Positions 1 through 64,000 of a stretch of 64,000 nucleotides of DNA are shown here, in pieces. Both the position numbers and the translations under genes were made by a program. This stretch comes from Candidatus Avoscillospira avicola (GTDB taxonomy: Bacteria; Bacillota; Clostridia; Oscillospirales; Oscillospiraceae). Below the pieces are notes generated by a model, which saw nothing but the letters and a program-made list of their open reading frames with translations, ran no database searches and was not told where the DNA came from. The stretch covers positions 1-64,000 of the forward strand of contig DVHE01000068.1 of NCBI GenBank assembly GCA_018712245.1, in the 5' to 3' direction. Within the stretch, counting starts at the first letter, position 1, and each line of letters begins with the position of its first letter.

Positions 1-47
1 GTTACCGCCGTGAAAGGGCGGTGTCTTAACCGCTTGACCAACGGGCC
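1..47 (-). tRNA. tRNA-Glu (UUC), 3' part missing
   Basis: Read on the minus strand, the 5' acceptor strand GGCCCGT begins at 47 and is followed by a D-arm and an anticodon loop CTTTCAC with anticodon TTC. The window starts just after the anticodon stem, so the variable loop, T-arm and CCA end lie outside. It is the distal member of a short cluster with tRNA-Met. Confidence 0.9.
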
Positions 48-50
48 GAA

Positions 51-126
51 TGGTAGCGGCAATCTGACTCGAACAGATGACACTCCGGGTATGAACCGAA
101 TGCTCTACCAACTGAGCTATGCCGCC
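51..126 (-). tRNA. tRNA-Met (CAU), CCA encoded
   Basis: The minus strand folds into a full cloverleaf: acceptor GGCGGCA against TGCCGCT, D-arm AGCTCAGTTGGTAGAGC, anticodon loop TTCATAC, T-loop GTTCGAGTC, discriminator A and an encoded CCA. The body resembles elongator tRNA-Met more than initiator. A CAU anticodon could also be tRNA-Ile2 after lysidine modification, which sequence alone does not fully exclude. It lies 3 nt upstream of tRNA-Glu in the same direction. Confidence 0.93.
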
Positions 127-339
127 ATGTGATTCCCTCGTGATGGGCAAGCATTATTATATAGGTATCGACTCAAAAAGTCAAGAGGCAATCTCAGGAT
201 TTTCAATTTTTCATTCTGTCCCCGCAGAGGACAAGGGGCAATCCAGTTATTCAGCCCGTCTGCCGCGCCGGGCCGGCCCTTCGTCCGCTGCGGGTATGGT
301 CCGCCCCGCCCCGGGCCATACTTTCTGAGAGGTGATGGC

Positions 340-747
340 ATGGCACTTTTTCAGGAAGTCTCTCTCTTTTTATTGGGCGGCGGGACGTACGTGGCGCTGG
401 AGTGGCTCTGGCGCGGCTTAAGCCATCCGTCCATGTTCCTCCTGGGCGGACTTTGCTTTCGGCTGTTGGGAGCCCTGCGGCGGCATTTGCCGCCGGTGTG
501 GGTCCCGCTCTTCGGCGCCATCGCGGTGACGGCCCTGGAGTTTCTCACCGGCCTGGTGGTCAACTGCTGGCTGGGGTGGGCCGTGTGGGACTATTCCACA
601 CAGCCAGGCAATCTGCTGGGGCAAATCTGTCCGCTCTACACGCTCTTATGGATTCCGCTTTCCGCCGCTGCGGCGGGCGCCGACTGGCTTATTCGGGAAC
701 GGCTTCTGCCGCCGCTCCCACCACGCCGTCCTGGTGAAGTCCAGTGA
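340..747 (+). CDS. CmpB-type integral membrane protein (putative ABC transporter permease family)
   Basis: A 135-residue protein with about four hydrophobic segments. The motif WDYS followed by NLLGQICPLYTLLW near residues 83-104 is characteristic of the ABC_trans_CmpB (DUF1113) family, small Firmicutes membrane proteins named as putative ABC permeases without firm functional proof. The start ATG follows GAGAGGTG at a good distance. The 3' end overlaps the 3' end of the convergent mtaB gene by 59 nt, with no room for a terminator between them. Transport substrate is unknown. Confidence 0.7.
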   Translation: MALFQEVSLFLLGGGTYVALEWLWRGLSHPSMFLLGGLCFRLLGALRRHLPPVWVPLFGAIAVTALEFLTGLVVNCWLGWAVWDYSTQPGNLLGQICPLYTLLWIPLSAAAAGADWLIRERLLPPLPPRRPGEVQ

Positions 748-1990
748 TCCGCACCGGCAATACCAGGTTCCGGGGCAAGTCGCCGGGCACGTAGACCCGG
801 ACATAGTTGGGCGCATGGCCCACAGTATAGGCCCCCTGGGTCTCCTCCAGCAGCACCGGGTAGACCCGGCCCACCATGCGCCGCTGATAGTCCTCCTCCA
901 GTTCCCGGGCGACGGCCTGGGCGGCGGCAGAGCGGGCCTCCTTGACGGCGTTGCCCCACTGGCCGGCCATAGCGGCCGCCTTGGTACCGGCCCGGCGGGA
1001 ATAGGGAAACACATGGACCTTGGCCAGGCGACACCGGCGGAGAAATTGGAGGCTCTCTTCAAACTCCGCTTCCGTCTCTCCCGGGAAGGCCACGATCAAA
1101 TCGGTGGTGACGGCGCAGCCGGAGAAATACTGCTCCAGCAGCCGGACGCTCTCCAGATATCGGGCCGTATCATACCGGCGGTTCATCCGCTTTAAAACGG
1201 TGTCGCTGCCGCTTTGCAGGCTCAGATGAAACTGCGGGCAGAGATTCGAAAACCCAGAGAGCTCCTTGCAGAAGGCCTCGTCCACGGTGCGCGGTTCCAG
1301 GGACCCCAGCCGCACCCGGCAGTCCGGCACCGCCTCGCACAGCGCCGCCACCAGCTGAGACAGGGGCGGCCTGCCCGGCAAATCCCGGCCCCAGGAGGAG
1401 ATCTCGATTCCCGTGACCACCAATTCCCGATAGCCGGCCCGGGCGCAGTCCAGCGCCTGGGCCACAGCCTCCTCCAGCGGCAGAGACCGCACCGGTCCCC
1501 GGGCGTAAGGGATGATGCAGTAGGTGCAGAAATTGCTGCACCCGTCCTGGACCTTCAGCATGGCCCGTGTGCGCACCGCCATGCCGCCGGCGGGCAGCAC
1601 CTCGAACGCCCGGCGGCGCAATGCGTCGTCCACCGCGAAATAGGAGGTCTTCTCCGCCACGGCCCGCTCCACCGCGTGAAGGAACGCCAGCCGCCCGCCG
1701 GTGCCGGAGACCACGTCCGCCTCCAGCGCCCGCACTGCCTCCGGGTCCACCTGGGCATAGCAGCCGCACACCGCCACCACAGCCGCAGGGTTCAGCCGCC
1801 GCAGTCGCCGAATCATATTGCGGGACTTCTTGTCCGACACCGCCGTGACGGTGCAGGTATTGATGATATAGGCGTCGCAGATTTCGTCGATCCGGCCCTC
1901 CTGATGGCCATGCTCTGTGAGAATCTGCTCCATGGCCTGGGTCTCATATTGGTTGACTTTACAGCCCAGGGTATAAATGGAAAACTTCAT
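689..1990 (-). CDS. mtaB: tRNA t6A37 methylthiotransferase MtaB
   Basis: A 433-residue radical-SAM methylthiotransferase that converts t6A37 to ms2t6A37 in ANN-decoding tRNAs. The N-terminal UPF0004 domain shows TLGCKVNQYE with C10, then C46 (NTCTV) and C77 (CGCYAQ), the three ligands of the auxiliary 4Fe-4S cluster. The SAM cluster motif is C151-x3-C155-x2-C158 (CSNFCTYC). A C-terminal TRAM-like domain covers roughly residues 365-430. Length and motif order fit MtaB rather than MiaB or RimO (start MKFSIYTLGCKVNQ). It is monocistronic and overlaps the convergent gene ending at 747. Confidence 0.95.
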   Translation of the reverse strand: MKFSIYTLGCKVNQYETQAMEQILTEHGHQEGRIDEICDAYIINTCTVTAVSDKKSRNMIRRLRRLNPAAVVAVCGCYAQVDPEAVRALEADVVSGTGGRLAFLHAVERAVAEKTSYFAVDDALRRRAFEVLPAGGMAVRTRAMLKVQDGCSNFCTYCIIPYARGPVRSLPLEEAVAQALDCARAGYRELVVTGIEISSWGRDLPGRPPLSQLVAALCEAVPDCRVRLGSLEPRTVDEAFCKELSGFSNLCPQFHLSLQSGSDTVLKRMNRRYDTARYLESVRLLEQYFSGCAVTTDLIVAFPGETEAEFEESLQFLRRCRLAKVHVFPYSRRAGTKAAAMAGQWGNAVKEARSAAAQAVARELEEDYQRRMVGRVYPVLLEETQGAYTVGHAPNYVRVYVPGDLPRNLVLPVRITGLHQDGVVGAAAEAVPE

Positions 1991-2154
1991 AGAAGAATCA
2001 CCAAAATATTAAGAATGTATGAAAATTATTTGTACATTTCTCGCGTAGGCAAACGCGCGGTTCTCTTGTATAATGAAATCATATTTTCCCTCGCAGCATC
2101 CACGGCAATTATACCGCAAAACCTGCTTTTTGTACAGGCAAAGGAGGCCGCGCT

Positions 2155-2394
2155 ATGTGTGAATGTACTGTCACCTTTTCTTCCCCCATCGAAATCCGCG
2201 ATTTTGTCACCCTCGCCACGCGGCAGGCATTCCCCATCCATGTGGAGCATGGCGGGCTGAAAACCTCCGCCACCTCGATCATGAGCCTGTTCTGCATGGG
2301 CCTCAACCGCCCTCTGCGGGTGTTGAGCGCCGCTTCGGAGGCCGACGCCGCCCACTTCATGGCAGCCCTGGCACCCTATCGGGTTGTCGGATAA
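2155..2394 (+). CDS. HPr-like protein without the phosphorylatable histidine
   Basis: A 79-residue protein with the size and fold pattern of PTS HPr. The segment TSATSIMSLFCMGLNRPLRV around residues 38-57 corresponds to the HPr Ser46 region and the following helix. The normal active-site His15 context (HARPA) is absent: the aligned N-terminal stretch reads IRDFVTLATRQ. It therefore probably cannot pass phosphate to sugar permeases. Such degenerate HPr-like proteins occur in Clostridia with unknown, perhaps regulatory, roles. AAGGAGG lies 8 nt before the ATG. The gene is followed by a hairpin that reaches into the dacF ribosome site. Confidence 0.7.
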   Translation: MCECTVTFSSPIEIRDFVTLATRQAFPIHVEHGGLKTSATSIMSLFCMGLNRPLRVLSAASEADAAHFMAALAPYRVVG

Positions 2395-2418
2395 GCCCTT
2401 GCCCCGAAACATACTTTG

Positions 2419-2466
2419 CCCTTCCCGCTCATACTTTGTAGCAGTATGAACAGGAAGGGTGATTTT
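2419..2466 (+). promoter_or_regulatory. Intergenic hairpin that is both terminator-like and SD-sequestering, before dacF
   Basis: Two stacked stems are visible: CCCTTCC (2419-2425) with GGAAGGG (2453-2459), and TCATACT (2429-2435) with AGTATGA (2443-2449). A T6 run follows at 2463. GGAAGGG is also the only plausible Shine-Dalgarno sequence for the ATG at 2469. The same RNA could therefore terminate the HPr-like transcript and hide the dacF ribosome site. Confidence 0.6.
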
Positions 2467-2468
2467 TT

Positions 2469-3635
2469 ATGTTGTGGAAAAAACTCATAGCGCTGGGGGC
2501 CGCCGCAGCCCTCCTGCTGGCGCTCCTGCCCACGGCCGGCGCAGCGGAGCTGGAAATCGCCGCGCCGTCGGCCATCCTGATGGACGCCGCCACCGGCACC
2601 GTCCTCTACGAAAAAGACGCCCACACCCAGCTGGCCCCCGCCAGTGTCACCAAAATCATGACGCTGCTGCTGGTGATGGAGGCGCTGGACGCCGGGCGCA
2701 TCTCCTGGGACGACCAGGTCATCGCCTCAGAGGCCGCAGCCGGCAAGGGCGGCAGTCAGGTATACCTGGAGGCCGGCGAGCAAATGAGCATGGAGGACAT
2801 GATTAAATCCGTGGCGGTGGTGTCCGCCAACGACTGCGCCACAGCCCTGGCCGAGCATATCGCCGGCTCCGAACAGGCCTTTGTGGCCATGATGAACCAG
2901 CGGGCCCAGGAGCTGGGCATGGAAAATACCCACTTTGTCAACTGCACCGGCCTGGACGACGAGCCGAACGCCCAGGAGCATCTGACCACCGCCTACGACA
3001 TCGCCCTGATGTCCCGGGAGCTTCTGAAGCACGAGGACATCCGCCGCTTCACCACCATTTGGATGGACACAGTCCGAAACGGCGAATTCGGCCTGGCCAA
3101 CACCAACAAGCTGGTGCGGTTTTACCAGGGCACCACCGGTCTCAAGACAGGCTATACCTCTGCGGCAGGCCACTGCCTCTCCGCCTCCGCGGAGCGGGAC
3201 GGCGTGGAGTTCATCGCCGTCGTCCTCCACTGCGACACCTCCGGTGACCGCTTCCAGTCGGCCAAGCAGCTTTTGGACTACGGGTTCGCCAACTACACGC
3301 TGGCCGAACCGGACCCCAACGCAGAGATTCCGCCGGTACCGGTCCTCCTGGGGACGCAGGCCTCCATCACGCCGGTGCCCAATTCCGCCTCGCCGGTGCT
3401 GATCGAAAAGGGCCAGGCCTCCGGACTTACCACCCGGGTGGAGGTGGCGCAGCAGGTGAAGGCGCCGGTGGAGGCCGGCCAGCGGCTGGGCACGCTCTCC
3501 CTCCAGGCCGACGGCACCCCCATTGCCTCCATTCCCCTGGTGGCGCCGGAGGCCGTGGAGCGGCTGAGCTGGTGGGATGTCACCCGTGCCCTGGTGGAAG
3601 GGCTGTTCTTCGCGCCCCAGCCCGAATCCATCTGA
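2469..3635 (+). CDS. D-alanyl-D-alanine carboxypeptidase (S11, DacF/PBP5 type)
   Basis: A 388-residue exported peptidase that trims the terminal D-Ala of peptidoglycan stem peptides. A signal peptide covers about residues 1-26 (MLWKK, then a hydrophobic run ending AGAA). The S11 catalytic motifs are all present: S59-V-T-K62, S119-A-N121 and K226-T-G228. A C-terminal all-beta PBP5-like domain follows (about 270-360), and then a short amphipathic tail of the kind that binds membrane in DacA/DacF. The gene starts just 9 nt after a hairpin that contains its ribosome site. Confidence 0.93.
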   Translation: MLWKKLIALGAAAALLLALLPTAGAAELEIAAPSAILMDAATGTVLYEKDAHTQLAPASVTKIMTLLLVMEALDAGRISWDDQVIASEAAAGKGGSQVYLEAGEQMSMEDMIKSVAVVSANDCATALAEHIAGSEQAFVAMMNQRAQELGMENTHFVNCTGLDDEPNAQEHLTTAYDIALMSRELLKHEDIRRFTTIWMDTVRNGEFGLANTNKLVRFYQGTTGLKTGYTSAAGHCLSASAERDGVEFIAVVLHCDTSGDRFQSAKQLLDYGFANYTLAEPDPNAEIPPVPVLLGTQASITPVPNSASPVLIEKGQASGLTTRVEVAQQVKAPVEAGQRLGTLSLQADGTPIASIPLVAPEAVERLSWWDVTRALVEGLFFAPQPESI

Positions 3636-3666
3636 GGTTTTCTTCTTTCATCTCCCAGGACTGGGA

Positions 3667-3694
3667 TGGAAATTCATCAGGATTGTGGTATAAT
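3667..3694 (+). promoter_or_regulatory. Likely sigma-A promoter for the GH36 gene
   Basis: TATAAT at 3689-3694 is perfect; TGGAAA at 3667-3672 lies 16 nt upstream as a weak -35. Transcription would begin near 3701, about 83 nt before the ATG at 3784. Confidence 0.55.
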
Positions 3695-3783
3695 GATGGT
3701 GGTATCGCTCTGTCTTTCATGGCAGCAGCCCTTGGAGAGGGGCTTTAATCACTACTACTTTTCTGATGCGAGGATGTCCGGCT

Positions 3784-5967
3784 ATGATTCAATGGGACAA
3801 ACAGCAGCAAACCATCACGCTTACAACCCGTGAGAGCAGCTACCAAATGAAGGTAGACCATCTGGGCGTGCTGCTTCATACCTACTACGGTCCACGGCTG
3901 CGGGGCGGCGACCTCTCTTACCGCATTTGCCCCGAAGATCGGGGCTTTTCCCCCAATCCCTACGACGCGGGGAAAGACCGCACCTATTCCCTGGACACCC
4001 AGCCTCAAGAGTATAGCTCCAGCGGCCTGGGCGACTTCCGTCTTCCCTGCCTGGAGGCCGACCTGGCCGACGGGAGCCACGCAGTGGATCTGCGTTACGT
4101 CCGCCACAGCATAGCGGATGGGAAGTATGCGCTGGAGGGCCTTCCCGCCTTTTACGGCGACGGCATCACAGCTCAGACGCTGACCGTGGAGCTGCGCGAC
4201 GCCGCCAGCGGCCTCACAGTGGAGCTGCTTTACGGCGTGCTGGAAGAATACGACATGATTACCCGGAGCGTGGTGGTGAAAAACGGCGGCAACCAGCCCC
4301 TCACCTTGACCCGTGTGGCCTCGGCCTGCCTGGACTTCCCCGCAGGGGAACACGACCTTCTGACCCTGGGCGGCGCCTACGCCCGGGAGCGGGAGCCAGT
4401 GCGGGCAGCCCTCACCCAGGGCATACACACCGCAGGCAGCATCCGCGGCGCCTCCAGCCACCAACAAAATCCCTTCCTGGCGCTTTTGAACCGGGACACC
4501 ACGGAGGATACCGGCTTCTGCTGGGCCATGGCGCTGGTCTATTCCGGCAACTTCCAGGCCTCCGCGGAGCTGACGCAGTTCCACGAGACGCGACTGACCC
4601 TGGGCATCCATCCCTTCCACTTTGCCTGGACCCTCCAGCCCGGCGAGGCCTTCACCGCCCCAGAGGCAGCCATGGTCTTCTCCGCCCGAGGGCTGGGCCA
4701 TATGAGCCGTCTGTTCCACCGGGCCATCCGCCGCAACCTCTGCCGCGGCCCCTGGAAGGAGGAGCGCCGGCCCATCCTCATCAATAACTGGGAGGCCACG
4801 CTCTTTGATTTTACGGCTGAAAAAATCCGCTCCATCGCCCAAACTGCCAGCCAGGTGGGCATTGAGCTGATGGTGATGGACGACGGATGGTTCGGCCAGC
4901 GCAACGATGATTTCCGCGGCCTGGGCGACTGGAATGTCAATGAAGAAAAACTTCCCGGTGGCCTGCGGCCACTGGCCGAATCCATTCAGGCCATGGGTAT
5001 GAAGTTCGGCCTATGGGTGGAACCAGAGATGGTAAACGAGGATTCCGACCTCTACCGTGCCCACCCGGATTGGGCGCTGCAAATTCCCGGGCGCCCCGCC
5101 ACCCGGGGCCGGTACCAGCTGGTGCTGGACCTGACTCGGCCGGAAGTGCGCGAGTATGTGTGGAAAAACCTTCGCGCCACGCTCCGCAGCGCCCCGATCT
5201 CTTATGTAAAATGGGACATGAATCGCAGCCTCACGGATGTCTGGAGCCATTCTCTGCCCGCCGCCCGCCAGGGCGAGGTCTACCACCGGTACGTGCTGGG
5301 TGTATATGAAATTCTGGAAAACCTTCACAGAGAGTTTCCGGACCTTTTGCTGGAGGGATGCAGCGGCGGCGGTGGCCGCTTTGACTGCGGAATGCTCTAC
5401 TACGCGCCTCAGATCTGGCTCAGCGACAACACCGACGCCATTGACCGGCTGAAGATCCAGTACGGCTCTTCCCTGCTCTACCCCTGCGCCGCCATGGGCG
5501 CCCACGTCTCCGCCGTGCCCAACGGCCTGACCCACCGCTCCGTCCCCCTCCACACCCGGGCCGTGGTGGCTGCCGCCGGCACCTTCGGCTATGAGCTGGA
5601 CCTCAATGAGCTGACGGCGGTAGAGCGAGAAGAGGTAGCCCAGCAAGTGGCCCACTTCCGCACCGTCTGGGATCTGGTGATGAAGGGAGATTACTACCGC
5701 CTGACAGACGCCTTCTCCGACACCTTCACCGCCTGGATGCACGTGTCGGAGGACCGGAGCCGCGCCCTGGTGAGTGCTGTCCTCACAGAGCGCCAAGCCA
5801 ATCCGGTCCGAGCGCTGCTGCGGCTCAAGGGGCTGGACCCCCATCGGGACTATTTGATGAACGGAAAAGTCTATGGCGGGGATCAGCTGATGTATGCCGG
5901 CGTTCCCCTGCCCTTCTGGGACGAATACCAGGCTGTGCAGTACGAGCTGACCGCTGTGGCGCCGTAA
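3784..5967 (+). CDS. Alpha-galactosidase, GH36
   Basis: A 727-residue cytoplasmic enzyme releasing alpha-1,6-galactose from raffinose-family oligosaccharides or galactomannan fragments. It has the GH36 layout: an N-terminal beta-supersandwich, a TIM barrel from about residue 330, and a C-terminal beta domain. The signature MDDGWFG occurs near residue 362, WVEPEMV near 412, the nucleophile Asp near 478 in YVKWDMNR, and the acid/base Asp near 548 in SDNTDAI. There is no signal peptide. The ATG at 3784 is chosen over one 18 nt upstream because GAGGATG precedes it at proper spacing. A second, more divergent GH36 lies at 43.7 kb. Confidence 0.94.
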   Translation: MIQWDKQQQTITLTTRESSYQMKVDHLGVLLHTYYGPRLRGGDLSYRICPEDRGFSPNPYDAGKDRTYSLDTQPQEYSSSGLGDFRLPCLEADLADGSHAVDLRYVRHSIADGKYALEGLPAFYGDGITAQTLTVELRDAASGLTVELLYGVLEEYDMITRSVVVKNGGNQPLTLTRVASACLDFPAGEHDLLTLGGAYAREREPVRAALTQGIHTAGSIRGASSHQQNPFLALLNRDTTEDTGFCWAMALVYSGNFQASAELTQFHETRLTLGIHPFHFAWTLQPGEAFTAPEAAMVFSARGLGHMSRLFHRAIRRNLCRGPWKEERRPILINNWEATLFDFTAEKIRSIAQTASQVGIELMVMDDGWFGQRNDDFRGLGDWNVNEEKLPGGLRPLAESIQAMGMKFGLWVEPEMVNEDSDLYRAHPDWALQIPGRPATRGRYQLVLDLTRPEVREYVWKNLRATLRSAPISYVKWDMNRSLTDVWSHSLPAARQGEVYHRYVLGVYEILENLHREFPDLLLEGCSGGGGRFDCGMLYYAPQIWLSDNTDAIDRLKIQYGSSLLYPCAAMGAHVSAVPNGLTHRSVPLHTRAVVAAAGTFGYELDLNELTAVEREEVAQQVAHFRTVWDLVMKGDYYRLTDAFSDTFTAWMHVSEDRSRALVSAVLTERQANPVRALLRLKGLDPHRDYLMNGKVYGGDQLMYAGVPLPFWDEYQAVQYELTAVAP

Positions 5968-6016
5968 GCCGCGCCAGACCTTCGCCGTGGCGCCAGTTTC
6001 ACACCAATGAATCGCC

Positions 6017-6055
6017 AAGGGCGTTGCAGAACCTTGTGTCTGCAACGCCCTTTTA
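6017..6055. terminator. Bidirectional intrinsic terminator
   Basis: AAGGGCGTTGCAG pairs with CTGCAACGCCCTT around a 9-nt loop, followed by TTTAT. It sits between the convergent GH36 and M20 genes and can serve both. Confidence 0.85.
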
Positions 6056-6078
6056 TGCGCGCACAGGGCTTGCCCGCA

Positions 6079-7410
6079 TCAATCCGCCGTGCCGCAAGAT
6101 GCGCCCTGCGGCGCCTCCAGCAGCCGCGCCGTCACCGCGCAGAAAGCCTGCACGCCCTGGACCAGGGCGGCCTCGTCAAAATCAAAGCTGGGATGGTGTA
6201 TGGCGCCGGCTTGGGCCAGGTTCATAAAGTAGCAGGACTGACCGCCGTGGTCGGTGACGGCCTTGGCAAAGTAGGAAAAGTCCTCGCTGACTTCAGGTCC
6301 GTCATCGATCTCTCTCGCCGGCACGCCGGCCTGGGCCAGCGTCTCCAGCACCAGCGACCGGAGGGCAGGGGTGTTCTCTGCCCGCTCCGCCGCGCCGACG
6401 CAGGCGATCTCCACCTCGCAGCCGTGCATGGCGGCGGCAGCCTCCAGAATCTGACGGGCATAAGCGGCCATATAGGCGTTGGCCTCGGAGGTACTGCCCC
6501 GCACCTCCAGCTCCAGGACAGCCCGGTCGCAGACGATGTTGCGGCCCGTTCCCGCCGTCAGCTTGCCCACGTTAATCCGGGTCGGGGCGTCGCCGTGGCG
6601 CGGGATGGCAAAGAGGTTCAGCACCGCCGTGGCGGCGGCCAGCATGGCATAGCGGCCCTCCTGGGGCGCCATACCGGCGTGGCTGGACTTGCCAGTGAAG
6701 ACCGCATCAAACTTAGCCGTGGCCAGGGTCCCACCGGAGCCGACCCCCACGAAGGGCCCCTCTCCCGGCTGGCACGCGCCCACATGGGCGCCCAGCACAT
6801 AGTCCACCCCGTCCAGATGGCCGTTTTCCACCATGGATTTGGCGCCCCGGACACCCTCCTCCGCCGGTTGGAACAGCAGCTTCACCGTGCCATGGAGTTG
6901 CTCCCGGCAGGCAGCCAGCACCTGGGCCACACCCAGTCCCACCGCCGTATGGCCGTCGTGACCGCAGGCGTGCATCACGCCGGGATGCTCCGAGACGAAG
7001 CCCTCCCGCACCGGCAGCCGCTCCGGGTCGCGGGATTCCTGGATGGGCAGCGCGTCAATGTCAAAGCGCAGGGCGACCGTGGGACCTTCACCGCAGCGGA
7101 GGATGCCCACCACGCCGGTGAAGCCGCCCTCCATTTCCGCCAAAAACACCGGGTCAGCGCCCCGCTTCGCCGCCTGGGCATAGGCCTCCTCCAGGACCTC
7201 CTCGGAAGGCAGGCCCATCCGTCCCGGCCCGAAGCACACATCCCGCCCCACCAGCACCTGGTCAAAGCCTAAGTCGGTCAAGGTCCTGGCAATGCGGCAC
7301 GAGGTAAGCATCTCGCAAAACCCCAGCTCCGGCCAGCGGTGCAAGTCCCGCCGCCAGGCTGACAGCTGTCCGGCCAAGCTCCTGGCCAGCTCCATCATGT
7401 TTGCAGCCAT
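6079..7410 (-). CDS. M20 family metallo-amidohydrolase (amino-acid/peptide deacylase type)
   Basis: A 443-residue zinc-dependent amidohydrolase of the M20D (AmhX/AbgB/hippurate hydrolase-like) group, likely removing an acyl or aminoacyl group from an amino acid conjugate. The metal motif HACGHDGHTAVG lies near residue 150 and QPAEEGVRGAKSM near 190; SEDFSYF near 395 carries the late metal ligand. The inserted dimerisation (lid) domain spans about 230-345. Start at 7410 (MAANMMELA) is fixed by AAAGGAGGAG 5-12 nt upstream. Substrate cannot be told from sequence; indole-acetyl-amino acids, N-acetyl amino acids or aminobenzoyl-glutamate are all seen in this group. Confidence 0.87.
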   Translation of the reverse strand: MAANMMELARSLAGQLSAWRRDLHRWPELGFCEMLTSCRIARTLTDLGFDQVLVGRDVCFGPGRMGLPSEEVLEEAYAQAAKRGADPVFLAEMEGGFTGVVGILRCGEGPTVALRFDIDALPIQESRDPERLPVREGFVSEHPGVMHACGHDGHTAVGLGVAQVLAACREQLHGTVKLLFQPAEEGVRGAKSMVENGHLDGVDYVLGAHVGACQPGEGPFVGVGSGGTLATAKFDAVFTGKSSHAGMAPQEGRYAMLAAATAVLNLFAIPRHGDAPTRINVGKLTAGTGRNIVCDRAVLELEVRGSTSEANAYMAAYARQILEAAAAMHGCEVEIACVGAAERAENTPALRSLVLETLAQAGVPAREIDDGPEVSEDFSYFAKAVTDHGGQSCYFMNLAQAGAIHHPSFDFDEAALVQGVQAFCAVTARLLEAPQGASCGTAD

Positions 7411-7454
7411 GGTACTCCTCCTTTGCGCTTGTCCGCCGCGCAGCGGCGGCTGAT

Positions 7455-7489
7455 AAAAAAACAGCCATCCCACCAGGGATGACTGTCAT
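7455..7489 (-). terminator. Terminator downstream of tRNA-Val
   Basis: On the minus strand GACAGTCATCCC pairs with GGGATGGCTGTT around TGGT, followed by TTTTTTTAT. It ends the tRNA-Val transcript 2 nt after the CCA and separates it from the M20 gene. Confidence 0.85.
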
Positions 7490-7490
7490 T

Positions 7491-7566
7491 TGGTGGACGA
7501 TAACGGACTCGAACCGCTGACCCTTCGCACGTCAAGCGAATGCTCTACCAGCTGAGCTAATCGTCC
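7491..7566 (-). tRNA. tRNA-Val (GAC), CCA encoded
   Basis: Cloverleaf on the minus strand: acceptor GGACGAT/ATCGTCC, D-arm AGCTCAGCTGGTAGAGC, anticodon loop CTTGACG with anticodon GAC, T-arm GGTTCGAGTCC, discriminator A then CCA. It is a single-gene unit with its own promoter and terminator. Confidence 0.96.
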
Positions 7567-7579
7567 AGAAGCGAGATTT

Positions 7580-7608
7580 ATTATACCGACAAATGGTGCA
7601 TTTGTCAA
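7580..7608 (-). promoter_or_regulatory. Perfect consensus promoter of tRNA-Val with a palindromic spacer
   Basis: On the minus strand TTGACA (7608-7603), a 17-nt spacer and TATAAT (7585-7580) match the sigma-A consensus exactly. The -35/spacer region carries the dyad ACAAATG-cac-CATTTGT, which resembles an operator or a curved hairpin in the template. Confidence 0.9.
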
Positions 7609-7669
7609 GCCCTTTTTTCGCGCTTCTCCGGCCTGTTTGATTTTGCTTTTCTGCGCCGGCCTTTTGTGG

Positions 7670-7739
7670 TATACTGAAACACACTTGGCAGTACCGCACC
7701 ATTTGGCAAGTGCATTCGGCCAAATGGTGCGGTGCTGCC
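7670..7739 (+). promoter_or_regulatory. Extended -10 promoter followed by a 21-bp leader hairpin
   Basis: TGG-TATACT (7667-7675) is an extended -10 with no good -35. A start near 7682 would place a hairpin at the very 5' end of the mRNA. The left arm is 7687-7707, the 11-nt loop is 7708-7718 and the right arm is 7719-7739; only one pair is a G-U. The stem ends 10 nt before AAGGAGG. No U-tract follows, so it is not a terminator on this strand. Confidence 0.7.
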
Positions 7740-7761
7740 GAAAGAAAAAGGAGGCGTTTCC

Positions 7762-8583
7762 TTGACCAAAAAGAAGCGGCGGCTTTGGCTGCTGGCGGCC
7801 TTGGCCGCCGTGGTGGTCTCCGCCCTTTACCATGGGACCCTGGACCCCGAGACCTGGCAGGTGTCCTCCGACCGGCTGCCCCCGGCCTTTGAAGGCCTGC
7901 GGGTGACGCTGCTCACCGACCTCCACGGCGCCAGCTTCGGCCCGGACCACCGGCTGCTGCTCCAGGCCGTGACAGACCAGCAGCCGGATCTCATCGCCAT
8001 CAGCGGCGACCTGGCCGACGAGCGCACCGCCAAGGAGACGCTCCCGACACTGCTGACCGGCTTGGCGGAAATCGCGCCCACCTACTACGTCACCGGCAAC
8101 CACGAGTGGGTCCGGGAGGACACCGAGGACCTGCTCCAGGAAATCGCCGGCTGCGGCGTCACCGTGCTGCGCAACGACTACCTGCTGCTGGAGCGGGACG
8201 GGCAGACCATCGTCCTGGCCGGGACGGAGGACCCCAATGCCTACCGGGATATGGAGACGCCGGAGGCGCTGGTGGCCCGCATCCGGGCGGAAGTCCCCGG
8301 GGATCCATACATCCTGATGCTCTACCACCGCAATAATTCCCTGGCGCTCTGGTCACAGCTGGGCGTCGACCTGGTGCTGGCCGGCCATGGCCACGGCGGC
8401 GTGATCCGTCTGCCGTGGGTGGGCGGACTGCTGGGCGTGGACCGGCGGTTCTTTCCCAAGGACTGCGAAGGACTCTACCACGACGGGCGAACCACGCTGG
8501 CCGTCTCCCGGGGCCTGGGCGGCGTGCGGCTTTTCAACCGCCCCCATCTGCCCACATTGGAGCTGCATCGGTCTAATCCGTAA
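7762..8583 (+). CDS. Membrane-anchored calcineurin-like metallophosphoesterase (YkuE type)
   Basis: A 273-residue phosphoesterase with an N-terminal signal anchor (KKKRR, then about 15 hydrophobic residues), so the catalytic domain is probably outside the membrane. The two-metal motifs are in order: TDLHG, SGDLAD, GNHEW and GHGHGG. This is the pattern of the YkuE/YaeI family, implicated in lipid or cell-envelope phosphoester hydrolysis. The start is taken as TTG at 7762, 5 nt after AAAGGAGG, rather than the in-frame ATG at 7732, which lies inside the leader hairpin. It is apparently monocistronic. Confidence 0.85.
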   Translation: MTKKKRRLWLLAALAAVVVSALYHGTLDPETWQVSSDRLPPAFEGLRVTLLTDLHGASFGPDHRLLLQAVTDQQPDLIAISGDLADERTAKETLPTLLTGLAEIAPTYYVTGNHEWVREDTEDLLQEIAGCGVTVLRNDYLLLERDGQTIVLAGTEDPNAYRDMETPEALVARIRAEVPGDPYILMLYHRNNSLALWSQLGVDLVLAGHGHGGVIRLPWVGGLLGVDRRFFPKDCEGLYHDGRTTLAVSRGLGGVRLFNRPHLPTLELHRSNP

Positions 8584-8611
8584 ACGTTCTGTGAATTTTC
8601 GTGCGGCGCCG

Positions 8612-8640
8612 TTGGTTTCCGCCGATGGACGCAGTATAAT
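8612..8640 (+). promoter_or_regulatory. Promoter for the zinc-ribbon membrane protein
   Basis: TTGGTT (8612-8617), 17-nt spacer, TATAAT (8635-8640). It starts a transcript about 85 nt ahead of the ATG at 8732. Confidence 0.7.
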
Positions 8641-8731
8641 TATTGCAAGAAATATCCGCGCCGCGCCGGAATGCCGCAGAAGTATGCCGGGCGGCGCAAA
8701 TTGACAGAAATTTCGTTGACGGGTGATAAAT

Positions 8732-9118
8732 ATGTTCTCCAAAATCGGCAATTGGTTTCGTAATTTTATGATGGGCCGCTACGGTTCCGACCAGCTGAAT
8801 CTGGCCCTGCTGGGCCTTGGCATTGTCATGATGGTGCTGGGTGCGCTGCTGGGTATGTGGTTCCGGTGGGCACAGGTTTTGAACTTCCTCTGCTATGTGC
8901 CTTTGGTCTGGTGTATTTTCCGGGTCTACTCCAGGAACATCGCTGCGCGTCGCCGGGAAAACCAAGCGTTTCTTGGCTTTTTCCAGCGCTTTAAGGACCG
9001 GGAGCATCGGTATTTTCACTGCCCCAAGTGCGGCCAGATGGTCCGCGTGCCCCGGGGCCGCGGAAAGATCAACATCCGCTGCCCCCGGTGCAGCGAACGG
9101 TTTATTAAAAACACGTGA
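8732..9118 (+). CDS. Small membrane protein with C-terminal zinc ribbon
   Basis: A 128-residue protein of unknown function. Two adjacent membrane helices lie at about residues 22-42 and 48-66, then a basic linker (RRREN). The C-terminus contains CPKC near residue 96 and CPRC near 118, a typical four-cysteine zinc ribbon. The architecture, two helices plus a ribbon, is common in Clostridia hypothetical proteins. ATG at 8732 follows GGGTGAT; an upstream GTG at 8723 overlaps that site and is less likely. It ends 13 nt before a terminator hairpin that is itself duplicated (see element at 9132). Confidence 0.75.
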   Translation: MFSKIGNWFRNFMMGRYGSDQLNLALLGLGIVMMVLGALLGMWFRWAQVLNFLCYVPLVWCIFRVYSRNIAARRRENQAFLGFFQRFKDREHRYFHCPKCGQMVRVPRGRGKINIRCPRCSERFIKNT

Positions 9119-9131
9119 TGGCACAAGCGAA

Positions 9132-9368
9132 AATGCCGCTGCGGACTGTCGGTCCGCAGCGGCATTTTGAGACTGTCAAAAAACCTCGCTGAAGACTGCC
9201 GTGATAGAGCAGCGGGGGATGGGTGCAGGGGGCGAAGGGCCCCCTGCACGTTCAATCAGTTCGTTTTTGCAACTTATTGAAGTTGCAAAAACGGGGGACA
9301 GCGGGGCGAAAATACTTTTTCGACACGCTGAATGCCGCTGCGGACTGTCGGTCCGCAGCGGCATTTTG
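9132..9368. mobile_element. Structured ~162-bp element between two identical terminator hairpins (copy 1)
   Basis: A terminator palindrome (AATGCCGCTGCGGAC, loop, GTCCGCAGCGGCATTTT) occurs at 9132-9169 and again, 38 of 38 identical and in the same orientation, at 9331-9368. Between them lies a sequence that begins ACTGTCAAAAAA and ends CTTTTTCGACACGCTG. Inside are a GC hairpin (GTGCAGGGGGC/GGCCCCCTGCAC) and an AT hairpin (TTTTTGCAACTT/AAGTTGCAAAAA). Near-terminal TGTCAAAAAA and TTTTTCGACA form imperfect inverted repeats. It carries no ORF. A homologous copy lies at 41.1 kb and a decayed one at 54.3 kb. The convergent genes on each side keep one terminator each. Confidence 0.75.
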
Positions 9369-9383
9369 TGATTTCATTCGGAG

Positions 9384-10313
9384 TTATTCAGCGCTGATAT
9401 CGATCCCTGCTTTTTTGAGGATGGTGGGCACGTTCTTCTCCGCGCCGATGGCCATGATGTGAACGCCGTCGCAGAGCTTCTGCTCCTTGATCTGCGCGAT
9501 CATTTCGGCAGCCATCTCAATGCCCATGGCCATCGGCAGACCCTTGACGCCCTTCTCCTTGCCCTCGGCGGCAGCGGCAGCCAGACGGTCGATCATATGC
9601 TGAGGCACGGCGATGCCGGGGACGTTCTCGTTCATGTACTTGGCCATACCGGCGGCCTTGAGCGGGATGATGCCGGCCATGATGTGGGCCTTAATGCCGG
9701 CCTTGTCCACTTCGTCCATAAACCGCTTAAACTGCTCCAGGTCAAAGATGCCCTGGGTCTGGATGTACTTGGCGCCGGCGTCCACCTTCTGGCGGAGTTT
9801 GTTAATCTGCAGGAACAGCGGCTCATAGACCGGCGTGACAGCGGCGCCCTTGTAGAACCGGGGCGTTTCCTTGAGGTCGTTGCCGCCGCAGTCCTTGCCG
9901 CTCTCTTCCATCTGGGTGAGCATCCGCAGGATACCCACGGAGTCCAGATCGTAGACAGGCTTGGAGTCCTTCACGTCGCCCACGGTGGGGTGATCGCCGG
10001 TCAGCGCCAGCATGGTGTCGATGCCAAAGGCGGCAGCGGAGAGCATATCGCCCATAATGGCCATCCGGCTGCGGTCGCGGCCTGTCATCTGAATGATAGG
10101 CTCGCAGCCGGCCTCCTTGAGCTTGATGCAAAGGCCCAGCGAAGTGGCCTTGAGGCTGGCGGACTGCATATCGGTGACGTTGATGCCGTGAACCTTGCCG
10201 TTCAAGAGGGCGGCGGCCTCCATCTGCTCGGAGAAGTCATAGCCCTTGGGGGGCGCCATTTCTGCGGTGACGCCAAATTTGCCGCTTTCCAGTGCTTTCT
10301 CTAACAGGCTCAT
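9384..10313 (-). CDS. metF: Methylenetetrahydrofolate reductase, MetF-type
   Basis: A 309-residue TIM-barrel flavoenzyme reducing 5,10-methylene-THF to 5-methyl-THF. Family landmarks include TAEMAPPKG near residue 16, NVTDMQSA near 45, QMTGRDRSR near 75 and LALTGDHPT near 102. It is translationally coupled to the MetV-like gene: the upstream stop and this ATG share position 10313. In acetogenic and related anaerobes the MetF-MetV pair works as one enzyme. Whether it serves methyl supply for methionine or a Wood-Ljungdahl pathway cannot be told from this window. Confidence 0.94.
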   Translation of the reverse strand: MSLLEKALESGKFGVTAEMAPPKGYDFSEQMEAAALLNGKVHGINVTDMQSASLKATSLGLCIKLKEAGCEPIIQMTGRDRSRMAIMGDMLSAAAFGIDTMLALTGDHPTVGDVKDSKPVYDLDSVGILRMLTQMEESGKDCGGNDLKETPRFYKGAAVTPVYEPLFLQINKLRQKVDAGAKYIQTQGIFDLEQFKRFMDEVDKAGIKAHIMAGIIPLKAAGMAKYMNENVPGIAVPQHMIDRLAAAAAEGKEKGVKGLPMAMGIEMAAEMIAQIKEQKLCDGVHIMAIGAEKNVPTILKKAGIDISAE

Positions 10314-10960
10314 TATTTCTTCCCCCTAATGTTGATGGTACGCGGATAGCTCACGTCGCCGTAGCCCTTGTCGGGACGGGTCTGGGCCAACTTGTCCAAC
10401 TGACCCAGCTCTTTGAGGCGGTTGTAGATGAGGATCCAGGCGCAGTCGTTCTCCGGATTCACTTCGCACTTGCCGTTCTTGGCGCCGCCGCAGGGGCCGT
10501 TGACCAGGCTCTTGGCGCAGCGGGAGATGGGACAGATGCCGCCGGTCGTGCCCAGGACGCAGTTGCCGCAGAGATGGCAGGCCTCTTTGAACAGGCCGAA
10601 TTTCACAGCTTCGCCCAGGAACATGGTGTTGTTGGAGGGATAGACAGGCACATTGATGTTGGCGGCCACCACCTGCACGCCGTCGCCGCAGGACATGGCC
10701 ACGATGGCATCGAGATTCTGGTTCTGGAAGGACTTCAGCGTGCCCCGGACGCCCAGATTCATGCAGCAGTATTCGGCAACGCCGGTGACGACCACCGTGC
10801 GGCCCTGAGACTCGAGGTACGCCTTGAGCTGCTGGATTTCCTTTTCACCGCCGGTGGCGCAGGCGGTGGCGCAGCTGCTGCAGCCGATGATGCCGATGCG
10901 CTTGGCATCGCCCAGCATGGCCATCAGTTCTTCGATGGGTTTCTTCTGCGTAATAATCAT
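10313..10960 (-). CDS. metV: MetV-like zinc/cysteine partner of MTHFR
   Basis: A 215-residue protein of the MTHFR C-terminal (MTHFR_C) family. It is cysteine rich: GCSSCATACATGG near residue 26, then a cluster CHLCGNC...CPISRCAKS...NGPCGG at about 128-162 and CEVNPENDCAW near 170. In acetogens MetV binds MetF and is needed for activity, contributing zinc or Fe-S sites. Start at 10960 (MIITQKKP) follows AAAAGGAG; the longer frame up to 10999 has no ribosome site. It is first in a two-gene operon with metF. Confidence 0.9.
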   Translation of the reverse strand: MIITQKKPIEELMAMLGDAKRIGIIGCSSCATACATGGEKEIQQLKAYLESQGRTVVVTGVAEYCCMNLGVRGTLKSFQNQNLDAIVAMSCGDGVQVVAANINVPVYPSNNTMFLGEAVKFGLFKEACHLCGNCVLGTTGGICPISRCAKSLVNGPCGGAKNGKCEVNPENDCAWILIYNRLKELGQLDKLAQTRPDKGYGDVSYPRTINIRGKK

Positions 10961-11045
10961 AGACCGATACTCCTTTTCGATGGAGCCGGAGGCTCTCATC
11001 CGATGGTGCGGGGGCCGGTCAGGCCCAGCCCGCCAATTTACCTAT

Positions 11046-11074
11046 AGCATAATACATATGCCCCGTAAAATCAA
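11046..11074 (-). promoter_or_regulatory. Promoter of metV-metF
   Basis: On the minus strand TTGATT (11074-11069), 17-nt spacer and TATGCT (11051-11046). The spacing is ideal and the elements moderate; transcription would start about 80 nt before the metV ATG. Confidence 0.55.
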
Positions 11075-11131
11075 TAGGAACCGTCATAAACAAAAATAAA
11101 TTTACATCAAACCACAGGCAATCCCAGACCA

Positions 11132-11416
11132 TCAGACCTCAAAATCCACGGCGCCCCGGGCCGACCGGATGGATTTGCACAGCTGGGAAACGGCCACATG
11201 CCGCGGATCGTGTTTATAGCGCTCCAGGGCGTCCAGGTCTTCAAAGTCGGCAATCAGACAGGCGTCGAAGTTGTTGCCGTCTTTACAGTTGACGCCGATT
11301 TCCATCCGCAGGATCTCGGGGATGACGCCGTCCAGCGCCTGAAGCCCGGCCAGGAACTTCCTCATATTTTCCTCTTCGCCTGCGTTGAATTTCCACATGA
11401 TGACATGGCGGATCAT
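11132..11416 (-). CDS. Dabb-domain (stress-responsive A/B barrel) protein
   Basis: A 94-residue ferredoxin-like alpha/beta barrel protein of the Dabb family, starting MIRHVIMWKF with the typical HVIMWKF strand and ending in the SIRSARGAVDFEV strand. Such proteins dimerise; most have no defined reaction. GGGAGG lies 8-13 nt before the ATG. It is likely a single-gene unit. Confidence 0.88.
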   Translation of the reverse strand: MIRHVIMWKFNAGEEENMRKFLAGLQALDGVIPEILRMEIGVNCKDGNNFDACLIADFEDLDALERYKHDPRHVAVSQLCKSIRSARGAVDFEV

Positions 11417-11738
11417 AAAATAACCTCCCGTTTTTTCTCCATTGTACCACGGCCTGCCGCGGCGGGGCAAGACCCCCGTGGACCTGACAGCGATAGCGCA
11501 TCGGAGCAATCTTCCTGTACAGCTGTGGGATGACACCGGCAGCCCCGTGTGGTATGATAGATGCTATAATTTGTGACTGCGGACGCGATCTGTGGATACT
11601 TTCCCGGCCACGGGAAAATAGCTGGTCCATATGCGCTTTCAACCGCCGTCCCCACATTTTTCAAATTTTCCGATTGCCGCACCAAAAACGCACTTCGCCC
11701 TGCAAAACGCGGGGCGACTTGGAGAAAGGAAGTGGCCT

Positions 11739-12857
11739 ATGCCGCCGCGAAACATCCTCTTGAAACCGGCCTCGGGGGACTGTAACCTCCGCTGCCGCTA
11801 CTGCTTTTACCACGATGAAGCCGCGAACCGCGCTTGCCGGTCCTATGGCCGAATGACCCTGGAGACCCTGGAGGCGGTGATCTCCAAGTCCATGGCCGCC
11901 GCCGAGGGGCAGTGTACCTTCGGCTTCCAGGGCGGCGAACCCACCTTGGCAGGGCTGGACTTTTTTCGCCACGTGGTGGCGCTGGAGCAAGCCTACAGCC
12001 GTCCGGGACTGCGGGTCTACAACGCCCTGCAGACCAATGGAACGCTGCTCGATGAATCTTGGGCCGCATTTTTGCGGGAGAACAATTTCCTGGTGGGCGT
12101 CTCCCTGGATGGCCACCAGTCGCTCCACGACCTCTACCGCAAGGACGCCGCCGGCAACGGCACCTTTGACCGGGTGATGGAAGGGCTGCGTCTCTTGAAG
12201 GCCCACCAGGTACCGGTGAATATTCTCACGGTAGTGACGGCACAGACGGCCAGAAACGCCCGGGAGATGAGCAGCTTTTTCCGGCATATGGGCTTTTCCT
12301 ATCAGCAGCATATCCCGTGTCTGGACCCCCTGGGCCTGCCCCGGGGCGGACAGCCCTACTCCCTGACGCCGGAGCGATACGCCCGCTTCCTGATCTCCAC
12401 CTTCGACTTCTGGTTCCGGGAGCGGACAGAGGGGCGCTTCCTCTATAATCGCTACTTTGACAATCTCCTGGGCATCTGCCTGGGCCGGCAGCCGGAGGCC
12501 TGCGGTATGCTGGGCCAGTGCGGCATCCAATATGCGGTGGAAGCGGACGGCAGTGTGTATCCCTGCGATTTTTATATGCTGGACGGCTACCGCCTGGGCA
12601 ATTTCCGGGACAACACGGTGGACGAGCTGGACCAGGCCCGCGAAGCGCTGGGGTTTGTGGAGCAGTCCCGAGCCATCGCGCCGGCGTGCCGGAGGTGCCG
12701 GTGGTTCCCGCTGTGCCGGGGCGGCTGCCGCCGCGACAGGCCGGAAACCGCAGCGGGAGAGCTGCTGGAAAATGTCTACTGCCCTGCCTACCAGACCTTT
12801 TTCGCCCACGCCGCGCCGCGGCTTGAGGCGTTGGTCCGGGCCATGACCGGCAACTGA
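11739..12857 (+). CDS. Radical-SAM/SPASM enzyme, anaerobic sulfatase-maturase family
   Basis: A 372-residue radical-SAM enzyme. The SAM cluster is CNLRCRYCFY near residue 14, with GFQGGEPTLAG near 68 as the SAM-contact strand. The SPASM region carries auxiliary-cluster cysteines: CGMLGQCGIQYAVEADGSVYPCDFY near 255-280 and CRRCRWFPLCRGGC near 317-330. This is the anSME layout that oxidises Cys or Ser of sulfatases to formylglycine, but no sulfatase lies in the window. A role on another peptide remains possible. Start at 11739 follows GAAAGGAAG; the upstream extension lacks a ribosome site. Confidence 0.88.
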   Translation: MPPRNILLKPASGDCNLRCRYCFYHDEAANRACRSYGRMTLETLEAVISKSMAAAEGQCTFGFQGGEPTLAGLDFFRHVVALEQAYSRPGLRVYNALQTNGTLLDESWAAFLRENNFLVGVSLDGHQSLHDLYRKDAAGNGTFDRVMEGLRLLKAHQVPVNILTVVTAQTARNAREMSSFFRHMGFSYQQHIPCLDPLGLPRGGQPYSLTPERYARFLISTFDFWFRERTEGRFLYNRYFDNLLGICLGRQPEACGMLGQCGIQYAVEADGSVYPCDFYMLDGYRLGNFRDNTVDELDQAREALGFVEQSRAIAPACRRCRWFPLCRGGCRRDRPETAAGELLENVYCPAYQTFFAHAAPRLEALVRAMTGN

Positions 12858-12924
12858 TCCGGCAGGCACTGCTATTTTTACGATTTGTTCATGGTATTTT
12901 CAAAGAAATCGCATATACTGATGG

Positions 12925-13090
12925 TGGAGAGGCGATGGCTATGGAGCTGGAGATCAGGTGCCAGCGGGGTAGCCGCCAAGACCACACGGTGTAGGCACTG
13001 TCCTGTGGAGCGGGACTTCCCGCTTGCCCGCCGCACCTGAACAACACATACGCGCCCCTTGCCGACAGCTGCAAGGGGCGCGTTTTGTTC
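12925..13090 (+). ncRNA. Candidate structured small RNA
   Basis: A -10-like TATACT at 12914-12919 precedes about 165 nt that end in a clean terminator (CGCGCCCCTTGC / GCAAGGGGCGCG, then TTTTG, 13051-13087). Within it CAGGTGC (12955-12961) can close with GCACCTG (13033-13039), and CGGG/CCCG pairs lie inside. The + strand has only two short overlapping frames (19 and 39 codons), neither with a convincing ribosome site. It matches no RNA family I can name with confidence; 6S-like RNA is one possibility. Confidence 0.4.
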
Positions 13091-13101
13091 TATTTATCAT
13101 A

Positions 13102-13458
13102 TCAGTGGTCCAGCAGATAGCTCACACCCAGCAGCAGGTAGAGCGGGCCAAAGCAATAGGCCATGAACATCTCCCGGTGGGGAACCCGCTGAGAAAACCA
13201 GTCGGTGAGGATGATGATCTCTCCCAGGTAGGCCAGCGCGCCGAGGAAATAGGCCGCTGCCTTCAGCACACTGCTGCCTGGGACATGGATCAGTGAGAGG
13301 ATAAACAGCAGGGCAGCCAGCGCCACGGCCGTATTGCGGCACAGCAGCGTCCAGTGGAGCCGCCGTCTGTGGCGGCTGTGGGAAATGACTTCTTCCTCTG
13401 ACAGGCCTTCATAGGCATCGTGGACCACGCGGTCCATTTCGTCTCGCACATGGGACAT
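13102..13458 (-). CDS. Two-to-three-helix membrane protein of unknown function
   Basis: A 118-residue protein. The first 35 residues are charged and cytoplasmic-looking (EMDRVVHDAYEGLSEEEV). Three hydrophobic segments follow at about 40-58, 66-84 and 97-115. No known family motif is recognised. AAAGGAG stands 9 nt before the ATG. The stop lies 15 nt from the small-RNA terminator on the other strand, which may serve both directions. Confidence 0.65.
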   Translation of the reverse strand: MSHVRDEMDRVVHDAYEGLSEEEVISHSRHRRRLHWTLLCRNTAVALAALLFILSLIHVPGSSVLKAAAYFLGALAYLGEIIILTDWFSQRVPHREMFMAYCFGPLYLLLGVSYLLDH

Positions 13459-13568
13459 GAAAACTGCTCCTTTCTATGGGGCATGTTTCTGCGGATGGGC
13501 GGGCATAAGAAATTTCACCGGGCGTATAATTCCGCACCTTTGGCGGACACTAAGACCGGGGTGATGGA

Positions 13569-13742
13569 ATGAAGAAGAAAAAGGAGAGCCCTGTTCCCCA
13601 CGAATTGCGTGACCAGCCGGTACCGCCGGCCAAGGGCGCACCCGGCGACATGGACGATGTTCTGCTCTGGCCGGAGGGACCTGTGGGGACAAGGCCGGTA
13701 GCCAGTCTGGACGATACAATTATTTTCGACGGCTGGATGTGA
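13569..13742 (+). CDS. Small hypothetical protein, 57 residues
   Basis: An ATG-initiated frame reading MKKKKESPVPHELRD and ending FDGWM. It is basic at the N-terminus, proline-rich in the middle and acidic at the end, with no membrane segment. GGGGTGATGG precedes the start closely, and TATAAT at 13524-13529 could be its -10. An intrinsic terminator follows 25 nt after the stop, supporting a real transcription unit. I do not recognise the family. Confidence 0.5.
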   Translation: MKKKKESPVPHELRDQPVPPAKGAPGDMDDVLLWPEGPVGTRPVASLDDTIIFDGWM

Positions 13743-13766
13743 CGCGCTGGGGGAATGGCGCATAAG

Positions 13767-13805
13767 ATGTCGTGGAGGCAGAAGCCTCCGCGACATTGCT
13801 TTTTT
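13767..13805 (+). terminator. Intrinsic terminator/attenuator just ahead of the cysteine-rich gene
   Basis: ATGTCG-t-GGAGGC (13767-13779), loop AGAA, GCCTCC-g-CGACAT (13784-13796), then TTTTTT at 13800-13805. The next gene's GGAGG begins at 13806, immediately after the U-tract. No promoter fits between the hairpin and that gene. Confidence 0.8.
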
Positions 13806-13817
13806 GGAGGGTTTTTT

Positions 13818-14084
13818 ATGGCCTGCAATTCCTGTTCTTCCTGCAACAACAGCTCTTCCAACCGCTGCAGCATCGTGTTCCCCGACTTCGTGGCCAATTC
13901 CTGCTGCAACCCCTGCTGCTCCACCAGCACCTGTGGCTGCGGCTGCAACAACAGCTGTGGCTGCAACAGCTGCGGCTGCAGCAATTCCTGCGGCTGTGGC
14001 TGCAACAATGGCAGCAACAACGGCAGCAACAGCAACTGCAGCTGCACCTGCGATACCAACGGCTGCATCTGCACCTGCGATTGA
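13818..14084 (+). CDS. Cysteine-rich small protein (about 27% Cys)
   Basis: An 88-residue protein made almost wholly of Cys, Asn, Ser and Gly. CNSCSSCNN opens it, a short less biased part (SIVFPDFVANS) lies near residues 19-29, then repeated CGCGCNN, CGCNSCGC and CSCTCD units run to the end. There is no signal peptide and no membrane helix. GGAGG sits 7 nt before the ATG. Such composition suggests metal binding (metallothionein-like), a disulphide-linked coat component, or a modified-peptide precursor; none can be proved. Expression must come from read-through of the hairpin directly upstream. Confidence 0.7.
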   Translation: MACNSCSSCNNSSSNRCSIVFPDFVANSCCNPCCSTSTCGCGCNNSCGCNSCGCSNSCGCGCNNGSNNGSNSNCSCTCDTNGCICTCD

Positions 14085-14164
14085 TGTACCCACGCCGGCG
14101 GCTTGCCGCCGGCCTACATGGCGCCGACCACCGGCGCGTTTTCCCGGCGGCTCACTCCGGCGGC

Positions 14165-15217
14165 TCACTCCGCCGGCGCCACCGCTGCCAGCTCCTCCAG
14201 AACCGGCATCGTGCGGCCGCAAGGGCACGGCGTTTCGCTCCAGCGGGCTGTATAGTCCAGAATCACCCGCAAATGCGGCATCGTCTCGCCCACCAAATCG
14301 GTCACAGCCACCAAGCCGACCTTTCCCGGCGGCACCGGCAGCCAGGTTTTCGGGTCTAACAGCTCCACATAGCAATTCTCAGCCATCACATGGAGGCGGC
14401 CTTCGGGACACATGTAGGCCACCACTCCCTCCGACCGCTCGCCCAGATTTTGGGACACCGGGCAGCCGAAGGCCGCCTCCATCTCCCGGCGCTGCGCGGC
14501 GTTGGCCGCGCCCAAGGTAATCGTCACCACCTTGAGCGGTGTTTTCATACGAATGCCCGTTTGACGCATATGGCTCGCCAAACTCATCAGCGCGGAGGCG
14601 CTGCCGGAAAGGTACTCCGGTCGGAAGCGGTCGATCTCCTCCACCGTGGGAGCCACGCTGCGTTCCGTCATGGCGCACACAGAAAGAGACAAGCGGTTTT
14701 TGAGGTAGGGCTCTTCCTGCAGCAGGAAGGAGGGGCGCGGCCTGTCCCACAGCCGCACACTGGGGCTGCCAAAGGTGACGCCAAACCAGCTGAGGCCGCG
14801 CCACCGAGCCGCCTCATATTGCTCCAGCTGCGGCTGAGTCAGGTAGAGCGTCCGCTCCTGCTCCGCCTGGAGGAAGCGGCAGGCCAGCAGCTTTTCCGGG
14901 TTGGCCAGCCGGGAGAGGTGATGGTCGGCCTCCTCAAAAAAATCCCGGAGTAGGATCGGGTCCACCGCCTGCAGGCAATCCAGCGGCTCCCGCCGGATAT
15001 CCAAATCCGTAAAGGGCATATCGGAATAGGCTGCCACCTGAGTCTTGCAAAGATAGAGCAGCTCTGAGAGCCGTTGGCGTAGGGCCAGCTTTCGGTCTTC
15101 CCACGGGACAGCCTCCCCATTCAGCAGCTGACGGGTGCGCGCCGCCACTTGGTTTTTCTGCAAGAGAGCCATGGCGGGATAGACTGCGCCCTCGATCCAC
15201 AGCTTTTTATAGTCCAC
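14165..15217 (-). CDS. CapK/PaaK-like adenylate-forming enzyme
   Basis: A 350-residue member of the phenylacetate-CoA ligase/CapK branch of the ANL superfamily. YLSGSASALMSLA near 200 matches the family segment that follows the ATP-loop region, and SQNLGERSEGVVAYMCPEGRLHVMAENCYVE around 255-287 matches the A5-like motif (Y/LG..E.G...C..G..H...E). The C-terminal portion includes GEVxxT-like GLVAVTDL. It is about 80-100 residues shorter than true phenylacetate-CoA ligases, as CapK-like proteins often are. The GTG start follows GGGAGGAA. The substrate is unknown; acyl or aryl activation for an envelope or secondary product is inference. Confidence 0.75.
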   Translation of the reverse strand: MDYKKLWIEGAVYPAMALLQKNQVAARTRQLLNGEAVPWEDRKLALRQRLSELLYLCKTQVAAYSDMPFTDLDIRREPLDCLQAVDPILLRDFFEEADHHLSRLANPEKLLACRFLQAEQERTLYLTQPQLEQYEAARWRGLSWFGVTFGSPSVRLWDRPRPSFLLQEEPYLKNRLSLSVCAMTERSVAPTVEEIDRFRPEYLSGSASALMSLASHMRQTGIRMKTPLKVVTITLGAANAAQRREMEAAFGCPVSQNLGERSEGVVAYMCPEGRLHVMAENCYVELLDPKTWLPVPPGKVGLVAVTDLVGETMPHLRVILDYTARWSETPCPCGRTMPVLEELAAVAPAE

Positions 15218-15346
15218 TGCGCTTCCTCCCTACAAAGTCATTCAAGCCTTCTTTCAATATACGGGACTTTCTTCCAAACTGCAAGGGGGAATTGCGGAAA
15301 ATTCCGGCGCCACGGGAAAAATATTGGTAAAAATATAAAAACATTC

Positions 15347-15375
15347 TTGACATAGGGGGGAACCTGTGATATTAT
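15347..15375 (+). promoter_or_regulatory. Strong promoter of the five-tRNA operon
   Basis: TTGACA (15347-15352), 17-nt spacer, TATTAT (15370-15375). A perfect dyad TGATATTATC/GATAATATCA (15367-15376 and 15385-15394, 8-nt gap) overlaps the -10 and the expected start site near 15382. Confidence 0.85.
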
Positions 15376-15406
15376 CTTCTGGCTGATAATATCAGCGCAC
15401 AGGCAT

Positions 15407-15480
15407 GCGGGTGTAGTTCAATGGCAGAACCCCAGCCTTCCAAGCTGGTCGCGTGGGTTCGATTCCCATCACCCGCTCCA
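15407..15480 (+). tRNA. tRNA-Gly (UCC), CCA encoded
   Basis: Acceptor GCGGGTG/CACCCGC, anticodon loop CTTCCAA (TCC), T-loop GTTCGATTC, discriminator T then CCA. First gene of the operon. Confidence 0.96.
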
Positions 15481-15483
15481 TAT

Positions 15484-15560
15484 GCGCCAGTAGCTCAGCT
15501 GGATAGAGCAACTGCCTTCTAAGCAGTAGGTCAGGGGTTCGAGTCCCTTCTGGCGTGCCA
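15484..15560 (+). tRNA. tRNA-Arg (UCU), CCA encoded
   Basis: Acceptor GCGCCAG/CTGGCGT, D-arm AGCTCAGCTGGATAGAGC, anticodon loop CTTCTAA (TCT), T-loop GTTCGAGTC, discriminator G then CCA. It follows tRNA-Gly by 3 nt. Confidence 0.96.
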
Positions 15561-15593
15561 GCTCCTGCAGGCAGCGCAGGGCAAGATGAATAT

Positions 15594-15671
15594 GGTGGAT
15601 GTGGCGCAGTTGGTTAGCGCGCCAGATTGTGGCTCTGGAGGCCGAGGGTTCGAATCCCTTCATCCACCCCA
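15594..15671 (+). tRNA. tRNA-His (GUG), CCA encoded
   Basis: Encoded G-1 at 15594 pairs with C73, as expected for tRNA-His. Acceptor GTGGATG/CATCCAC, anticodon loop ATTGTGG (GTG), T-loop GTTCGAATC, CCA end. Confidence 0.96.
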
Positions 15672-15712
15672 TTCTTTCTTTTACGCAAATCCTTGCCCCT
15701 GGGCCTAGACAT

Positions 15713-15787
15713 TGGGATGTAGCCAAGCGGTAAGGCAACGGACTTTGACTCCGTCATGCGTAGGTTCGAATCCTGCCATCCCAGCCA
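15713..15787 (+). tRNA. tRNA-Gln (UUG), CCA encoded
   Basis: Acceptor TGGGATG/CATCCCA (U1-A72, the tRNA-Gln hallmark), anticodon loop CTTTGAC (TTG), T-loop GTTCGAATC, discriminator G then CCA. Confidence 0.96.
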
Positions 15788-15882
15788 TTTTTGGCTATGG
15801 AGCGGATATGCCACGCGGCTGGCCCGTGCCGCAGGAGCATTTTGGCGCCCCTGCCCCTTGGCAGAGGCTATTTTTTATATTT

Positions 15883-15958
15883 GACCCGCTAGCTCAGTCG
15901 GCAGAGCACCTGCCTTTTAAGCAGGGTGTCCGGAGTTCGAATCTCCGGCGGGTCACCA
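15883..15958 (+). tRNA. tRNA-Lys (UUU), CCA encoded
   Basis: Acceptor GACCCGC/GCGGGTC, anticodon loop CTTTTAA (TTT), T-loop GTTCGAATC, discriminator A then CCA. Last gene of the operon; the AT-richer accessory stretch begins after it. Confidence 0.96.
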
Positions 15959-15995
15959 CGTCGGAGCAAAGTTCGCTTTGCTCCGACGCTTTTTA
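15959..15995 (+). terminator. Terminator of the tRNA operon
   Basis: CGTCGGAGCAAAG pairs perfectly with CTTTGCTCCGACG around TTCG, followed by CTTTTTAT. The rest of the gap to 16279 holds one more hairpin (16125-16162) and no gene that I can see. Confidence 0.92.
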
Positions 15996-16124
15996 TACTC
16001 ACGCACAAAAAGCGTCATCCGCCCGCTCCCTTGCCCCTCCTTTCCAAATTGTAGCCGCTTGTGCTGGGTTTCGTTTTGGGTTTGCATGCAGATATGAGAT
16101 GTCCTCAAAGCTGTCCACCCGTTC

Positions 16125-16162
16125 AAAAATCGACAAGCACCGTCCGGGGCTTGTCGATTTTT
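16125..16162. terminator. Terminator-like hairpin in the gap after the tRNAs
   Basis: AAAAATCGACAAGC (16125-16138) pairs with GCTTGTCGATTTTT (16149-16162). It has U-tracts in both directions. On the minus strand it can end the flavin-reductase transcript. Confidence 0.75.
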
Positions 16163-16279
16163 ACTTCTTCACGCTACACTAAATCTGATGGGACGATTTG
16201 GGGAGTGAATAGATAAGCGTGAAAAGTGAAAAAGCGAGGTGCACCGCCAGCGGCGCGGAAGGCGCTTTCCGATCTTCCC

Positions 16280-16831
16280 TTATGAGACGGACTGACCAAG
16301 CGCAAAGGCTTCCTGAAGCTCCCGCTTCCCTGCCACATCCCCCGCGTCCATGTTGCCGCCGGCCAGGACATGACCGAGGTTCTGCCAGCGCAGATGCGCC
16401 ATCAGATGGTCATAATAGAGAACTGCGTCGTCAAACTCATACCCTTCTGCCGCCATCAAGAGTGCAGAAGATTTTCCGTTGCCTCTCAGCAGATTTTGGC
16501 CACCCTCCTCCAAGGCAAACAGACGATCCATCGCGGTACGCAGTTGCCCGCTCAAATTCCAGTAATAAAGCGGACTAGCCAAAACGACAACATCACAGTC
16601 TCGGACAGCCGGATAAATCCGGTTCATATCGTCCTGCTGAACACAGGGGCAATCCCGATTACTGTGCCCGCCAAAGCACCCCTTACAGCCATGGAGATTC
16701 ATGTGATCCAAAAAGAACTCTGTGACCGTATGTCCCGCACGCTCTGCCCCCTCCCGAAACGCTTTTACCAGTGCAGAGGTGTTGCCATTTTTGCGAGGAC
16801 TGCCGTTTAAAATCACGATTTTTTTGCGCAT
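16280..16831 (-). CDS. NAD(P)H-dependent FMN reductase / flavodoxin-fold oxidoreductase (1)
   Basis: A 183-residue flavoprotein of the NADPH-dependent FMN reductase/iron-sulfur flavoprotein-like group. The N-terminus KKIVILNGSPRKNGNTSALV is the FMN-phosphate loop. CKGCFGG...CPCVQQDDM near residues 47-65 resembles the compact cysteine motif of this clostridial group, and ASPLYYWNLSGQL near 83 is the isoalloxazine loop. GGAGG precedes the ATG at 16831. It lies 19 nt downstream of a paralogue in the same direction, probably as an operon controlled by the divergent HxlR regulator. Confidence 0.85.
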   Translation of the reverse strand: MRKKIVILNGSPRKNGNTSALVKAFREGAERAGHTVTEFFLDHMNLHGCKGCFGGHSNRDCPCVQQDDMNRIYPAVRDCDVVVLASPLYYWNLSGQLRTAMDRLFALEEGGQNLLRGNGKSSALLMAAEGYEFDDAVLYYDHLMAHLRWQNLGHVLAGGNMDAGDVAGKRELQEAFALGQSVS

Positions 16832-16850
16832 AAGTATACCTCCGTGCCGA

Positions 16851-17396
16851 TCAGATCTTGTCAGCCAGGGCAGCGGCCTGGGCGCAGCCATCCGTTTTGT
16901 CGATGTCACCCACATTCAGAACGCCCGGTACCAATACCTCGCCGACCATCTTCCATTTGTTCAGCGCAGCGGTACGTTCCATGGGGATGCGCACGCCGTC
17001 CAATACCGTTCGATCTTCCTCCTCACAGCAGGCAATGAGGGCGCACTCTTTCCCGGCTATGTCTTTTCCACCAACCACCAAGGCATAGATACGGTCGATG
17101 ACACCCTTGATTTGGGCAGGGATGGAGTACCAGTACACCGGCATCGTGAAAACCAGTGTATCCGCCTCCAGAATCGCCGGGGCGATGCGATTGAAATCAT
17201 CGTCGAACGAGCAGGCTTTGCCTGTTTTATAGCAAGTTTCACAGGCGTGACAGCCGCCGATTTTCATCATGGCGGCATCGAAGCGGGTGACTGTATGCCC
17301 TTTAGCCTGGGCAGCTTTAATGAACGCATCCGTCATGGCAAAGCTGTTGCCGTTCTTGCGAGGGCTCCCGGTAATAACAACGATCTTTTTATGCAT
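16851..17396 (-). CDS. NAD(P)H-dependent FMN reductase / flavodoxin-fold oxidoreductase (2)
   Basis: A 181-residue paralogue of the next gene: KKIVVITGSPRKNGNSFAMT at the N-terminus, CHACETCYKTGKACSFDDDF near residues 46-65 and FTMPVYWYSIPAQIKG near 80-96. It is therefore a likely FMN-dependent reductase of quinones, nitro compounds or electrophiles. AGGAGG precedes the ATG at 17396. It is the promoter-proximal gene of the pair and is divergent from an HxlR regulator, a common arrangement for redox-stress flavin reductases. Confidence 0.86.
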   Translation of the reverse strand: MHKKIVVITGSPRKNGNSFAMTDAFIKAAQAKGHTVTRFDAAMMKIGGCHACETCYKTGKACSFDDDFNRIAPAILEADTLVFTMPVYWYSIPAQIKGVIDRIYALVVGGKDIAGKECALIACCEEEDRTVLDGVRIPMERTAALNKWKMVGEVLVPGVLNVGDIDKTDGCAQAAALADKI

Positions 17397-17521
17397 GATA
17401 CATTCCTCCTGATTCTGCGAGATTGACTTTCCCAATATTTGATACTACAATTCTATCAAGTGCATGAAGAAAAACAAGTACGCACATTCAGGTGCGATAC
17501 TTACTTAAAGGAGAGTGTAAT

Positions 17522-17854
17522 ATGGGAGAGCGCTGTATTTCGGATGAATGTCTGGGAACCACCGGGTTTAGCTATACGCTTTCTCTGATCAGCGGAAAGT
17601 ACAAGATGACCATTCTCTATACCCTGATGGAGTTTGGTGTGGTACGGTTCAACGAGATGAAAAAGTATATCGGCGGAATTTCCTATAAAACCCTCAGCGT
17701 CACCTTGAAGGAACTGGAGGCAGACGGGCTGGTTCATCGGGAGGAATATCCGCAGATCCCGCCCAAAGTGGAGTACAGCCTGACAGCGCGGGGCAAGTCT
17801 CTGATCCCAATTCTGGACGGCATGTGCGAGTGGGGCGATCAAAACAGGCCGTAG
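17522..17854 (+). CDS. HxlR-family winged-helix regulator
   Basis: A 110-residue MarR/HxlR-type DNA-binding protein. Signature pieces are SLISGKYKMTILYTL near residue 18, RFNEMKKYIGGISYKTLSVTLKELEADGLVHREEYPQIPPKVEYSLT at about 38-85. The recognition helix lies around ISYKTLSVTLKEL. GGAGAG precedes the ATG. It is divergent from the two flavin reductases across a 125-bp gap, so it probably represses or senses for them; HxlR proteins often respond to aldehydes or quinones through cysteines (three N-terminal-half cysteines at about 4, 9 are present). Confidence 0.88.
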   Translation: MGERCISDECLGTTGFSYTLSLISGKYKMTILYTLMEFGVVRFNEMKKYIGGISYKTLSVTLKELEADGLVHREEYPQIPPKVEYSLTARGKSLIPILDGMCEWGDQNRP

Positions 17855-17881
17855 GCTTTTGCATCCCTCGAAAGATGACGA

Positions 17882-17926
17882 AAAGAGCCGCAGTTGACAC
17901 CTGATTGGTTTCAACTGCGGCTCTTT
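17882..17926 (+). terminator. Terminator after the HxlR gene
   Basis: AAAGAGCCGCAGTTGA (17882-17897) pairs with TCAACTGCGGCTCTTT (17911-17926), a 16-bp perfect stem with a 13-nt loop. It can also serve the convergent Rrf2 gene. Confidence 0.88.
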
Positions 17927-17979
17927 GAAGATTTGTGAGATGCGCGTTGTGTTGCGCGCAATGGAACTCCTCTCTCCAA

Positions 17980-18426
17980 TTAAGAACAAGTCCCCTCTTG
18001 TACAATCCTGTGAAAATCATCAATCATGGATTGCAGCGTGATTTCTTCCATCGCTTCCTTGACGGCATTCTCAATCTTATGATACGGTGATTCCAGTACT
18101 TTGCGTATATTTTGCGCCACCGGACAAGGCCGCCCCTGACAAGGATGAATCCCAATGATGGACGTCACACCACCCGGATTCAGCGCGGCATAGATCTGGT
18201 ACAAAGTGATCTGGGATGGATCGGCGCACAGCTCCGCACCGCCGGTTCCTCTGGGAACCGTAATCAGTCCTGCCTTTTTCAGTCCACTGAGAATATTGCG
18301 GATCACAACCGGGTTGCTCCCTGTACTTTCAGCCAAAAGATTGCTGGTTACCTTCGCAATTCCCTTCGCTTCATGGATGAAAATCAGGCAGTGAACCGCA
18401 ACGGAACATTTGATGCTGATCTGCAT
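17980..18426 (-). CDS. Rrf2-family regulator
   Basis: A 148-residue winged-helix regulator. The start MQISIKCSVAVHCLIFI and the HTH region KVTSNLLAESTGSNPVVIRNILSGLKKAGLI match Rrf2 proteins, as does the wing RGTGGAELC. A cysteine pair CQGRPC near residue 102 lies where IscR/NsrR-like members carry Fe-S ligands, but only part of the usual three-cysteine pattern is seen. Start at 18426 is preceded by GAAAGGA. Two identical dyads upstream (18466 and 18511) suggest autoregulation and control of the divergent kinase gene. Confidence 0.85.
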   Translation of the reverse strand: MQISIKCSVAVHCLIFIHEAKGIAKVTSNLLAESTGSNPVVIRNILSGLKKAGLITVPRGTGGAELCADPSQITLYQIYAALNPGGVTSIIGIHPCQGRPCPVAQNIRKVLESPYHKIENAVKEAMEEITLQSMIDDFHRIVQEGTCS

Positions 18427-18465
18427 AGATGCTCTATATCCTTTCAAAACAAACACGTTGTCATT

Positions 18466-18533
18466 GATGTAATTATTGACTTTACATCTAACAAGTGCTA
18501 AACTGGAGAAGATGTAATTTTATTCATTACATC
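18466..18533. promoter_or_regulatory. Two identical operator-like dyads in the rrf2-kinase gap
   Basis: GATGTAA-N9-TTACATC occurs twice, at 18466-18488 and 18511-18533, centre to centre 45 bp. A promoter TTGACT (18476-18481), 17 nt, TAAACT (18499-18504) for the rightward gene lies across and between them. The dyads are also just upstream of the Rrf2 start. Length and symmetry suit a dimeric Rrf2 protein. Confidence 0.7.
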
Positions 18534-18714
18534 TGACATTTTATCGGTTCTCGCGTAAAAAAGCAAGAGAGATTCTGAAAAAACATATTCTGTGCAGAAA
18601 AGCGATTGTAAAAATGCCGGAGATGCCCCAGGAGGGAACAGATCTTCCTGCGAACAAACATTATATGGTTTCCCGGCAAATCAGTAAGCAAAGGAAATGA
18701 TTAAGGTGACGAAA

Positions 18715-19194
18715 ATGGCAAAAATATTTTTAATCTGCGGAAAGATCTGTAGTGGGAAAAGTACATATGCTGAGCAGATGCGCATTCAGAATCACGCCGT
18801 ACTGCTCTCTGTAGATGAAATAACCCTGGCTTTGTTCGGTCAGCATTGCGGTGATAAGCATGATGATTACGTGGAAAGAACACAGAACTACTTGTTCGAT
18901 AAATCATTGGAGCTCATTGAGACCGGAATCAATGTGGTCCTTGATTGGGGCTTCTGGATGAAAGAAGAACGGGATTATGCCCGCGAGTTCTACAATAGCC
19001 GAAATATAGAGTGCGAATTCCATTACATCGATATTGGCGATGAGACTTGGAGGGCACGCATAAAGAAAAGAAACAGTGCAATATTAGCCGAAAAAACAAG
19101 TGCCTATTATGTTGATGATAATCTTGCCGCTAAATTTGGAGATTTATTTGAGAAACCAAGCAAAGAGGAAATCGATGTGTGGGTTAAACAATAA
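18715..19194 (+). CDS. Small P-loop ATPase/kinase-like protein
   Basis: A 159-residue P-loop protein. ICGKICSGKSTYA near residue 8 is the Walker A motif. SVDEITLALFG near 33 and VVLDWGFWMKEERD near 74 fit the AAA_33/zeta-toxin-like kinase fold, and a lid with RARIKKRN follows near 113. The cellular target is unknown; members range from nucleotide or aminoglycoside kinases to toxin-like kinases. The ATG at 18715 (AAGGTGA upstream) is preferred to one at 18697. Codon use is more AT-rich than the flanking core genes. Confidence 0.75.
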   Translation: MAKIFLICGKICSGKSTYAEQMRIQNHAVLLSVDEITLALFGQHCGDKHDDYVERTQNYLFDKSLELIETGINVVLDWGFWMKEERDYAREFYNSRNIECEFHYIDIGDETWRARIKKRNSAILAEKTSAYYVDDNLAAKFGDLFEKPSKEEIDVWVKQ

Positions 19195-19243
19195 GGGCGA
19201 GTTTCCGGGAGGAGGCCGCAGATGAATTATTTAACTTAGATTG

Positions 19244-19325
19244 TCAAGTCAAGTGCAACGCCTTATGCAGGAAAACTTCTTCGGGCGTTTTCCAGTCCAG
19301 GCATTTACGCGGTCGGCGATACTAT
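19244..19325 (-). pseudogene. Remnant of an IS30-family transposase C-terminus
   Basis: On the minus strand one frame reads RRPRKCLDWKTPEEVFLHK and ends soon after at TGA (19246-19244). This is the conserved C-terminal end of IS30-family transposases. An in-frame stop sits just upstream and no DDE catalytic core is left, so it is a dead scrap. On the + strand just beyond (about 19346-19460) a frame ends YKNDLDYIFED, perhaps the tail of another lost gene. The rest of the 19195-19684 gap holds an ACACTATTA/TAATAGTGT dyad (19537-19590) and no intact gene. Confidence 0.7.
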
Positions 19326-19684
19326 ACCTCAACCAGTTCTTTTTTTGAGTTCTGCCAAAATCCGACGGGGTCTTTTGAACAGGTCGTAAATACGATAAAC
19401 GACTACAAAAACGAAGCCAGAGATTACAAAAATGACTTGGATTACATTTTTGAGGATTGACCATTCGATGCACATCCTCCCGCCGGCAAGTCCATCAATC
19501 GGCCTTCATCAGTTCAGAATGCAAGCTCCGATCAACTCACACTATTATTGGTCAAGGCAAGGGTACCTCTTGATTACTTAATAGTGTAATAGTTTGTGAG
19601 AAAACCTGCAAAAGGCAAACGCTATCGTGTTTATTCCACAAATTGCCCGGCCAGTCCCCCATAATATGTATGAGCTTCTATATA

Positions 19685-19713
19685 TTTACATTTCTGTTGC
19701 AAAATGCTATACT
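19685..19713 (+). promoter_or_regulatory. Promoter of the Ltp-like lipoprotein gene
   Basis: TTTACA (19685-19690), 17-nt spacer, TATACT (19708-19713). Confidence 0.75.
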
Positions 19714-19760
19714 GTTTCTGGACATCCATACAGAAATTGTAATTGTGGAGGGAAATGAAA

Positions 19761-20663
19761 ATGCCTACTCATGAAACGGCAAAGCGTGGAGCGTGGGGTA
19801 GGGCCGCAGGCCTGGTTGTATCTCTTTCCGTTTTGATTGTTCTGTTGGCCGGCTGTTTCGGCGGAACAACGCGCAGTTATGACGATTATGACGATGATTT
19901 AGGAAATGGCGTTTCGGCCTTGGTGGAAAAAGCCGAATCTAATCGCACCGAAGAAGCCGACGCATCGACCGATTCAGAAGAGGAGACCGATATCTCCCTC
20001 GACTCAGGCGTATCTGCAGGGGAACGCAATGCCCTGGAATCGGCAAATCAGTACTTGCGCTTCACGGCATTCTCCTATTCAGGTCTCATCGATCAGCTGG
20101 AATTCGAAGGATACTCCAGTTACGAGGCCACCTATGCCGCCGATCATTGCGGTGCCGATTGGTATGAACAAGCCGCACTGTCGGCAGCGCAATATCTCAG
20201 CACCATGGCCTTTTCACGGGAGGGTCTGATTGACCAGCTGGAATACGAGGGCTTTACGTATGACCAGGCCGTCTACGGTGTGGAGCAAACTTATGACTCG
20301 GAAGCGACTTCAGCCGGACTCAGCGACTTTGCATCCTCCACCGATACAGGCGCTGAATCCAGCAGCGCAGGCGCCACCATGGGAGAGCGCAACGCACTGC
20401 AATCGGCAGAAAGCTATCTGAGCTTTATGGCGTTTTCATATTCCGGTTTGATTGACCAGCTGGAGTATGAAGGCTATTCCAACGCCGAGGCAACGTATGC
20501 AGCAGACCACTGCGGCGCCGACTGGTACGAGCAAGCAGCTCGGTCTGCCAAAGAATATTTGGATTTGATGTCCTTTTCACGGGAGAGCCTGATCGACCAG
20601 CTGGAGTACGGAGGCTTCACATACGACCAGGCTGTCTATGGTGTCGAGCAAAACGGCTATTAA
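19761..20663 (+). CDS. Ltp-family lipoprotein with four HTH-like repeats
   Basis: A 300-residue surface lipoprotein. A basic, hydrophobic signal ends in LLAGC near residue 32, a lipobox with the lipidated cysteine. An acidic Ser/Thr/Asp-rich linker follows to about residue 85. Two tandem modules, each a pair of Ltp repeats (PF07553), occupy about 86-180 and 200-300. Within them FSYSGLIDQLE(F/Y)EGYS and FSRE(G/S)LIDQLEY.GFTYDQAVYGVEQ recur. The founding Ltp of Streptococcus phage TP-J34 blocks phage DNA injection with such repeats; many bacterial homologues are uncharacterised. ATG at 19761 is best spaced from GGAGGG. Confidence 0.88.
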   Translation: MPTHETAKRGAWGRAAGLVVSLSVLIVLLAGCFGGTTRSYDDYDDDLGNGVSALVEKAESNRTEEADASTDSEEETDISLDSGVSAGERNALESANQYLRFTAFSYSGLIDQLEFEGYSSYEATYAADHCGADWYEQAALSAAQYLSTMAFSREGLIDQLEYEGFTYDQAVYGVEQTYDSEATSAGLSDFASSTDTGAESSSAGATMGERNALQSAESYLSFMAFSYSGLIDQLEYEGYSNAEATYAADHCGADWYEQAARSAKEYLDLMSFSRESLIDQLEYGGFTYDQAVYGVEQNGY

Positions 20664-20684
20664 AACACAAGGAGATACGCAGCG

Positions 20685-21110
20685 ATGAAAGCAAAGGGTA
20701 AGGGGCTTTGGAAGGGCCTGTCGTGCATTTCGTTTCTTGTTTCAGCAGCCGCTCTGAGCCTGGGTTTGGACAAGATGCTCTATTATGACAACGGGGAATA
20801 CTATCCCTATGAATATCACAACGTGTACGTTGGCGGGGATGCCTACAACTACATCATCAACGGAAATTATGCCACCGGCTTCTTTGTCCTGGCAGCCATG
20901 TTTGCGCTGATGGGAATCGGATTTATCGCGCTCTACTACTTGTCAAAGATGGCCGACGGGCAGGGAAAACTGCTTTCCCGGTATCAGGCCAGGGGCCGCA
21001 ATTGGGGCGCGTCGGAGGAAATGCCGCAAAATGCGGCTGCCTTTGCGGCGGAGAAAGGAGAACGCGCTACAGAGCAGCTGGAGTACGATTGGTGCCAATC
21101 CGCAGAATAG
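20685..21110 (+). CDS. Two-helix membrane protein cotranscribed with the Ltp-like lipoprotein
   Basis: A 141-residue protein of unknown family. Helices lie at about 10-30 and 64-86, with a tyrosine-rich loop between them (YYDNGEYYPYEYHNVYVGG), likely outside the cell. The C-terminal third is charged and cytoplasmic. AAGGAGA precedes the ATG, 21 nt after the lipoprotein stop, so the two genes form one operon. A surface partnership between the lipoprotein and this protein is inference. Confidence 0.7.
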   Translation: MKAKGKGLWKGLSCISFLVSAAALSLGLDKMLYYDNGEYYPYEYHNVYVGGDAYNYIINGNYATGFFVLAAMFALMGIGFIALYYLSKMADGQGKLLSRYQARGRNWGASEEMPQNAAAFAAEKGERATEQLEYDWCQSAE

Positions 21111-21159
21111 CGATGAAGCCCATATGTTCGCCGATGTCAGGCAATTTGAGGTCTTTTCA

Positions 21160-21196
21160 CCAGGTCCCGCAGCCGCGGGGCCTGGTTTATTTTTTG
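21160..21196 (+). terminator. Terminator of the lipoprotein operon
   Basis: CCAGGTCCCGC (21160-21170) pairs with GCGGGGCCTGG (21175-21185), followed by TTTATTTTTT. Its sequence is nearly the same as the facing gap terminator. Confidence 0.9.
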
Positions 21197-21235
21197 TAGC
21201 GCGAGAGCCGGGCAATGCCCGCGCGGTTTGCGGAG

Positions 21236-21271
21236 TAACAAAAAACCGGGCCCCGCAGCTGCGGGACCCGG
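21236..21271 (-). terminator. Terminator of gap
   Basis: On the minus strand CCGGGTCCCGC pairs with GCGGGGCCCGG around AGCT, followed by TTTTTTGTT. It is an inverted near-copy of the facing terminator at 21160. Confidence 0.9.
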
Positions 21272-21286
21272 TGGGAAGATCACAAA

Positions 21287-22312
<1,026 letters not shown>

Positions 22313-22332
22313 TCAAATTCCGCCAAATATGA

Positions 22333-22408
22333 TTTGACGTCAAAAAAGTATCGTAAAACATACTTTTTCATTTAGTTACATTATAATCCATTTTAGTTCC
22401 GGTGTAAA
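22333..22408 (-). promoter_or_regulatory. gap promoter and structured leader
   Basis: On the minus strand TTTACA (22408-22403), 17 nt, TATAAT (22385-22380). The leader then holds a short hairpin AAAAGTAT/ATACTTTT with a T-run (about 22343-22366) and the 12-bp palindrome TTTGACGTCAAA (22333-22344). Either could modulate expression. The remaining gap to 22557 is AT-rich with no gene seen. Confidence 0.7.
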
Positions 22409-22557
22409 CCATGCAAATTCCATGAAAGGTGTAAAATTTCATTGTTTTGAACTGGTGAAATTGGGGAATTTCTATTAGGGCGGCATTGATGTCTAAAAAT
22501 TTGTCAGTATCGCTAAAAATTTTTTGAAATTTTCGGCGTTCACGCCGGCTGCTCGCC

Positions 22558-22586
22558 TTGCTTCAAGGCTAAAAAGATGGTACAAT
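22558..22586 (+). promoter_or_regulatory. Promoter of the xanthine dehydrogenase gene
   Basis: TTGCTT (22558-22563), 17-nt spacer, TACAAT (22581-22586). The leader is about 75 nt. Confidence 0.75.
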
Positions 22587-22668
22587 GACCTTAGAACCGA
22601 AGAAAACCGAACTGCGAGGCCTTTTTCGGCTGCGACAGGCCCTCGTCGAACGAATAGGAGGTACCCCC

Positions 22669-25221
22669 ATGGCCACATTCTATGTCAACGGAACTGCCGT
22701 GACGGTGGAAAAAAATCAAAAGCTCATTCGCTTCCTGCGCGACGAGCTGCGCCTCACTTCCGTCAAGGACGGCTGCAGCGAGGGCGCCTGCGGAACCTGC
22801 ACCGTGCTGCTGGACGGCAAGCCCGTCCGGGCCTGCGTGCAGCAGACCGACAAGCTGGAGGGCAAGCACGTCCTGACCGTGGAAGGTCTTTCCGACTTTG
22901 AAAAAGAGCTTTACACCTATGCCTATGGCGAAGCGGGCGCCGTCCAGTGCGGCTTCTGCATCCCGGGCATGGTGATGTGTACCAAGGCCCTGCTGGATGT
23001 CAACGACAACCCCACCGAGGCCGAGTGCGCCGCCGCCATCAAGAACAACATTTGCCGCTGCACCGGCTATGTGAAGATCATCCGGGCCATGCTGCTGGCC
23101 GCGGAACTCAAGCGCAAGGGCGAGATTCCCCCCGCCAATCCCGACTGGTCCCTGGGCAGCCGCGTCCACCGGGTAGACGTCCGGGAAAAGGTGCTGGGCT
23201 ACGGCCAGTATCCCGATGACGTCTATATGGACGGCATGATCTACGCCTCTGCGGTGCGTTCCCAATACCCCAGAGCCAAGGTGCTGGCCATCCGCACCGA
23301 GAAGGCCAAGGCCCTGCCGGGCGTGGTGGGCGTATTCACCGCCGCCGACATCCCCGGTGAGAACAAGGTGGGCCATCTGAAAAAGGACTGGGACACCATG
23401 ATCCCCGTGGGCGGTATCACCCATTACTTGGGCGACGCCATCTGCATTGTGGCCGCTGAGACCCAGGAAATCCTCCAGGAGGCCAAAAAACTGGTGGAGG
23501 TAGACTATGAGGAGCTGACCCCCGTTCGAAGCCCCAAGGAGGCCATGGCCCCTGACGCGCCGCTGGTCCACCACGACGGCAATCTGATGGCCCACAAGCA
23601 CATCCAGCGGGGCTTCCCTGCCGAGGCCATCGCCAAATCGCCGCACATCCTCACCCGCCGGTACCAGACCCCCTGGACGGAACACGCCTTCCTGGAGCCG
23701 GAGTGCGCCGTGGCGTATATGGACGGGGACCATGTGATGATCCTCTCCACCGACCAGAGCGCCTATGACACCCAGCACGAGACTGCCCCGATGCTGGGCC
23801 TGCCCATGGAGCGGGTCAAGGTGCAGAACATGCTGGTGGGCGGCGGCTTCGGCGGCAAAGAGGACGTGACGGTGCAGCACCATGCAGCGCTGGTGACTTA
23901 CCTCACCGGCCGGCCGGTCAAGGTGAAGCTCAGCCGGGCCGAGAGCATTCTGATCCATCCCAAGCGCCACCCCATGGACATCGAGATCTCCATGGGCTGC
24001 GATAACGAGGGCAACATCCAGGGCGTGGCCGTGGAGGTCATCGCCGACACCGGCGCCTACGCCTCCCTGGGCGGACCGGTGCTGGAGCGGGCCTGCACCC
24101 ACGCCGCCGGGCCGTACCACTACGAAAACTTTGAGTGCGACGGCTGGGCCTACTACACCAACAATCCCCCCGCCGGCGCCTTCCGGGGCTTCGGCGTCAC
24201 CCAGACCTGCTTCGCCGTGGAGAGTCTGCTGAACGAGATGGCCGACAAGATCGGCATTTCCCACTGGGAGATTCGGATGCGCAACGCCATCCGTCCCGGT
24301 CAGGCATTGCCCAACGGGCAGATTGTGGACGATTCCACCGGCCTGGTGGAGACGCTGCTGGCAGTTAAGGACCAGTACGAAAACGCCCAGTACGCCGGCA
24401 TCGCCTGCGCCATGAAGAACGCCGGCGTGGGCGTGGGCCTGCCCGACACCGGTCGGGTGCGGCTAAAAATCGAGGACGGGAAAGTGGTCATCTACGCCGG
24501 CGCCAGCTGCATCGGCCAGGGCCTGGGCACGGTGCTGGTGCAGATCGTCTGCACCGTGGTGGGCCTTTCCCGGGACCAGGTGGTCTACGTCCGGTCCAAC
24601 ACCTTCGAGGCCCCCGACTCCGGCACCACCTCCGGTTCCCGGCAGACCACCGTCACCGGCGAGGCCTGCCGCCGGGCCTGCGTCGATCTGAAGGCCGCTC
24701 TGGAGGGCAAGACCCTCGCCGACCTGGAGGGAAAGGAGTTCTACGCCGAGTACCTGGCCAAGACCGACCCCTTGGGCGCCCCGGTGCCCAACCCCGTGAG
24801 CCATGTGGCCTACGGCTACGCCACCCAGGTGTGCATTTTGAACGAGGACGGCACGCTCAAAAAGATGGTCGCCGCCCACGACGTGGGCAAGGCCGTCAAC
24901 CCGCTTTCCTGCGAAGGACAGATCGAGGGCGGCGTGGTGATGTCCCTGGGCTTCGCCCTGACGGAGAAATACCCCCTGGTGGACTGCAAGCCCACGGCCA
25001 AGTTCGGCACGCTGGGCCTGTTCCGAGCCAACCAGATCCCGGAGGTGGAGGCCATCGTCGTGGAGAAGGAGGGCCTTCCCATCGCCTGCGGCGCCATCGG
25101 CATCGGCGAGATCACGGCCATCCCCACGGCTCCGGCTGTGTCAGACGCCTACTACCGACTGGACGGCCAGCGGCGCTTCTCCCTGCCTCTGGAGAACACC
25201 CCTTACCAGAAGAAGAAATAG
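22669..25221 (+). CDS. Selenium-dependent-type xanthine dehydrogenase (fused Fe-S and molybdopterin domains)
   Basis: An 850-residue molybdenum hydroxylase. Residues 1-60 form a plant-type 2Fe-2S domain (C36, C41, C44, C56), and residues 90-135 the second 2Fe-2S domain (C94, C97, C129, C131 in CGFC...CRCTGY). From about 165 onward come the large-subunit domains, with GGGFGGKEDVTVQHH and AFRGFGVTQ molybdopterin contacts and GIGE near the end (residue about 810). The FAD domain of classical XDH is missing. This layout and length match the clostridial Se-dependent XDH family, which hydroxylates purines. Selenium is a labile cofactor there, not a selenocysteine. ATG at 22669 follows AGGAGG. Confidence 0.88.
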   Translation: MATFYVNGTAVTVEKNQKLIRFLRDELRLTSVKDGCSEGACGTCTVLLDGKPVRACVQQTDKLEGKHVLTVEGLSDFEKELYTYAYGEAGAVQCGFCIPGMVMCTKALLDVNDNPTEAECAAAIKNNICRCTGYVKIIRAMLLAAELKRKGEIPPANPDWSLGSRVHRVDVREKVLGYGQYPDDVYMDGMIYASAVRSQYPRAKVLAIRTEKAKALPGVVGVFTAADIPGENKVGHLKKDWDTMIPVGGITHYLGDAICIVAAETQEILQEAKKLVEVDYEELTPVRSPKEAMAPDAPLVHHDGNLMAHKHIQRGFPAEAIAKSPHILTRRYQTPWTEHAFLEPECAVAYMDGDHVMILSTDQSAYDTQHETAPMLGLPMERVKVQNMLVGGGFGGKEDVTVQHHAALVTYLTGRPVKVKLSRAESILIHPKRHPMDIEISMGCDNEGNIQGVAVEVIADTGAYASLGGPVLERACTHAAGPYHYENFECDGWAYYTNNPPAGAFRGFGVTQTCFAVESLLNEMADKIGISHWEIRMRNAIRPGQALPNGQIVDDSTGLVETLLAVKDQYENAQYAGIACAMKNAGVGVGLPDTGRVRLKIEDGKVVIYAGASCIGQGLGTVLVQIVCTVVGLSRDQVVYVRSNTFEAPDSGTTSGSRQTTVTGEACRRACVDLKAALEGKTLADLEGKEFYAEYLAKTDPLGAPVPNPVSHVAYGYATQVCILNEDGTLKKMVAAHDVGKAVNPLSCEGQIEGGVVMSLGFALTEKYPLVDCKPTAKFGTLGLFRANQIPEVEAIVVEKEGLPIACGAIGIGEITAIPTAPAVSDAYYRLDGQRRFSLPLENTPYQKKK

Positions 25222-25261
25222 CGAATCAAACGGCGCTATGGACGATCAACAGCCAAACGCC

Positions 25262-25302
25262 AAAATCGCCTCCCGGCAAGATGCCGGAAGGCGATTTTTT
25301 GT
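25262..25302. terminator. Bidirectional terminator between XDH and the symporter
   Basis: AAAATCGCCTcCCGGC pairs with GCCGGaAGGCGATTTT around AAGAT, with T-tracts in both directions. Confidence 0.88.
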
Positions 25303-25313
25303 GAGACTGTGGT

Positions 25314-26552
25314 TTACTTGGCAGCGACTTTGGCCTTCTTGTTGCGCTCCAGCTTGGAGATCCACAGGGCGCAGGTTGCGTCGCCGGTGATGTTCAAGGC
25401 AGTACGGCCCATGTCGAAGAGCTTGTCGACACCGGCAATGATGGCGATGCCCTCGACCGGGACGCCGATGGAGGTCAGCACCATGGCCAGCATGATCATG
25501 CCCGCGCCGGAGACGCCGGCGGTGCCCACCGAGGCCAGGGTGGCGGTCAGGACGACCATGGCCATATCGCCGATGGTGAGGTTCATGCCGTAGCAGGCGG
25601 CAATGAAGACGGTGGCCACGGCCTGGTAAATGGCGGTGCCGTCCATGTTGATGGTGGCGCCCAGGGGCAGCACGAAGGAGCTGATCTCCGGCTCGGCGCC
25701 CATATTGTTGCAGCACTCAATGTTCAGCGGCAGCGTGGCGTTGGACGAAGTGGTGGTGAAGGCGCAGATAAAGGCGGGGTAAATGCCCTTGGCAAACTTG
25801 ATGGGGTTCATGCCGCTGAGGAAGCGGACGCTGAGGCCATAGACCACCACCACGTGGATGAGATAGGAGAGGTAGGCAATGCCGATGACCAGAGCCAACG
25901 TGCCGACGATCTTGGGGCCGTTGACGGCAACCACGTTGGTCATCAGGCAGAAGACGCCGATGGGAGTGATTTTAATAATCATCATCATGATCTTCATGAC
26001 GACTTCATTCATATCCTCCACCAGGGCGCCGATCTTCTTGCCCCGTTCCCCGGCGGCCAGGATGCCGGCGCCGAAGAAAATGGCGATGACGATGACCGGC
26101 AGCATATCGGCACTGACCATGGGGCCAAAGAGGTTGTCGGGGAAGATGCCCACGATGACGTCCATAACGCTGGGCGCCTCGGCAGCCTCATACGCGAGAT
26201 CGCCCAACTCCGTGCTGGAGAGCGGCTGGAACGCGCCCTTGAAGAGATTGACGATCACCAGGCCGATAACCACGGCCAGGGCGGTGGTGAACATGTAATA
26301 GATAAAGGTCTTGACGCCGACGCTGCCGACGCGCTTGAGGTCCTTCAGGGAAATGACGCCGGCGGTGATGGAGCAGACCACCACCGGAACGACCAGGAAC
26401 TTCAAGAGGTTGATGTAAATGGTACCGATGGGCTTGATCCACTCGTCAGTGAATTCCGGAATCTTCAAAAAGGCCAGGCCGGCCAGAATACCGGCGACCA
26501 TGCCGATGAAGATCCATGCGGGAAGCGACAGCTTGCGTTTCGATTTCTCCAT
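25314..26552 (-). CDS. Dicarboxylate/amino acid:cation symporter (DAACS, GltP/GltT type)
   Basis: A 412-residue transporter with eight membrane helices and two re-entrant loops. TTSSNATLPLNIE near 270 is the serine-rich HP1 loop, GATINMDGTAIYQ near 301 is the TM7 NMDGT sodium/substrate site, and ASVGTAGVSGAG near 346 is HP2. It would import glutamate, aspartate or C4-dicarboxylates with Na+ or H+. Start at 26552 (MEKSKRK) follows AGGAGG. It is monocistronic and converges on the XDH gene. Confidence 0.93.
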   Translation of the reverse strand: MEKSKRKLSLPAWIFIGMVAGILAGLAFLKIPEFTDEWIKPIGTIYINLLKFLVVPVVVCSITAGVISLKDLKRVGSVGVKTFIYYMFTTALAVVIGLVIVNLFKGAFQPLSSTELGDLAYEAAEAPSVMDVIVGIFPDNLFGPMVSADMLPVIVIAIFFGAGILAAGERGKKIGALVEDMNEVVMKIMMMIIKITPIGVFCLMTNVVAVNGPKIVGTLALVIGIAYLSYLIHVVVVYGLSVRFLSGMNPIKFAKGIYPAFICAFTTTSSNATLPLNIECCNNMGAEPEISSFVLPLGATINMDGTAIYQAVATVFIAACYGMNLTIGDMAMVVLTATLASVGTAGVSGAGMIMLAMVLTSIGVPVEGIAIIAGVDKLFDMGRTALNITGDATCALWISKLERNKKAKVAAK

Positions 26553-26717
26553 GTAGATTCCTCCTCTTTTCCGCCGCCTGCGCGGCATCCATGATGAGGA
26601 TATTCTACCATAATTCTCCGTTTCTGTGTGCTAAGATGTTGTATATTTCCGTGTAAAAATCCTGCTTATCCCGCTAAAATAATGCTAAGAAGTAAACTGT
26701 TTAAGTGAAAAAGCACA

Positions 26718-26756
26718 AAGAAATCCGCCCGGCGCAGATTGCATCGGGCGGAATAT
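26718..26756 (-). terminator. Probable end of the rimP-ribF operon
   Basis: On the minus strand TTCCGCCCG pairs with CGGGCGGAT around a 12-nt loop, followed by TTTCTTTG. It lies about 45 nt beyond ribF. The rest of the 26553-26801 gap shows no gene. Confidence 0.7.
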
Positions 26757-26801
26757 ACAATCTATTTTTACGCTGAAAAAGCGAGACTGAGCCGCAGGGT
26801 A

Positions 26802-27722
26802 TCACGCCCGTGGTGCGGCGTGCCGCAAGCTGGCAAAGTAATTTCGTGTCTCTTCGGCGTTGTGCAGCACCTCATCGCGCAGCGCGTCCAGGTTGGGGAA
26901 CTGCTTCTCTCCCCGCAGACGGGTGAAAAACTCCACCCGGATGGTCTCGCCGTAGAGCGTTCCGTCGTAGTCCATCAGCCAGGCCTCCACCATGGGGCCG
27001 AGGGTATCGTGGACCGTGGGGCGGATGCCCACATTGGTGACTGCAGGATGGACAGAGCCGTCCGGCAGTGTCACCAGCGTGGCGTAGACGCCGAAGGCCG
27101 GCGCCAAAAGTCCCGCCGGCAGCAGGAGATTGGCTGTGGGAAAGCCCAGGCGGCGGCCCAGCTCCTTGCCGTGGGCCACGGTGCCCGAGAGGAAGTGCCG
27201 GTGGCCCAGCAGCTGGGCCGCGCCCTCCATGTCACCCTGGCGAATCAGCTGGCGGATGTGGGTGGAGGAAACGGTGACACCGCCGCGCACCACCTTGTCC
27301 ACCACGTCTACCCCCACGCCCCGGAGGCTGCACTGGCGGCGGAGGCGCGCCGGGTTGCCCTCTCCCATATAGCCGAAGGAGAAGTCGTGGCCGCAGATGA
27401 CGTGCCGGGCGCCCAGGGCGCCGATCAGATATTCGTCCACAAACGTCTCCCAGGGCATCTCCATCATGGTCCTGTCAAAGTGGGCCACCAGCACCTCGTC
27501 CATGGCGAACTTCTCCCGCATCAGCCACTGCCGGTCCGTCATGGTGTTGATGAGCGGCACCGGCTGGTGGAGGACCAAGGTGTCGGGATGGGTGTCGAAG
27601 GTCAGGGCCGCCGCGGAAATGCCCAGGCTGTCGGCCCGCTTCCGGGCCAGGGTCAAAAGGGCGGCGTGGCCCAGGTGGACGCCGTCAAAAAAGCCCAGGG
27701 CGATGACGCGGTCTTGAATCAC
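26802..27722 (-). CDS. ribF: Bifunctional riboflavin kinase / FAD synthetase RibF
   Basis: A 306-residue enzyme that makes FMN and then FAD. The N-terminal nucleotidyltransferase domain has GFFDGVHLGHAALL near residue 10 and the HDFSFG loop near 115. The C-terminal flavokinase domain has GRRLGFPTANL near 190, NVGIRPTV near 232 and VEFFTRLRGE near 276. It starts with GTG overlapping the truB stop (GTGA), so it is translationally coupled. It is last in the rimP operon. Confidence 0.95.
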   Translation of the reverse strand: MIQDRVIALGFFDGVHLGHAALLTLARKRADSLGISAAALTFDTHPDTLVLHQPVPLINTMTDRQWLMREKFAMDEVLVAHFDRTMMEMPWETFVDEYLIGALGARHVICGHDFSFGYMGEGNPARLRRQCSLRGVGVDVVDKVVRGGVTVSSTHIRQLIRQGDMEGAAQLLGHRHFLSGTVAHGKELGRRLGFPTANLLLPAGLLAPAFGVYATLVTLPDGSVHPAVTNVGIRPTVHDTLGPMVEAWLMDYDGTLYGETIRVEFFTRLRGEKQFPNLDALRDEVLHNAEETRNYFASLRHAAPRA

Positions 27723-28594
27723 GGTTTGCTCACCTCGAAAAAGCTCTTGATGGTTTTGAGTTTCCCGGCCTCCGCCCGGCCCAGGGCCGCGAAGGCGCCG
27801 TCGGGCCCGTAGACCCGGTACTGCCCTCCCGTGAGGCCCGGACAGGATACCGGCGCGCCGTTCAAAAGGGGCTTATACTGCCGGGGTGTCAAGGTCACAG
27901 CGGGCAGGTGGGAAAAGAGGCTGTCGATGGGCAGCAGCAGCGTTTCCGGGTCCGGATGGGCAATGACATCGGCCAGGGGAACGGCCTGATCCAGCCCATA
28001 GCACCCGGCCCGGGTCCTGCGGAGGCTGTCCATGCAGGCGCCGCAGCCCAGGGCGCGGCCCAAATCGTGGCAGAGGGTGCGGACATAGGTGCCTTTGGAG
28101 CAGCGCACCCGGAAGGTATAGTGATCTCCCGCGCCCTCCAGCAGCTCCAGCTCGTGGAGGACGATGTCCCGGGGTTTCCGATCCACCACCTCCCCCTTCC
28201 GCGCCAGCTCGTAGAGCTTTTTTCCGCCGATTTTCACGGCGGAGTACATGGGCGGAATCTGCTGCTGCGGGCCGAGGAAGCGCGCCAGCACCGCCTCCAC
28301 CGCGGCCCGGTCCGCCGTCACCGGCGCTGTGGCCACCACGTGGCCGGAGCTGTCCTGGGTGTCTGTCTCCACCCCCAGCCGCAGTCCGGCGATGTACTCT
28401 TTTTCGGCGGATTCAAAAAATTCCACGGCCCTGGTAGCCCTGCCCACAAAAATGGGCAGGACTCCGGTAGCCATGGGATCTAAGGTACCGCCGTGGCCGA
28501 TGCGCCTCTCGCGCAGCACGCCCCGGAGCTTAGCGGCCACATCCTGGCTGGTCCAGTCCGCCGGCTTGTCGATAATCAAGATTCCAGTGGGCAT
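27719..28594 (-). CDS. truB: tRNA pseudouridine-55 synthase TruB
   Basis: A 291-residue synthase isomerising U55 in the T-loop of tRNA. The N-terminus GILIIDKPADWTSQDV and the catalytic Asp39 in GHGGTLDPMATGVLP are canonical, as are KEYIAGLRLGV and SKGTYVRTLCHDLG. A short PUA-like tail ends the protein. Start at 28594 (MPTGILI) follows AAAGGAGG; the upstream extension has no ribosome site. It lies 10 nt after nrnA. Confidence 0.96.
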   Translation of the reverse strand: MPTGILIIDKPADWTSQDVAAKLRGVLRERRIGHGGTLDPMATGVLPIFVGRATRAVEFFESAEKEYIAGLRLGVETDTQDSSGHVVATAPVTADRAAVEAVLARFLGPQQQIPPMYSAVKIGGKKLYELARKGEVVDRKPRDIVLHELELLEGAGDHYTFRVRCSKGTYVRTLCHDLGRALGCGACMDSLRRTRAGCYGLDQAVPLADVIAHPDPETLLLPIDSLFSHLPAVTLTPRQYKPLLNGAPVSCPGLTGGQYRVYGPDGAFAALGRAEAGKLKTIKSFFEVSKP

Positions 28595-28604
28595 GGGGCC
28601 TCCT

Positions 28605-29564
28605 TTACTTCCAAAGGGTCTTATCCTGGCGCAGCACGGCGAGCAGTGCCGCCTTGCCTTCGGCCAGCGTGCCCGGAATCGCCGCACCAGCCGCCGCGGC
28701 ATGGCCGCCGCCGCCCAGGGCGGCGCAGTAGGTGGAGGCATTGTAGCCCGGCGCCGTGCGGACTGAGAATTTCACCTTGCCCGGCTCCGAGTCCCGGAGC
28801 ACCGCGCCCACCAGCACGCCCTCGACGGTACGGGGAAAGCCGGAAATCGAATCGAGATCATCCTCGCTGACGCCCAGCTCCTCCACCAGGGACTGGGGCA
28901 GGCAGCAGATCGCCACCGTGCCGCCGCAATAAAACTCCATGTCGGTCATCATGCGGGCCTCCAGCTGCAAACGGCCCTTGGTCTTGATCTCAAAGAGCTG
29001 GCGGTTGATGGGGGCAATCTGCGCCCCGTGGGCCACGCAGGCCGCCGCCGTTTCAAAGGTCTGGGCTGAGGTGTTGGAAAAGCGGAAGCAGCCGGTGTCG
29101 GTGGAGATGGCAATATAGACGGCCTCAGCCATGGCCGGGGTGATCGCCACGCCCATGGCCTCCAGCACCTGGTAGATCAGCTCGCCGCAGCCGGCGCAGG
29201 AGGCGTCCAGCAGGGTTTCCCCGGCGTAGAAGGTATTGCTGGGGTGGTGATCGATGCACAGCCGGCTTTTCCCGGCGAAATCCTCCGCGCCATGGGGCAG
29301 CAGAGACTCCGTGGCCATATCCACAGCCACCAGCGTGGCGTCCGCAGCCAGATCGGTGCGAAGCATGCCGTCCATCCGGGGCAAAAACCGGCCCGAAAAC
29401 TGGGGATTCTTCCAAATCCAGGCGTCCTTGCCCAGGCTCCGAAGGCCCAGGCAGAGGGCGATGGCGCAGCCAGTGGTGTCCCCGTCGGGGCGCACATGGG
29501 TGAGAATCAGAAAATGGTCCCGCTCCAGGAGCCACCGGGCAGCGTCCTCAGGTTTCTTCATCAT
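28605..29564 (-). CDS. nrnA: Bifunctional oligoribonuclease / pAp phosphatase NrnA (DHH-DHHA1)
   Basis: A 319-residue DHH phosphoesterase that degrades nanoRNA and pAp. Motifs are THVRPDGDTTG near residue 20, AVDMA near 80, DHHPSN near 105 and STDTGCFRFS near 154. The DHHA1 domain ends with the glycine-rich GGGGHAAAAGA near 292. The start ATGATG at 29564 overlaps the end of rbfA by 17 nt, typical of this conserved gene order. Confidence 0.94.
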   Translation of the reverse strand: MMKKPEDAARWLLERDHFLILTHVRPDGDTTGCAIALCLGLRSLGKDAWIWKNPQFSGRFLPRMDGMLRTDLAADATLVAVDMATESLLPHGAEDFAGKSRLCIDHHPSNTFYAGETLLDASCAGCGELIYQVLEAMGVAITPAMAEAVYIAISTDTGCFRFSNTSAQTFETAAACVAHGAQIAPINRQLFEIKTKGRLQLEARMMTDMEFYCGGTVAICCLPQSLVEELGVSEDDLDSISGFPRTVEGVLVGAVLRDSEPGKVKFSVRTAPGYNASTYCAALGGGGHAAAAGAAIPGTLAEGKAALLAVLRQDKTLWK

Positions 29565-29919
29565 GGTTTTCGTCCTCCCGAATTTCCAGACTCTTGAGAA
29601 GGTCAAACATCCGCGCACCGTAGGCGATGGAGTCGTCCTCCACGAAGACCAGTTCGGGGGTGTAGCGCAGCTGGAGTCGGGCGGCGATCTCCCGCCGGAG
29701 GAAGCCTCCGGCGGACTTGAGCCCCTTGAGGGTCTCCCGGGCCTTGTCCTTGTCCAGCACGCTGATATAGACCTTAGCATAGCGCAGGTCGCCGGTGGCC
29801 TCCACCTTGGTGACGGAGATCATCGACTGCTGCACCCGCGGGTCCTTCAAGGCGCGGATCAGATCGCTCAGCTCCCGCTGGAGTTCCTCATTGATCCGCG
29901 AAATGCGATTGGATGCCAT
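29548..29919 (-). CDS. rbfA: 30S ribosome-binding factor RbfA
   Basis: A 123-residue KH-fold factor for 16S 5'-end maturation and cold adaptation of the 30S subunit. It begins ASNRISRINEELQRELSDLI and contains DPRVQQSMISVTKVEATGDLRYAKVYIS and the RRRI-like LRREIAARLQLRYTPEL segment. AAGGAG precedes the ATG at 29919. It lies between infB and nrnA as in most Firmicutes. Confidence 0.96.
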   Translation of the reverse strand: MASNRISRINEELQRELSDLIRALKDPRVQQSMISVTKVEATGDLRYAKVYISVLDKDKARETLKGLKSAGGFLRREIAARLQLRYTPELVFVEDDSIAYGARMFDLLKSLEIREDENHDEET

Positions 29920-29954
29920 AGTGTTACTCCTTATCGGTTGCGGCGGCGGCAGGG

Positions 29955-30077
29955 TGTTTGGGCCGATGCCCACATCGGCCCAAACCGGCCGGAGGCCGGT
30001 CTTTCTGCCGCGCCGTCGAACGTGATTCCCATAAGCCGCTGACGCGGCGCGGGCCGATGTGGGCATCGGCCCCTGCG
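29955..30077. repeat. Palindromic intergenic repeats between infB and rbfA
   Basis: GGGCCGATGCCCACATCGGCCC (as stem halves GGGCCGATG/CATCGGCCC) occurs at 29960-29982 and again at 30051-30072, the latter ending CCCCTGCG. A GGCCGGAGGCCGG palindrome lies between. The second unit matches the GTAGGGGC-type repeats at 35.2-35.4 kb. They are transcribed within the operon and would fold as hairpins in the mRNA. Confidence 0.7.
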
Positions 30078-30101
30078 ACACGAATTAGGTTCGGGCAAAT
30101 C

Positions 30102-32483
30102 TTAGTCCTTGATCTGCTCCATGACGAAGCACTCGAAGATGTCGCCTTCCTTGATGTCGTTGAACTTTTCGATGGACATGCCGCACTCGTAGTTGGCGGC
30201 CACTTCCTTGACCGAGTCCTTGAACCGCTGGAGGCTGCCCAGCTGGCCCTCGTGGATGACGATGTTGTCGCGGAGGACACGCACCTGGGCATCCCGGGTG
30301 ATCTTGCCGTCCTTGACGTAGCAGCCGGCGATGGTGCCGATGGCGCTGACCTTGTAGGTCTGGCGCACCTCGGCGTGTCCGATAATAGCCTCGCGATACT
30401 TGGGCGCCAGCATACCCTTCATGGCGTCCTGAATCTCGTTGATGGCGTCGTAGATGACGCGGTACATCCGCATATCCACCTTGGCCCGGGCGGCAGAAGC
30501 GGCAGCCACGGGATCGGGCCGGACATTGAAACCGACGATGATGGCGTTGGAGGTGGAAGCCAGCAGCACGTCGTTCTCGGAAATGGCGCCGACACCGGCG
30601 TGGATCACCTTGACCCGGACCTCCTCGTTGGAGATTTTCTCCAGAGACGCCTTGACAGCCTCGGCAGAGCCCTGCACGTCGGCCTTGACGATGATGTTGA
30701 GTTCCTTCATCTCGCCCTCTTGGATCTGGGCGAAGAGATCCTCCAGCGTGACCTTGCCCTTGGCCTTGTTGGCGGCGGCCTTCTGGTCCTCCTTGCGCTG
30801 CTCCACCAGCTGGCGGGCCATGCGCTCATCCTCAACGGCGTTGAAGATGTCACCGGCGCCGGGCACTTCGGCCAGGCCCGTGATCTCCACCGGCTTGGAG
30901 GGACCGGCGGTCTTGACGGTGCGGCCCTTGTCGTCAGTCATCACACGGACACGGCCCACGGCAGTGCCGGCGATGATGACATCCCCTTGATGCAGCGTAC
31001 CGTTCTGGACCAACAGCGTTGCCACGGGGCCGCGGGTCTTATCCAGCCGGGCCTCGATGACCACGCCCTTGGCCAGGCGGTTGGGGTTGGCCTTCAGCTC
31101 CTGCACCTCCGCGGTGAGGATGACCATTTCCAAAAGCTCGTCGATGCCCTGGCCGGTCTTGGCGGAAATGGGGCAGATCACGGTTTCGCCGCCCCACTCC
31201 TCGGGCACCAGGTCGTACTCGGTCAGCTGCTGCTTGATCCGGTCGGGGTTTGCGCCGTGCTTATCCATCTTGTTGATGGCCACGATGATCGGGATATTGG
31301 CCGCCTTGGCGTGGTTGATGGCCTCGACGGTCTGGGGCATGATGCCGTCGTCAGCGGCCACCACCAGGATGGCGATATCGGTACACATGGCGCCCCGGGC
31401 CCGCATGGAGGTGAAGGCCGCGTGGCCAGGGGTATCCAGGAAGGTGATGGGGTTCCCATTGATCTGCACAGTGTAGGCGCCGATGTGCTGGGTGATGCCG
31501 CCGGCCTCGCCGGAGGCCACGTTGGTGTTGCGGATGGCATCCAGCAGGCTGGTCTTGCCGTGGTCGACGTGGCCCATAACCACCACCACGGGGCTTCTGG
31601 GCTGGAGTTCCTCAGCGGTGTCGGCCCGGTCGTCGATGAGCCGCTCCTCGATGGTGACGATGACTTCCTTCTCCACCTTGCAGCCCAGCTCCATGGCCAC
31701 CAGCGCGGCGGTGTCGTAGTCCACGGTCTGGTTGACCGTCGCCATCACGCCCAGCTTGATCAGCTGCTTGATGACCTCGGCGGCGGTCTTCTTCATCCGG
31801 GAGGCCAGCTCCGCCACGGTGATCTCGTCGGGGATCTTCACCACCAGAGGCGCCTTCTTGGCCACCTCCAGCTGCAGGCGGCGCATCTTCTCCTGCTCCT
31901 CGTTGCGGCGCTTGTTGCCGGCGAACTTGTTGCGGCTCTGCTGCTTATTCTTGTTGCCGATCTTCTGCTTGCCGCCGGAGTAATTCTGCACGCGCTCAGA
32001 GACCAGGGCGTCCACCCGGTCGTCAAAGCGGTTGGCGTTGACGGTGACGGCGCTGGTATCAATGACCCGGCGCTCCCGGCGGCGCTCCGGCTCCTTGGGC
32101 TTGTCGGCCTTGGGCGCCGGCTGCTGGCCCTGGGGCACCGCTTTGGGCTGGGCCGGCGCGGACTGCGGCTGCGCCGCTGCCGCGGGCTTTTTCTCCCCCG
32201 CGGGCGCAGGCTTTTGATCTTTGGCCGCTTCAGACTTTTCGGGCGCCGCAGGCGCTTCGGGCTTCGCCGGCGCAGCCTGGGCAGCCAGGGCGTCCTCCAG
32301 GGAAGGGACCTGGTTGCGCTGGGTCAGCACGTCGAAGAGTACGTTCAGCTGGGCCTCGGTGAGAACCTGCTGGGCGCTCTTGGGTTTGTCAAAAAACTCC
32401 CCCACCAGCCCCGTAATGGCCTTGGTGGGAACACCGAAATCCTTGGCCATTTCGCCAATTCGATATTTGATAAAGCTGCTCAA
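30102..32483 (-). CDS. infB: Translation initiation factor IF-2
   Basis: A 793-residue GTPase that places initiator tRNA on the 30S subunit. The N-terminus [17 protein letters not shown] is the first IF-2N subdomain. An Ala/Pro/Lys-rich linker spans about 70-150, a second IF-2N lies at about 205-260, and the G domain has GHVDHGKTS near 300, DTPGH near 345 and NKMD near 400. The C-terminal domains are complete. The start is uncertain: an ATG at 32498 follows TGAGGAAA, but a TTG at 32483 has GGAGG 8 nt upstream and gives the usual IF-2 N-terminus, so TTG is preferred. Confidence 0.96.
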
Positions 32484-32580
32484 TATAGCCACCTCCATGA
32501 TTTCCTCAACCGGGCAGACCCGGCTGCGGCAGCTTGAAAAGCCGCCTTCTATCCCCGCCGGAACCCCGGCGTGACGTTCT

Positions 32581-33024
32581 CTATTTCCTGGCCGGGCCAG
32601 ACTTTTTCCCGCCGTGACGGAGATTGGTCTGGTGGGCCTTTTCCTCTTTTCGCCGTTGGGCCACCCGGGCAGTCTGGGTGCGCAGAAGCTCCAAAATCGG
32701 GCCGTTGGCCTCCGGCTGGTCCAGGCTCTCCACAAAGGCCAGGGCCAGCGGCGCGTCCGTCAGCGCCGCCAGGGCACAGACGCGCATCCCCACGGCAGCG
32801 CCCAGCTCTTCCTTGGTGAAGGGCGCCGTCAGCACCGGGGGCTTGCCGCTTTGGGCAAAGGACTTGGCTCTGCGGAAGGTGTGATCTCCGGCGTCCTTGG
32901 CCACCAGCAAAAGCCTGGCGTGGCCGCCGCGGCAGGCGATGCCGCAGGGCTCCTCCCCCAGGGCAATGCGATTGCCCCGCCGGGCAAGGCCCAGATAGCC
33001 CAACGCCCGCTGCCGGTTATCCAT
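32581..33024 (-). CDS. YlxQ-like L7Ae/L30e-family protein
   Basis: A 147-residue protein, longer than the usual 100 residues of YlxQ because of a basic tail ([20 protein letters not shown]). The L7Ae core is seen as [18 protein letters not shown]...[12 protein letters not shown]. Its site between rnpM and infB is conserved in Firmicutes; it likely binds a kink-turn RNA. The frame starts inside the end of rnpM (8-nt overlap), so translation is coupled. The proximal ribosome site GAGGAAGGG lies in rnpM. Confidence 0.9.
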
Positions 33025-33289
33025 GGTCCCCTTCCTCCATTCTGCTGAGAAGGCCGTCGTAAATCTCCTGGGGGATCGCCGTCTCCAGCGCCCGCTCCAG
33101 GGCCTTGGACTTGATGGCCCGCTTGAGGCAGGCGCTGTCCGGGCACAGATAGGCGCCGCGGCCCGGTGCCTTCCCCCGGAAGTCCAGGGAAATCGCGCCT
33201 TCCGGCGATTTGACCACCCGGATCAGCTCTTTTTTCGGCTTCATCTCCCGGCAGCCCACACACTGGCGCATGGGAATTTTCTTCTGCAT
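33017..33289 (-). CDS. rnpM: RNase P modulator RnpM (YlxR, DUF448)
   Basis: A 90-residue RNA-binding protein. MRQCVGCREMKPKKELIRVV and GRGAYLCPDSACLKRAIKSKALERAL carry the conserved YlxR motifs and four cysteines. In B. subtilis YlxR/RnpM binds RNase P RNA and alters its activity. It lies 32 nt after nusA and overlaps ylxQ. Confidence 0.94.
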   Translation of the reverse strand: MQKKIPMRQCVGCREMKPKKELIRVVKSPEGAISLDFRGKAPGRGAYLCPDSACLKRAIKSKALERALETAIPQEIYDGLLSRMEEGDHG

Positions 33290-33321
33290 GCGTTTCCCCT
33301 CCTGTCGTTAGGCGGTTGGAC

Positions 33322-34428
33322 TCAGACCTCTTCCTGGGCGTCGGGCGCCTGCTCAGGCGTCTCCGTCGGCATCGGCTCGTCGGCCTGAGAGGCGGGCTTG
33401 ATGTCGATCTTATAACCGGTCAGGCGAGCCGCCAGTCGGGCGTTCTGGCCCTCCTTGCCGATGGCCAGAGAGAGCTGATCGTCCGGCACGATGACGCGGC
33501 AGGCCTTGACCATGCCGGGCACCGGCGTCACGGACACCACAGAGGCCGGAGACAGCGCCGAGGCCACAAACTGCGCCGGGTCCTCGCTCCAGACGACGAT
33601 GTCCATTTTCTCGCCCCGCAGCTCCTCCACCACGGCGCCGACACGGCCGCCCCGGGGACCGACACAGGCGCCGACGGGATCGATGCCGGCTTCTGTAGCG
33701 CAGACGGCGATCTTGGTACGGGAGCCGGCCTCGCGGGCCACGGACTTCACTTCCACCAAGCCGTTTTCAATCTCCGGCACGTTCAGCTCGAAGAGCCGCT
33801 TCACCAGGCCGGGATGGGTCCGGGACACCAGCACCTGGGGCCCGCGGCTGCTGCGGCGCACCTCCACCACGTAGACGCGGATGGTATCGCCCTCTTTGAA
33901 GACTTCGCCGTGGACCTGCTCGGAACCGGAGAGCAGCGCGTCAGTCTTGTCAGTGCCGGTGCCGATGCGAATGGTCATGTCATTGGTGGCGGGCTCGATG
34001 CGCAGCACCGTGCCGGTGAGAATCTCATGCTCCTTGGAGGAGAAGCTCTCAAAGATCATGCCCCGCTCGGCCTCGCGAATGCCCTGGATGATGACCTGCT
34101 TGGCAGTCTGGGCGGCGATGCGGCCAAAGGCCTTGGTCTCCACATCCACATTCACTAGGTCGCCCAGCTGAGCATGGGGGTCGATGCGGCGGGCGGCGTC
34201 CAGCGCGATCTCCGTCGCCGGAGTGATGACGTCGTCCACCACTTCTTTCTGCACATACATATGCATTCCGTGTTCATCGCTCTCGACGAACACGTTGTCG
34301 GTATATCCATCCTTGTCTTTCTTATACGCGGCCACCAGTGCCTGGGTGATCTTTTCCACCATATAGGCTTGGGGAATGCCCCGCTCCTTCTCCAGCTGCG
34401 CCAGAGCAGCAAAAATCTCTTGGTTCAT
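33322..34428 (-). CDS. nusA: Transcription factor NusA
   Basis: A 368-residue RNA polymerase-binding factor controlling pausing and termination. The N-terminal domain (MNQEIFAALAQLEKERGI) binds polymerase, followed by an S1 domain (about 130-200) and two KH domains (about 210-345), with VGACVGPRGGRV and SLAIGKEGQNARLAARLTGYKIDI as their GXXG loops. As in Firmicutes, the acidic C-terminal repeats of E. coli NusA are absent. It lies second in the operon, which can give autoregulation by termination. Confidence 0.97.
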   Translation of the reverse strand: MNQEIFAALAQLEKERGIPQAYMVEKITQALVAAYKKDKDGYTDNVFVESDEHGMHMYVQKEVVDDVITPATEIALDAARRIDPHAQLGDLVNVDVETKAFGRIAAQTAKQVIIQGIREAERGMIFESFSSKEHEILTGTVLRIEPATNDMTIRIGTGTDKTDALLSGSEQVHGEVFKEGDTIRVYVVEVRRSSRGPQVLVSRTHPGLVKRLFELNVPEIENGLVEVKSVAREAGSRTKIAVCATEAGIDPVGACVGPRGGRVGAVVEELRGEKMDIVVWSEDPAQFVASALSPASVVSVTPVPGMVKACRVIVPDDQLSLAIGKEGQNARLAARLTGYKIDIKPASQADEPMPTETPEQAPDAQEEV

Positions 34429-34500
34429 ATTGTCCCAATTCCTCCTTTATTCTAAAAACCAGTGAGCCGCACCGCATCCAAAGCGCCGCGGCCAGCTTCG

Positions 34501-34953
34501 TCAAAATTCCACGTACAGCCGCACCAGGGCAATCTCTTCCTTCGGCAGCGTCACTGTCTCTCCGCCGATGGTCAGCGTCACATCGCCGCCGTCATAGCCC
34601 GTCAAGGTGCCGGTCAGCTCCTTGCGTCCGTTCCGGGGCCGGTACAGCTTCACCAGCACCGAAGACCCCATGAACTGTTCAAAGTCCGAGGGCCGCTTCA
34701 AAGGCCGCTCCAACCCGGCGGAGCAGACCTCAAAGTGGTAGCTCTCGGGGATGGGATCTTTTTCGTCCAGCACCGGGTCCACCGCCCGGGAAACCGCCTC
34801 ACAGTCGTTGATGTCCACGCCGCCTTCCTTGTCCAAGTAGAGCCGCAGATACCATTCGCCGCCCTCCCGGACGTATTCCACATCCCAGAGCGTCAGACCC
34901 AGGCTCTCCACAATGGGCTGGGCAAACTGCCAGACCTGCTCGGTGATCTTCAT
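34501..34953 (-). CDS. rimP: Ribosome maturation factor RimP
   Basis: A 150-residue factor for 30S assembly. Family landmarks are LGLTLWDVEYVREGGEWYLRLYLDKEGGVDINDCEAVSRAVDPVLD (split over residues 17-65) and YHFEVCSAGLERPLKRPSDF near 74, then an SH3-like C-terminal domain. AAAGGGGG precedes the ATG at 34953. It is the first gene of the operon. Confidence 0.96.
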   Translation of the reverse strand: MKITEQVWQFAQPIVESLGLTLWDVEYVREGGEWYLRLYLDKEGGVDINDCEAVSRAVDPVLDEKDPIPESYHFEVCSAGLERPLKRPSDFEQFMGSSVLVKLYRPRNGRKELTGTLTGYDGGDVTLTIGGETVTLPKEEIALVRLYVEF

Positions 34954-34964
34954 AAAAATCCCCC

Positions 34965-35058
34965 TTTCCAACAAGAAAGACTGGGGAACATTCCCCAGTC
35001 TTAAGTCAAGCATACGTTAGTTTAAATACATTATAGCGTTCCAGAGGCCGAATTGCAA
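34965..35058 (-). promoter_or_regulatory. rimP operon promoter and leader hairpin
   Basis: On the minus strand TTGCAA (35058-35053), 17 nt, TATAAT (35035-35030), with a start near 35023. About 20 nt later a 12-bp perfect hairpin AAGACTGGGGAA/TTCCCCAGTCTT (35002-34977) is followed by TCTTGTT. It precedes the ribosome site and looks like a weak attenuator, which would suit an operon that encodes NusA. Confidence 0.8.
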
Positions 35059-35140
35059 GGGGTTATTGGAAAAAAGTTGTGCGTTTCCCAAACTTTTTAC
35101 CACGGAGCCGAAAACTTGCGGAAATTATGGCCTGGTTCGG

Positions 35141-35425
35141 ACGGAGATAGAAACCCGTCCTTTGTGGCACGGCACCCGCCGCTCGTGCCGTACCTGCCGT
35201 AGGGGCGCGCATCGCGCGTCCGTGAATGCGTATGTCGTTTGCCGGACCAGCGGTTTATGCACCCGGTTCCGTGCGGCCATACAGGCCGCCCCTACAACAG
35301 AATCGGAAGCCCCAGCAGTCGATATGCTGCCTTGCACACAGAACCCAGCGGGCCGATGTAGGCATCGGCCCCTACGAGAAAGCCGAGTGCGGGTCCGTAG
35401 GGGCGGCTACTAGCCGCCCGCGCCG
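35141..35425. repeat. Cluster of GTAGGGGC-type palindromic repeats
   Basis: Four related units share an outer GTAGGGGC ... GCCCG or GTCCG frame with different inner palindromes. Two are in + orientation (35198-35222 with CGCGC/GCGCG; 35397-35421 with GGGCGGCT/AGCCGCCC). Two are inverted (about 35267-35296 with GCGGCC/GGCCGC; 35351-35377 with GGGCCGATG/CATCGGCCC). An extra hairpin GGCACGGCA/CGTGCCGT lies at 35168-35192. No gene is seen in 34954-35465. Confidence 0.75.
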
Positions 35426-35465
35426 CTGCATCTATTCATACTTCCCCGCGGCGATTGTTTTGACT

Positions 35466-35891
35466 CTACAGATGCTTGATGTTCGCCGTGACCTCCCGCA
35501 GCACGTCCGCCGTCTCCTCCGCCGGCGCCTGACGGCTCAAATCGCTCAGCGTCACCATGCCCACCAGCCGCCGGCCCTCCACCACCGGCAGCCGCCGCAC
35601 CTGCTCCTTGGCCAGCATCGCGGCCGCCTGATCCACGCTGGCCGTGGGCGGCACCGTGGCCACCCGAGAGGTCATCACCCTGGCCACCGAAGTCTGCTGC
35701 ATGGGTCGCTCCAGCGCCACGCACCGGGTGACGACGTCCCGGTCCGTGAGAATGCCGCAGAGGCTGCCGTCCCGGTCCCGCACCGGCAGGGCGCCCACAT
35801 TGTGCCGGGTCATCAGCCGGGCCGCCACCGCCACAGTCTCCTCCGGCGAAACGGAAATCACTTGGTCGCTCATCAGGTCTTTTACGTTCAT
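35466..35891 (-). CDS. Tandem CBS-domain protein
   Basis: A 141-residue protein that is almost entirely two CBS domains. The first (about 1-60) has VKDLMSDQVISVSPEETVAVAARLMTRHNVGALPV split over the domain, then GILTDRDVV; the second (about 70-130) has VARVMTSRVATVPPTASVDQAA and GMVTLSDLSR. Such stand-alone CBS pairs bind adenine nucleotides and act as energy sensors. Start at 35891 follows GGAAAGGAG. Target protein unknown. Confidence 0.92.
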   Translation of the reverse strand: MNVKDLMSDQVISVSPEETVAVAARLMTRHNVGALPVRDRDGSLCGILTDRDVVTRCVALERPMQQTSVARVMTSRVATVPPTASVDQAAAMLAKEQVRRLPVVEGRRLVGMVTLSDLSRQAPAEETADVLREVTANIKHL

Positions 35892-35979
35892 GTAAATCGC
35901 TCCTTTCCATTTGAAGACATTCTCCCCGAAAGCCCGCCGGATTAAACGAGAGAATTTTGTCTTTCGGTGAAAAAAGCTA

Positions 35980-36008
35980 TTGCATCGCGCGCACCGGGGC
36001 ATTATAAT
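35980..36008 (+). promoter_or_regulatory. uraA promoter
   Basis: TTGCAT (35980-35985), 17-nt spacer, TATAAT (36003-36008). The start would be near 36015, giving a leader of about 150 nt. Confidence 0.85.
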
Positions 36009-36038
36009 AGCCGGGAAAGAAAAGGGAGGTGCGATACT

Positions 36039-36107
36039 ATGAGCCGATTTTGTCTCATCCTCGCCCTTTCTATCCCCAGCGCCGGGATCGTATTCCCAGC
36101 GGGCTGA
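36039..36107 (+). CDS. Putative 22-residue leader peptide of uraA
   Basis: An ATG frame of 22 codons plus TGA, with GGGAGG at a good distance upstream. The peptide starts MSRFCLILALSIP and ends FPAG. It is not rich in one amino acid. Its stop codon (36105-36107) lies within the 5' arm of the terminator hairpin, so a ribosome reaching the stop would block hairpin formation. The coding stretch is pyrimidine-rich (TTTTGTCTCATCCTCGCCC at 36048-36066). This recalls pyrL in front of E. coli pyrBI. Confidence 0.6.
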   Translation: MSRFCLILALSIPSAGIVFPAG

Positions 36108-36135
36108 ATCGCCGTTGATTCAGCCCGTTTTTTTT
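36100..36135 (+). terminator. Attenuator-like intrinsic terminator before uraA
   Basis: CGGGCTGAATC (36100-36110) pairs perfectly with GATTCAGCCCG (36117-36127) around GCCGTT, then T8 (36128-36135). It stands between the leader peptide and the uraA ribosome site, so it must be passed for uraA expression. Confidence 0.9.
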
Positions 36136-36167
36136 GCCCGGCGCACCACCACGAAAGGAGTTTGTCT

Positions 36168-37544
36168 ATGTCCAAGCAATCCATTCCTGAAACCGGCATC
36201 TACGACGCCAGAGAGCTGGGCGTCCCCAAGATGCTGGTGCTGGGCTTCCAGCATATGTTCGCCATGTTCGGCGCCACGGTGCTGGTACCGGCTCTGACCG
36301 GCCTGAGCGTCTCTGCCACGCTGCTCTTCGCCGGCCTCGGCACGCTGCTGTTCCACCTGCTGGCCAAGGGCAAGGTCCCGGCCTTCCTGGGCTCTTCCTT
36401 CGCCTTCATCGGCGGCTATGCCGCTGTGGCCCCGATGCTCCCCGACGCCGCCGGCGAAGCCACCATTCCGAACCTGGAAATGCTGCCCTATGCCTGCTTC
36501 GGCGTGGCGCTGGCAGGCCTCCTCTATGTGGTCCTCTCTGCCCTCTTCAAAGTCTTCGGCGTTAAGAAAGTCATGCGGTTCTTCCCGCCCATCGTCACCG
36601 GCCCGGTGATCATCTGCATCGGCCTGACGCTCAGCTCCTCCGCCATCAACAACTGCCAGAGCAATTGGTGGATCGCGCTGGTCGCCATTGTGGTGGTCGT
36701 CGCCGCCAACATCTTCGGCAAGGGCATGATCAAGATCATCCCCATCCTCTTGGGCGTGGTTGCCTCGTACCTGATTGCCGCTGTCAGCGGCAATGTGGAC
36801 TTCACCGCCGTGCGGGAGGCCGCCTGGGTGGGTCTGCCCTTCCAGTGGAGCAATACGGTCTTCGGCCTCTTTGCCCGGCCCGACCTGGATACCTCCATGC
36901 TCATCACCGCCGCCATCACCATCATGCCCCTGGCCCTTGCCACGATGGTGGAGCACATCGGCGATATGTGCGCCATCTCCTCCACCTGCAACCGCAATTA
37001 CCTGGCCAACCCGGGCCTGCACCGCACCCTCCTGGGAGACGGCCTGGCCACCACCCTGGCCTCCCTCTTCGGCGCACCCGCTAACACCACCTACGGCGAG
37101 AACACCGGCGTGCTGGCACTCTCCAAAGTCTACGACCCCAGGGTCATCCGTATCGCCGCCGTGCTGGCCGTCCTATTCTCTTTCAGCCCCAAGTTTGAAG
37201 CGCTGGTCGCCGCCATGCCCGCCGCCACCATCGGCGGCGTCAGCATGATCCTCTACGGCATGATCTCCGCCGTGGGCGTACGCAACGTAGTGGAAAACAA
37301 GGTGGACTTTACCAAAAGCCGCAACGTCCTGATTGCCGCCATCATCATGGTTCTCTCCATCGGCATCACCTACTCCGGCGCCGGCGCCGTGGTAATCCCC
37401 GCCGGCTCCGTAACCATTCAGCTCTCCGGCCTGGCTGTGGGCGCCATTGTGGGCATCGTCCTCAACGCCGTTCTGCCCGGCAAGGACTATGAGTTCGGCT
37501 CCGACCTCCAGGGCGACACCTCGGTCAACTTCATCGTGCAGTAA
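36168..37544 (+). CDS. uraA: Uracil permease (NCS2 family)
   Basis: A 458-residue membrane transporter with about 14 helices that imports uracil with protons. Family motifs include LVLGFQHMFAMFGATVLVP near residue 22, FIGGYAAV near 80 and NTTYGENTGVLALSKVYDP near 308, the NCS2 QTT-like region that here follows the UraA pattern. AAAGGAG precedes the ATG at 36168. It is monocistronic, with a leader-peptide and attenuator arrangement upstream that suggests pyrimidine-responsive control. Confidence 0.94.
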   Translation: MSKQSIPETGIYDARELGVPKMLVLGFQHMFAMFGATVLVPALTGLSVSATLLFAGLGTLLFHLLAKGKVPAFLGSSFAFIGGYAAVAPMLPDAAGEATIPNLEMLPYACFGVALAGLLYVVLSALFKVFGVKKVMRFFPPIVTGPVIICIGLTLSSSAINNCQSNWWIALVAIVVVVAANIFGKGMIKIIPILLGVVASYLIAAVSGNVDFTAVREAAWVGLPFQWSNTVFGLFARPDLDTSMLITAAITIMPLALATMVEHIGDMCAISSTCNRNYLANPGLHRTLLGDGLATTLASLFGAPANTTYGENTGVLALSKVYDPRVIRIAAVLAVLFSFSPKFEALVAAMPAATIGGVSMILYGMISAVGVRNVVENKVDFTKSRNVLIAAIIMVLSIGITYSGAGAVVIPAGSVTIQLSGLAVGAIVGIVLNAVLPGKDYEFGSDLQGDTSVNFIVQ

Positions 37545-37557
37545 GCAAAAGCACAGC

Positions 37558-37590
37558 AAAAAGCCCGCCGCGATCGCGGCGGGCTTTTTA
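37558..37590. terminator. Bidirectional terminator between uraA and rhaB
   Basis: AAAAAGCCCGCCGCG pairs with CGCGGCGGGCTTTTT with a 2-nt centre; T-tracts exist both ways. Confidence 0.92.
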
Positions 37591-37599
37591 TTGCCCATG

Positions 37600-39090
37600 T
37601 TACGGCTGCGGCGCCTCCTGCGCTTGGAAGCGCAAGAGCTTTCCGTAGGCGTCCTCCCAGGCCTGGGTGTGATGCGGCTCATAGGTGTGAACCGGCTCGG
37701 AATTGCGCACCACCTGGCGCAGCTCTTCCAGGTTCTTCAGCTCTCCCAACGCCATGGCCTGCATCAACAGATTGCCGATGGCCGCGCCCTCAATGGGGCC
37801 CGTGGTGACGGGTCGGTTGGTCGCGTCCGCCGCCATCTGGTTGAGCAGCTTATTCTGGATGCCGCCGCCGACGATGTTGAAGCTCTCGATCCGTGCGCCC
37901 TTGATCTCCTCCAGCCGCTCCAGCGCCCAGCGGTACTTGAGGGCCAGGGATTCGTAGATGCACCGGGCGACCTCTCCCACCGTCTCCGGCTGAGGCTGGC
38001 CGGTGGCGGCACAGAAATCGCGGATCTTTTCCTCCATATGGCCGGCTGCAAAGAACCGGCTGTAGCCCGGGTCGATGATGGACCGCAGGGGCTGGGCCTT
38101 TTGGGCCTCCACCACGATCTCGTCCCAGGAGTACTTGTGCCCGGCAGTGGCCCAATCCCGGCGGCATTCCTGGATGAGCCACAGGCCCATGATGTTGGAG
38201 AGGGGCCGGAAACCGCCCTGGACGGTGCCCTCATTGGAGAAGTTGGCATCCCGCACCGCGTCGGTGAGGATGGCTTTGTCGGTCTCCACGCCGAAGAGCG
38301 ACCAGGTGCCGCTGGAGCAGAAGGCGAAGCTGCCCTGGCCCGGCACCGCCGCCACGGCCGAAGCCGTATCGTGGGAGCCGACAGCGGCAAAGGGCACCTG
38401 ATTGATCCCCAGTTCCTCGGCCAGATCCGGCAAGAGGCTCCCCCGCAGCGTGCCGGAGGGCTCCACCGCGGTGAAGATCCGCCGGGGCAGACCCACGGCG
38501 TCGATGGTCTCCCAATCCCAGTCGCCGGCGGTGGGATTATAGAGCATGGTGGTGGACGCGATGGTATACTCGGTCTTTTTCTCGCCGGTGAAGAAATAGC
38601 CCAGGAGGTCCGGCATCAGGAGCATGGTCTCCGCCTGCTCCAGGGCCACATCGCCCTCCGCCTTGCGGCGGCAGAGCTGATAGAGGGTGTTGAAGTTCAT
38701 GGTGGAAATGCCGGTGCGGGCGAAGAGCGTCTCAAAGGGGACGGTCTTCCAAACCCGCTCCATGTCGGCATCCACCGCGTGGCGGTAAGAGCGGGGGTTG
38801 CCCAGCAGGCAGCCGTTGCGGTCCAAAAGGCCGTAGTCCACGCCCCAGGTGTCGATGCCGAAGCAGTTCAGCTCCCCCAGCTCGGCTCGGCGGAAGGCAT
38901 GGAAGCCCTGCTTCATCTGTTGGTAGAGGTTGAGGCTGTCCCAGTACAGCACGCCGCCCAGGCGTACATAGTCGTTTTCATAGCGGTGCAGCTCTTCCAT
39001 GGTGATTTTTTCGCCGTCAAACCGGCCCAGAATGGCCCGGCCATTGCTGGCGCCCAGGTCGAAGGCTAGCAAATTCAGCGGATGTTTCAT
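37600..39090 (-). CDS. rhaB: Rhamnulokinase
   Basis: A 496-residue FGGY-family kinase that phosphorylates L-rhamnulose. LLAFDLGASNGRAILG near residue 7 is the first phosphate loop, FGIDTWGVDYGLLD near 76 the RhaB-specific region, VGSHDTASAVAAVPG near 233 and SSGTWSLFGVE near 255 the second domain, and IVGGGIQNKLLNQMAADAT near 395 the ADP loop. It is alone here; rhaA and rhaD are not in the window. It suggests use of rhamnose from pectin. Confidence 0.94.
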   Translation of the reverse strand: MKHPLNLLAFDLGASNGRAILGRFDGEKITMEELHRYENDYVRLGGVLYWDSLNLYQQMKQGFHAFRRAELGELNCFGIDTWGVDYGLLDRNGCLLGNPRSYRHAVDADMERVWKTVPFETLFARTGISTMNFNTLYQLCRRKAEGDVALEQAETMLLMPDLLGYFFTGEKKTEYTIASTTMLYNPTAGDWDWETIDAVGLPRRIFTAVEPSGTLRGSLLPDLAEELGINQVPFAAVGSHDTASAVAAVPGQGSFAFCSSGTWSLFGVETDKAILTDAVRDANFSNEGTVQGGFRPLSNIMGLWLIQECRRDWATAGHKYSWDEIVVEAQKAQPLRSIIDPGYSRFFAAGHMEEKIRDFCAATGQPQPETVGEVARCIYESLALKYRWALERLEEIKGARIESFNIVGGGIQNKLLNQMAADATNRPVTTGPIEGAAIGNLLMQAMALGELKNLEELRQVVRNSEPVHTYEPHHTQAWEDAYGKLLRFQAQEAPQP

Positions 39091-39306
39091 ATGTATCCCT
39101 CATTTCTTTCCGGCCTGGCGTCTCACAGCGCACTCTGCCGGTTCTTATAGTATACCATAAGGGAAGGCCATTGCACCATTTCTCACTTTGCATGAATTTA
39201 TGGGCTGTTTTTTTGCAAATCCACTAAATCGCAGAAAATCAAACAGAATCCAACCACCTTTTTGCCACATTTGCCAAAGGCTTTTTTACGCCGCTGCAGC
39301 TTTCTC

Positions 39307-39335
39307 TTGTGCCGCGGCAGAAAATCCGCTACAAT
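39307..39335 (+). promoter_or_regulatory. Promoter of the PAP2 gene
   Basis: TTGTGC (39307-39312), 17-nt spacer, TACAAT (39330-39335), about 30 nt before the ATG. Confidence 0.7.
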
Positions 39336-39364
39336 CAAACCAATCACCGAAAGGAGTGTTGCCC

Positions 39365-39970
39365 ATGGACCCTTCTCGCTTCGCTCTGTGGCTGGACAGC
39401 GCCTGCGCCGGCTTTGATCAGGCCATACTGGGGGCCATCCATCAGGTACAGCAATCAGGGGCCGACGTGATCCTTGACCCGTTGGCCCGGCTGCTGGCCC
39501 TCTTGGGAAAGGGCGGGATCTGTCTCATCCTGCTGGGCCTGGTGCTGCTGGCCTGCCGCCCCACCCGAAAGCTGGGTCTGGGCGTCCTGCTGGCCCTGGC
39601 CATCGGCGCGATCTGCACCAACGTGATCCTCAAGCCCCTGGTTCTCCGCCCCAGGCCCTACGCCGACGAAACGCGCCTGATTTACCAATGGTGGCTGGAG
39701 GCCGGCGCGCATCTGGAATCCGACGCCTCCTTCCCCTCGGGCCATACCACCGCCGCCACGGCGGCCATGTCGGCGCTCTTCTTCCTCAGCCGCCGCCGCG
39801 GGCGCTGGGCGTATTTCCTCTTCGCCGCAGCCATGGCCCTCTCGCGGCTGTATCTGGTGGTCCACTATCCTACCGACGTGCTGGCCGGGCTGCTCATCGG
39901 CTTTGGCGCCGGTGCGCTGGGTGCGTATCTCACAACCAAGCTGGCGTCCAGATCACGCCGCTTTCCTTGA
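39365..39970 (+). CDS. PAP2-family membrane phosphatase
   Basis: A 201-residue integral membrane phosphatase with about five helices. The three catalytic motifs are KPLVLRPRPY near 95, SFPSGHTTA near 125 and SRLYLVVHYPTDVLAG near 163. Homologues dephosphorylate undecaprenyl pyrophosphate (BcrC/PgpB) or phosphatidylglycerol phosphate. The exact substrate cannot be told. AAAGGAG precedes the ATG at 39365; the longer frame from 39188 has no ribosome site. Confidence 0.9.
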   Translation: MDPSRFALWLDSACAGFDQAILGAIHQVQQSGADVILDPLARLLALLGKGGICLILLGLVLLACRPTRKLGLGVLLALAIGAICTNVILKPLVLRPRPYADETRLIYQWWLEAGAHLESDASFPSGHTTAATAAMSALFFLSRRRGRWAYFLFAAAMALSRLYLVVHYPTDVLAGLLIGFGAGALGAYLTTKLASRSRRFP

Positions 39971-40094
39971 AGCGCGGCCACCGTTTTTTTGCCTTTGATG
40001 CCGCACGCTCTTGTATTTGCCGCAGGAATCCAGTATACTTTGATTAGAAGCCAATCTATACCTGTACGGAATACTTCGGAGGAGGATGATTTGG

Positions 40095-41042
40095 ATGCGT
40101 AAGTATCGTTTTGCCGCCCTGTTTTTGGCCGTGGTGCTGGCGGTTTCGGTGCTTTCCACCGCGGCAGCAGCCCATGGCCGCCCCACCCGCTATGACATCG
40201 ATGTGGAAGTGGAAGGCAAAGGCAACGCCTGGACCTCGCCCACCCGCGCCTACGCCGGAGACACTGTCTCCATCAGCGTCCGCCCCGCCACGGGCTACTA
40301 TCTCAAGGATATCACCGTGGTGGCCGACGACTATGACTGGGACTGGGATGACGACTGGGAGCTGGACGACAGCTGGTTCTTTGAGCCCAGCCACTGGTTT
40401 GACGGCAGCACCAGTTCTGACGACGACTGGGATGGCTGGGAGGTGTCGGTCAACCGCTGGAAGGAATTCACCATGCCTCGAAGCGACGTCACCGTCTACG
40501 TGACCTTCGCCATCGACACCTGCGGCGCCGGCTGGACCGACTGCCCCAGCTATCGCTACACCGACGTGGGCTCCTACGCCTGGTATCACGAGGCCGTGGA
40601 CTACGCCATCGATTCTGGCTATATGGAGGGCGTCTCCAAGACCCGTTTCGCCCCCAATGACGCCGTCACCCGCGCCATGACCTGGATGGTGCTGGGCCGC
40701 GTTTCCGGCCGCTGGAATTTGGAAGGCGGCTCCCCATGGTATGCCGACGCCCAGACCTGGGCCAAGAATAACGGCATCAGCGACGGAAAGAACCCCACCG
40801 CCGTGGTGACGCGGGAAGAGCTGGCTACCATGCTCTACCGCTGGTACGGCAGTCCCCGGGTCTACGGCGATCTGGACGATTACCTGGATCGCGGCGACGT
40901 CTCCTCCTGGGCGGAGAAGGCCATGATCTGGGCCATCGACAGCGGCCTGATGGACGGCATGGGGGGACGTACCCTCTCGCCCCAGAGTCCCACCACCCGG
41001 GCGCAGCTGGCCGTGATCCTCATGCGGCTCAATAACCTGTAA
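40095..41042 (+). CDS. Exported protein with SLH domains
   Basis: A 315-residue secreted protein. A signal peptide covers about 1-27 (RKYRFAALFLAV to AAAA). A small beta domain of about 40-140 contains a striking Asp/Trp stretch (DYDWDWDDDWELDDSW), resembling a calcium or cation patch. From about 155 to 315 two to three SLH repeats follow (SYAWYHEAVDYAIDSGYMEG; WYADAQTWAKNNGISDG; SSWAEKAMIWAIDSGLMDG). SLH domains bind pyruvylated wall polymers, so the protein is cell-surface attached. ATG at 40095 is 9 nt after GGAGGAGG. Confidence 0.88.
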   Translation: MRKYRFAALFLAVVLAVSVLSTAAAAHGRPTRYDIDVEVEGKGNAWTSPTRAYAGDTVSISVRPATGYYLKDITVVADDYDWDWDDDWELDDSWFFEPSHWFDGSTSSDDDWDGWEVSVNRWKEFTMPRSDVTVYVTFAIDTCGAGWTDCPSYRYTDVGSYAWYHEAVDYAIDSGYMEGVSKTRFAPNDAVTRAMTWMVLGRVSGRWNLEGGSPWYADAQTWAKNNGISDGKNPTAVVTREELATMLYRWYGSPRVYGDLDDYLDRGDVSSWAEKAMIWAIDSGLMDGMGGRTLSPQSPTTRAQLAVILMRLNNL

Positions 41043-41053
41043 TCCTAAACGTA

Positions 41054-41274
41054 CGGGGCGCATCCAATCGGATGCGCCCCGTAAACTGTCCAAAAACTAT
41101 GATGAAAGCCCACGCAACAGTGCAGCGGGGGGTGTGTGCGGGGGGCAAAGAGCCCCCCCCGCACGTTCAATAAGGGTGGATTTTTCAACTTTTTCAAAGT
41201 TGAAAAATCCTAGGCAGCGGGGCGAAAAGACTTTTTCGACACGCTGCGGGGCGCATCCAAGCGGATGCGCCCCG
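41054..41274. mobile_element. Structured ~165-bp element between two terminator hairpins (copy 2)
   Basis: The local terminator CGGGGCGCATCC-loop-GGATGCGCCCCG occurs at 41054-41081 and again at 41247-41274, differing by one loop base, in the same orientation. The sequence between starts AAACTGTCCAAAAA and ends CTTTTTCGACACGCTG, as in copy 1. It contains GTGCGGGGGGC/GCCCCCCCCGCAC and the AT hairpin TTTTTCAACTTT/AAAGTTGAAAAA. The AT hairpin differs from copy 1 on both arms but stays paired. It again separates two convergent genes. Confidence 0.75.
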
Positions 41275-41279
41275 CAGGT

Positions 41280-41732
41280 TTATTCCGCCGCTTGTTCAGG
41301 CGGTTCTTTTTTCTTTTTTTCCTTCTTGGCAGCATACTTGCCGGCGGTGGGACTCTTCCCTGGAATCCCCAGCGCCAGGCATACGCCAGGTGCCAGGAAC
41401 ACGGCCGGATACTCGGAAATCCAGGAAGCCGTGATCCACATATCCGGGATCAGTCCGGCGGCCAGATACAGCCCCCAGGCCACCAGGCCGAAAATGCGGT
41501 AAAGCCGCCGAGCCCGCCGGGAGGCCTTGCCCATCACCGGCAAGACCAGCATTCCGCCCAGGCCGCAGAAGAGCAGCGGCATGCCCAGGAAATCGGAGAG
41601 CCCTGTCCAGAAGATGCTGTCTGGCGTCGCCACAGCCTCCTGCGTCTGAATACCGGAGATCAGCAGCAGCGCGCACCCCAGCAGCAGCACCACCGCAAAA
41701 ATGGTGAATACACTCTTCCTGGTCACAGCCAT
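41280..41732 (-). CDS. Hypothetical membrane protein, four helices
   Basis: A 150-residue protein of unknown family. Hydrophobic segments lie at about 10-27, 42-66, 81-96 and 105-127. The C-terminus is a lysine/glutamate-rich tail (KKEKKKKEPPEQAAE). A ribosome site GAGAGGAG precedes the ATG. It ends right at the duplicated terminator of the neighbouring element. Confidence 0.65.
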   Translation of the reverse strand: MAVTRKSVFTIFAVVLLLGCALLLISGIQTQEAVATPDSIFWTGLSDFLGMPLLFCGLGGMLVLPVMGKASRRARRLYRIFGLVAWGLYLAAGLIPDMWITASWISEYPAVFLAPGVCLALGIPGKSPTAGKYAAKKEKKKKEPPEQAAE

Positions 41733-41895
41733 CGCTCCTCTCCACAGCCGCTTTGATTAAATACAGTATACCATAGCTTTTTCCCGGGAGCAAGGGCTGG
41801 AGCAGAACCATTTTCGCGCAGCCGCCTTCTGTCACCGCGACGCTTCTGCACCGGCGAGAAGGCGCAAAAAAATCGGTCAATTTCCAATTTTTCAG

Positions 41896-42001
41896 TGGAA
41901 ATACCGCCGCGCCCATGGTATACTAATAAAGTTTGATTGTTAAGGCGCGGCAGCCGCGCCGCCTGTACAAAACCATGCGCTGGAGGGAACCGCCCATGTA
42001 A
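41896..42001 (+). promoter_or_regulatory. prfC promoter and leader with a start-stop minigene
   Basis: An extended -10 (TGG-TATACT, 41916-41924) has a weak -35 TGGAAA 17 nt upstream. The leader of about 120 nt has a GGCGCGGC/GCCGCGCC hairpin (41944-41961). Then comes GGAGGG (41982-41987), 8 nt of spacer and ATG immediately followed by TAA (41996-42001): a complete ribosome site in front of a one-codon ORF. No other gene is seen in 41733-42049. Confidence 0.7.
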
Positions 42002-42049
42002 CACGCGATGCTTTTCCGAATAAACCCATTTTGATAGGAGGAAACAACA

Positions 42050-43636
42050 TTGCCTACTTTGCAAGAAGAAATTCAGCGGCGGCGTACCTTCGCCATTATC
42101 TCCCACCCCGACGCCGGTAAAACCACCCTTACCGAGAAGTTCCTGCTCTACGGCGGGGCTATCGCCCAGGCCGGCGCGGTCAAAGGCAAGAAAAATCGCC
42201 GGGCCGCCGTGTCCGACTGGATGGAAATTGAGAAGCAGCGCGGAATCTCCGTCACCTCTTCGGTGATGCAGTTCCAGTACGAGGGCTTCTGCATCAATAT
42301 TCTGGACACTCCCGGCCACCAGGACTTCTCCGAGGACACCTACCGCACGCTGATGGCCGCTGACTCCGCCGTCATGGTCATCGACGGCAGCAAGGGCGTC
42401 GAGGCGCAGACCCGGAAGCTCTTCAAGGTCTGCGCCATGCGGCACATTCCCATCTTTACCTTTATCAACAAAATGGACCGCGAGTCCAAGGACCCCTTTG
42501 ACCTTCTGGACGAGCTGGAGCGGGAGCTGGGCATCGAGACCTATGCCTGCAACTGGCCCATCGGCTCGGGCAAGGAGTTCCAGGGCGTCTATGACCGAGA
42601 GCACAAGCAAATTCTCTTTTTCTCCGGCATTTCCGGCAAAAATAAGGCTGAAAAGCTGGAAATTGACCTGAACGACCCCGCCGTGGGAGAACGAATCGGC
42701 CAGCGCCGCCACCAGCAGCTGATGGAAGAGGTAGAGCTGCTGGGCGCCGGTCGGGAGTTCGACCTGGAAGAAGTTCGCGCCGGACGCCTCTCCCCGGTGT
42801 TCTTCGGCTCGGCCCTGACCAACTTCGGCGTGGAGCCCTTCCTGGAAGAGTTCCTGCGGATGACGCCGCCGCCCCTCTCCCGGGAGGCCGACTGCGGCAC
42901 CATCGACGCCTTCTCCCCGGACTTCTCGGCCTTTGTCTTTAAAATCCAGGCCAACATGAACAAAGCCCACCGGGACCGGCTGGCCTTTATGCGAATCTGC
43001 TCCGGCAAATTCGAGCGGGATCGAGAATATTACCACGTCCAGGGCGGCAAGAAGATGCGCCTCTCCCAGCCCCAGCAGCTGATGGCCCAGGAGCGGGAGA
43101 TCGTGGAGGAGGCCTACGCCGGCGACATCATCGGCGTCTTCGACCCGGGTATCTTCTCCATCGGTGACACCGTCTGCGCAGCGGGGCAGAAGTTCCGCTT
43201 CGCCGGTATCCCCACTTTCGCCCCCGAGCATTTCTCCCGGGTCAGCCCGCGGGACACCATGAAGCGCAAGCAGTTCATCAAAGGCACTGAGCAGATCGCC
43301 CAGGAAGGCGCCATCCAGATCTTCAAGGTTCCTGGCACCGGCATGGAAGAAGTCATCGTCGGCGTGGTGGGCACACTGCAATTTGACGTCTTTGAGTACC
43401 GGATGCGGGCGGAGTACGGCGTTGAGCTGCGGATGGAAAGCCTCCCCTATGAGTTCCTGCGGTTTATCACCAAGAGCCCCGTTGCCGACCTCAAGGAGCT
43501 GAACCTCAGCTCCGACGCAGAGCTTTTGGAGGACTACCGCGGCAACAGCCTCCTGGTCTTCTCCAGCCTCTGGAGCATCGACTACAACATCAAGAAAAAT
43601 CCCGGCCTGGAGCTTTCCGAGACCAGGCTGCCCTGA
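42050..43636 (+). CDS. prfC: Peptide chain release factor 3
   Basis: A 528-residue GTPase that recycles RF1/RF2 after peptide release. The G domain starts at once: SHPDAGKTTLTEK near 18, a switch region with EKQRGISVTSSVMQF near 64, DTPGHQDF near 87 and NKMD near 142. Domains II and III follow in full. Start is a TTG at 42050, 8 nt after GGAGG. It is alone in its transcript and has an unusual leader with a Shine-Dalgarno-led ATG-TAA. Confidence 0.96.
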   Translation: MPTLQEEIQRRRTFAIISHPDAGKTTLTEKFLLYGGAIAQAGAVKGKKNRRAAVSDWMEIEKQRGISVTSSVMQFQYEGFCINILDTPGHQDFSEDTYRTLMAADSAVMVIDGSKGVEAQTRKLFKVCAMRHIPIFTFINKMDRESKDPFDLLDELERELGIETYACNWPIGSGKEFQGVYDREHKQILFFSGISGKNKAEKLEIDLNDPAVGERIGQRRHQQLMEEVELLGAGREFDLEEVRAGRLSPVFFGSALTNFGVEPFLEEFLRMTPPPLSREADCGTIDAFSPDFSAFVFKIQANMNKAHRDRLAFMRICSGKFERDREYYHVQGGKKMRLSQPQQLMAQEREIVEEAYAGDIIGVFDPGIFSIGDTVCAAGQKFRFAGIPTFAPEHFSRVSPRDTMKRKQFIKGTEQIAQEGAIQIFKVPGTGMEEVIVGVVGTLQFDVFEYRMRAEYGVELRMESLPYEFLRFITKSPVADLKELNLSSDAELLEDYRGNSLLVFSSLWSIDYNIKKNPGLELSETRLP

Positions 43637-43643
43637 CAAACAG

Positions 43644-43689
43644 CACCGCCCCGCGCCGTACCGGCGCGGGGCGGTGTTTTACATTTTTC
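43644..43689. terminator. Bidirectional terminator after prfC
   Basis: CACCGCCCCGCGCCG pairs with CGGCGCGGGGCGGTG around TAC, then TTTTACATTTTT. It lies between prfC and the convergent GH36 gene. Confidence 0.9.
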
Positions 43690-43690
43690 T

Positions 43691-45775
43691 TCAGCGCTTG
43701 CGCAGCACGGCCACGGCACTCATCTCCGCCGCGGGACGCCATTGGAGCATCCCTGCCTGCACCGTCACCTGGCTCCGGCAGCAGTCATAGACCGCGAGAA
43801 TCTCGCCGCCGTTCCATGGAATGGAGCAGAGGGCATCCTCCAGGCAGCCAAATTGGTGGAACACCGCCAGAGCTTCACCGTTCTCCCCTTCCCGCAGCAG
43901 GCACTGCCAGCCCCGGGGCGTATTGTAGGAGAGAATTTCCGGCCCAAAGCGGTAAGATGTGCCCCGGCGGATGATCTCCGCGGCCCGGCGGTAGAAGGTG
44001 ATGCCCCTGTCTACGGCCTGCCACTGGACCGCCGTCAGCTCCGTCACATCGCCGGAGATGCACATGGCTCCCAGCATGGCGGCTGCGAGCGAATACCCAA
44101 TGCGCTGCAAACTCTCCTCTTTCCGCAGCACCGCCCAGATCTGCGCCTGGCCGGGCTGCATGCAGCGGTGGAGATTGGCCGCCACAATGGGGATGGCCGC
44201 GCACTCGTGGGCGTCGGAGAAGGAGGCAAAGTCAAAGAGGCCCAGCATGCCAGGCTCCAGCCGGTGGCCGCCGGAGGCGCAAAGCTCCATCTGGATTCCC
44301 GGCACTTCCGCCCGCAGCTGCCGGTAAAAGTCCCGCACCGCCTCCATCTGCTGCCGTAAGCCCTCTCCAAGGCTTTCCGCGCCGTCGCAGCCCAGGCCGA
44401 TGGAATCGTTATAGTCCAGCTTGACATAGCCGAAGCCCTTGTCCCGCAGGAAGTTGATGACCCGCGCGTGGAGATAATCCCGCACCCAGGGGTCCCGCAA
44501 GTCCCAGAAGCGCCGGGTGGGCGTGGTGATGACATGGCCGTCCCGCTGGAGCAGATGCTCCGTCTCCCCATAGGCCCGGGCCGTCTTTCCCACCGTCTCC
44601 GGCTCAAACCAGATGCCGGGGACCAGTCCTTCGGCCCGGATGGCCTCCACGGTCTTCTCTATGCCGCCGGGGAACAGCGCCCGGGAAACCTGATAATCTC
44701 CCAGGGCGTCCTCCCAGCTGTTGTCCTCCGGCTTATACCACCCGGCGTCCATCACAAAGTGGGTAAAGCCCTTGCCCCGGAGGCAGGCCAGCTGCGCCGC
44801 CACGCTCTGCTCAGAGGGGACGCCCCAGGTGGTGCAGTATTCATTGAAGAACAGCGGCAGCGGCGCGGCGGGGATAGCCACGTCCATGGCGTGGACCAGG
44901 CGGCGGGCCGCATCGTCCACGTCCTTCCCCCGGCAGACGGTGAGATAGGCCGGAGGACTTTGGAAGCGCGCGCCGGGCCGAAGGGTCTTGCGCCAGTGGC
45001 CGAAGCCGTAATCGGCCAGGCCGCCGGTCAGGGCCACGGCGTCGTCCTGCCGGCAGACCTCCATCTGCCAGGAGGCGTTGTGGGCCAGCAGGCAGCCCCA
45101 AAAGGCGCCGTTTTCCGCATCCTCCAGCACCATCCACGGGAACCACCCGTTCACCGGCAGAGAGCCCACCTGACCGAAGCGCTCCCAGCGCACCCCGTGA
45201 CGGGCCCAGGAGGGCTCCAAATTTAGCCGCTCCAGCAGGTCGGTGCAGAGCCGTCCCTCCATGCTCCAGCCGCTCCGCAGCCGGTGCAGCCGCAGCTGTC
45301 CGGGGGCCGCGCCATTCAGCAGCGGCGAGAGCCCCCCCAGGGAAAAGCTGGCCAGCTGCTCCAGCGTGGCCGGTTCGGTGCCCCGGTTCTCCACCTCGGT
45401 CCACACCGTCACCACCGGCGCATTGCCGTCCCAGGAGAGATAATGGGTAAAGCGACACCCGTTGGGATGCTCCAGCACCGTGGCCACCTCCACGCCGCCG
45501 CCGGCCGGGCGGCGCTGCTGCTCAACCACCCGCAGGGCCTTGACCGTGCCGCTTTGGTTATAAGTGCCGCCGTTGCCGTAGCCCCGGGGCGTCTCCTCTC
45601 CGGTGAAATAGGCCTGCACCAGCCCCTGGGGCTCCCGGCGCTGCCGCGCCGGCTCCACCGGGGCGGAGATCGCAGCGGGCAACATCTGTAACTCCAGCTG
45701 ACCGCTCTCTCGCTCCAGCACATAGCGGGCCATCATGTCTCCCAGCGGGATCTCCAGCAGCAGGTCAAATTTCAC
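43691..45775 (-). CDS. Alpha-galactosidase-like GH36 enzyme (second paralogue)
   Basis: A 694-residue GH36 protein, divergent from the one at 3.8 kb. FVMDAGWYKPEDN near 335 and PGIWFEPETVG near 383 line the barrel; the nucleophile Asp is in YVKLDYND near 448 and the acid/base Asp in SDAHE near 510, with ELCASGGHR near 490. The N-terminal beta domain is complete. It is the last gene of the leftward sugar-transport operon and overlaps the YesL-like gene by 4 nt (ATGA). The substrate is likely an alpha-galactoside taken up by that transporter. Confidence 0.9.
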   Translation of the reverse strand: MKFDLLLEIPLGDMMARYVLERESGQLELQMLPAAISAPVEPARQRREPQGLVQAYFTGEETPRGYGNGGTYNQSGTVKALRVVEQQRRPAGGGVEVATVLEHPNGCRFTHYLSWDGNAPVVTVWTEVENRGTEPATLEQLASFSLGGLSPLLNGAAPGQLRLHRLRSGWSMEGRLCTDLLERLNLEPSWARHGVRWERFGQVGSLPVNGWFPWMVLEDAENGAFWGCLLAHNASWQMEVCRQDDAVALTGGLADYGFGHWRKTLRPGARFQSPPAYLTVCRGKDVDDAARRLVHAMDVAIPAAPLPLFFNEYCTTWGVPSEQSVAAQLACLRGKGFTHFVMDAGWYKPEDNSWEDALGDYQVSRALFPGGIEKTVEAIRAEGLVPGIWFEPETVGKTARAYGETEHLLQRDGHVITTPTRRFWDLRDPWVRDYLHARVINFLRDKGFGYVKLDYNDSIGLGCDGAESLGEGLRQQMEAVRDFYRQLRAEVPGIQMELCASGGHRLEPGMLGLFDFASFSDAHECAAIPIVAANLHRCMQPGQAQIWAVLRKEESLQRIGYSLAAAMLGAMCISGDVTELTAVQWQAVDRGITFYRRAAEIIRRGTSYRFGPEILSYNTPRGWQCLLREGENGEALAVFHQFGCLEDALCSIPWNGGEILAVYDCCRSQVTVQAGMLQWRPAAEMSAVAVLRKR

Positions 45776-46476
45776 GCGTCTTCCTCCTTTTGTCCAGCCT
45801 CATAGGGTCTGAAAATATGCTGTTCCAGCGGCATATTGACAAACCAGCAGATGCTGTAGGACATCACCGCCGGAAGGCCCGCGGCCACCAGAATGAGCGA
45901 CACCGGGAACAGCAGCAGCGTGACCCCCAGTCCCACTGCCCATACCGCCAGCACCGCCAGGGTGGATTTGGCGCCCAGCAGCATCAAAAGCCAGGCGTTT
46001 TTAATCAGCACCGCCACCGGCAGGTCCTGGGCCGCCAGCAGTACGAAGCCGTAGCTGCTCCAGCCCAGCGTCAGCACCAGCAGACACAGCCCCACCCCGG
46101 AGAAGAGCAGGCCGTAGACGCTGCTGCCGTTGGAGAGGCCCAGGCTCAGGCAGTAATAGCTCGCGAAGAGGCCCACAGCACAAACCAGGCCAAAGGGCAG
46201 ACTTTTCCCGAAGCTGCGGCAAAATTCTGTCTTATACTCCGCCCAGAAGAGGCAGCAGCCCTCCCGCACCAGCTTGAGGCAGACCCGGCTCATGGCAGCC
46301 AGGGCAGCGGGAATGGTGACAACCGGGATGCAGCTGAGCAAAAATACCCAGCTGAGCCACAGCAGCTGCCAAAAATAAGTTTTCAGCAGATAAAAGTAGA
46401 GCGCCGCGCCGCCCTGGGGCGCCGGGGTGCCGGGGCCTTCTTTGGAAAGCCGCCGGGAAAAGAAGCCTTTCGCCAT
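45772..46476 (-). CDS. YesL-like DUF624 membrane protein
   Basis: A 234-residue membrane protein with about five helices. YFYLLKTYFWQLLWLSWVFLLSCIPVVTIPAALAAM (in the first 70 residues) is the DUF624/YesL pattern. In Bacilli and Clostridia YesL proteins accompany oligosaccharide ABC transporters, as here, but their role is not defined. AGGAGG precedes the ATG at 46476. It overlaps the following GH36 gene by 4 nt. Confidence 0.88.
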   Translation of the reverse strand: MAKGFFSRRLSKEGPGTPAPQGGAALYFYLLKTYFWQLLWLSWVFLLSCIPVVTIPAALAAMSRVCLKLVREGCCLFWAEYKTEFCRSFGKSLPFGLVCAVGLFASYYCLSLGLSNGSSVYGLLFSGVGLCLLVLTLGWSSYGFVLLAAQDLPVAVLIKNAWLLMLLGAKSTLAVLAVWAVGLGVTLLLFPVSLILVAAGLPAVMSYSICWFVNMPLEQHIFRPYEAGQKEEDA

Positions 46477-46499
46477 GGTGAATCCTCCTAACGATAAAG

Positions 46500-46535
46500 A
46501 TCCCGCGCCGGCGCTTGCCAACCGGCGCGGGATCA
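46500..46535 (-). promoter_or_regulatory. Intercistronic hairpin after the permease gene
   Basis: GATCCCGCGCCGG pairs with CCGGCGCGGGATC around a 10-nt loop. On the minus strand it is followed by TTTATCG, a weak terminator or mRNA-stability stem between the permease and the YesL-like gene. Confidence 0.65.
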
Positions 46536-46571
46536 GCATATCACACCGGCAGCCAGAGCGCCAGCGCGATA

Positions 46572-47432
46572 TCAGTTTTTCATACCGGTCATCACGATGC
46601 CTTCGACAAAGTACCGCTGGCCGATGAGGTAGATGACCACGCCGGGCACGAACGCCAGGCACGTGGCGCACATGATCTTGGCCCAGTCGGCCTTGAGGCC
46701 GGAGCGGAACACGGAAAGGCCGATGGCAATGGTGTAGCGATCCGGATCGTCGATGTAGATGGTCTGCTGCAAAAGATCATTCCACAGGGTGATGAACAGG
46801 AACAGCGCCACGACGATCATCGCCGCCTTGATGGCCGGCAGGATGATGCTGACCAGCACGCGCATGGGACCCGCGCCGTCAATGGTGGCGGCCTCGTCCA
46901 GCTCCTTGGGAATGGTGGAGATAAACTGCCGGATCAGGAAGATGTTGAAGGCGCCGCCGCCGCAGAAGTAGGGCAGGATCAGGGGGAGATACGAGTTGTT
47001 CAGGCCGAAGATCCGCGTCCACATCAGGTACAGCGGGATCAGCGTCACCATGTTGGGCAGCAGCATGGAGCCCACGCAGAGGGTGAAGAGGAACTTCTTG
47101 CCCCGGAACTTGAGCCGGGCGAAGGCGTAGCCGCAGAGGGTGGCCGTCACCGTGCCGCCGAAGACCGCGGGGACGATGATAGTCATGGTATTCTTGAAAT
47201 ACCGCCAGAAATCGTAGGTCTGGAGCGTCTCCACATAGTTGGAGAAGAGCCACTTGCTGGGGAAGAAGGCCGGGGGATAGGCGTAAAGCTCCGTATTGGT
47301 CATCAGGCTGGACCGGAAGATCCACCAGATGGGCAGCATGGCGCCGGCCGCCAGCAGGATGACCAGGAGGAAGCTGGCGACATCCGTGGCCCGCTCCCGC
47401 CGTTTCCGGCTGTGATAGTGACCCCTTGCCAT
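46572..47432 (-). CDS. Carbohydrate ABC transporter permease (MalG/LacG type)
   Basis: A 286-residue inner membrane permease of the CUT1 family with six helices. The EAA motif that contacts the ATPase reads ELDEAATIDGAGPMRVLVSIILP near 185-207. It forms the import channel with the gene upstream; their stop and start share a base (TGATG). No ATPase gene is present, so a shared MsmX-type ATPase elsewhere is likely. Confidence 0.94.
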   Translation of the reverse strand: MARGHYHSRKRRERATDVASFLLVILLAAGAMLPIWWIFRSSLMTNTELYAYPPAFFPSKWLFSNYVETLQTYDFWRYFKNTMTIIVPAVFGGTVTATLCGYAFARLKFRGKKFLFTLCVGSMLLPNMVTLIPLYLMWTRIFGLNNSYLPLILPYFCGGGAFNIFLIRQFISTIPKELDEAATIDGAGPMRVLVSIILPAIKAAMIVVALFLFITLWNDLLQQTIYIDDPDRYTIAIGLSVFRSGLKADWAKIMCATCLAFVPGVVIYLIGQRYFVEGIVMTGMKN

Positions 47433-48346
47433 CAGTCCTCACCTCCCTCATAGAAGACCCAGCCCTTGCTGGTGGCAAAGACAAAGGCCGTGAACAGCGC
47501 GATCAAGACAAAGAACACGAAGGAGATCGCGCAGGCGTAGCCGATCTGATTGCTCTTGAAGGCGTAGCGGTACATCAGATACGTGATGAACATGGAGGCG
47601 TTGTCCGGGCCGCCGCTGGTCAGAGACAGGGCCGGCGTAACCACCTGCATATTGGTAATCAGCGCCATCAGGAGGTTATAGAAAATGATGGGCGACATAC
47701 TGGGCAGCGTCACATGGCGGAAGCGCTGCCAGGCGTTGGCGCCATCGATCTCGGCGGCCTCGTGGTAGACCCGCGGGACGTTTTGCAGGCCCGCCAGGAA
47801 GATGACGATCAGGTTGCCGCTGAGCCACACGGCGATCAGCGCCAAGGACGGCACCACATAATCCGAGTCCGTCAGGAACATGACGTTCTGGATGCCGATG
47901 GACTTGAGAATGAAGTTGAACAGGCCGAAGTTGGTCTCATAGAGCCAGGACCAGCCGATATACACAGCGGCAGCCGGCAGCACGTAGGGCAGGTAGAACA
48001 CCGCCCGCCAGAAACCCCGGGCCGGGATCTTGCGATTGAGGAGGATTGCCACCACCAGGGAGTAGATCATGCTGCCGGCGACGGCCAGCACCGAGAAGTA
48101 CACCGTGGCTGCGATGGAGTCCTTGAAGTAGGGGTCGGAGGTAAAAAGACGAACGTAGTTGGCAATGCCGTTGAAGTGCGGGGAGGAAATGCCCTTCCAC
48201 TGGAAGAAGCTGATGACAAATACCGCCAAAAGCGGCACATAGGTCAGGACGATCAGGCCAATGAACGCAGGGATCAGGCACATATAGGCCGTTCTCTGCT
48301 CTTTCCTGGCCTTTTGTGATAAGCGCCGGGGCTGCAAACGATTCAT
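47432..48346 (-). CDS. Sugar ABC transporter permease (MalF/LacF type)
   Basis: A 304-residue CUT1 permease with six helices. The EAA loop is YHEAAEIDGANAWQRFRHVTLPSM near 210-233. It starts with MNRLQPRRLSQKARKEQ, a basic cytoplasmic tail. A hairpin at 48391 separates it from the binding-protein gene, a usual device for making more binding protein than permease. Confidence 0.94.
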   Translation of the reverse strand: MNRLQPRRLSQKARKEQRTAYMCLIPAFIGLIVLTYVPLLAVFVISFFQWKGISSPHFNGIANYVRLFTSDPYFKDSIAATVYFSVLAVAGSMIYSLVVAILLNRKIPARGFWRAVFYLPYVLPAAAVYIGWSWLYETNFGLFNFILKSIGIQNVMFLTDSDYVVPSLALIAVWLSGNLIVIFLAGLQNVPRVYHEAAEIDGANAWQRFRHVTLPSMSPIIFYNLLMALITNMQVVTPALSLTSGGPDNASMFITYLMYRYAFKSNQIGYACAISFVFFVLIALFTAFVFATSKGWVFYEGGED

Positions 48347-48390
48347 TGGATCACCTCATTCGGGAGAGTGGGAAACGCGAAGCGCGGGCA

Positions 48391-48421
48391 GGTGTGCAGG
48401 GGGCCGTAAGCCCCCTGCACA
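48391..48421 (-). promoter_or_regulatory. GC hairpin between binding-protein remnant and permeases
   Basis: GTGCAGGGGGC pairs with GCCCCCTGCAC around CGTAA. No T-run follows, so it suits mRNA processing/stability rather than termination. The arms match the GC hairpin inside the terminator-flanked elements at 9.2 and 54.4 kb. Confidence 0.6.
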
Positions 48422-48459
48422 GGGAATTCAGTAAAGCATCCGTACGTATGATGGATGGA

Positions 48460-49045
48460 TCAGGCGCCGAAGCCTTCGTAGGCAGCCACCAGGGCGTCAT
48501 AGTTCTCAGCAATGGCCTCAGCAGCCGTAGTCTTGCCGGTCCAGACGTTGCCCAGGATGGAACCCAGCAGGGCGTTGAAGTCGGTGGTGTTGTTCACATA
48601 GTACCAGGAGGTGGGCACAGCGTAGTCGCGGACATAGTCGCACAGGACAGGCTTGGACTCCTCATAGGCGGGATAGGAGGGGTTCTCCAGCCACTTCTTG
48701 GTCATTTCCTCGTTGGTGTAGTACTGGTCGGTGATGGGCATCCAGATACCCTTGGCAATCAGGCCGTCCCAGCTGTTCTCTTCGCTGGAGTACCACTTGA
48801 TGAACTCCATGGCCTCTTCAGGATGCTCGGTCTGGCTGAAGACCACGTTGGGGCCGCCGGTGCAGATGGTGACTTTCTCCTTCATGTAGGGCAGCACAGC
48901 GATGCCGTAGTTGAGGCCGGAGTTACGGGCTTCTTCCAGGCAGGTGCCGATGTTCCAGGCGCCGTTGGTGGTCATGGCGCAGGTGCCGGCGATCAGAGAC
49001 CGCTGCACGCCGTCGTCGGTGAGGCCGGTGGACAGGGGCGCCACG
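48460..49045 (-). pseudogene. C-terminal fragment of an extracellular solute-binding protein
   Basis: About 195 residues survive of a CUT1 binding protein that is normally 420-470 long. TTNGAWNIG, VFSQTEHPEEAMEFIKWY and the last helices typical of family-1 solute-binding proteins are seen. The signal peptide, lipobox and N-terminal lobe are gone. The 5' end runs directly into a broken GH127 gene near 49043, in a different frame. It would have delivered sugars to the two permeases just downstream. A deletion or an assembly join explains this; the frame could be read only from an internal start. Confidence 0.8.
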
Positions 49046-50260
49046 CTGCCGCACGGGCTTGACATGGCTCATGGAGGTGGAGGGCAGGCAGTTGTCCGGC
49101 CAGACCTCCAGCGGGTTGACATAGAAGTACCGGTCTCCCTCCCGGGAAATGCCCGCCAGCACTGTATTGGACAGCGCCAGCTCCACGGTATCGTAGTACC
49201 TCGCCTCACCGGTGAGAGCAGCCATCCGCTGCGCAAACATCATCAGGCCGATGGACGCACAGCTCTCGCAGTACATCCGGTCATTGGGGAGGTCAAAGTC
49301 CGCTGTAAACCGCTCCAGCTTGCCCGAAGAGCCGATGCCGCCGGTGATGTACATCCGACGCTGTACAATGTTATTGTAAAGAGTCTCGGCAGCTCGGGCC
49401 ATCTCCGGGTCTCCCAGCTCCAGAGCCAGATCCGCCATGGCGCTGTACATATATACAGCCCGCACAGCGTGACCCTCGGCAGTGGTCTGTTCCAGAGGCG
49501 ACAGATGCGTCTGGGCGTATTTGTCGTCGTACTCGCAAAACTCCGGGAAGACGTTTCGGCCCTTCCGTCCCGCCATTTCGGCCAGCAGGTAGTTGGGCTT
49601 CTGTCCCCGCTGGCGGATAAAATAGTCCGCCAAATGCAGGTAGCGCTTTTCCCCTGTGGCCCGATAGAGCTTCACCAGGGCCAGCTCGATCTCCTGATGA
49701 CCCGGATAGCCGTGGCACTTTCCGTCCTCGGCGCCGAAGGTCCGGTCAATGAGGTCCGCAAAGCGCTGGGCCGTGTCCAGCAGCAGCTTTTCTCCTGTGG
49801 CTCGATAATAAGCCACCGCAGCCTCGATCAGATGGCCGGCACCGTACAGCTCATGACCTTCTGCCAAATTGCTCCAACGTTTTTCCGGGCACTCAATGGT
49901 GATGTACGTGTTGAGATAGCCATCCGGCTCCTGGGCCCGGGCGATCAGCACCGCCGCTTCCTGCGCCAGCGGCAATAAGTGTTTGCCGGTGCCGTTGGCG
50001 ATGCAGTAGGCCACAGCTTCCAACCATTTATATAGATCCGTATCCTGGAAAATCGCGCCTTGATGCCGTCCCGGCAGATCGCCGGCGGCCACCCGAAAAT
50101 TGTCCAGGCAGTGGGACTTTTCCGTTCCAGGCACGCGGTCGTTGAGGGCCTCCCATTGATAGGGCAGGACCCGCTCCGCGACCAGGCGCAGCATGGGGCC
50201 GTACAACTCGTCCGTGATACGCACCTGGTCCAGCGCAATGGGGGTTCGATACTGTTCCAT
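49046..50260 (-). pseudogene. GH127 beta-L-arabinofuranosidase, C-terminal third missing
   Basis: About 405 residues of a GH127 (DUF1680) enzyme that is normally about 640-660 long. HCLDNFRVAAG near 46, EGHELYGAGHLIEAA near 135, GGIGSSG near 310, CESCAS near 328 and NPLEVWPDNC near 385 are family landmarks. The protein stops matching just after SHVKPVRQ, right before the expected catalytic cysteine motif (W..xACCPTN), so the catalytic site is lost. The frame then runs unrelated to 48923. CGGAG precedes the ATG at 50260. It is divergent from the LacI gene. Confidence 0.85.
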
Positions 50261-50571
50261 GGGGTACACTCCGTTCTCTTCCCGCTTCTGGGGGAAATTC
50301 TTGTTTCGATTACCTAATCGTTTTACCTATTGTCGCTATTATATTCCAGGTCATTCGGGATTGTAAAGTATTTTTTTGAAATATTTGCAAATTTGTTGAC
50401 ATCCCACGATCTAAATTATTGTTTTTGTACAATTATCACAACGATTTTCAGCTATCTTAACGTTTTATCCTATTTTCAAAAATACTTGGTTTATAGATGC
50501 GCATAATCATATTTTCCAGAACATTTTTGAGATTATCCATTGGGGAATTATCAGAAATATTCACCTCCCCC

Positions 50572-50663
50572 TTGCGTTTTCCCCCGGGATATGCTAAAAT
50601 TTCACTAGTCTGAGCCGAGACTTATCGCGTTATTCTAGCATATTCTGCCAGAATACCATAACG
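50572..50663 (+). promoter_or_regulatory. lacI promoter and operator-like palindromes
   Basis: TTGCGT (50572-50577), 17 nt, TAAAAT (50595-50600). Downstream in the leader lie the 15-bp palindrome TATTCTG-c-CAGAATA (50641-50655) and flanking CGTTAT/ATAACG (50628-50633, 50658-50663). These could be operators for the regulator itself. The rest of 50270-50571 is AT-rich and must hold the divergent GH127 operon promoter; I see no gene. Confidence 0.65.
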
Positions 50664-50693
50664 TTTAGGCTCATCATGCAGGAGGTGTATGCT

Positions 50694-51740
50694 GTGGCCA
50701 CCATCAAGGATGTCGCCCGACTAACCGGCGTCTCCGCTGCCACCGTTTCCAACGTACTCAACGGCAAGCGCGGCGCAGCCAGCGAAGCCAAGGTGCAGGA
50801 AATTTTCCGCGTGGCTCAAGAGCTGCACTATCGTCCCAACTCTCTGGCCAAAAACCTCAAGCTCCAGCGCAGCAATACCATCGGCATCATCACCGAGGAC
50901 CTGACTGTTTTCAACACCCCGGAGATCGTCAACGGTATCGAGGAATACTGCGAAGAACAGGGCTATGAAATCCTTTTGGCCAATATGCGCCTCTTCAAGC
51001 GCTACAACAACAATCTCACAGATACGCCGGAACACGCCGTGCTGTTTGAAAACACCACCCGCAACCTGATGGCCAAGCAGGTGGAGGGCATCGTCTACAT
51101 CGGCTATCATTGCCGCCCCATCGCTTATCTGCCGCCGGATCACATTCCCTTTGTCTATGCCTATTGCTTCCCCAAGTCGCCCCTCTACCCCTACGTCCTT
51201 TTTGACGACGAAAAAGCCGGCTACCAGGTGAGCAAGGCCTTGATCGAGCACGGCCACCGAAACATCGGCCTGATTTCCGGCCCGCTGGCCAGTCTCAACG
51301 CCCAGGCACGGCTGCGGGGCGCGCAGAAAGCCCTGTACGAGGCCGGAATCCTCTACAACGCCTCCACCACCCTCTATGGCGACTGGAACCGGGAGAGCGG
51401 CTATCAGTGCGCGGAAAAACTGCTGGATATGGGTGTCACCGCCATTTTTGCCTTCAACGATATGACGGCCAGCGGCGTCTACGCCTGCTGCATTGACCGG
51501 GGCATCGCCGTCGGGCGGGATATTGCCCTCTTCGGCTACGACAATCTCAACATCGTCGAAGCCTACGTGCCCCCCATTTCCAGCGTGGAGCCGCCTTTGC
51601 GGGAAATGGGCTACAAAAGCGCGGAGCTGATTTTGGCTCAAATCCGCAGCCGGGAGCCATTGCCCACCATGGCCCACTCCCTGGACTGCACCGTCTATGT
51701 TCGTGGCTCCGTCTGCGCAGCGCCGCCTGCCGCCGACTGA
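50694..51740 (+). CDS. LacI-family transcription regulator
   Basis: A 348-residue regulator. The N-terminal HTH is ATIKDVARLTGVSAATVSNVLNGKRGAA, followed by the hinge helix HYRPNSLAKNLKLQ. A periplasmic-binding-protein-like sensor domain begins with NTIGIITEDL. It is placed between the two divergent glycan operons and most likely controls both in response to an imported pentose or oligosaccharide. A GTG at 50694 with AGGAGG 7 nt upstream is preferred over the ATG at 50676, which precedes that site. Confidence 0.95.
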   Translation: MATIKDVARLTGVSAATVSNVLNGKRGAASEAKVQEIFRVAQELHYRPNSLAKNLKLQRSNTIGIITEDLTVFNTPEIVNGIEEYCEEQGYEILLANMRLFKRYNNNLTDTPEHAVLFENTTRNLMAKQVEGIVYIGYHCRPIAYLPPDHIPFVYAYCFPKSPLYPYVLFDDEKAGYQVSKALIEHGHRNIGLISGPLASLNAQARLRGAQKALYEAGILYNASTTLYGDWNRESGYQCAEKLLDMGVTAIFAFNDMTASGVYACCIDRGIAVGRDIALFGYDNLNIVEAYVPPISSVEPPLREMGYKSAELILAQIRSREPLPTMAHSLDCTVYVRGSVCAAPPAAD

Positions 51741-51793
51741 CGGGAACGCCGGTCTTGATCTGCTGTATTATGATCCGACAATCTTAATTATGA

Positions 51794-53323
<1,530 letters not shown>

Positions 53324-53336
53324 CTGAGGCAAAGCC

Positions 53337-54149
53337 ATGGATATTCAAACCATTTCCCTTCCAACCGGCGCAGCGCTGACCGCCTATCTCCATCCGCGCA
53401 GCGCAGAGATGCAAAATCCTTACACTGCCAGCCGGGCAGCGCTGATTCTCTGCCCCGGCGGTGGTTACAGTATGCGCTCCGACCGGGAAAATGTTCCTCC
53501 GGCGATGCTGTTTTTTAACATGGGGTTTCAGGTCTTCGTCCTGTCCTATTCCGTCGGTGCTGCCGCAGCAAACCGGCGCCCTCTGGAGGAGCTTGGCCGG
53601 AGCGTGCAGCTTGTCCGCGCCAATCGCGAGGCGTGGAACATTGACCCAAACCGCGTAGCTGTACTGGGCTTTTCCGCCGGCGGCCATCTGGCAGCGTCCC
53701 TGGGCGTCCACTGGAATGACCCCGTACTGCTGGAACGCTGCAACGCCCAAGACGCCCGCGCACTTCGCCCCGATGCACTGATCTTAGCCTATCCTGTCAT
53801 CACCGACGGCGCTTTTACCCACGCGGAAACGCTGCAAAATATCTCCGCAGCCCGTCAGGAGCCTCCCCACTACTGGGCCCTGGAGACCCACGTCACCGCC
53901 GACACGCCGCCCGCCTTCCTCTGGCACACCATGGACGACGCCTGCGTCCCGGCGGAAAATTCCATCCTGTTTTTGCAGGCGCTGCACCGTGCCGGTGTCC
54001 CCTGCGAGTGCCACCTCTATATGCACGGGCAGCACGGCCTTTCCGTCTGTACCGGCGAGGTCGATTGCGGACAGTCCGCCGCGAAATCCTGGATTGCGCT
54101 GTGCCGAACCTGGATCGAAAGCATTTGGGGAGATTTGGGCGGATATTGA
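53337..54149 (+). CDS. Alpha/beta-hydrolase, acetyl-xylan-esterase-like
   Basis: A 270-residue serine hydrolase of the BD-FAE/AXE-like group. ILCPGGGYSMRS near 37 is the oxyanion region, GFSAGGHLAASLG near 105 carries the nucleophile Ser, HTMDDACVP near 196 the Asp, and HGQHGLS near 235 the His. It would remove acetyl groups from xylan or pectin oligosaccharides. It lies 13 nt after the GH51 gene, in the same operon. There is no signal peptide. Confidence 0.85.
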   Translation: MDIQTISLPTGAALTAYLHPRSAEMQNPYTASRAALILCPGGGYSMRSDRENVPPAMLFFNMGFQVFVLSYSVGAAAANRRPLEELGRSVQLVRANREAWNIDPNRVAVLGFSAGGHLAASLGVHWNDPVLLERCNAQDARALRPDALILAYPVITDGAFTHAETLQNISAARQEPPHYWALETHVTADTPPAFLWHTMDDACVPAENSILFLQALHRAGVPCECHLYMHGQHGLSVCTGEVDCGQSAAKSWIALCRTWIESIWGDLGGY

Positions 54150-54304
54150 GATATGCTCCCCCGTAATCGGCAGCCGCCTGTGAGCACCGCACGGCAGTTT
54201 TCCTGATTGCATCTGCACCCATGAACAGCGGATCTCTTTGGATCGACTCCCGAGAAAGCGACACCGTTCGGGGCCAGGCCCGGAAGCAGGCCGAGATGTT
54301 AAAA

Positions 54305-54458
54305 GAACCCTGGGCCCTGACCCAGCTCCGCTGTCTCGGTTGCTGAGACTTTTTCAAGTCGCAGCAGCCCCTGATTGAACGCACAGGGGCCCTTCGCCCC
54401 CTGCACCCATCCCCCGCTGCTCTGTCACAGAAACGTTCCGCATCGTATTTGACAGTGT
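54305..54458 (-). repeat. Decayed third copy of the terminator-associated element
   Basis: On the minus strand it begins ACTGTCAAAT at 54458 and keeps AGCAGCGGGGGATGGGTGC (54425-54405) and the GC hairpin GCAGGGGGC/GGCCCCTGTGC. A short GACTTgaaaAAGTC hairpin stands in for the AT stem. The CGACACGCTG end is lost. A terminator-like hairpin flanks its start, but no second copy of that hairpin is seen at the other end. A 41-codon frame at 54221-54346 nearby has no clear ribosome site. Confidence 0.65.
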
Positions 54459-54460
54459 GC

Positions 54461-54503
54461 GCCGTGGGCGGCGCTGTCTCGCGTCGTCCACGGCGTTTTT
54501 TTC
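54461..54503 (+). terminator. Terminator-like hairpin upstream of the glycosidase gene
   Basis: CGCCGTGGGCG pairs with CGTCCACGGCG (one G-U), followed by TTTTTTTC ending near 54503. It lies between the esterase and the next gene, so downstream genes need read-through or their own promoter. Confidence 0.7.
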
Positions 54504-54595
54504 ACCCCACTTCCTCCCCGCAGCCAATCAGCTGCCGCGTCCCAACGCGCCCATTTTCCTCTCCCAATCTCTATTTGCAGAAAGGATGTCGAACC

Positions 54596-56560
54596 GTGAA
54601 GCTCTGTCCTTCCCGCCAAGTCCATCTGGATTTCCACACCTCGGAGAAAATTCCCGGCATCGGCGTTGACTTTCAGCCGGAGGCCTTTGCCGAAGCCGTC
54701 AGCGCCGCCTCCATCAACTCCATGACCGTCTTCGCCCGCTGCCACCACGGCTGGCTCTACTACCCCTCCCAGGCCTTCCCGCAGCTGGTTCATCCGCAGC
54801 TGGCCCAGCGGAACCTGCTGCTGGAGCAGGTGCGCGCCCTCCACAGCCGCGGCATCAAGGCGCCGGTGTACATCACCGTCCAGTGGGACTACCACACCGC
54901 CTCCACCCATCCGGAGTGGCTCATCCGCAAGGCGGACGGCGCCCGCGAAGGCGGCCCCTTCCACGAGCCCGGCTTCTACCAGTCTCTTTGCGTCAACACC
55001 GGCTATACGCAGTTCCTCCAAGCCATCACCAAAGAAGTCATCGAGCTGCTGGGGAACGAGCTGGACGGCTTGTTCTTTGACATCGTCGGCACGCACCCCT
55101 GCTGGTGCGCCGCCTGCCGGGCCGAGATGGCCCAGCGAGGAATCGACCCCGCCGCCGACGACGCGGTACGCGCCTTTGCCAAAACCGTCATGGATCGGTT
55201 CAAGCTGGAGATGTCGGCCTTTGTGCGGCAATTCCGCCCGGACTGCACCATCTTCTACAACGCCGGCCATGTAGGACCCACCACCCGGGCCAGCGCCGCG
55301 GCGTACTCCCACTTCGAGCTGGAGAGCATCCCTTCTGGCACCTGGGGCTATCTCCACTTCCCCGTGACGGCCCGGTACGCCCGCAAGCTGGGCAAGGACT
55401 GCGTAGGCATGACCGGTAAATTCCACACAGCCTGGGGCGACTTCCACAGCCTCAAAAATCTGGCTGCTCTGGAGTTTGAGTGCTTCCGTATGCTGAGCTT
55501 CGGCTTTGCCGCCTCCATCGGCGACCAGCTGGAGCCGTGCGGCAGGCTGAACCCCGCCACTTACCGTCTGATCGGCCAGGTCTACCGCCAGTTTGCCCAG
55601 CGGGAAGCCTGGGCCCGGCCTTCGACACCGGTGGTGGAAGCAGCCGTAGTGACGCCGGAACGGGACGACCGGGAGTTTGAAATTCCCGAGAGCGTGATGG
55701 GCGCGGCCCAGCTGCTGGAAGAGCTGGCGCTGCAGTTTGACATCATCGACCCCACCATGGAGCTGGGAGACTACCCGCTGGTGATCCTGCCGGACGATCT
55801 CATCATTTCCGCCACCTTCCGGGACAAGCTGGAGGCCTATGTCGCCCAGGGCGGCAAGGTCCTGGCCTGCGGGCGGGGCGGCCAGGATGCGTCCGGCGCG
55901 TATCCCCCCTGCTTCGGCGTCAGCGCCGACGGCCCGCAGGAGAACTACCCCGACTTCATCCTGGCCCAGGGCCCGCTGGCCGCAGGGCTGGAGCCGGAGA
56001 ATGAGTATGTAATGTACCAGCAAGGCCAGGTGCTGCGCTCTGCCGGCGCCGCGCCGCTGCTCTATGCCCGGGCGCCCTACTTCCCCCGCCGGGGGGACAG
56101 CTTCTGCTCTCACCTCTACACCCCCTCCGCCCATGGGACGCCCTATCCCGTGGCCTTCCAAAACGGCAATGTACTGGTGCTGTCCCACCCGCTGTTCTCC
56201 CAGTACCGAGAAAACGCCCCGGCCTGGTGCAAAAAGCTGGTGGACAACGCAGCCAATCTCCTGCTGAAGCGTCGCCTGATCCGACACAACGGCCCCTCCA
56301 CCATGACTGTCAGCGTACTAGACCAGCCAGAGCTGCATCGCACCAATCTCCACATTCTCACCTATATCCCGGTGCGCAAAAGCGCCACCATCGACCTGGT
56401 GGAAGAGCGCACCGTGGTGCGCCAAATCACCGTACAGGCACAGCTCCCCCGGGCCTTCACGGCGGCCCGCCTGATTCCCGACGGCACGCCGCTGGCAGTG
56501 GCCGGGAATACCATCACCATCCCCGAAATTGACGGCTACGCCGTCGTGGAACTGACGTAA
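54596..56560 (+). CDS. GHL6-like glycoside hydrolase with beta-galactosidase-trimerisation-like domain
   Basis: A 654-residue protein that I place in the hypothetical-glycosidase GHL6 (PF14871) group. LDFHTSEKIPGIGVDF at residue 10, TVFARCHHGWLYYPS near 45, ITVQWDYHTASTHPEWL near 92 and FFDIVGTHPCWCAACRAEM near 160 are the barrel hallmarks. A trimerisation-like alpha/beta domain spans about 345-570, then a small C-terminal beta domain. Some relatives are assigned to GH151 alpha-L-fucosidases, but activity here is not assured. GTG at 54596 follows AAAGGATG. It lies 15 nt before a GH31 gene. Confidence 0.75.
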   Translation: MKLCPSRQVHLDFHTSEKIPGIGVDFQPEAFAEAVSAASINSMTVFARCHHGWLYYPSQAFPQLVHPQLAQRNLLLEQVRALHSRGIKAPVYITVQWDYHTASTHPEWLIRKADGAREGGPFHEPGFYQSLCVNTGYTQFLQAITKEVIELLGNELDGLFFDIVGTHPCWCAACRAEMAQRGIDPAADDAVRAFAKTVMDRFKLEMSAFVRQFRPDCTIFYNAGHVGPTTRASAAAYSHFELESIPSGTWGYLHFPVTARYARKLGKDCVGMTGKFHTAWGDFHSLKNLAALEFECFRMLSFGFAASIGDQLEPCGRLNPATYRLIGQVYRQFAQREAWARPSTPVVEAAVVTPERDDREFEIPESVMGAAQLLEELALQFDIIDPTMELGDYPLVILPDDLIISATFRDKLEAYVAQGGKVLACGRGGQDASGAYPPCFGVSADGPQENYPDFILAQGPLAAGLEPENEYVMYQQGQVLRSAGAAPLLYARAPYFPRRGDSFCSHLYTPSAHGTPYPVAFQNGNVLVLSHPLFSQYRENAPAWCKKLVDNAANLLLKRRLIRHNGPSTMTVSVLDQPELHRTNLHILTYIPVRKSATIDLVEERTVVRQITVQAQLPRAFTAARLIPDGTPLAVAGNTITIPEIDGYAVVELT

Positions 56561-56575
56561 TAGGAGAGGTATTGT

Positions 56576-58552
56576 ATGATCGATCTACTGAACAACGCCC
56601 TGCTCTACCGCTTTGGCGGCGAAAGCCTTCGCATCGAGCCCTGGGGCGACAACGCCGTCCGCGTCCGGGCCTGGAAGCAGGTCCAAATGCCCGCCGAGGA
56701 CTGGGCCCTGACGGAGCCCCACAGCGCCGAGGCTCAAATCCGTGAAACTGAAACCGGCTATTCGCTGACCAACGGCAAGCTGACCGTCCACCTCACCCGG
56801 GGCGGCAAGCTGACCGCTTACAATCAAAACGGGAAAAAGCTCCTGGAAGAGTACCACCGCAACCGCCGGGACATCCTCGATCCCAACTGCAGCGCCATCG
56901 AAGTGGAGGCCCGGGAATTCAAACCCATTCCCGGCGGCGACTACCGCCTCACCGCCCGCTTTGAGTCCCTCAACCCGAAAGAGAAGCTCTACGGCATGGG
57001 CCAGTACCAGCAGCCCTATCTGGATTTGAAGGGTGCGGATCTGGAGCTGGCCCAGCGCAACTCCCAGGTTTCGGTTCCCTTCCTCCTCTCCTCGCTGGGG
57101 TACGGCCTCCTGTGGAACAACCCCGCCGTGGGCCGGGCCGTGTTGGGCAAAAACGTGATGAGCTTCGAGGCCTATGCCACCAAGGGGCTGGATTACTGGC
57201 TTGTGGCCGGGGACACACCCCGGGAGATCGAAACCGCCTACGCCTCTGTCACCGGCACCGTACCCATGATGCCCGAATACGGCCTGGGTTTCTGGCAGTG
57301 CAAGCTCCGCTACCAGACCCAGGAGGAGCTTTTGTCCGTGGCCCGGGAGTACAAGCGCCGGGGCCTGCCGCTGGACCTGATCGTCATCGATTTCTTCCAC
57401 TGGCCGAAGCAGGGCGAGTGGAAATTCGACCCCACCTATTGGCCCGACCCCAAAGCCATGGTGAAGGAGCTGCAGGAGCTGGGCGTGGAGCTGATGGTCT
57501 CCATCTGGCCCACGGTGGACCGGACCTCCGAAAACTTCGCGGAGATGCAGGAGAAGGGCTACCTGGTGCGATGTGACCGCGGTATGCAGCGCAATCAAGA
57601 CTTCATGGGCGAAACCCTCTTCTACGACGCCACCAACCCCGAAGCCCGGGCCTTTGTCTGGGGCAAGGCCAAGGCCAACTACTACGATCTGGGCATCCGG
57701 GTTTTCTGGCTGGATGAGGCAGAGCCGGAGTACACCGTCTACGACTTCGACAACTACCGCTACTACCTGGGTCCCAACCTCCAGGTGGGCAATCTCTACC
57801 CCCTGGACTACGCCCGGACCTTCTACGATGGCATGGAGGCCGCAGGTCAGCAGAACATTGTCAACCTCCTCCGCTGTGCCTGGGCCGGCAGTCAGAAGTA
57901 CGGGGCCCTGGTCTGGTCCGGCGACATCGCCTCCAGCTTCCGGAGCCTCAAAAATCAGCTGGCAGCGGGTCTCAACATGAGTCTGGCTGGCATTCCCTGG
58001 TGGACCACCGACATCGGCGGTTTCCACGGCGGCAACCCCAGCGACCCGGCCTTCCGGGAGCTGTTCGTCCGGTGGTTCCAGTGGGGCGCCTTTCTGCCGG
58101 TGATGCGCCTCCACGGCGACCGGGAGCCCAAGCAGCCCCAGGTGGGCACCACCGGCGGCGCCACTTGCCTCTCCGGCGCGCCCAACGAGGTCTGGAGCTA
58201 CGGCGAGGCCGTCTATGAGATCTGCAAAAAATATCTCAGCCTCCGGGAGTCCATGCGGGACTATACCCGCTCCCTGATGGCCGCCGCCCACGAACACGGC
58301 GAGCCGGTGATGCGGCCCCTCTTCTACGAATTCCCGGACGATCCCACTTGCTGGGAAGTGGAGGACCAGTACTGCTACGGCCCGGACTATCTGGTGGCCC
58401 CGATCCTGGAGGCCGGCCAGCGAGTGCGCCGGGTGTACCTCCCCCGGGGTGCATCCTGGACCAACCTGGACACCGGCGAGACCTTCCCCGGCGGTCAGTG
58501 GGTCGACGTCCCCGCGCCCCTCGACACCATGCCGGTCTTTACAAGGGGATAA
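56576..58552 (+). CDS. GH31 family enzyme, alpha-xylosidase/alpha-glucosidase type
   Basis: A 658-residue GH31 protein. The barrel reads GFWQCKLRYQTQEELL near 238; the catalytic nucleophile Asp lies in VFWLDEAEPE near 381 and the acid/base Asp in VWSGDIASSF near 448. WWTTDIGGFHGG near 478 and VMRLHGDREPK near 505 shape the substrate end. The pairing of WLDEAEPE and RLHGDREP suggests the alpha-xylosidase-like branch, but substrate is inference. There is no signal peptide. It follows the GHL6 gene closely and ends the operon. Confidence 0.9.
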   Translation: MIDLLNNALLYRFGGESLRIEPWGDNAVRVRAWKQVQMPAEDWALTEPHSAEAQIRETETGYSLTNGKLTVHLTRGGKLTAYNQNGKKLLEEYHRNRRDILDPNCSAIEVEAREFKPIPGGDYRLTARFESLNPKEKLYGMGQYQQPYLDLKGADLELAQRNSQVSVPFLLSSLGYGLLWNNPAVGRAVLGKNVMSFEAYATKGLDYWLVAGDTPREIETAYASVTGTVPMMPEYGLGFWQCKLRYQTQEELLSVAREYKRRGLPLDLIVIDFFHWPKQGEWKFDPTYWPDPKAMVKELQELGVELMVSIWPTVDRTSENFAEMQEKGYLVRCDRGMQRNQDFMGETLFYDATNPEARAFVWGKAKANYYDLGIRVFWLDEAEPEYTVYDFDNYRYYLGPNLQVGNLYPLDYARTFYDGMEAAGQQNIVNLLRCAWAGSQKYGALVWSGDIASSFRSLKNQLAAGLNMSLAGIPWWTTDIGGFHGGNPSDPAFRELFVRWFQWGAFLPVMRLHGDREPKQPQVGTTGGATCLSGAPNEVWSYGEAVYEICKKYLSLRESMRDYTRSLMAAAHEHGEPVMRPLFYEFPDDPTCWEVEDQYCYGPDYLVAPILEAGQRVRRVYLPRGASWTNLDTGETFPGGQWVDVPAPLDTMPVFTRG

Positions 58553-58558
58553 ACCAAA

Positions 58559-58612
58559 TAAAAAACCCCGTGGGCGCTGCTTCCAAAGAAGCAGAACCCA
58601 CGGGGTTTTTCT
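58559..58612. terminator. Large bidirectional terminator after the GH31 gene
   Basis: AAAAACCCCGTGGG pairs with CCCACGGGGTTTTT, with an inner stem CTGCTTC/GAAGCAG. The gap to 58787 also holds GGGAGCGCCTC/GAGGCGTTCCC (about 58651-58676) and no gene. Confidence 0.92.
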
Positions 58613-58787
58613 GGATTTCAAACATGCGGAAGCGGTAGCCGGGAGCGCCTCCGCAGAGGCGTTCCCGGCGCTTGGCGATAAGGCCGGCAGGAGTCGCCGC
58701 TCGTGCGCTTTGCGGCAGCAAAGCTCCATCTATCACATCGCCGCTGGGGGAAGCGCAGACATTGACCCACTCCTCCTTCAGCTTGGA

Positions 58788-61778
58788 TTAGTCGCGGTTC
58801 TCCAGCAGCTCGGTCCAGATTTCGTAGCTCTTGCTGCTGCTCCATCTGTAGTCGTGGCTGTTGGTGGCCTCCTGGATCGCTTCGTAGTACCAGGCGCTCT
58901 TGGGGTTGTCCGGCCAAGTGACCATCTCGGGCAGCATATGGTCGGCATGGGGCTTGCGGCCCAGGACGTTGTTCACCAGGGTCACAGCCTCGGCGCGGGT
59001 GATGGCCTGGTCGGGCTTGAAGGCGCCGTCGGAGTAGCCGTTGATCCAGCCCTCCTCGGCGGCGCGGTTGATGTACACCTCAGCCCAGTGGCCCTCGGTG
59101 TCGTAGAACCGGTCCTTCGTCGAATACGGGTTGGACAGGAACCGGGCCGCGATGGTGGCAAACTCGCCGCGGGTGATGTTGGCGTTGGGCTTGAAGGTGC
59201 CGTCGCCATAGCCGGTGAGGATACCGGCCTGCACCATGGTAGAGACGGCGGTATTGTACCAGTCGCCGGGCTTCACATCGCTGAAGCCGCTGTCGGTGGA
59301 TTTGTAGTAGGCCCGGGCGTCGTCGGTGAGCAGGCGGTAGAAAATCGTCGCCACCTCGGCGCGGGTGATGTTGTTCTGCGGCTTGATGTGCCCATCGGGG
59401 TAGCCCTGGATGTAAGCGTCATGGTCGTCCAGCTCCAGCAGGTCGGGGGTGTCCTCGGGAATTTCGGGGATGATCGGCACAGTCACCCGCGCAAACTTAA
59501 CCTCGATGGTATGGTTCTCCGCAACATTCTCAAAAGTGTAGCTGTCCACGCGCCCCACGCTCTTGCCGTCCACCAGCACATCCTTGACATAGTAGCCGAA
59601 GTCCGGGGCGATGGTAAAGGTCTGGTCCTCGCCGTCCTCTACGGTGACTTCGCCGCTGGGCGTGATGGAGCCGCCCTTGTTGGTCGTGGCGATGATGGTG
59701 TGGCTTTCAATTACTTCCACAATATCTGTCAACTTCCAGAGATACACATACGCAGGCGTCGCGCTATCAGGCACCGGTTCCACAGCGGCAGTATATTGTC
59801 TGCCGTTCGCTTTAGTAAAATGCACGGTATTTCCGGACTGTTCCATGGTATCCGCTACGATTTCTCCCACAAATCCGGTGTACAGGGTTTCATCCCCCGG
59901 CACTTCAATCAGTGTCTCTTTGCCGATAAACGTATTGTCTTTCAAGGTAATTTTAGCCTTGGCAGCGTCTTTATGCTCATTCAGGCCAAGGACCAGACCT
60001 GCATAGGCATTTTTATGATCTGATGTGACTGTTCCACCTACAGTCACAGTATTGCCGGAAATGTCCACCGGCACACTACAATTACTTGTGGTCCCTATCA
60101 CAACACCTACCACACCACCTGCGACGCCAAGTCCCTCATCTCCACTCTTCAGAGCCTTGATGTCGCCGCCCACGGTAATTTGGCAATTCCGAACAAAGTA
60201 ATAGGTATCAATTTGCTGAAGTCCCACAAATCCCGCTGCTATGGATTGAACCGGGGATTGGGCGATAATATCTCCGTCCACTTGTACGGTACAATTTCTG
60301 CGGTGGGTCTTGCTCTGATACGCATACCCGGCTGCTGTGGCATCAGCGTTCTCGCTGACGGCGCAAATATCACCGACCACTTCCACCGTGTTTCCATAGA
60401 TATGGTCGGGGCGGTCATAGTAATCCCGGCCAGTCGAAGTAACAAAACCGGCGGCCACACTTCCGCCTCCGTTTGCCTCGGCAGAAACAGAGCCATTCAC
60501 CTTCACACGGTTGTCATGGTAGGAAAGATTTGGGACACTGCTTGCAGTGTTCATCATCTGGTGCGCAAAGCCGCCCGCAAAGGCAGCTCCGGCATAGGTT
60601 TCGGAGTTTGTCAACGCCGAAATTTCTCCCACTGTAACCGTGTTTTCCACAAAGTCCCGTCTGTCCTCGCTGCTCCATCCGCCGGTGTTCAGCATAAAGC
60701 CATAGGCATAGGCTTCGCCATTCATATAGGCGTATACATTTTCTTCTGCATCGCCCTCCTGATTGGAAGCCTTGATGGCCCCGGTGACCTGGACGGCACA
60801 GTGATGGGTATAGCCCTGTAAAAAGCGCGCAAATCCGATGGCCGAAGAAGCGCCCTGCTGAGAATCCGCGAGAATATTGGCAGCTTTCACGGTAGTGTGA
60901 GAAAGTTCGTCTATTGTATTGCAGCCAAACCCCGCCGTGCCGTCCGTCGTTCCCACAGCAAAGCCATAGGCTGAGGCATGACCGTCATCGGTATAGCTCT
61001 GAATATTCCCTGCAACGCCTACGGTAATGGTTTGGAACCGAACCTCATTTTCGTTTTCACCCTTGGCGGCAAAATAGGCAAAGCCTGCGGCAGTTGTGTC
61101 ACCATCCATCGGGGTCGTCGTGCCAATGTTCCCCTGGACGTTCACCTGCAGATTCTCCATAGACGCGCCCCAGACATACCAGGCAAACCCCGTCGCCAGG
61201 TTCTTGGCCTCTCCGCCATAATGAATATACCAGTTGCCGTAATTATATGGATCAGTCAGGATCTCCGCGTAATAGTTCAAGTAGTTATGGCTGCCGTACA
61301 GCACATTGCCCTCAATAGACACCGAAATATCGCGCAGCGCAATCTGGTCACTCTCATTTTCGTAGCCAATATCATAGGCCACCGGCGCACCTACTACATC
61401 GCCCTCGAACACAAGGTTGAGGTTATAGAGAGAACCCCGCAGCGTGTCAAAAAGCGGCGCAGACCCGCCCTCTGCCGCTGTAACCGTAATGGTCTTCCCA
61501 TTTCCATCCAGCGAACCCTTGAAGCAGTATTCTGAATCGGCTTCCTGGCGCAGCGTACTGGTATCGATGGTAAGATCCGATTGCAGACGATAGGTCCCGG
61601 TCTTTGTTCCCGTGTCATTTAGAACTGCAAGCAGTTCTCCTTGCGTGTTGATGTCAACAGCATTTGTCGGATTGCTGTCCAATTCCGGCTCATCTGCCAT
61701 CACAGTTCCAGCCATTGCTAATAATAATACCACGCACAACATAATATATAGTGCAATTTGAATGGTGCGCTTTTTCAA
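58788..61778 (-). CDS. Large SLH-anchored surface protein with beta-helix-like repeats
   Basis: A 996-residue exported protein. A signal peptide covers 1-28. From about 40 to 660 roughly eleven imperfect repeats of 35-60 residues follow the pattern VxVxGxIxA...AxGFA...N, for example VQVDGDIIAQSPVQSIAAGF and VEVVGDICAVSENADATAAG. This suggests a right-handed beta-helix. A small GYYVKDVLVDGKSVG domain lies near 725-770, then three SLH repeats at about 795-985 (IQGYPDGHIKPQNNITRAEV; LTGYGDGTFKPNANITRGEF; INGYSDGAFKPDQAITRAEA). The TTG start at 61778 follows GGAGGGA. Ligand unknown; adhesin-like. Confidence 0.88.
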   Translation of the reverse strand: MKKRTIQIALYIMLCVVLLLAMAGTVMADEPELDSNPTNAVDINTQGELLAVLNDTGTKTGTYRLQSDLTIDTSTLRQEADSEYCFKGSLDGNGKTITVTAAEGGSAPLFDTLRGSLYNLNLVFEGDVVGAPVAYDIGYENESDQIALRDISVSIEGNVLYGSHNYLNYYAEILTDPYNYGNWYIHYGGEAKNLATGFAWYVWGASMENLQVNVQGNIGTTTPMDGDTTAAGFAYFAAKGENENEVRFQTITVGVAGNIQSYTDDGHASAYGFAVGTTDGTAGFGCNTIDELSHTTVKAANILADSQQGASSAIGFARFLQGYTHHCAVQVTGAIKASNQEGDAEENVYAYMNGEAYAYGFMLNTGGWSSEDRRDFVENTVTVGEISALTNSETYAGAAFAGGFAHQMMNTASSVPNLSYHDNRVKVNGSVSAEANGGGSVAAGFVTSTGRDYYDRPDHIYGNTVEVVGDICAVSENADATAAGYAYQSKTHRRNCTVQVDGDIIAQSPVQSIAAGFVGLQQIDTYYFVRNCQITVGGDIKALKSGDEGLGVAGGVVGVVIGTTSNCSVPVDISGNTVTVGGTVTSDHKNAYAGLVLGLNEHKDAAKAKITLKDNTFIGKETLIEVPGDETLYTGFVGEIVADTMEQSGNTVHFTKANGRQYTAAVEPVPDSATPAYVYLWKLTDIVEVIESHTIIATTNKGGSITPSGEVTVEDGEDQTFTIAPDFGYYVKDVLVDGKSVGRVDSYTFENVAENHTIEVKFARVTVPIIPEIPEDTPDLLELDDHDAYIQGYPDGHIKPQNNITRAEVATIFYRLLTDDARAYYKSTDSGFSDVKPGDWYNTAVSTMVQAGILTGYGDGTFKPNANITRGEFATIAARFLSNPYSTKDRFYDTEGHWAEVYINRAAEEGWINGYSDGAFKPDQAITRAEAVTLVNNVLGRKPHADHMLPEMVTWPDNPKSAWYYEAIQEATNSHDYRWSSSKSYEIWTELLENRD

Positions 61779-62109
61779 AGTTGTCCCTCCTTTATATTTT
61801 TAAAATACTATCCCTTTTGCCTGATCCGATGTTGGATATCACCTCTGCTTTTATAAAAAATGTCGAAAACTGTTTAAATTCACAATATCATATCCTTCCA
61901 CATTTTACAAGTTCTCTTGTAGTTTTTGGCTACCTTTACCCGCTTCTGATATGCGGCAAGGAAATTCCGGAGATTTTTTCGGAAAAAGCAGAAGAAATTC
62001 CACAAAATCCTATTTTATATGACTTCCACGTTTCCAAGCGTAAAGACAGCGGCCGTAAAATACGCCGCCTGTTCGCCATGAATTGCACTGGGCAGGATCA
62101 TGGGATGGG

Positions 62110-62212
62110 AGAGCAGACTGTCAAAGGCCTCTGCTTTCACATAATGAGAGTAGGTTTTTTTGACAGTCTGAACCGCCGGAGTGCGAATGCACTCCGGCGG
62201 CTCAGACTGTCT
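62110..62212. repeat. Inverted-repeat structure with AGACTGTC boxes
   Basis: AGACTGTCAAA (62113-62123) is inverted as TTTGACAGTCT (62156-62166). That second box opens a long hairpin: GACAGTCTGA and CCGCCGGAGTGC pair with GCACTCCGGCGG and CTCAGACTGTC, ending at 62211. The ACTGTCAAA end resembles the element ends at 9.17 and 41.08 kb. The gap 61779-62274 otherwise holds only the leader of the SLH gene; the + strand frame through it has no family match that I see. Confidence 0.6.
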
Positions 62213-62274
62213 ATTCTCTATTCTATACTATATAATATAGGATCTGCGGCGCGTGCCGCACCGATGGCTGCCCC

Positions 62275-64000
62275 TCATTCCGCCATGCGCAGCGCATCGA
62301 AGACCCGCAACAGCTCGCCCACACTCCAGGCCTGGGCGAAGCAGCCCTTGGAGGCAACCGGATTTTCCCCGTCGTAGATCTCAGGGAGCTGCCCGATGCA
62401 GCCCTCCCGGAGCGCCGGCTCCAGCAGCGCCAGGTCCTGATGCACCTGGGCTCGGGCCTCGGCGCTGTAGCCATGCACCTTCAGATAGGCCAGGTAATAC
62501 GCTCCCAGGGGGAAGGGCCAGATAGTACCCTGGTGATAGGCCAGGTCCCGGTCCAGCTGGGCGCCGCCGTAGAAGGGACGGAACTCCCGGTCCTCCGGGG
62601 ACAGCGTGCGAAGGCCGTAGGGGGTATAGAGATGGCGGTACACCGTCTCCACCACCATGGCCTCCTGCTCCGGTGGCAGCAGGGAGAAGGGCTGGGACAC
62701 GGCCCAGATTTGATTGCAGCGAATCTGATCGTCGGCCTCGGTGCCGGAGAGGACGTCCCGCAAGCAGCCCAGGGCCGGATTCCAGAATTTTTCGCAAAAG
62801 CTCTGCCGCACCCGGTCCGCCAGGGCGCCGTAGGCCTCGGCGCCCGTGCCCAGTCCGGCCCTGGCCCACTGCTCCATCATCCGCAGGGCGTTGTACCAGT
62901 AGGCGTTGATCTCCACGGGCTTTCCGTGGCGGGGCGTAGGCAGATGACCCTCCACCCGCACGTCCATCCAGGTCACTTGCTCGTCGCCGTCACCGGCTGC
63001 GATCAGGCCGTCCACCTCCATGTGGATGTGATAGTCAGTTCCAGCCTGGTACCAGCGGACGATCTCCTCCATCACCGGGTAGACCTGCCGGACAAACGCG
63101 TTGTCGTCGGTGCGCTGCTCATAGGCGTAGACCGTCAGGATGAACAGCAGGGCCGCGTCCGCCGTGTTGTACCAGGGCTGCTCCGTCCCCTCGGGGAAGA
63201 GATTGGGCATCAGCCCCCGGCGGCAGTAGGCCGCGAAGGTCTCCAGGATGGACCGGGCCGTCTCATACTGGCCGGTGGACAGGCAGCAGCCCGGCAGGGC
63301 CAGCATGGTGTCCCGCCCCCAGTCCTCAAAGAAGGGGAAGCCCGCCAGGATGGTTTTCTTGCCGGTGGAGACCCGGTGAGAGATAAACTGCATGGCCGCC
63401 AGGGAGAGATGGGCCGGCAGTGCCTCTTCAAACCCGGCCTTGGTTCGAATCTCCGCCCGGAAGGCCTCAGTCTTGCGGCGGACCTCCGCCGCCGGGGAGA
63501 GATCCGGCTCCAGACCCATCACCAGCTCCAGCGTGCCCTGCCCGCCGGCCTCCACCGTAAACGTCACCGTATGGTTGGCGGCGGTACGGCCCAGGGCCAT
63601 TTTCCCGTCCTCCACGTCCTTGGTATAATAGAGGGTATCGCAATAGGTAGTCTCGTGGCCGCGGCACTGGCCGTTGGTCTTGAGATACAGCGTGAGTCCG
63701 TTGGACTCCACCGCCGCGCCGCCGGGCATTTCCCGGAAGGCAAACTGCTGCCGCGGCGTGACGCGCTCCCCTTTGGGGACAAACTGCATCTGTGGCTCCA
63801 CCGACAGCGTGACGGTCTCGCCACTGCGGTTGGTGAGGCGGTAGGTCACGGCCACGGTGTTGCGCCCCTCCTCCAGCACCAGCGTCTTCTCCACCGTCAC
63901 CCCCGGCAGGCAGTAGCTCCACTGGGGGTAGTCCACGAAGGAGAACGCCGCCAGGGCCTCATACCCCCGCTCGGCCAGGCCATGGCGCTGAAAGTCCTGG
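62275..64000 (-). CDS. Glycogen-debranching enzyme (amylo-alpha-1,6-glucosidase, GH133), N-terminus beyond the window
   Basis: The last 575 residues of a debranching enzyme; the frame stays open to 64000. The N-terminal part here belongs to the beta-rich GDE_N domain (LTNRSGETVTLSVEPQ). The alpha/alpha-toroid catalytic domain starts with ILAGFPFFEDWGRDTMLALPG near 245 and continues with RGLMPNLFPEG, YNTADAALLF, WMDVRVEG..PRHGKPVEINAYWYNALRMM and YHQGTIWPFPLGAYYLAYL. It removes alpha-1,6 branches in glycogen or starch oligosaccharides. The stop is at 62275. Confidence 0.93.
   Translation of the reverse strand, partial: QDFQRHGLAERGYEALAAFSFVDYPQWSYCLPGVTVEKTLVLEEGRNTVAVTYRLTNRSGETVTLSVEPQMQFVPKGERVTPRQQFAFREMPGGAAVESNGLTLYLKTNGQCRGHETTYCDTLYYTKDVEDGKMALGRTAANHTVTFTVEAGGQGTLELVMGLEPDLSPAAEVRRKTEAFRAEIRTKAGFEEALPAHLSLAAMQFISHRVSTGKKTILAGFPFFEDWGRDTMLALPGCCLSTGQYETARSILETFAAYCRRGLMPNLFPEGTEQPWYNTADAALLFILTVYAYEQRTDDNAFVRQVYPVMEEIVRWYQAGTDYHIHMEVDGLIAAGDGDEQVTWMDVRVEGHLPTPRHGKPVEINAYWYNALRMMEQWARAGLGTGAEAYGALADRVRQSFCEKFWNPALGCLRDVLSGTEADDQIRCNQIWAVSQPFSLLPPEQEAMVVETVYRHLYTPYGLRTLSPEDREFRPFYGGAQLDRDLAYHQGTIWPFPLGAYYLAYLKVHGYSAEARAQVHQDLALLEPALREGCIGQLPEIYDGENPVASKGCFAQAWSVGELLRVFDALRMAE

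Follow-up and report, generated by a model that had tools for sequence, protein, structure and literature searches.

The 64,000-nucleotide stretch of Candidatus Avoscillospira avicola DNA analysed here (the window) presents, between two convergent genes, a 38-bp hairpin (AATGCCGCTGCGGACTGTCGGTCCGCAGCGGCATTTTG) that occurs twice, at 9132-9169 and 9331-9368, in direct orientation and with 0 mismatches. The locus raises the question of what kind of element came to lie between the two copies and how the hairpin came to be there twice. The preliminary description had reported this repeat and, between its copies, 162 bp without an ORF, with imperfect inverted ends and two internal hairpins, and all of this is confirmed. 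The best explanation, to which we assign a probability of about 0.88, is a MITE of the IS1182 type whose target is chosen by hairpin structure and whose insertion duplicates the complete hairpin.

Anatomy of the element and its copies

The element, a 162-bp non-autonomous MITE, occupies 9169-9330 on the plus strand and ends in GAGACTGTCAAAAAAC ... CTTTTTCGACACGCTG. Its left terminal inverted repeat (9169-9184, plus strand) follows the consensus [C/G]AGACTGTC[A/G]AAAAAC, the corresponding IS end being CAGACTGTCGAAAAAG, while the right repeat (9315-9330, minus strand) reads CAGCGTGTCGAAAAAG on the minus strand. The left copy of the target hairpin (9132-9168), a target site duplication of 37-38 bp, is a perfect direct repeat of 9331-9367/8, and the right copy (9331-9367) was scored as terminator-like on the plus strand. 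The base just outside the AGACTG motif is a C in 42 copies and a G in 39, a split which suggests that the element probably takes in that base, so that the duplication at 9.2 kb would amount to 37 bp. The first internal hairpin (9223-9249, arms GTGCAGGGGGC/GCCCCCTGCAC) retains its pairing in 78-81 of 81 copies, with changes seen on both sides of the pairs, and the arms of the second (9262-9293, CGTTTTTGCAACTT/AAGTTGCAAAAACG) covary between species (TTGCAAC, TTTCAAC, TTGAAAC, TTTAAAC, TTCAAAC); both are retained in nearly all copies, the arms shifting together across species. Comparison of the window with Rfam returned tRNAs only, the MITE matching no curated RNA family. The convergent neighbours, both named by eye, are a small zinc-ribbon-like protein gene (8723-9118, plus strand, from CPKC..CPRC) and a methylenetetrahydrofolate reductase-like gene (9384-10313, minus strand). 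Insertion has shortened the T-run of the minus-strand gene, and it is plausible, as predicted, that each gene is left with a terminator of its own.

A second full-length copy, 77% identical to the first, lies at 41084-41246 on the plus strand. Its left hairpin copy (41054-41081) is identical at 27 of 28 positions to the terminator-like right copy (41247-41274), giving a 28-bp pair with one mismatch whose sequence differs from that of the 9.2-kb hairpin. In a decayed third copy (~54328-54456, minus strand) only the left end is accompanied by a hairpin (GCCGTGG..CCACGGC). The window contains precisely two occurrences of the right-end motif, where 0.09 are expected. Genome-wide, 88 BLAST rows correspond to ~45 copies in the metagenome-assembled genome (MAG) of the window (2.4 Mb, 87 contigs, 84% complete), and matches were found in six of the eight genomes of the genus, this one counted, with dozens of copies in sister species. 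The copies measure ~161-163 bp and have no conserved ORF, their ends being conserved in 81-88 copies. Being short, non-coding, bounded by terminal inverted repeats and dispersed in many copies, the element has the properties by which MITEs are recognized. Four contig ends of genome G000 (C5, C6, C33 and C87) break within MITE copies at ~127 bp, as expected from the k-mer limit of an assembler in repeats.

This element resembles prokaryotic MITEs generally in being short, gene-free and multicopy, with inverted-repeat ends, and probably in being moved in trans; it differs from them in that the target duplication is a whole palindrome of 20-39 bp. Target duplications usually range from 2 to 14 bp. 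Group IIC introns also insert at terminator hairpins, but the element described here has no intron structure and no reverse transcriptase, and is an inverted-repeat DNA element with a duplication.

Hairpins at the flanks of the MITE

The flanks were compared for 80 non-redundant full-length copies from six genomes for which both flanks were present, with ~240 mismatched left/right pairs as the control for flank repeats and 2116 points drawn at random from these loci as the control for hairpins. In 44 of the 80 copies the left and right flanks share a direct repeat that scores above the best, and hence above every, mismatched pair, and these repeats are 19-39 bp long and nearly all lie 0-3 bases from the element; the target site duplication, and with it the proposal that a MITE-like element leaves a whole hairpin duplicated, is therefore general. 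A hairpin adjoins the element on the left in 54 copies, on the right in 65 and on both sides in 47 (59%), compared with 6%, 7% and 0.5% of the random points. Among the 47 two-sided pairs the orientation is direct in 41 and inverted in four, with two ties. The sequence of the hairpin varies from site to site, which indicates that the hairpins are part of the target and not of the element. At 33 of the 80 copies at least one flank has no hairpin; some copies (L127, L048, L116 and L012) show only 7-8-bp repeats beside one hairpin.

It had been proposed at the outset that intrinsic terminators are the target. Hairpins of the terminator type do predominate and T-runs are enriched beside them, but the MITE was also found in REP-like palindromes and at the tip of another palindromic element, so that the target is better described as a palindrome.

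Further repeats were observed near these sites. At L132 (G006:C27) the flanking hairpins agree in their basal 8 bp (TGGCGGAC / GTCCGC) and have entirely different inner stem-loops. In G006, a palindromic element (GGCATCACCGCACAATT..AATTGTGCGGTGATGCC) has the MITE inserted in its tip, where little is duplicated (L145, L146, L133), and two more multicopy repeats of the genus lie beside MITE sites (L202:726-864 and L203:1261-1480). Gene-free elements of ~240-260 bp with the same type of end were seen between matched hairpins at L120 (G000:C6:6900-7782) and L255 (G004:C8), their ends reading CAGCGTGTCTAAAAA..TTTTTTGACAGTCT and CAGGCTGTCGATAAACC..CTTTTCGACACGCTG; this end type thus appears to be common to several MITE families.

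Relation to IS1182 elements and their empty sites

The ends of the MITE match the IS end CAGACTGTCGAAAAAG at 13-15 of 16 positions on the left and at 14 of 16 on the right. One IS1182-type transposase is encoded in the sister genome G003 (PF05598, E 2.7e-22); its gene begins ~80 bases in from an element end, where a hairpin is followed directly by AGACTGTCGAAAAAG. Relatives of this transposase in Oscillospiraceae and other Clostridia belong to elements with hairpin-flanked CAGnCTGTCGA ends, and a full-length homologue scores 401.9 bits against the NCBIfam model NF033551 for IS1182 (cut-off 270) and contains the Pfam domains DUF772 and DDE_Tnp_1_6. The window element, having no ORF, does not count as an IS1182 insertion sequence in its own right; its relatives encode the transposase, which within the genus occurs only as fragments, the autonomous copies there being cut by contig ends. 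The MAG of the window, 84% complete, yielded no intact IS1182 of the same clade. Two candidate partners were rejected, the only DUF772 transposase of the MAG because it belongs to the IS5 family and has unrelated ends, and an IS1182-like fragment on contig C73 because it has no matching end. In an IS5-family IS at L211:9601-11165 (G000:C60), whose terminal repeat is 22 bp long (TATATAATGTCTACTGAACAAT), the transposase gene is interrupted by a stop codon. The sequence common to MITE and IS is limited to the terminal ~16 bp, and it is from these ends that we infer a partner IS, an IS1182-type transposase that would mobilize the MITE in trans.

The closest known systems are IS1182 elements with CAGACTG-type ends in Enterococcus faecium (including a relative of ISEfa7), in Streptococcus phages (annotated as IS1562) and in Clostridia, which have terminal repeats of the form CAGnCTGT..., insert at hairpins and duplicate the whole hairpin directly. 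They differ from the window element in being ~1.5-1.6 kb long and encoding a transposase, whereas the latter is 162 bp long and gene-free, with ends that are imperfect and asymmetric. We studied 22 full-length autonomous copies from Clostridia, Enterococcus plasmids and Streptococcus phages, obtained by reading 29 candidates, from which seven chance pairings (L094, L103) were set aside while L282 was kept. In 15 of the 22 a complete hairpin is directly repeated against the IS ends with a spacer of 0 nt. Among the remaining copies at least six (L060, L061, L068, L076, L078, L094) bear hairpins of unlike sequence at their two ends, the outcome expected if two inserted IS copies had recombined. 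The same duplicated-hairpin anatomy was found in the elements of E. faecium plasmids and Streptococcus phages and, with a 20-bp hairpin, in an IS1182 element of a Rhizobium plasmid; no hairpin duplication was found in the Peribacillus copies or in ISCfr1, a distant member seen in one copy and with other ends.

The duplication itself is evident from the comparison of filled and empty sites. When the flanks of the IS in phage Javan87 are joined over one hairpin, they agree with Streptococcus phage Javan90 in all 405 bases, and the joined flanks of plasmid 2 of E. faecium DO are 99.8% identical over 467 bases to the E. faecalis plasmid NZ_CP102071.1; in both pairs the filled site has two hairpins and the empty site one. 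A third plasmid site provides a partial case, with one hairpin and a right flank that is only partly conserved. For the autonomous relatives, orthologous empty sites thus carry the single hairpin that had been predicted, and duplication of the whole hairpin is a target behaviour which the MITE and the autonomous members have in common.

For the MITE the duplication is seen in a paralogous comparison of a repeat within a repeat. Each of 11 uninterrupted REP-like repeats of the sister genome G006 contains the palindrome TAGGGGCGSATTNNATATSCGCCC once, whereas at L042, L138 and L139 it stands on both sides of the MITE. The uninterrupted repeats (L267-L277) are 11 exact copies in which TAGGGGCGSATTNNATATSCGCCC is followed, ~11 bases on, by GCAACCACCGG. 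At the C33/C6 junction, itself inferred from common element sequence, two elements alternate with three copies of one hairpin, the trace of a further insertion into a hairpin that had been duplicated before. The empty-site prediction is accordingly borne out for the MITE by paralogous repeats, while no orthologous empty site was found when the 9.2-kb, C82 and C19 sites were checked in sister species: the flanking genes are present, with a different terminator or another insertion between them, and searches with the 41-kb and C35 sites returned matches to the flanking genes. This outcome is attributable to the terminators, which differ between sister species.

Target choice, duplication and alternatives

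The IS1182-like ends, the hairpin flanks and the empty sites together identify the element as an IS1182-type MITE with the complete hairpin as its target duplication. In the proposed mechanism the transposase would pick its target by structure, namely a palindrome able to form a hairpin or cruciform and in most cases an intrinsic terminator, with the extruded hairpin, rather than the double-stranded palindrome, as the probable form recognized. Strand transfer would then take place at the 5' feet of the stem, each of the two 3' ends of the element being joined to a different strand, and repair of the resulting gaps of 20-39 nt would copy the whole palindrome and so leave a complete hairpin on each side. 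The faithful copying of asymmetric stem edges on both sides at L065, L071 and L075 fits such a plain duplication by staggered cuts.

Several sites are not explained by a plain staggered cut. The hairpin pairs of L022, L136 and L283 are mutually inverted, and at L006 (G000:C78) the flanking hairpins share a 34-bp core and differ in their outer base pairs, which are complementary on each side. At L283, an autonomous IS1182 copy, reverse-complementing the left hairpin gives the right one exactly, with no further difference. Such sites are what one would expect if hairpins were cut at their 3' feet and the free 3' ends copied their own arms, so that each half-target restored a hairpin on its side: the outer pairs of L006 are each complementary to their own flank, and L022 and L136, like L283, are better matched in inverted orientation. 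However, direct pairs predominate (41 of 47), the asymmetric edges of L065, L071 and L075 agree with plain duplication, and template switching at palindromes can also produce inversions and compensations at a later time. Since the asymmetric edges favour plain duplication, we set this fold-back copying aside as the main mechanism and judge it improbable in that role; the exceptions at L283, L022, L136 and L006 could have come about by template switching after the insertion or else by a fold-back version of the reaction. A combined scheme, in which a clade of IS1182-type transposases, used by full elements and high-copy MITEs alike, would recognize extruded hairpins as such, integrate with a stagger of 20-39 bp and restore a complete hairpin on either side of the insert, sometimes by fold-back or in flipped orientation, is tentative and, taken as a whole, rather doubtful.

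The preliminary description had also considered an RNA-like element or one of unknown kind. That another, undescribed mobile system, RNA-based or using a transposase of a different family, moves the MITE and has reached IS1182-like ends by convergence would be compatible with the ~16 terminal bp to which the identity with IS1182 is confined, with the failure to find a partner IS in the MAG and with internal hairpins conserved through paired changes. Against it, the end sequence and the very unusual duplication of a whole hairpin are both those of IS1182 elements from within this genus and family, inverted-repeat ends suit a DDE transposon, and no Rfam family was matched; we regard such a system as very unlikely, and the ends and target behaviour place the element with the IS1182-family insertion sequences. 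Least credible of all is that two terminators of the convergent genes pre-existed, were made alike by gene conversion or selection and acquired the element between them by chance, for although both window sites lie between convergent genes and in sister species each flanking gene has its own hairpin, the hairpins are specific to their locus and yet matched within the site at 44 of 80 copies, 0-3 nt from the element, the empty sites of autonomous relatives, in contradiction to this scenario, have one hairpin, and uninterrupted G006 repeats have one palindrome.

Insertion at stem-loops is a trait that the IS1182-type MITE shares with IS1272 and TnSha1 of the IS1182 family, which target stem-loops, often transcription terminators, without a sequence consensus (PMC5678879, PMC4923244). 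In IS1272, however, the stem-loop is deleted or replaced and there is no target duplication (Wan et al. PMC5678879; Furi et al. PMC4923244), whereas the MITE site keeps the stem-loop twice: hairpins stand on both sides of 47 of 80 copies and are duplicated in the filled/empty pairs of autonomous members, which is not the pattern of stem-loop replacement. The direct repeats given in the literature for the family are of 4 bp or none (PMC3281130, PMC3196728, PMC5678879). Three elements, ISPse1, ISCaa15 and ISCfr1, have a transposase of the same family, and the first two differ by their 4-bp direct repeats (PMC3281130 and PMC3196728, respectively). In Wan et al. (PMC5678879), duplication of a whole stem-loop figures only as a hypothetical pathway b, drawn beside the loss of the hairpin. 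In the IS1182 papers compared, we found this duplication proposed, without demonstration, and no MITE that uses it. The element had been put forward as something undescribed, which thus holds only in part: a demonstration of the duplication and a MITE that uses it fall on the new side, while IS1182 relatives were known to target stem-loops, and a duplication of the entire hairpin existed as a proposal on paper. The direct repeats listed by ISfinder for IS1182 members presumably range from 0 to 60 bp, and whole-hairpin duplication may therefore be partly catalogued.

For part of the IS1182 family, the comparison proves directly that insertion duplicates a complete terminator hairpin, the reverse of what is reported for IS1272, which deletes the hairpin, and it identifies a high-copy MITE family that exploits this duplication. 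Terminators would in this way be safe harbours that survive the insertion. The way in which a DDE transposase chooses a hairpin and makes a stagger of 20-39 bp becomes open to direct testing.
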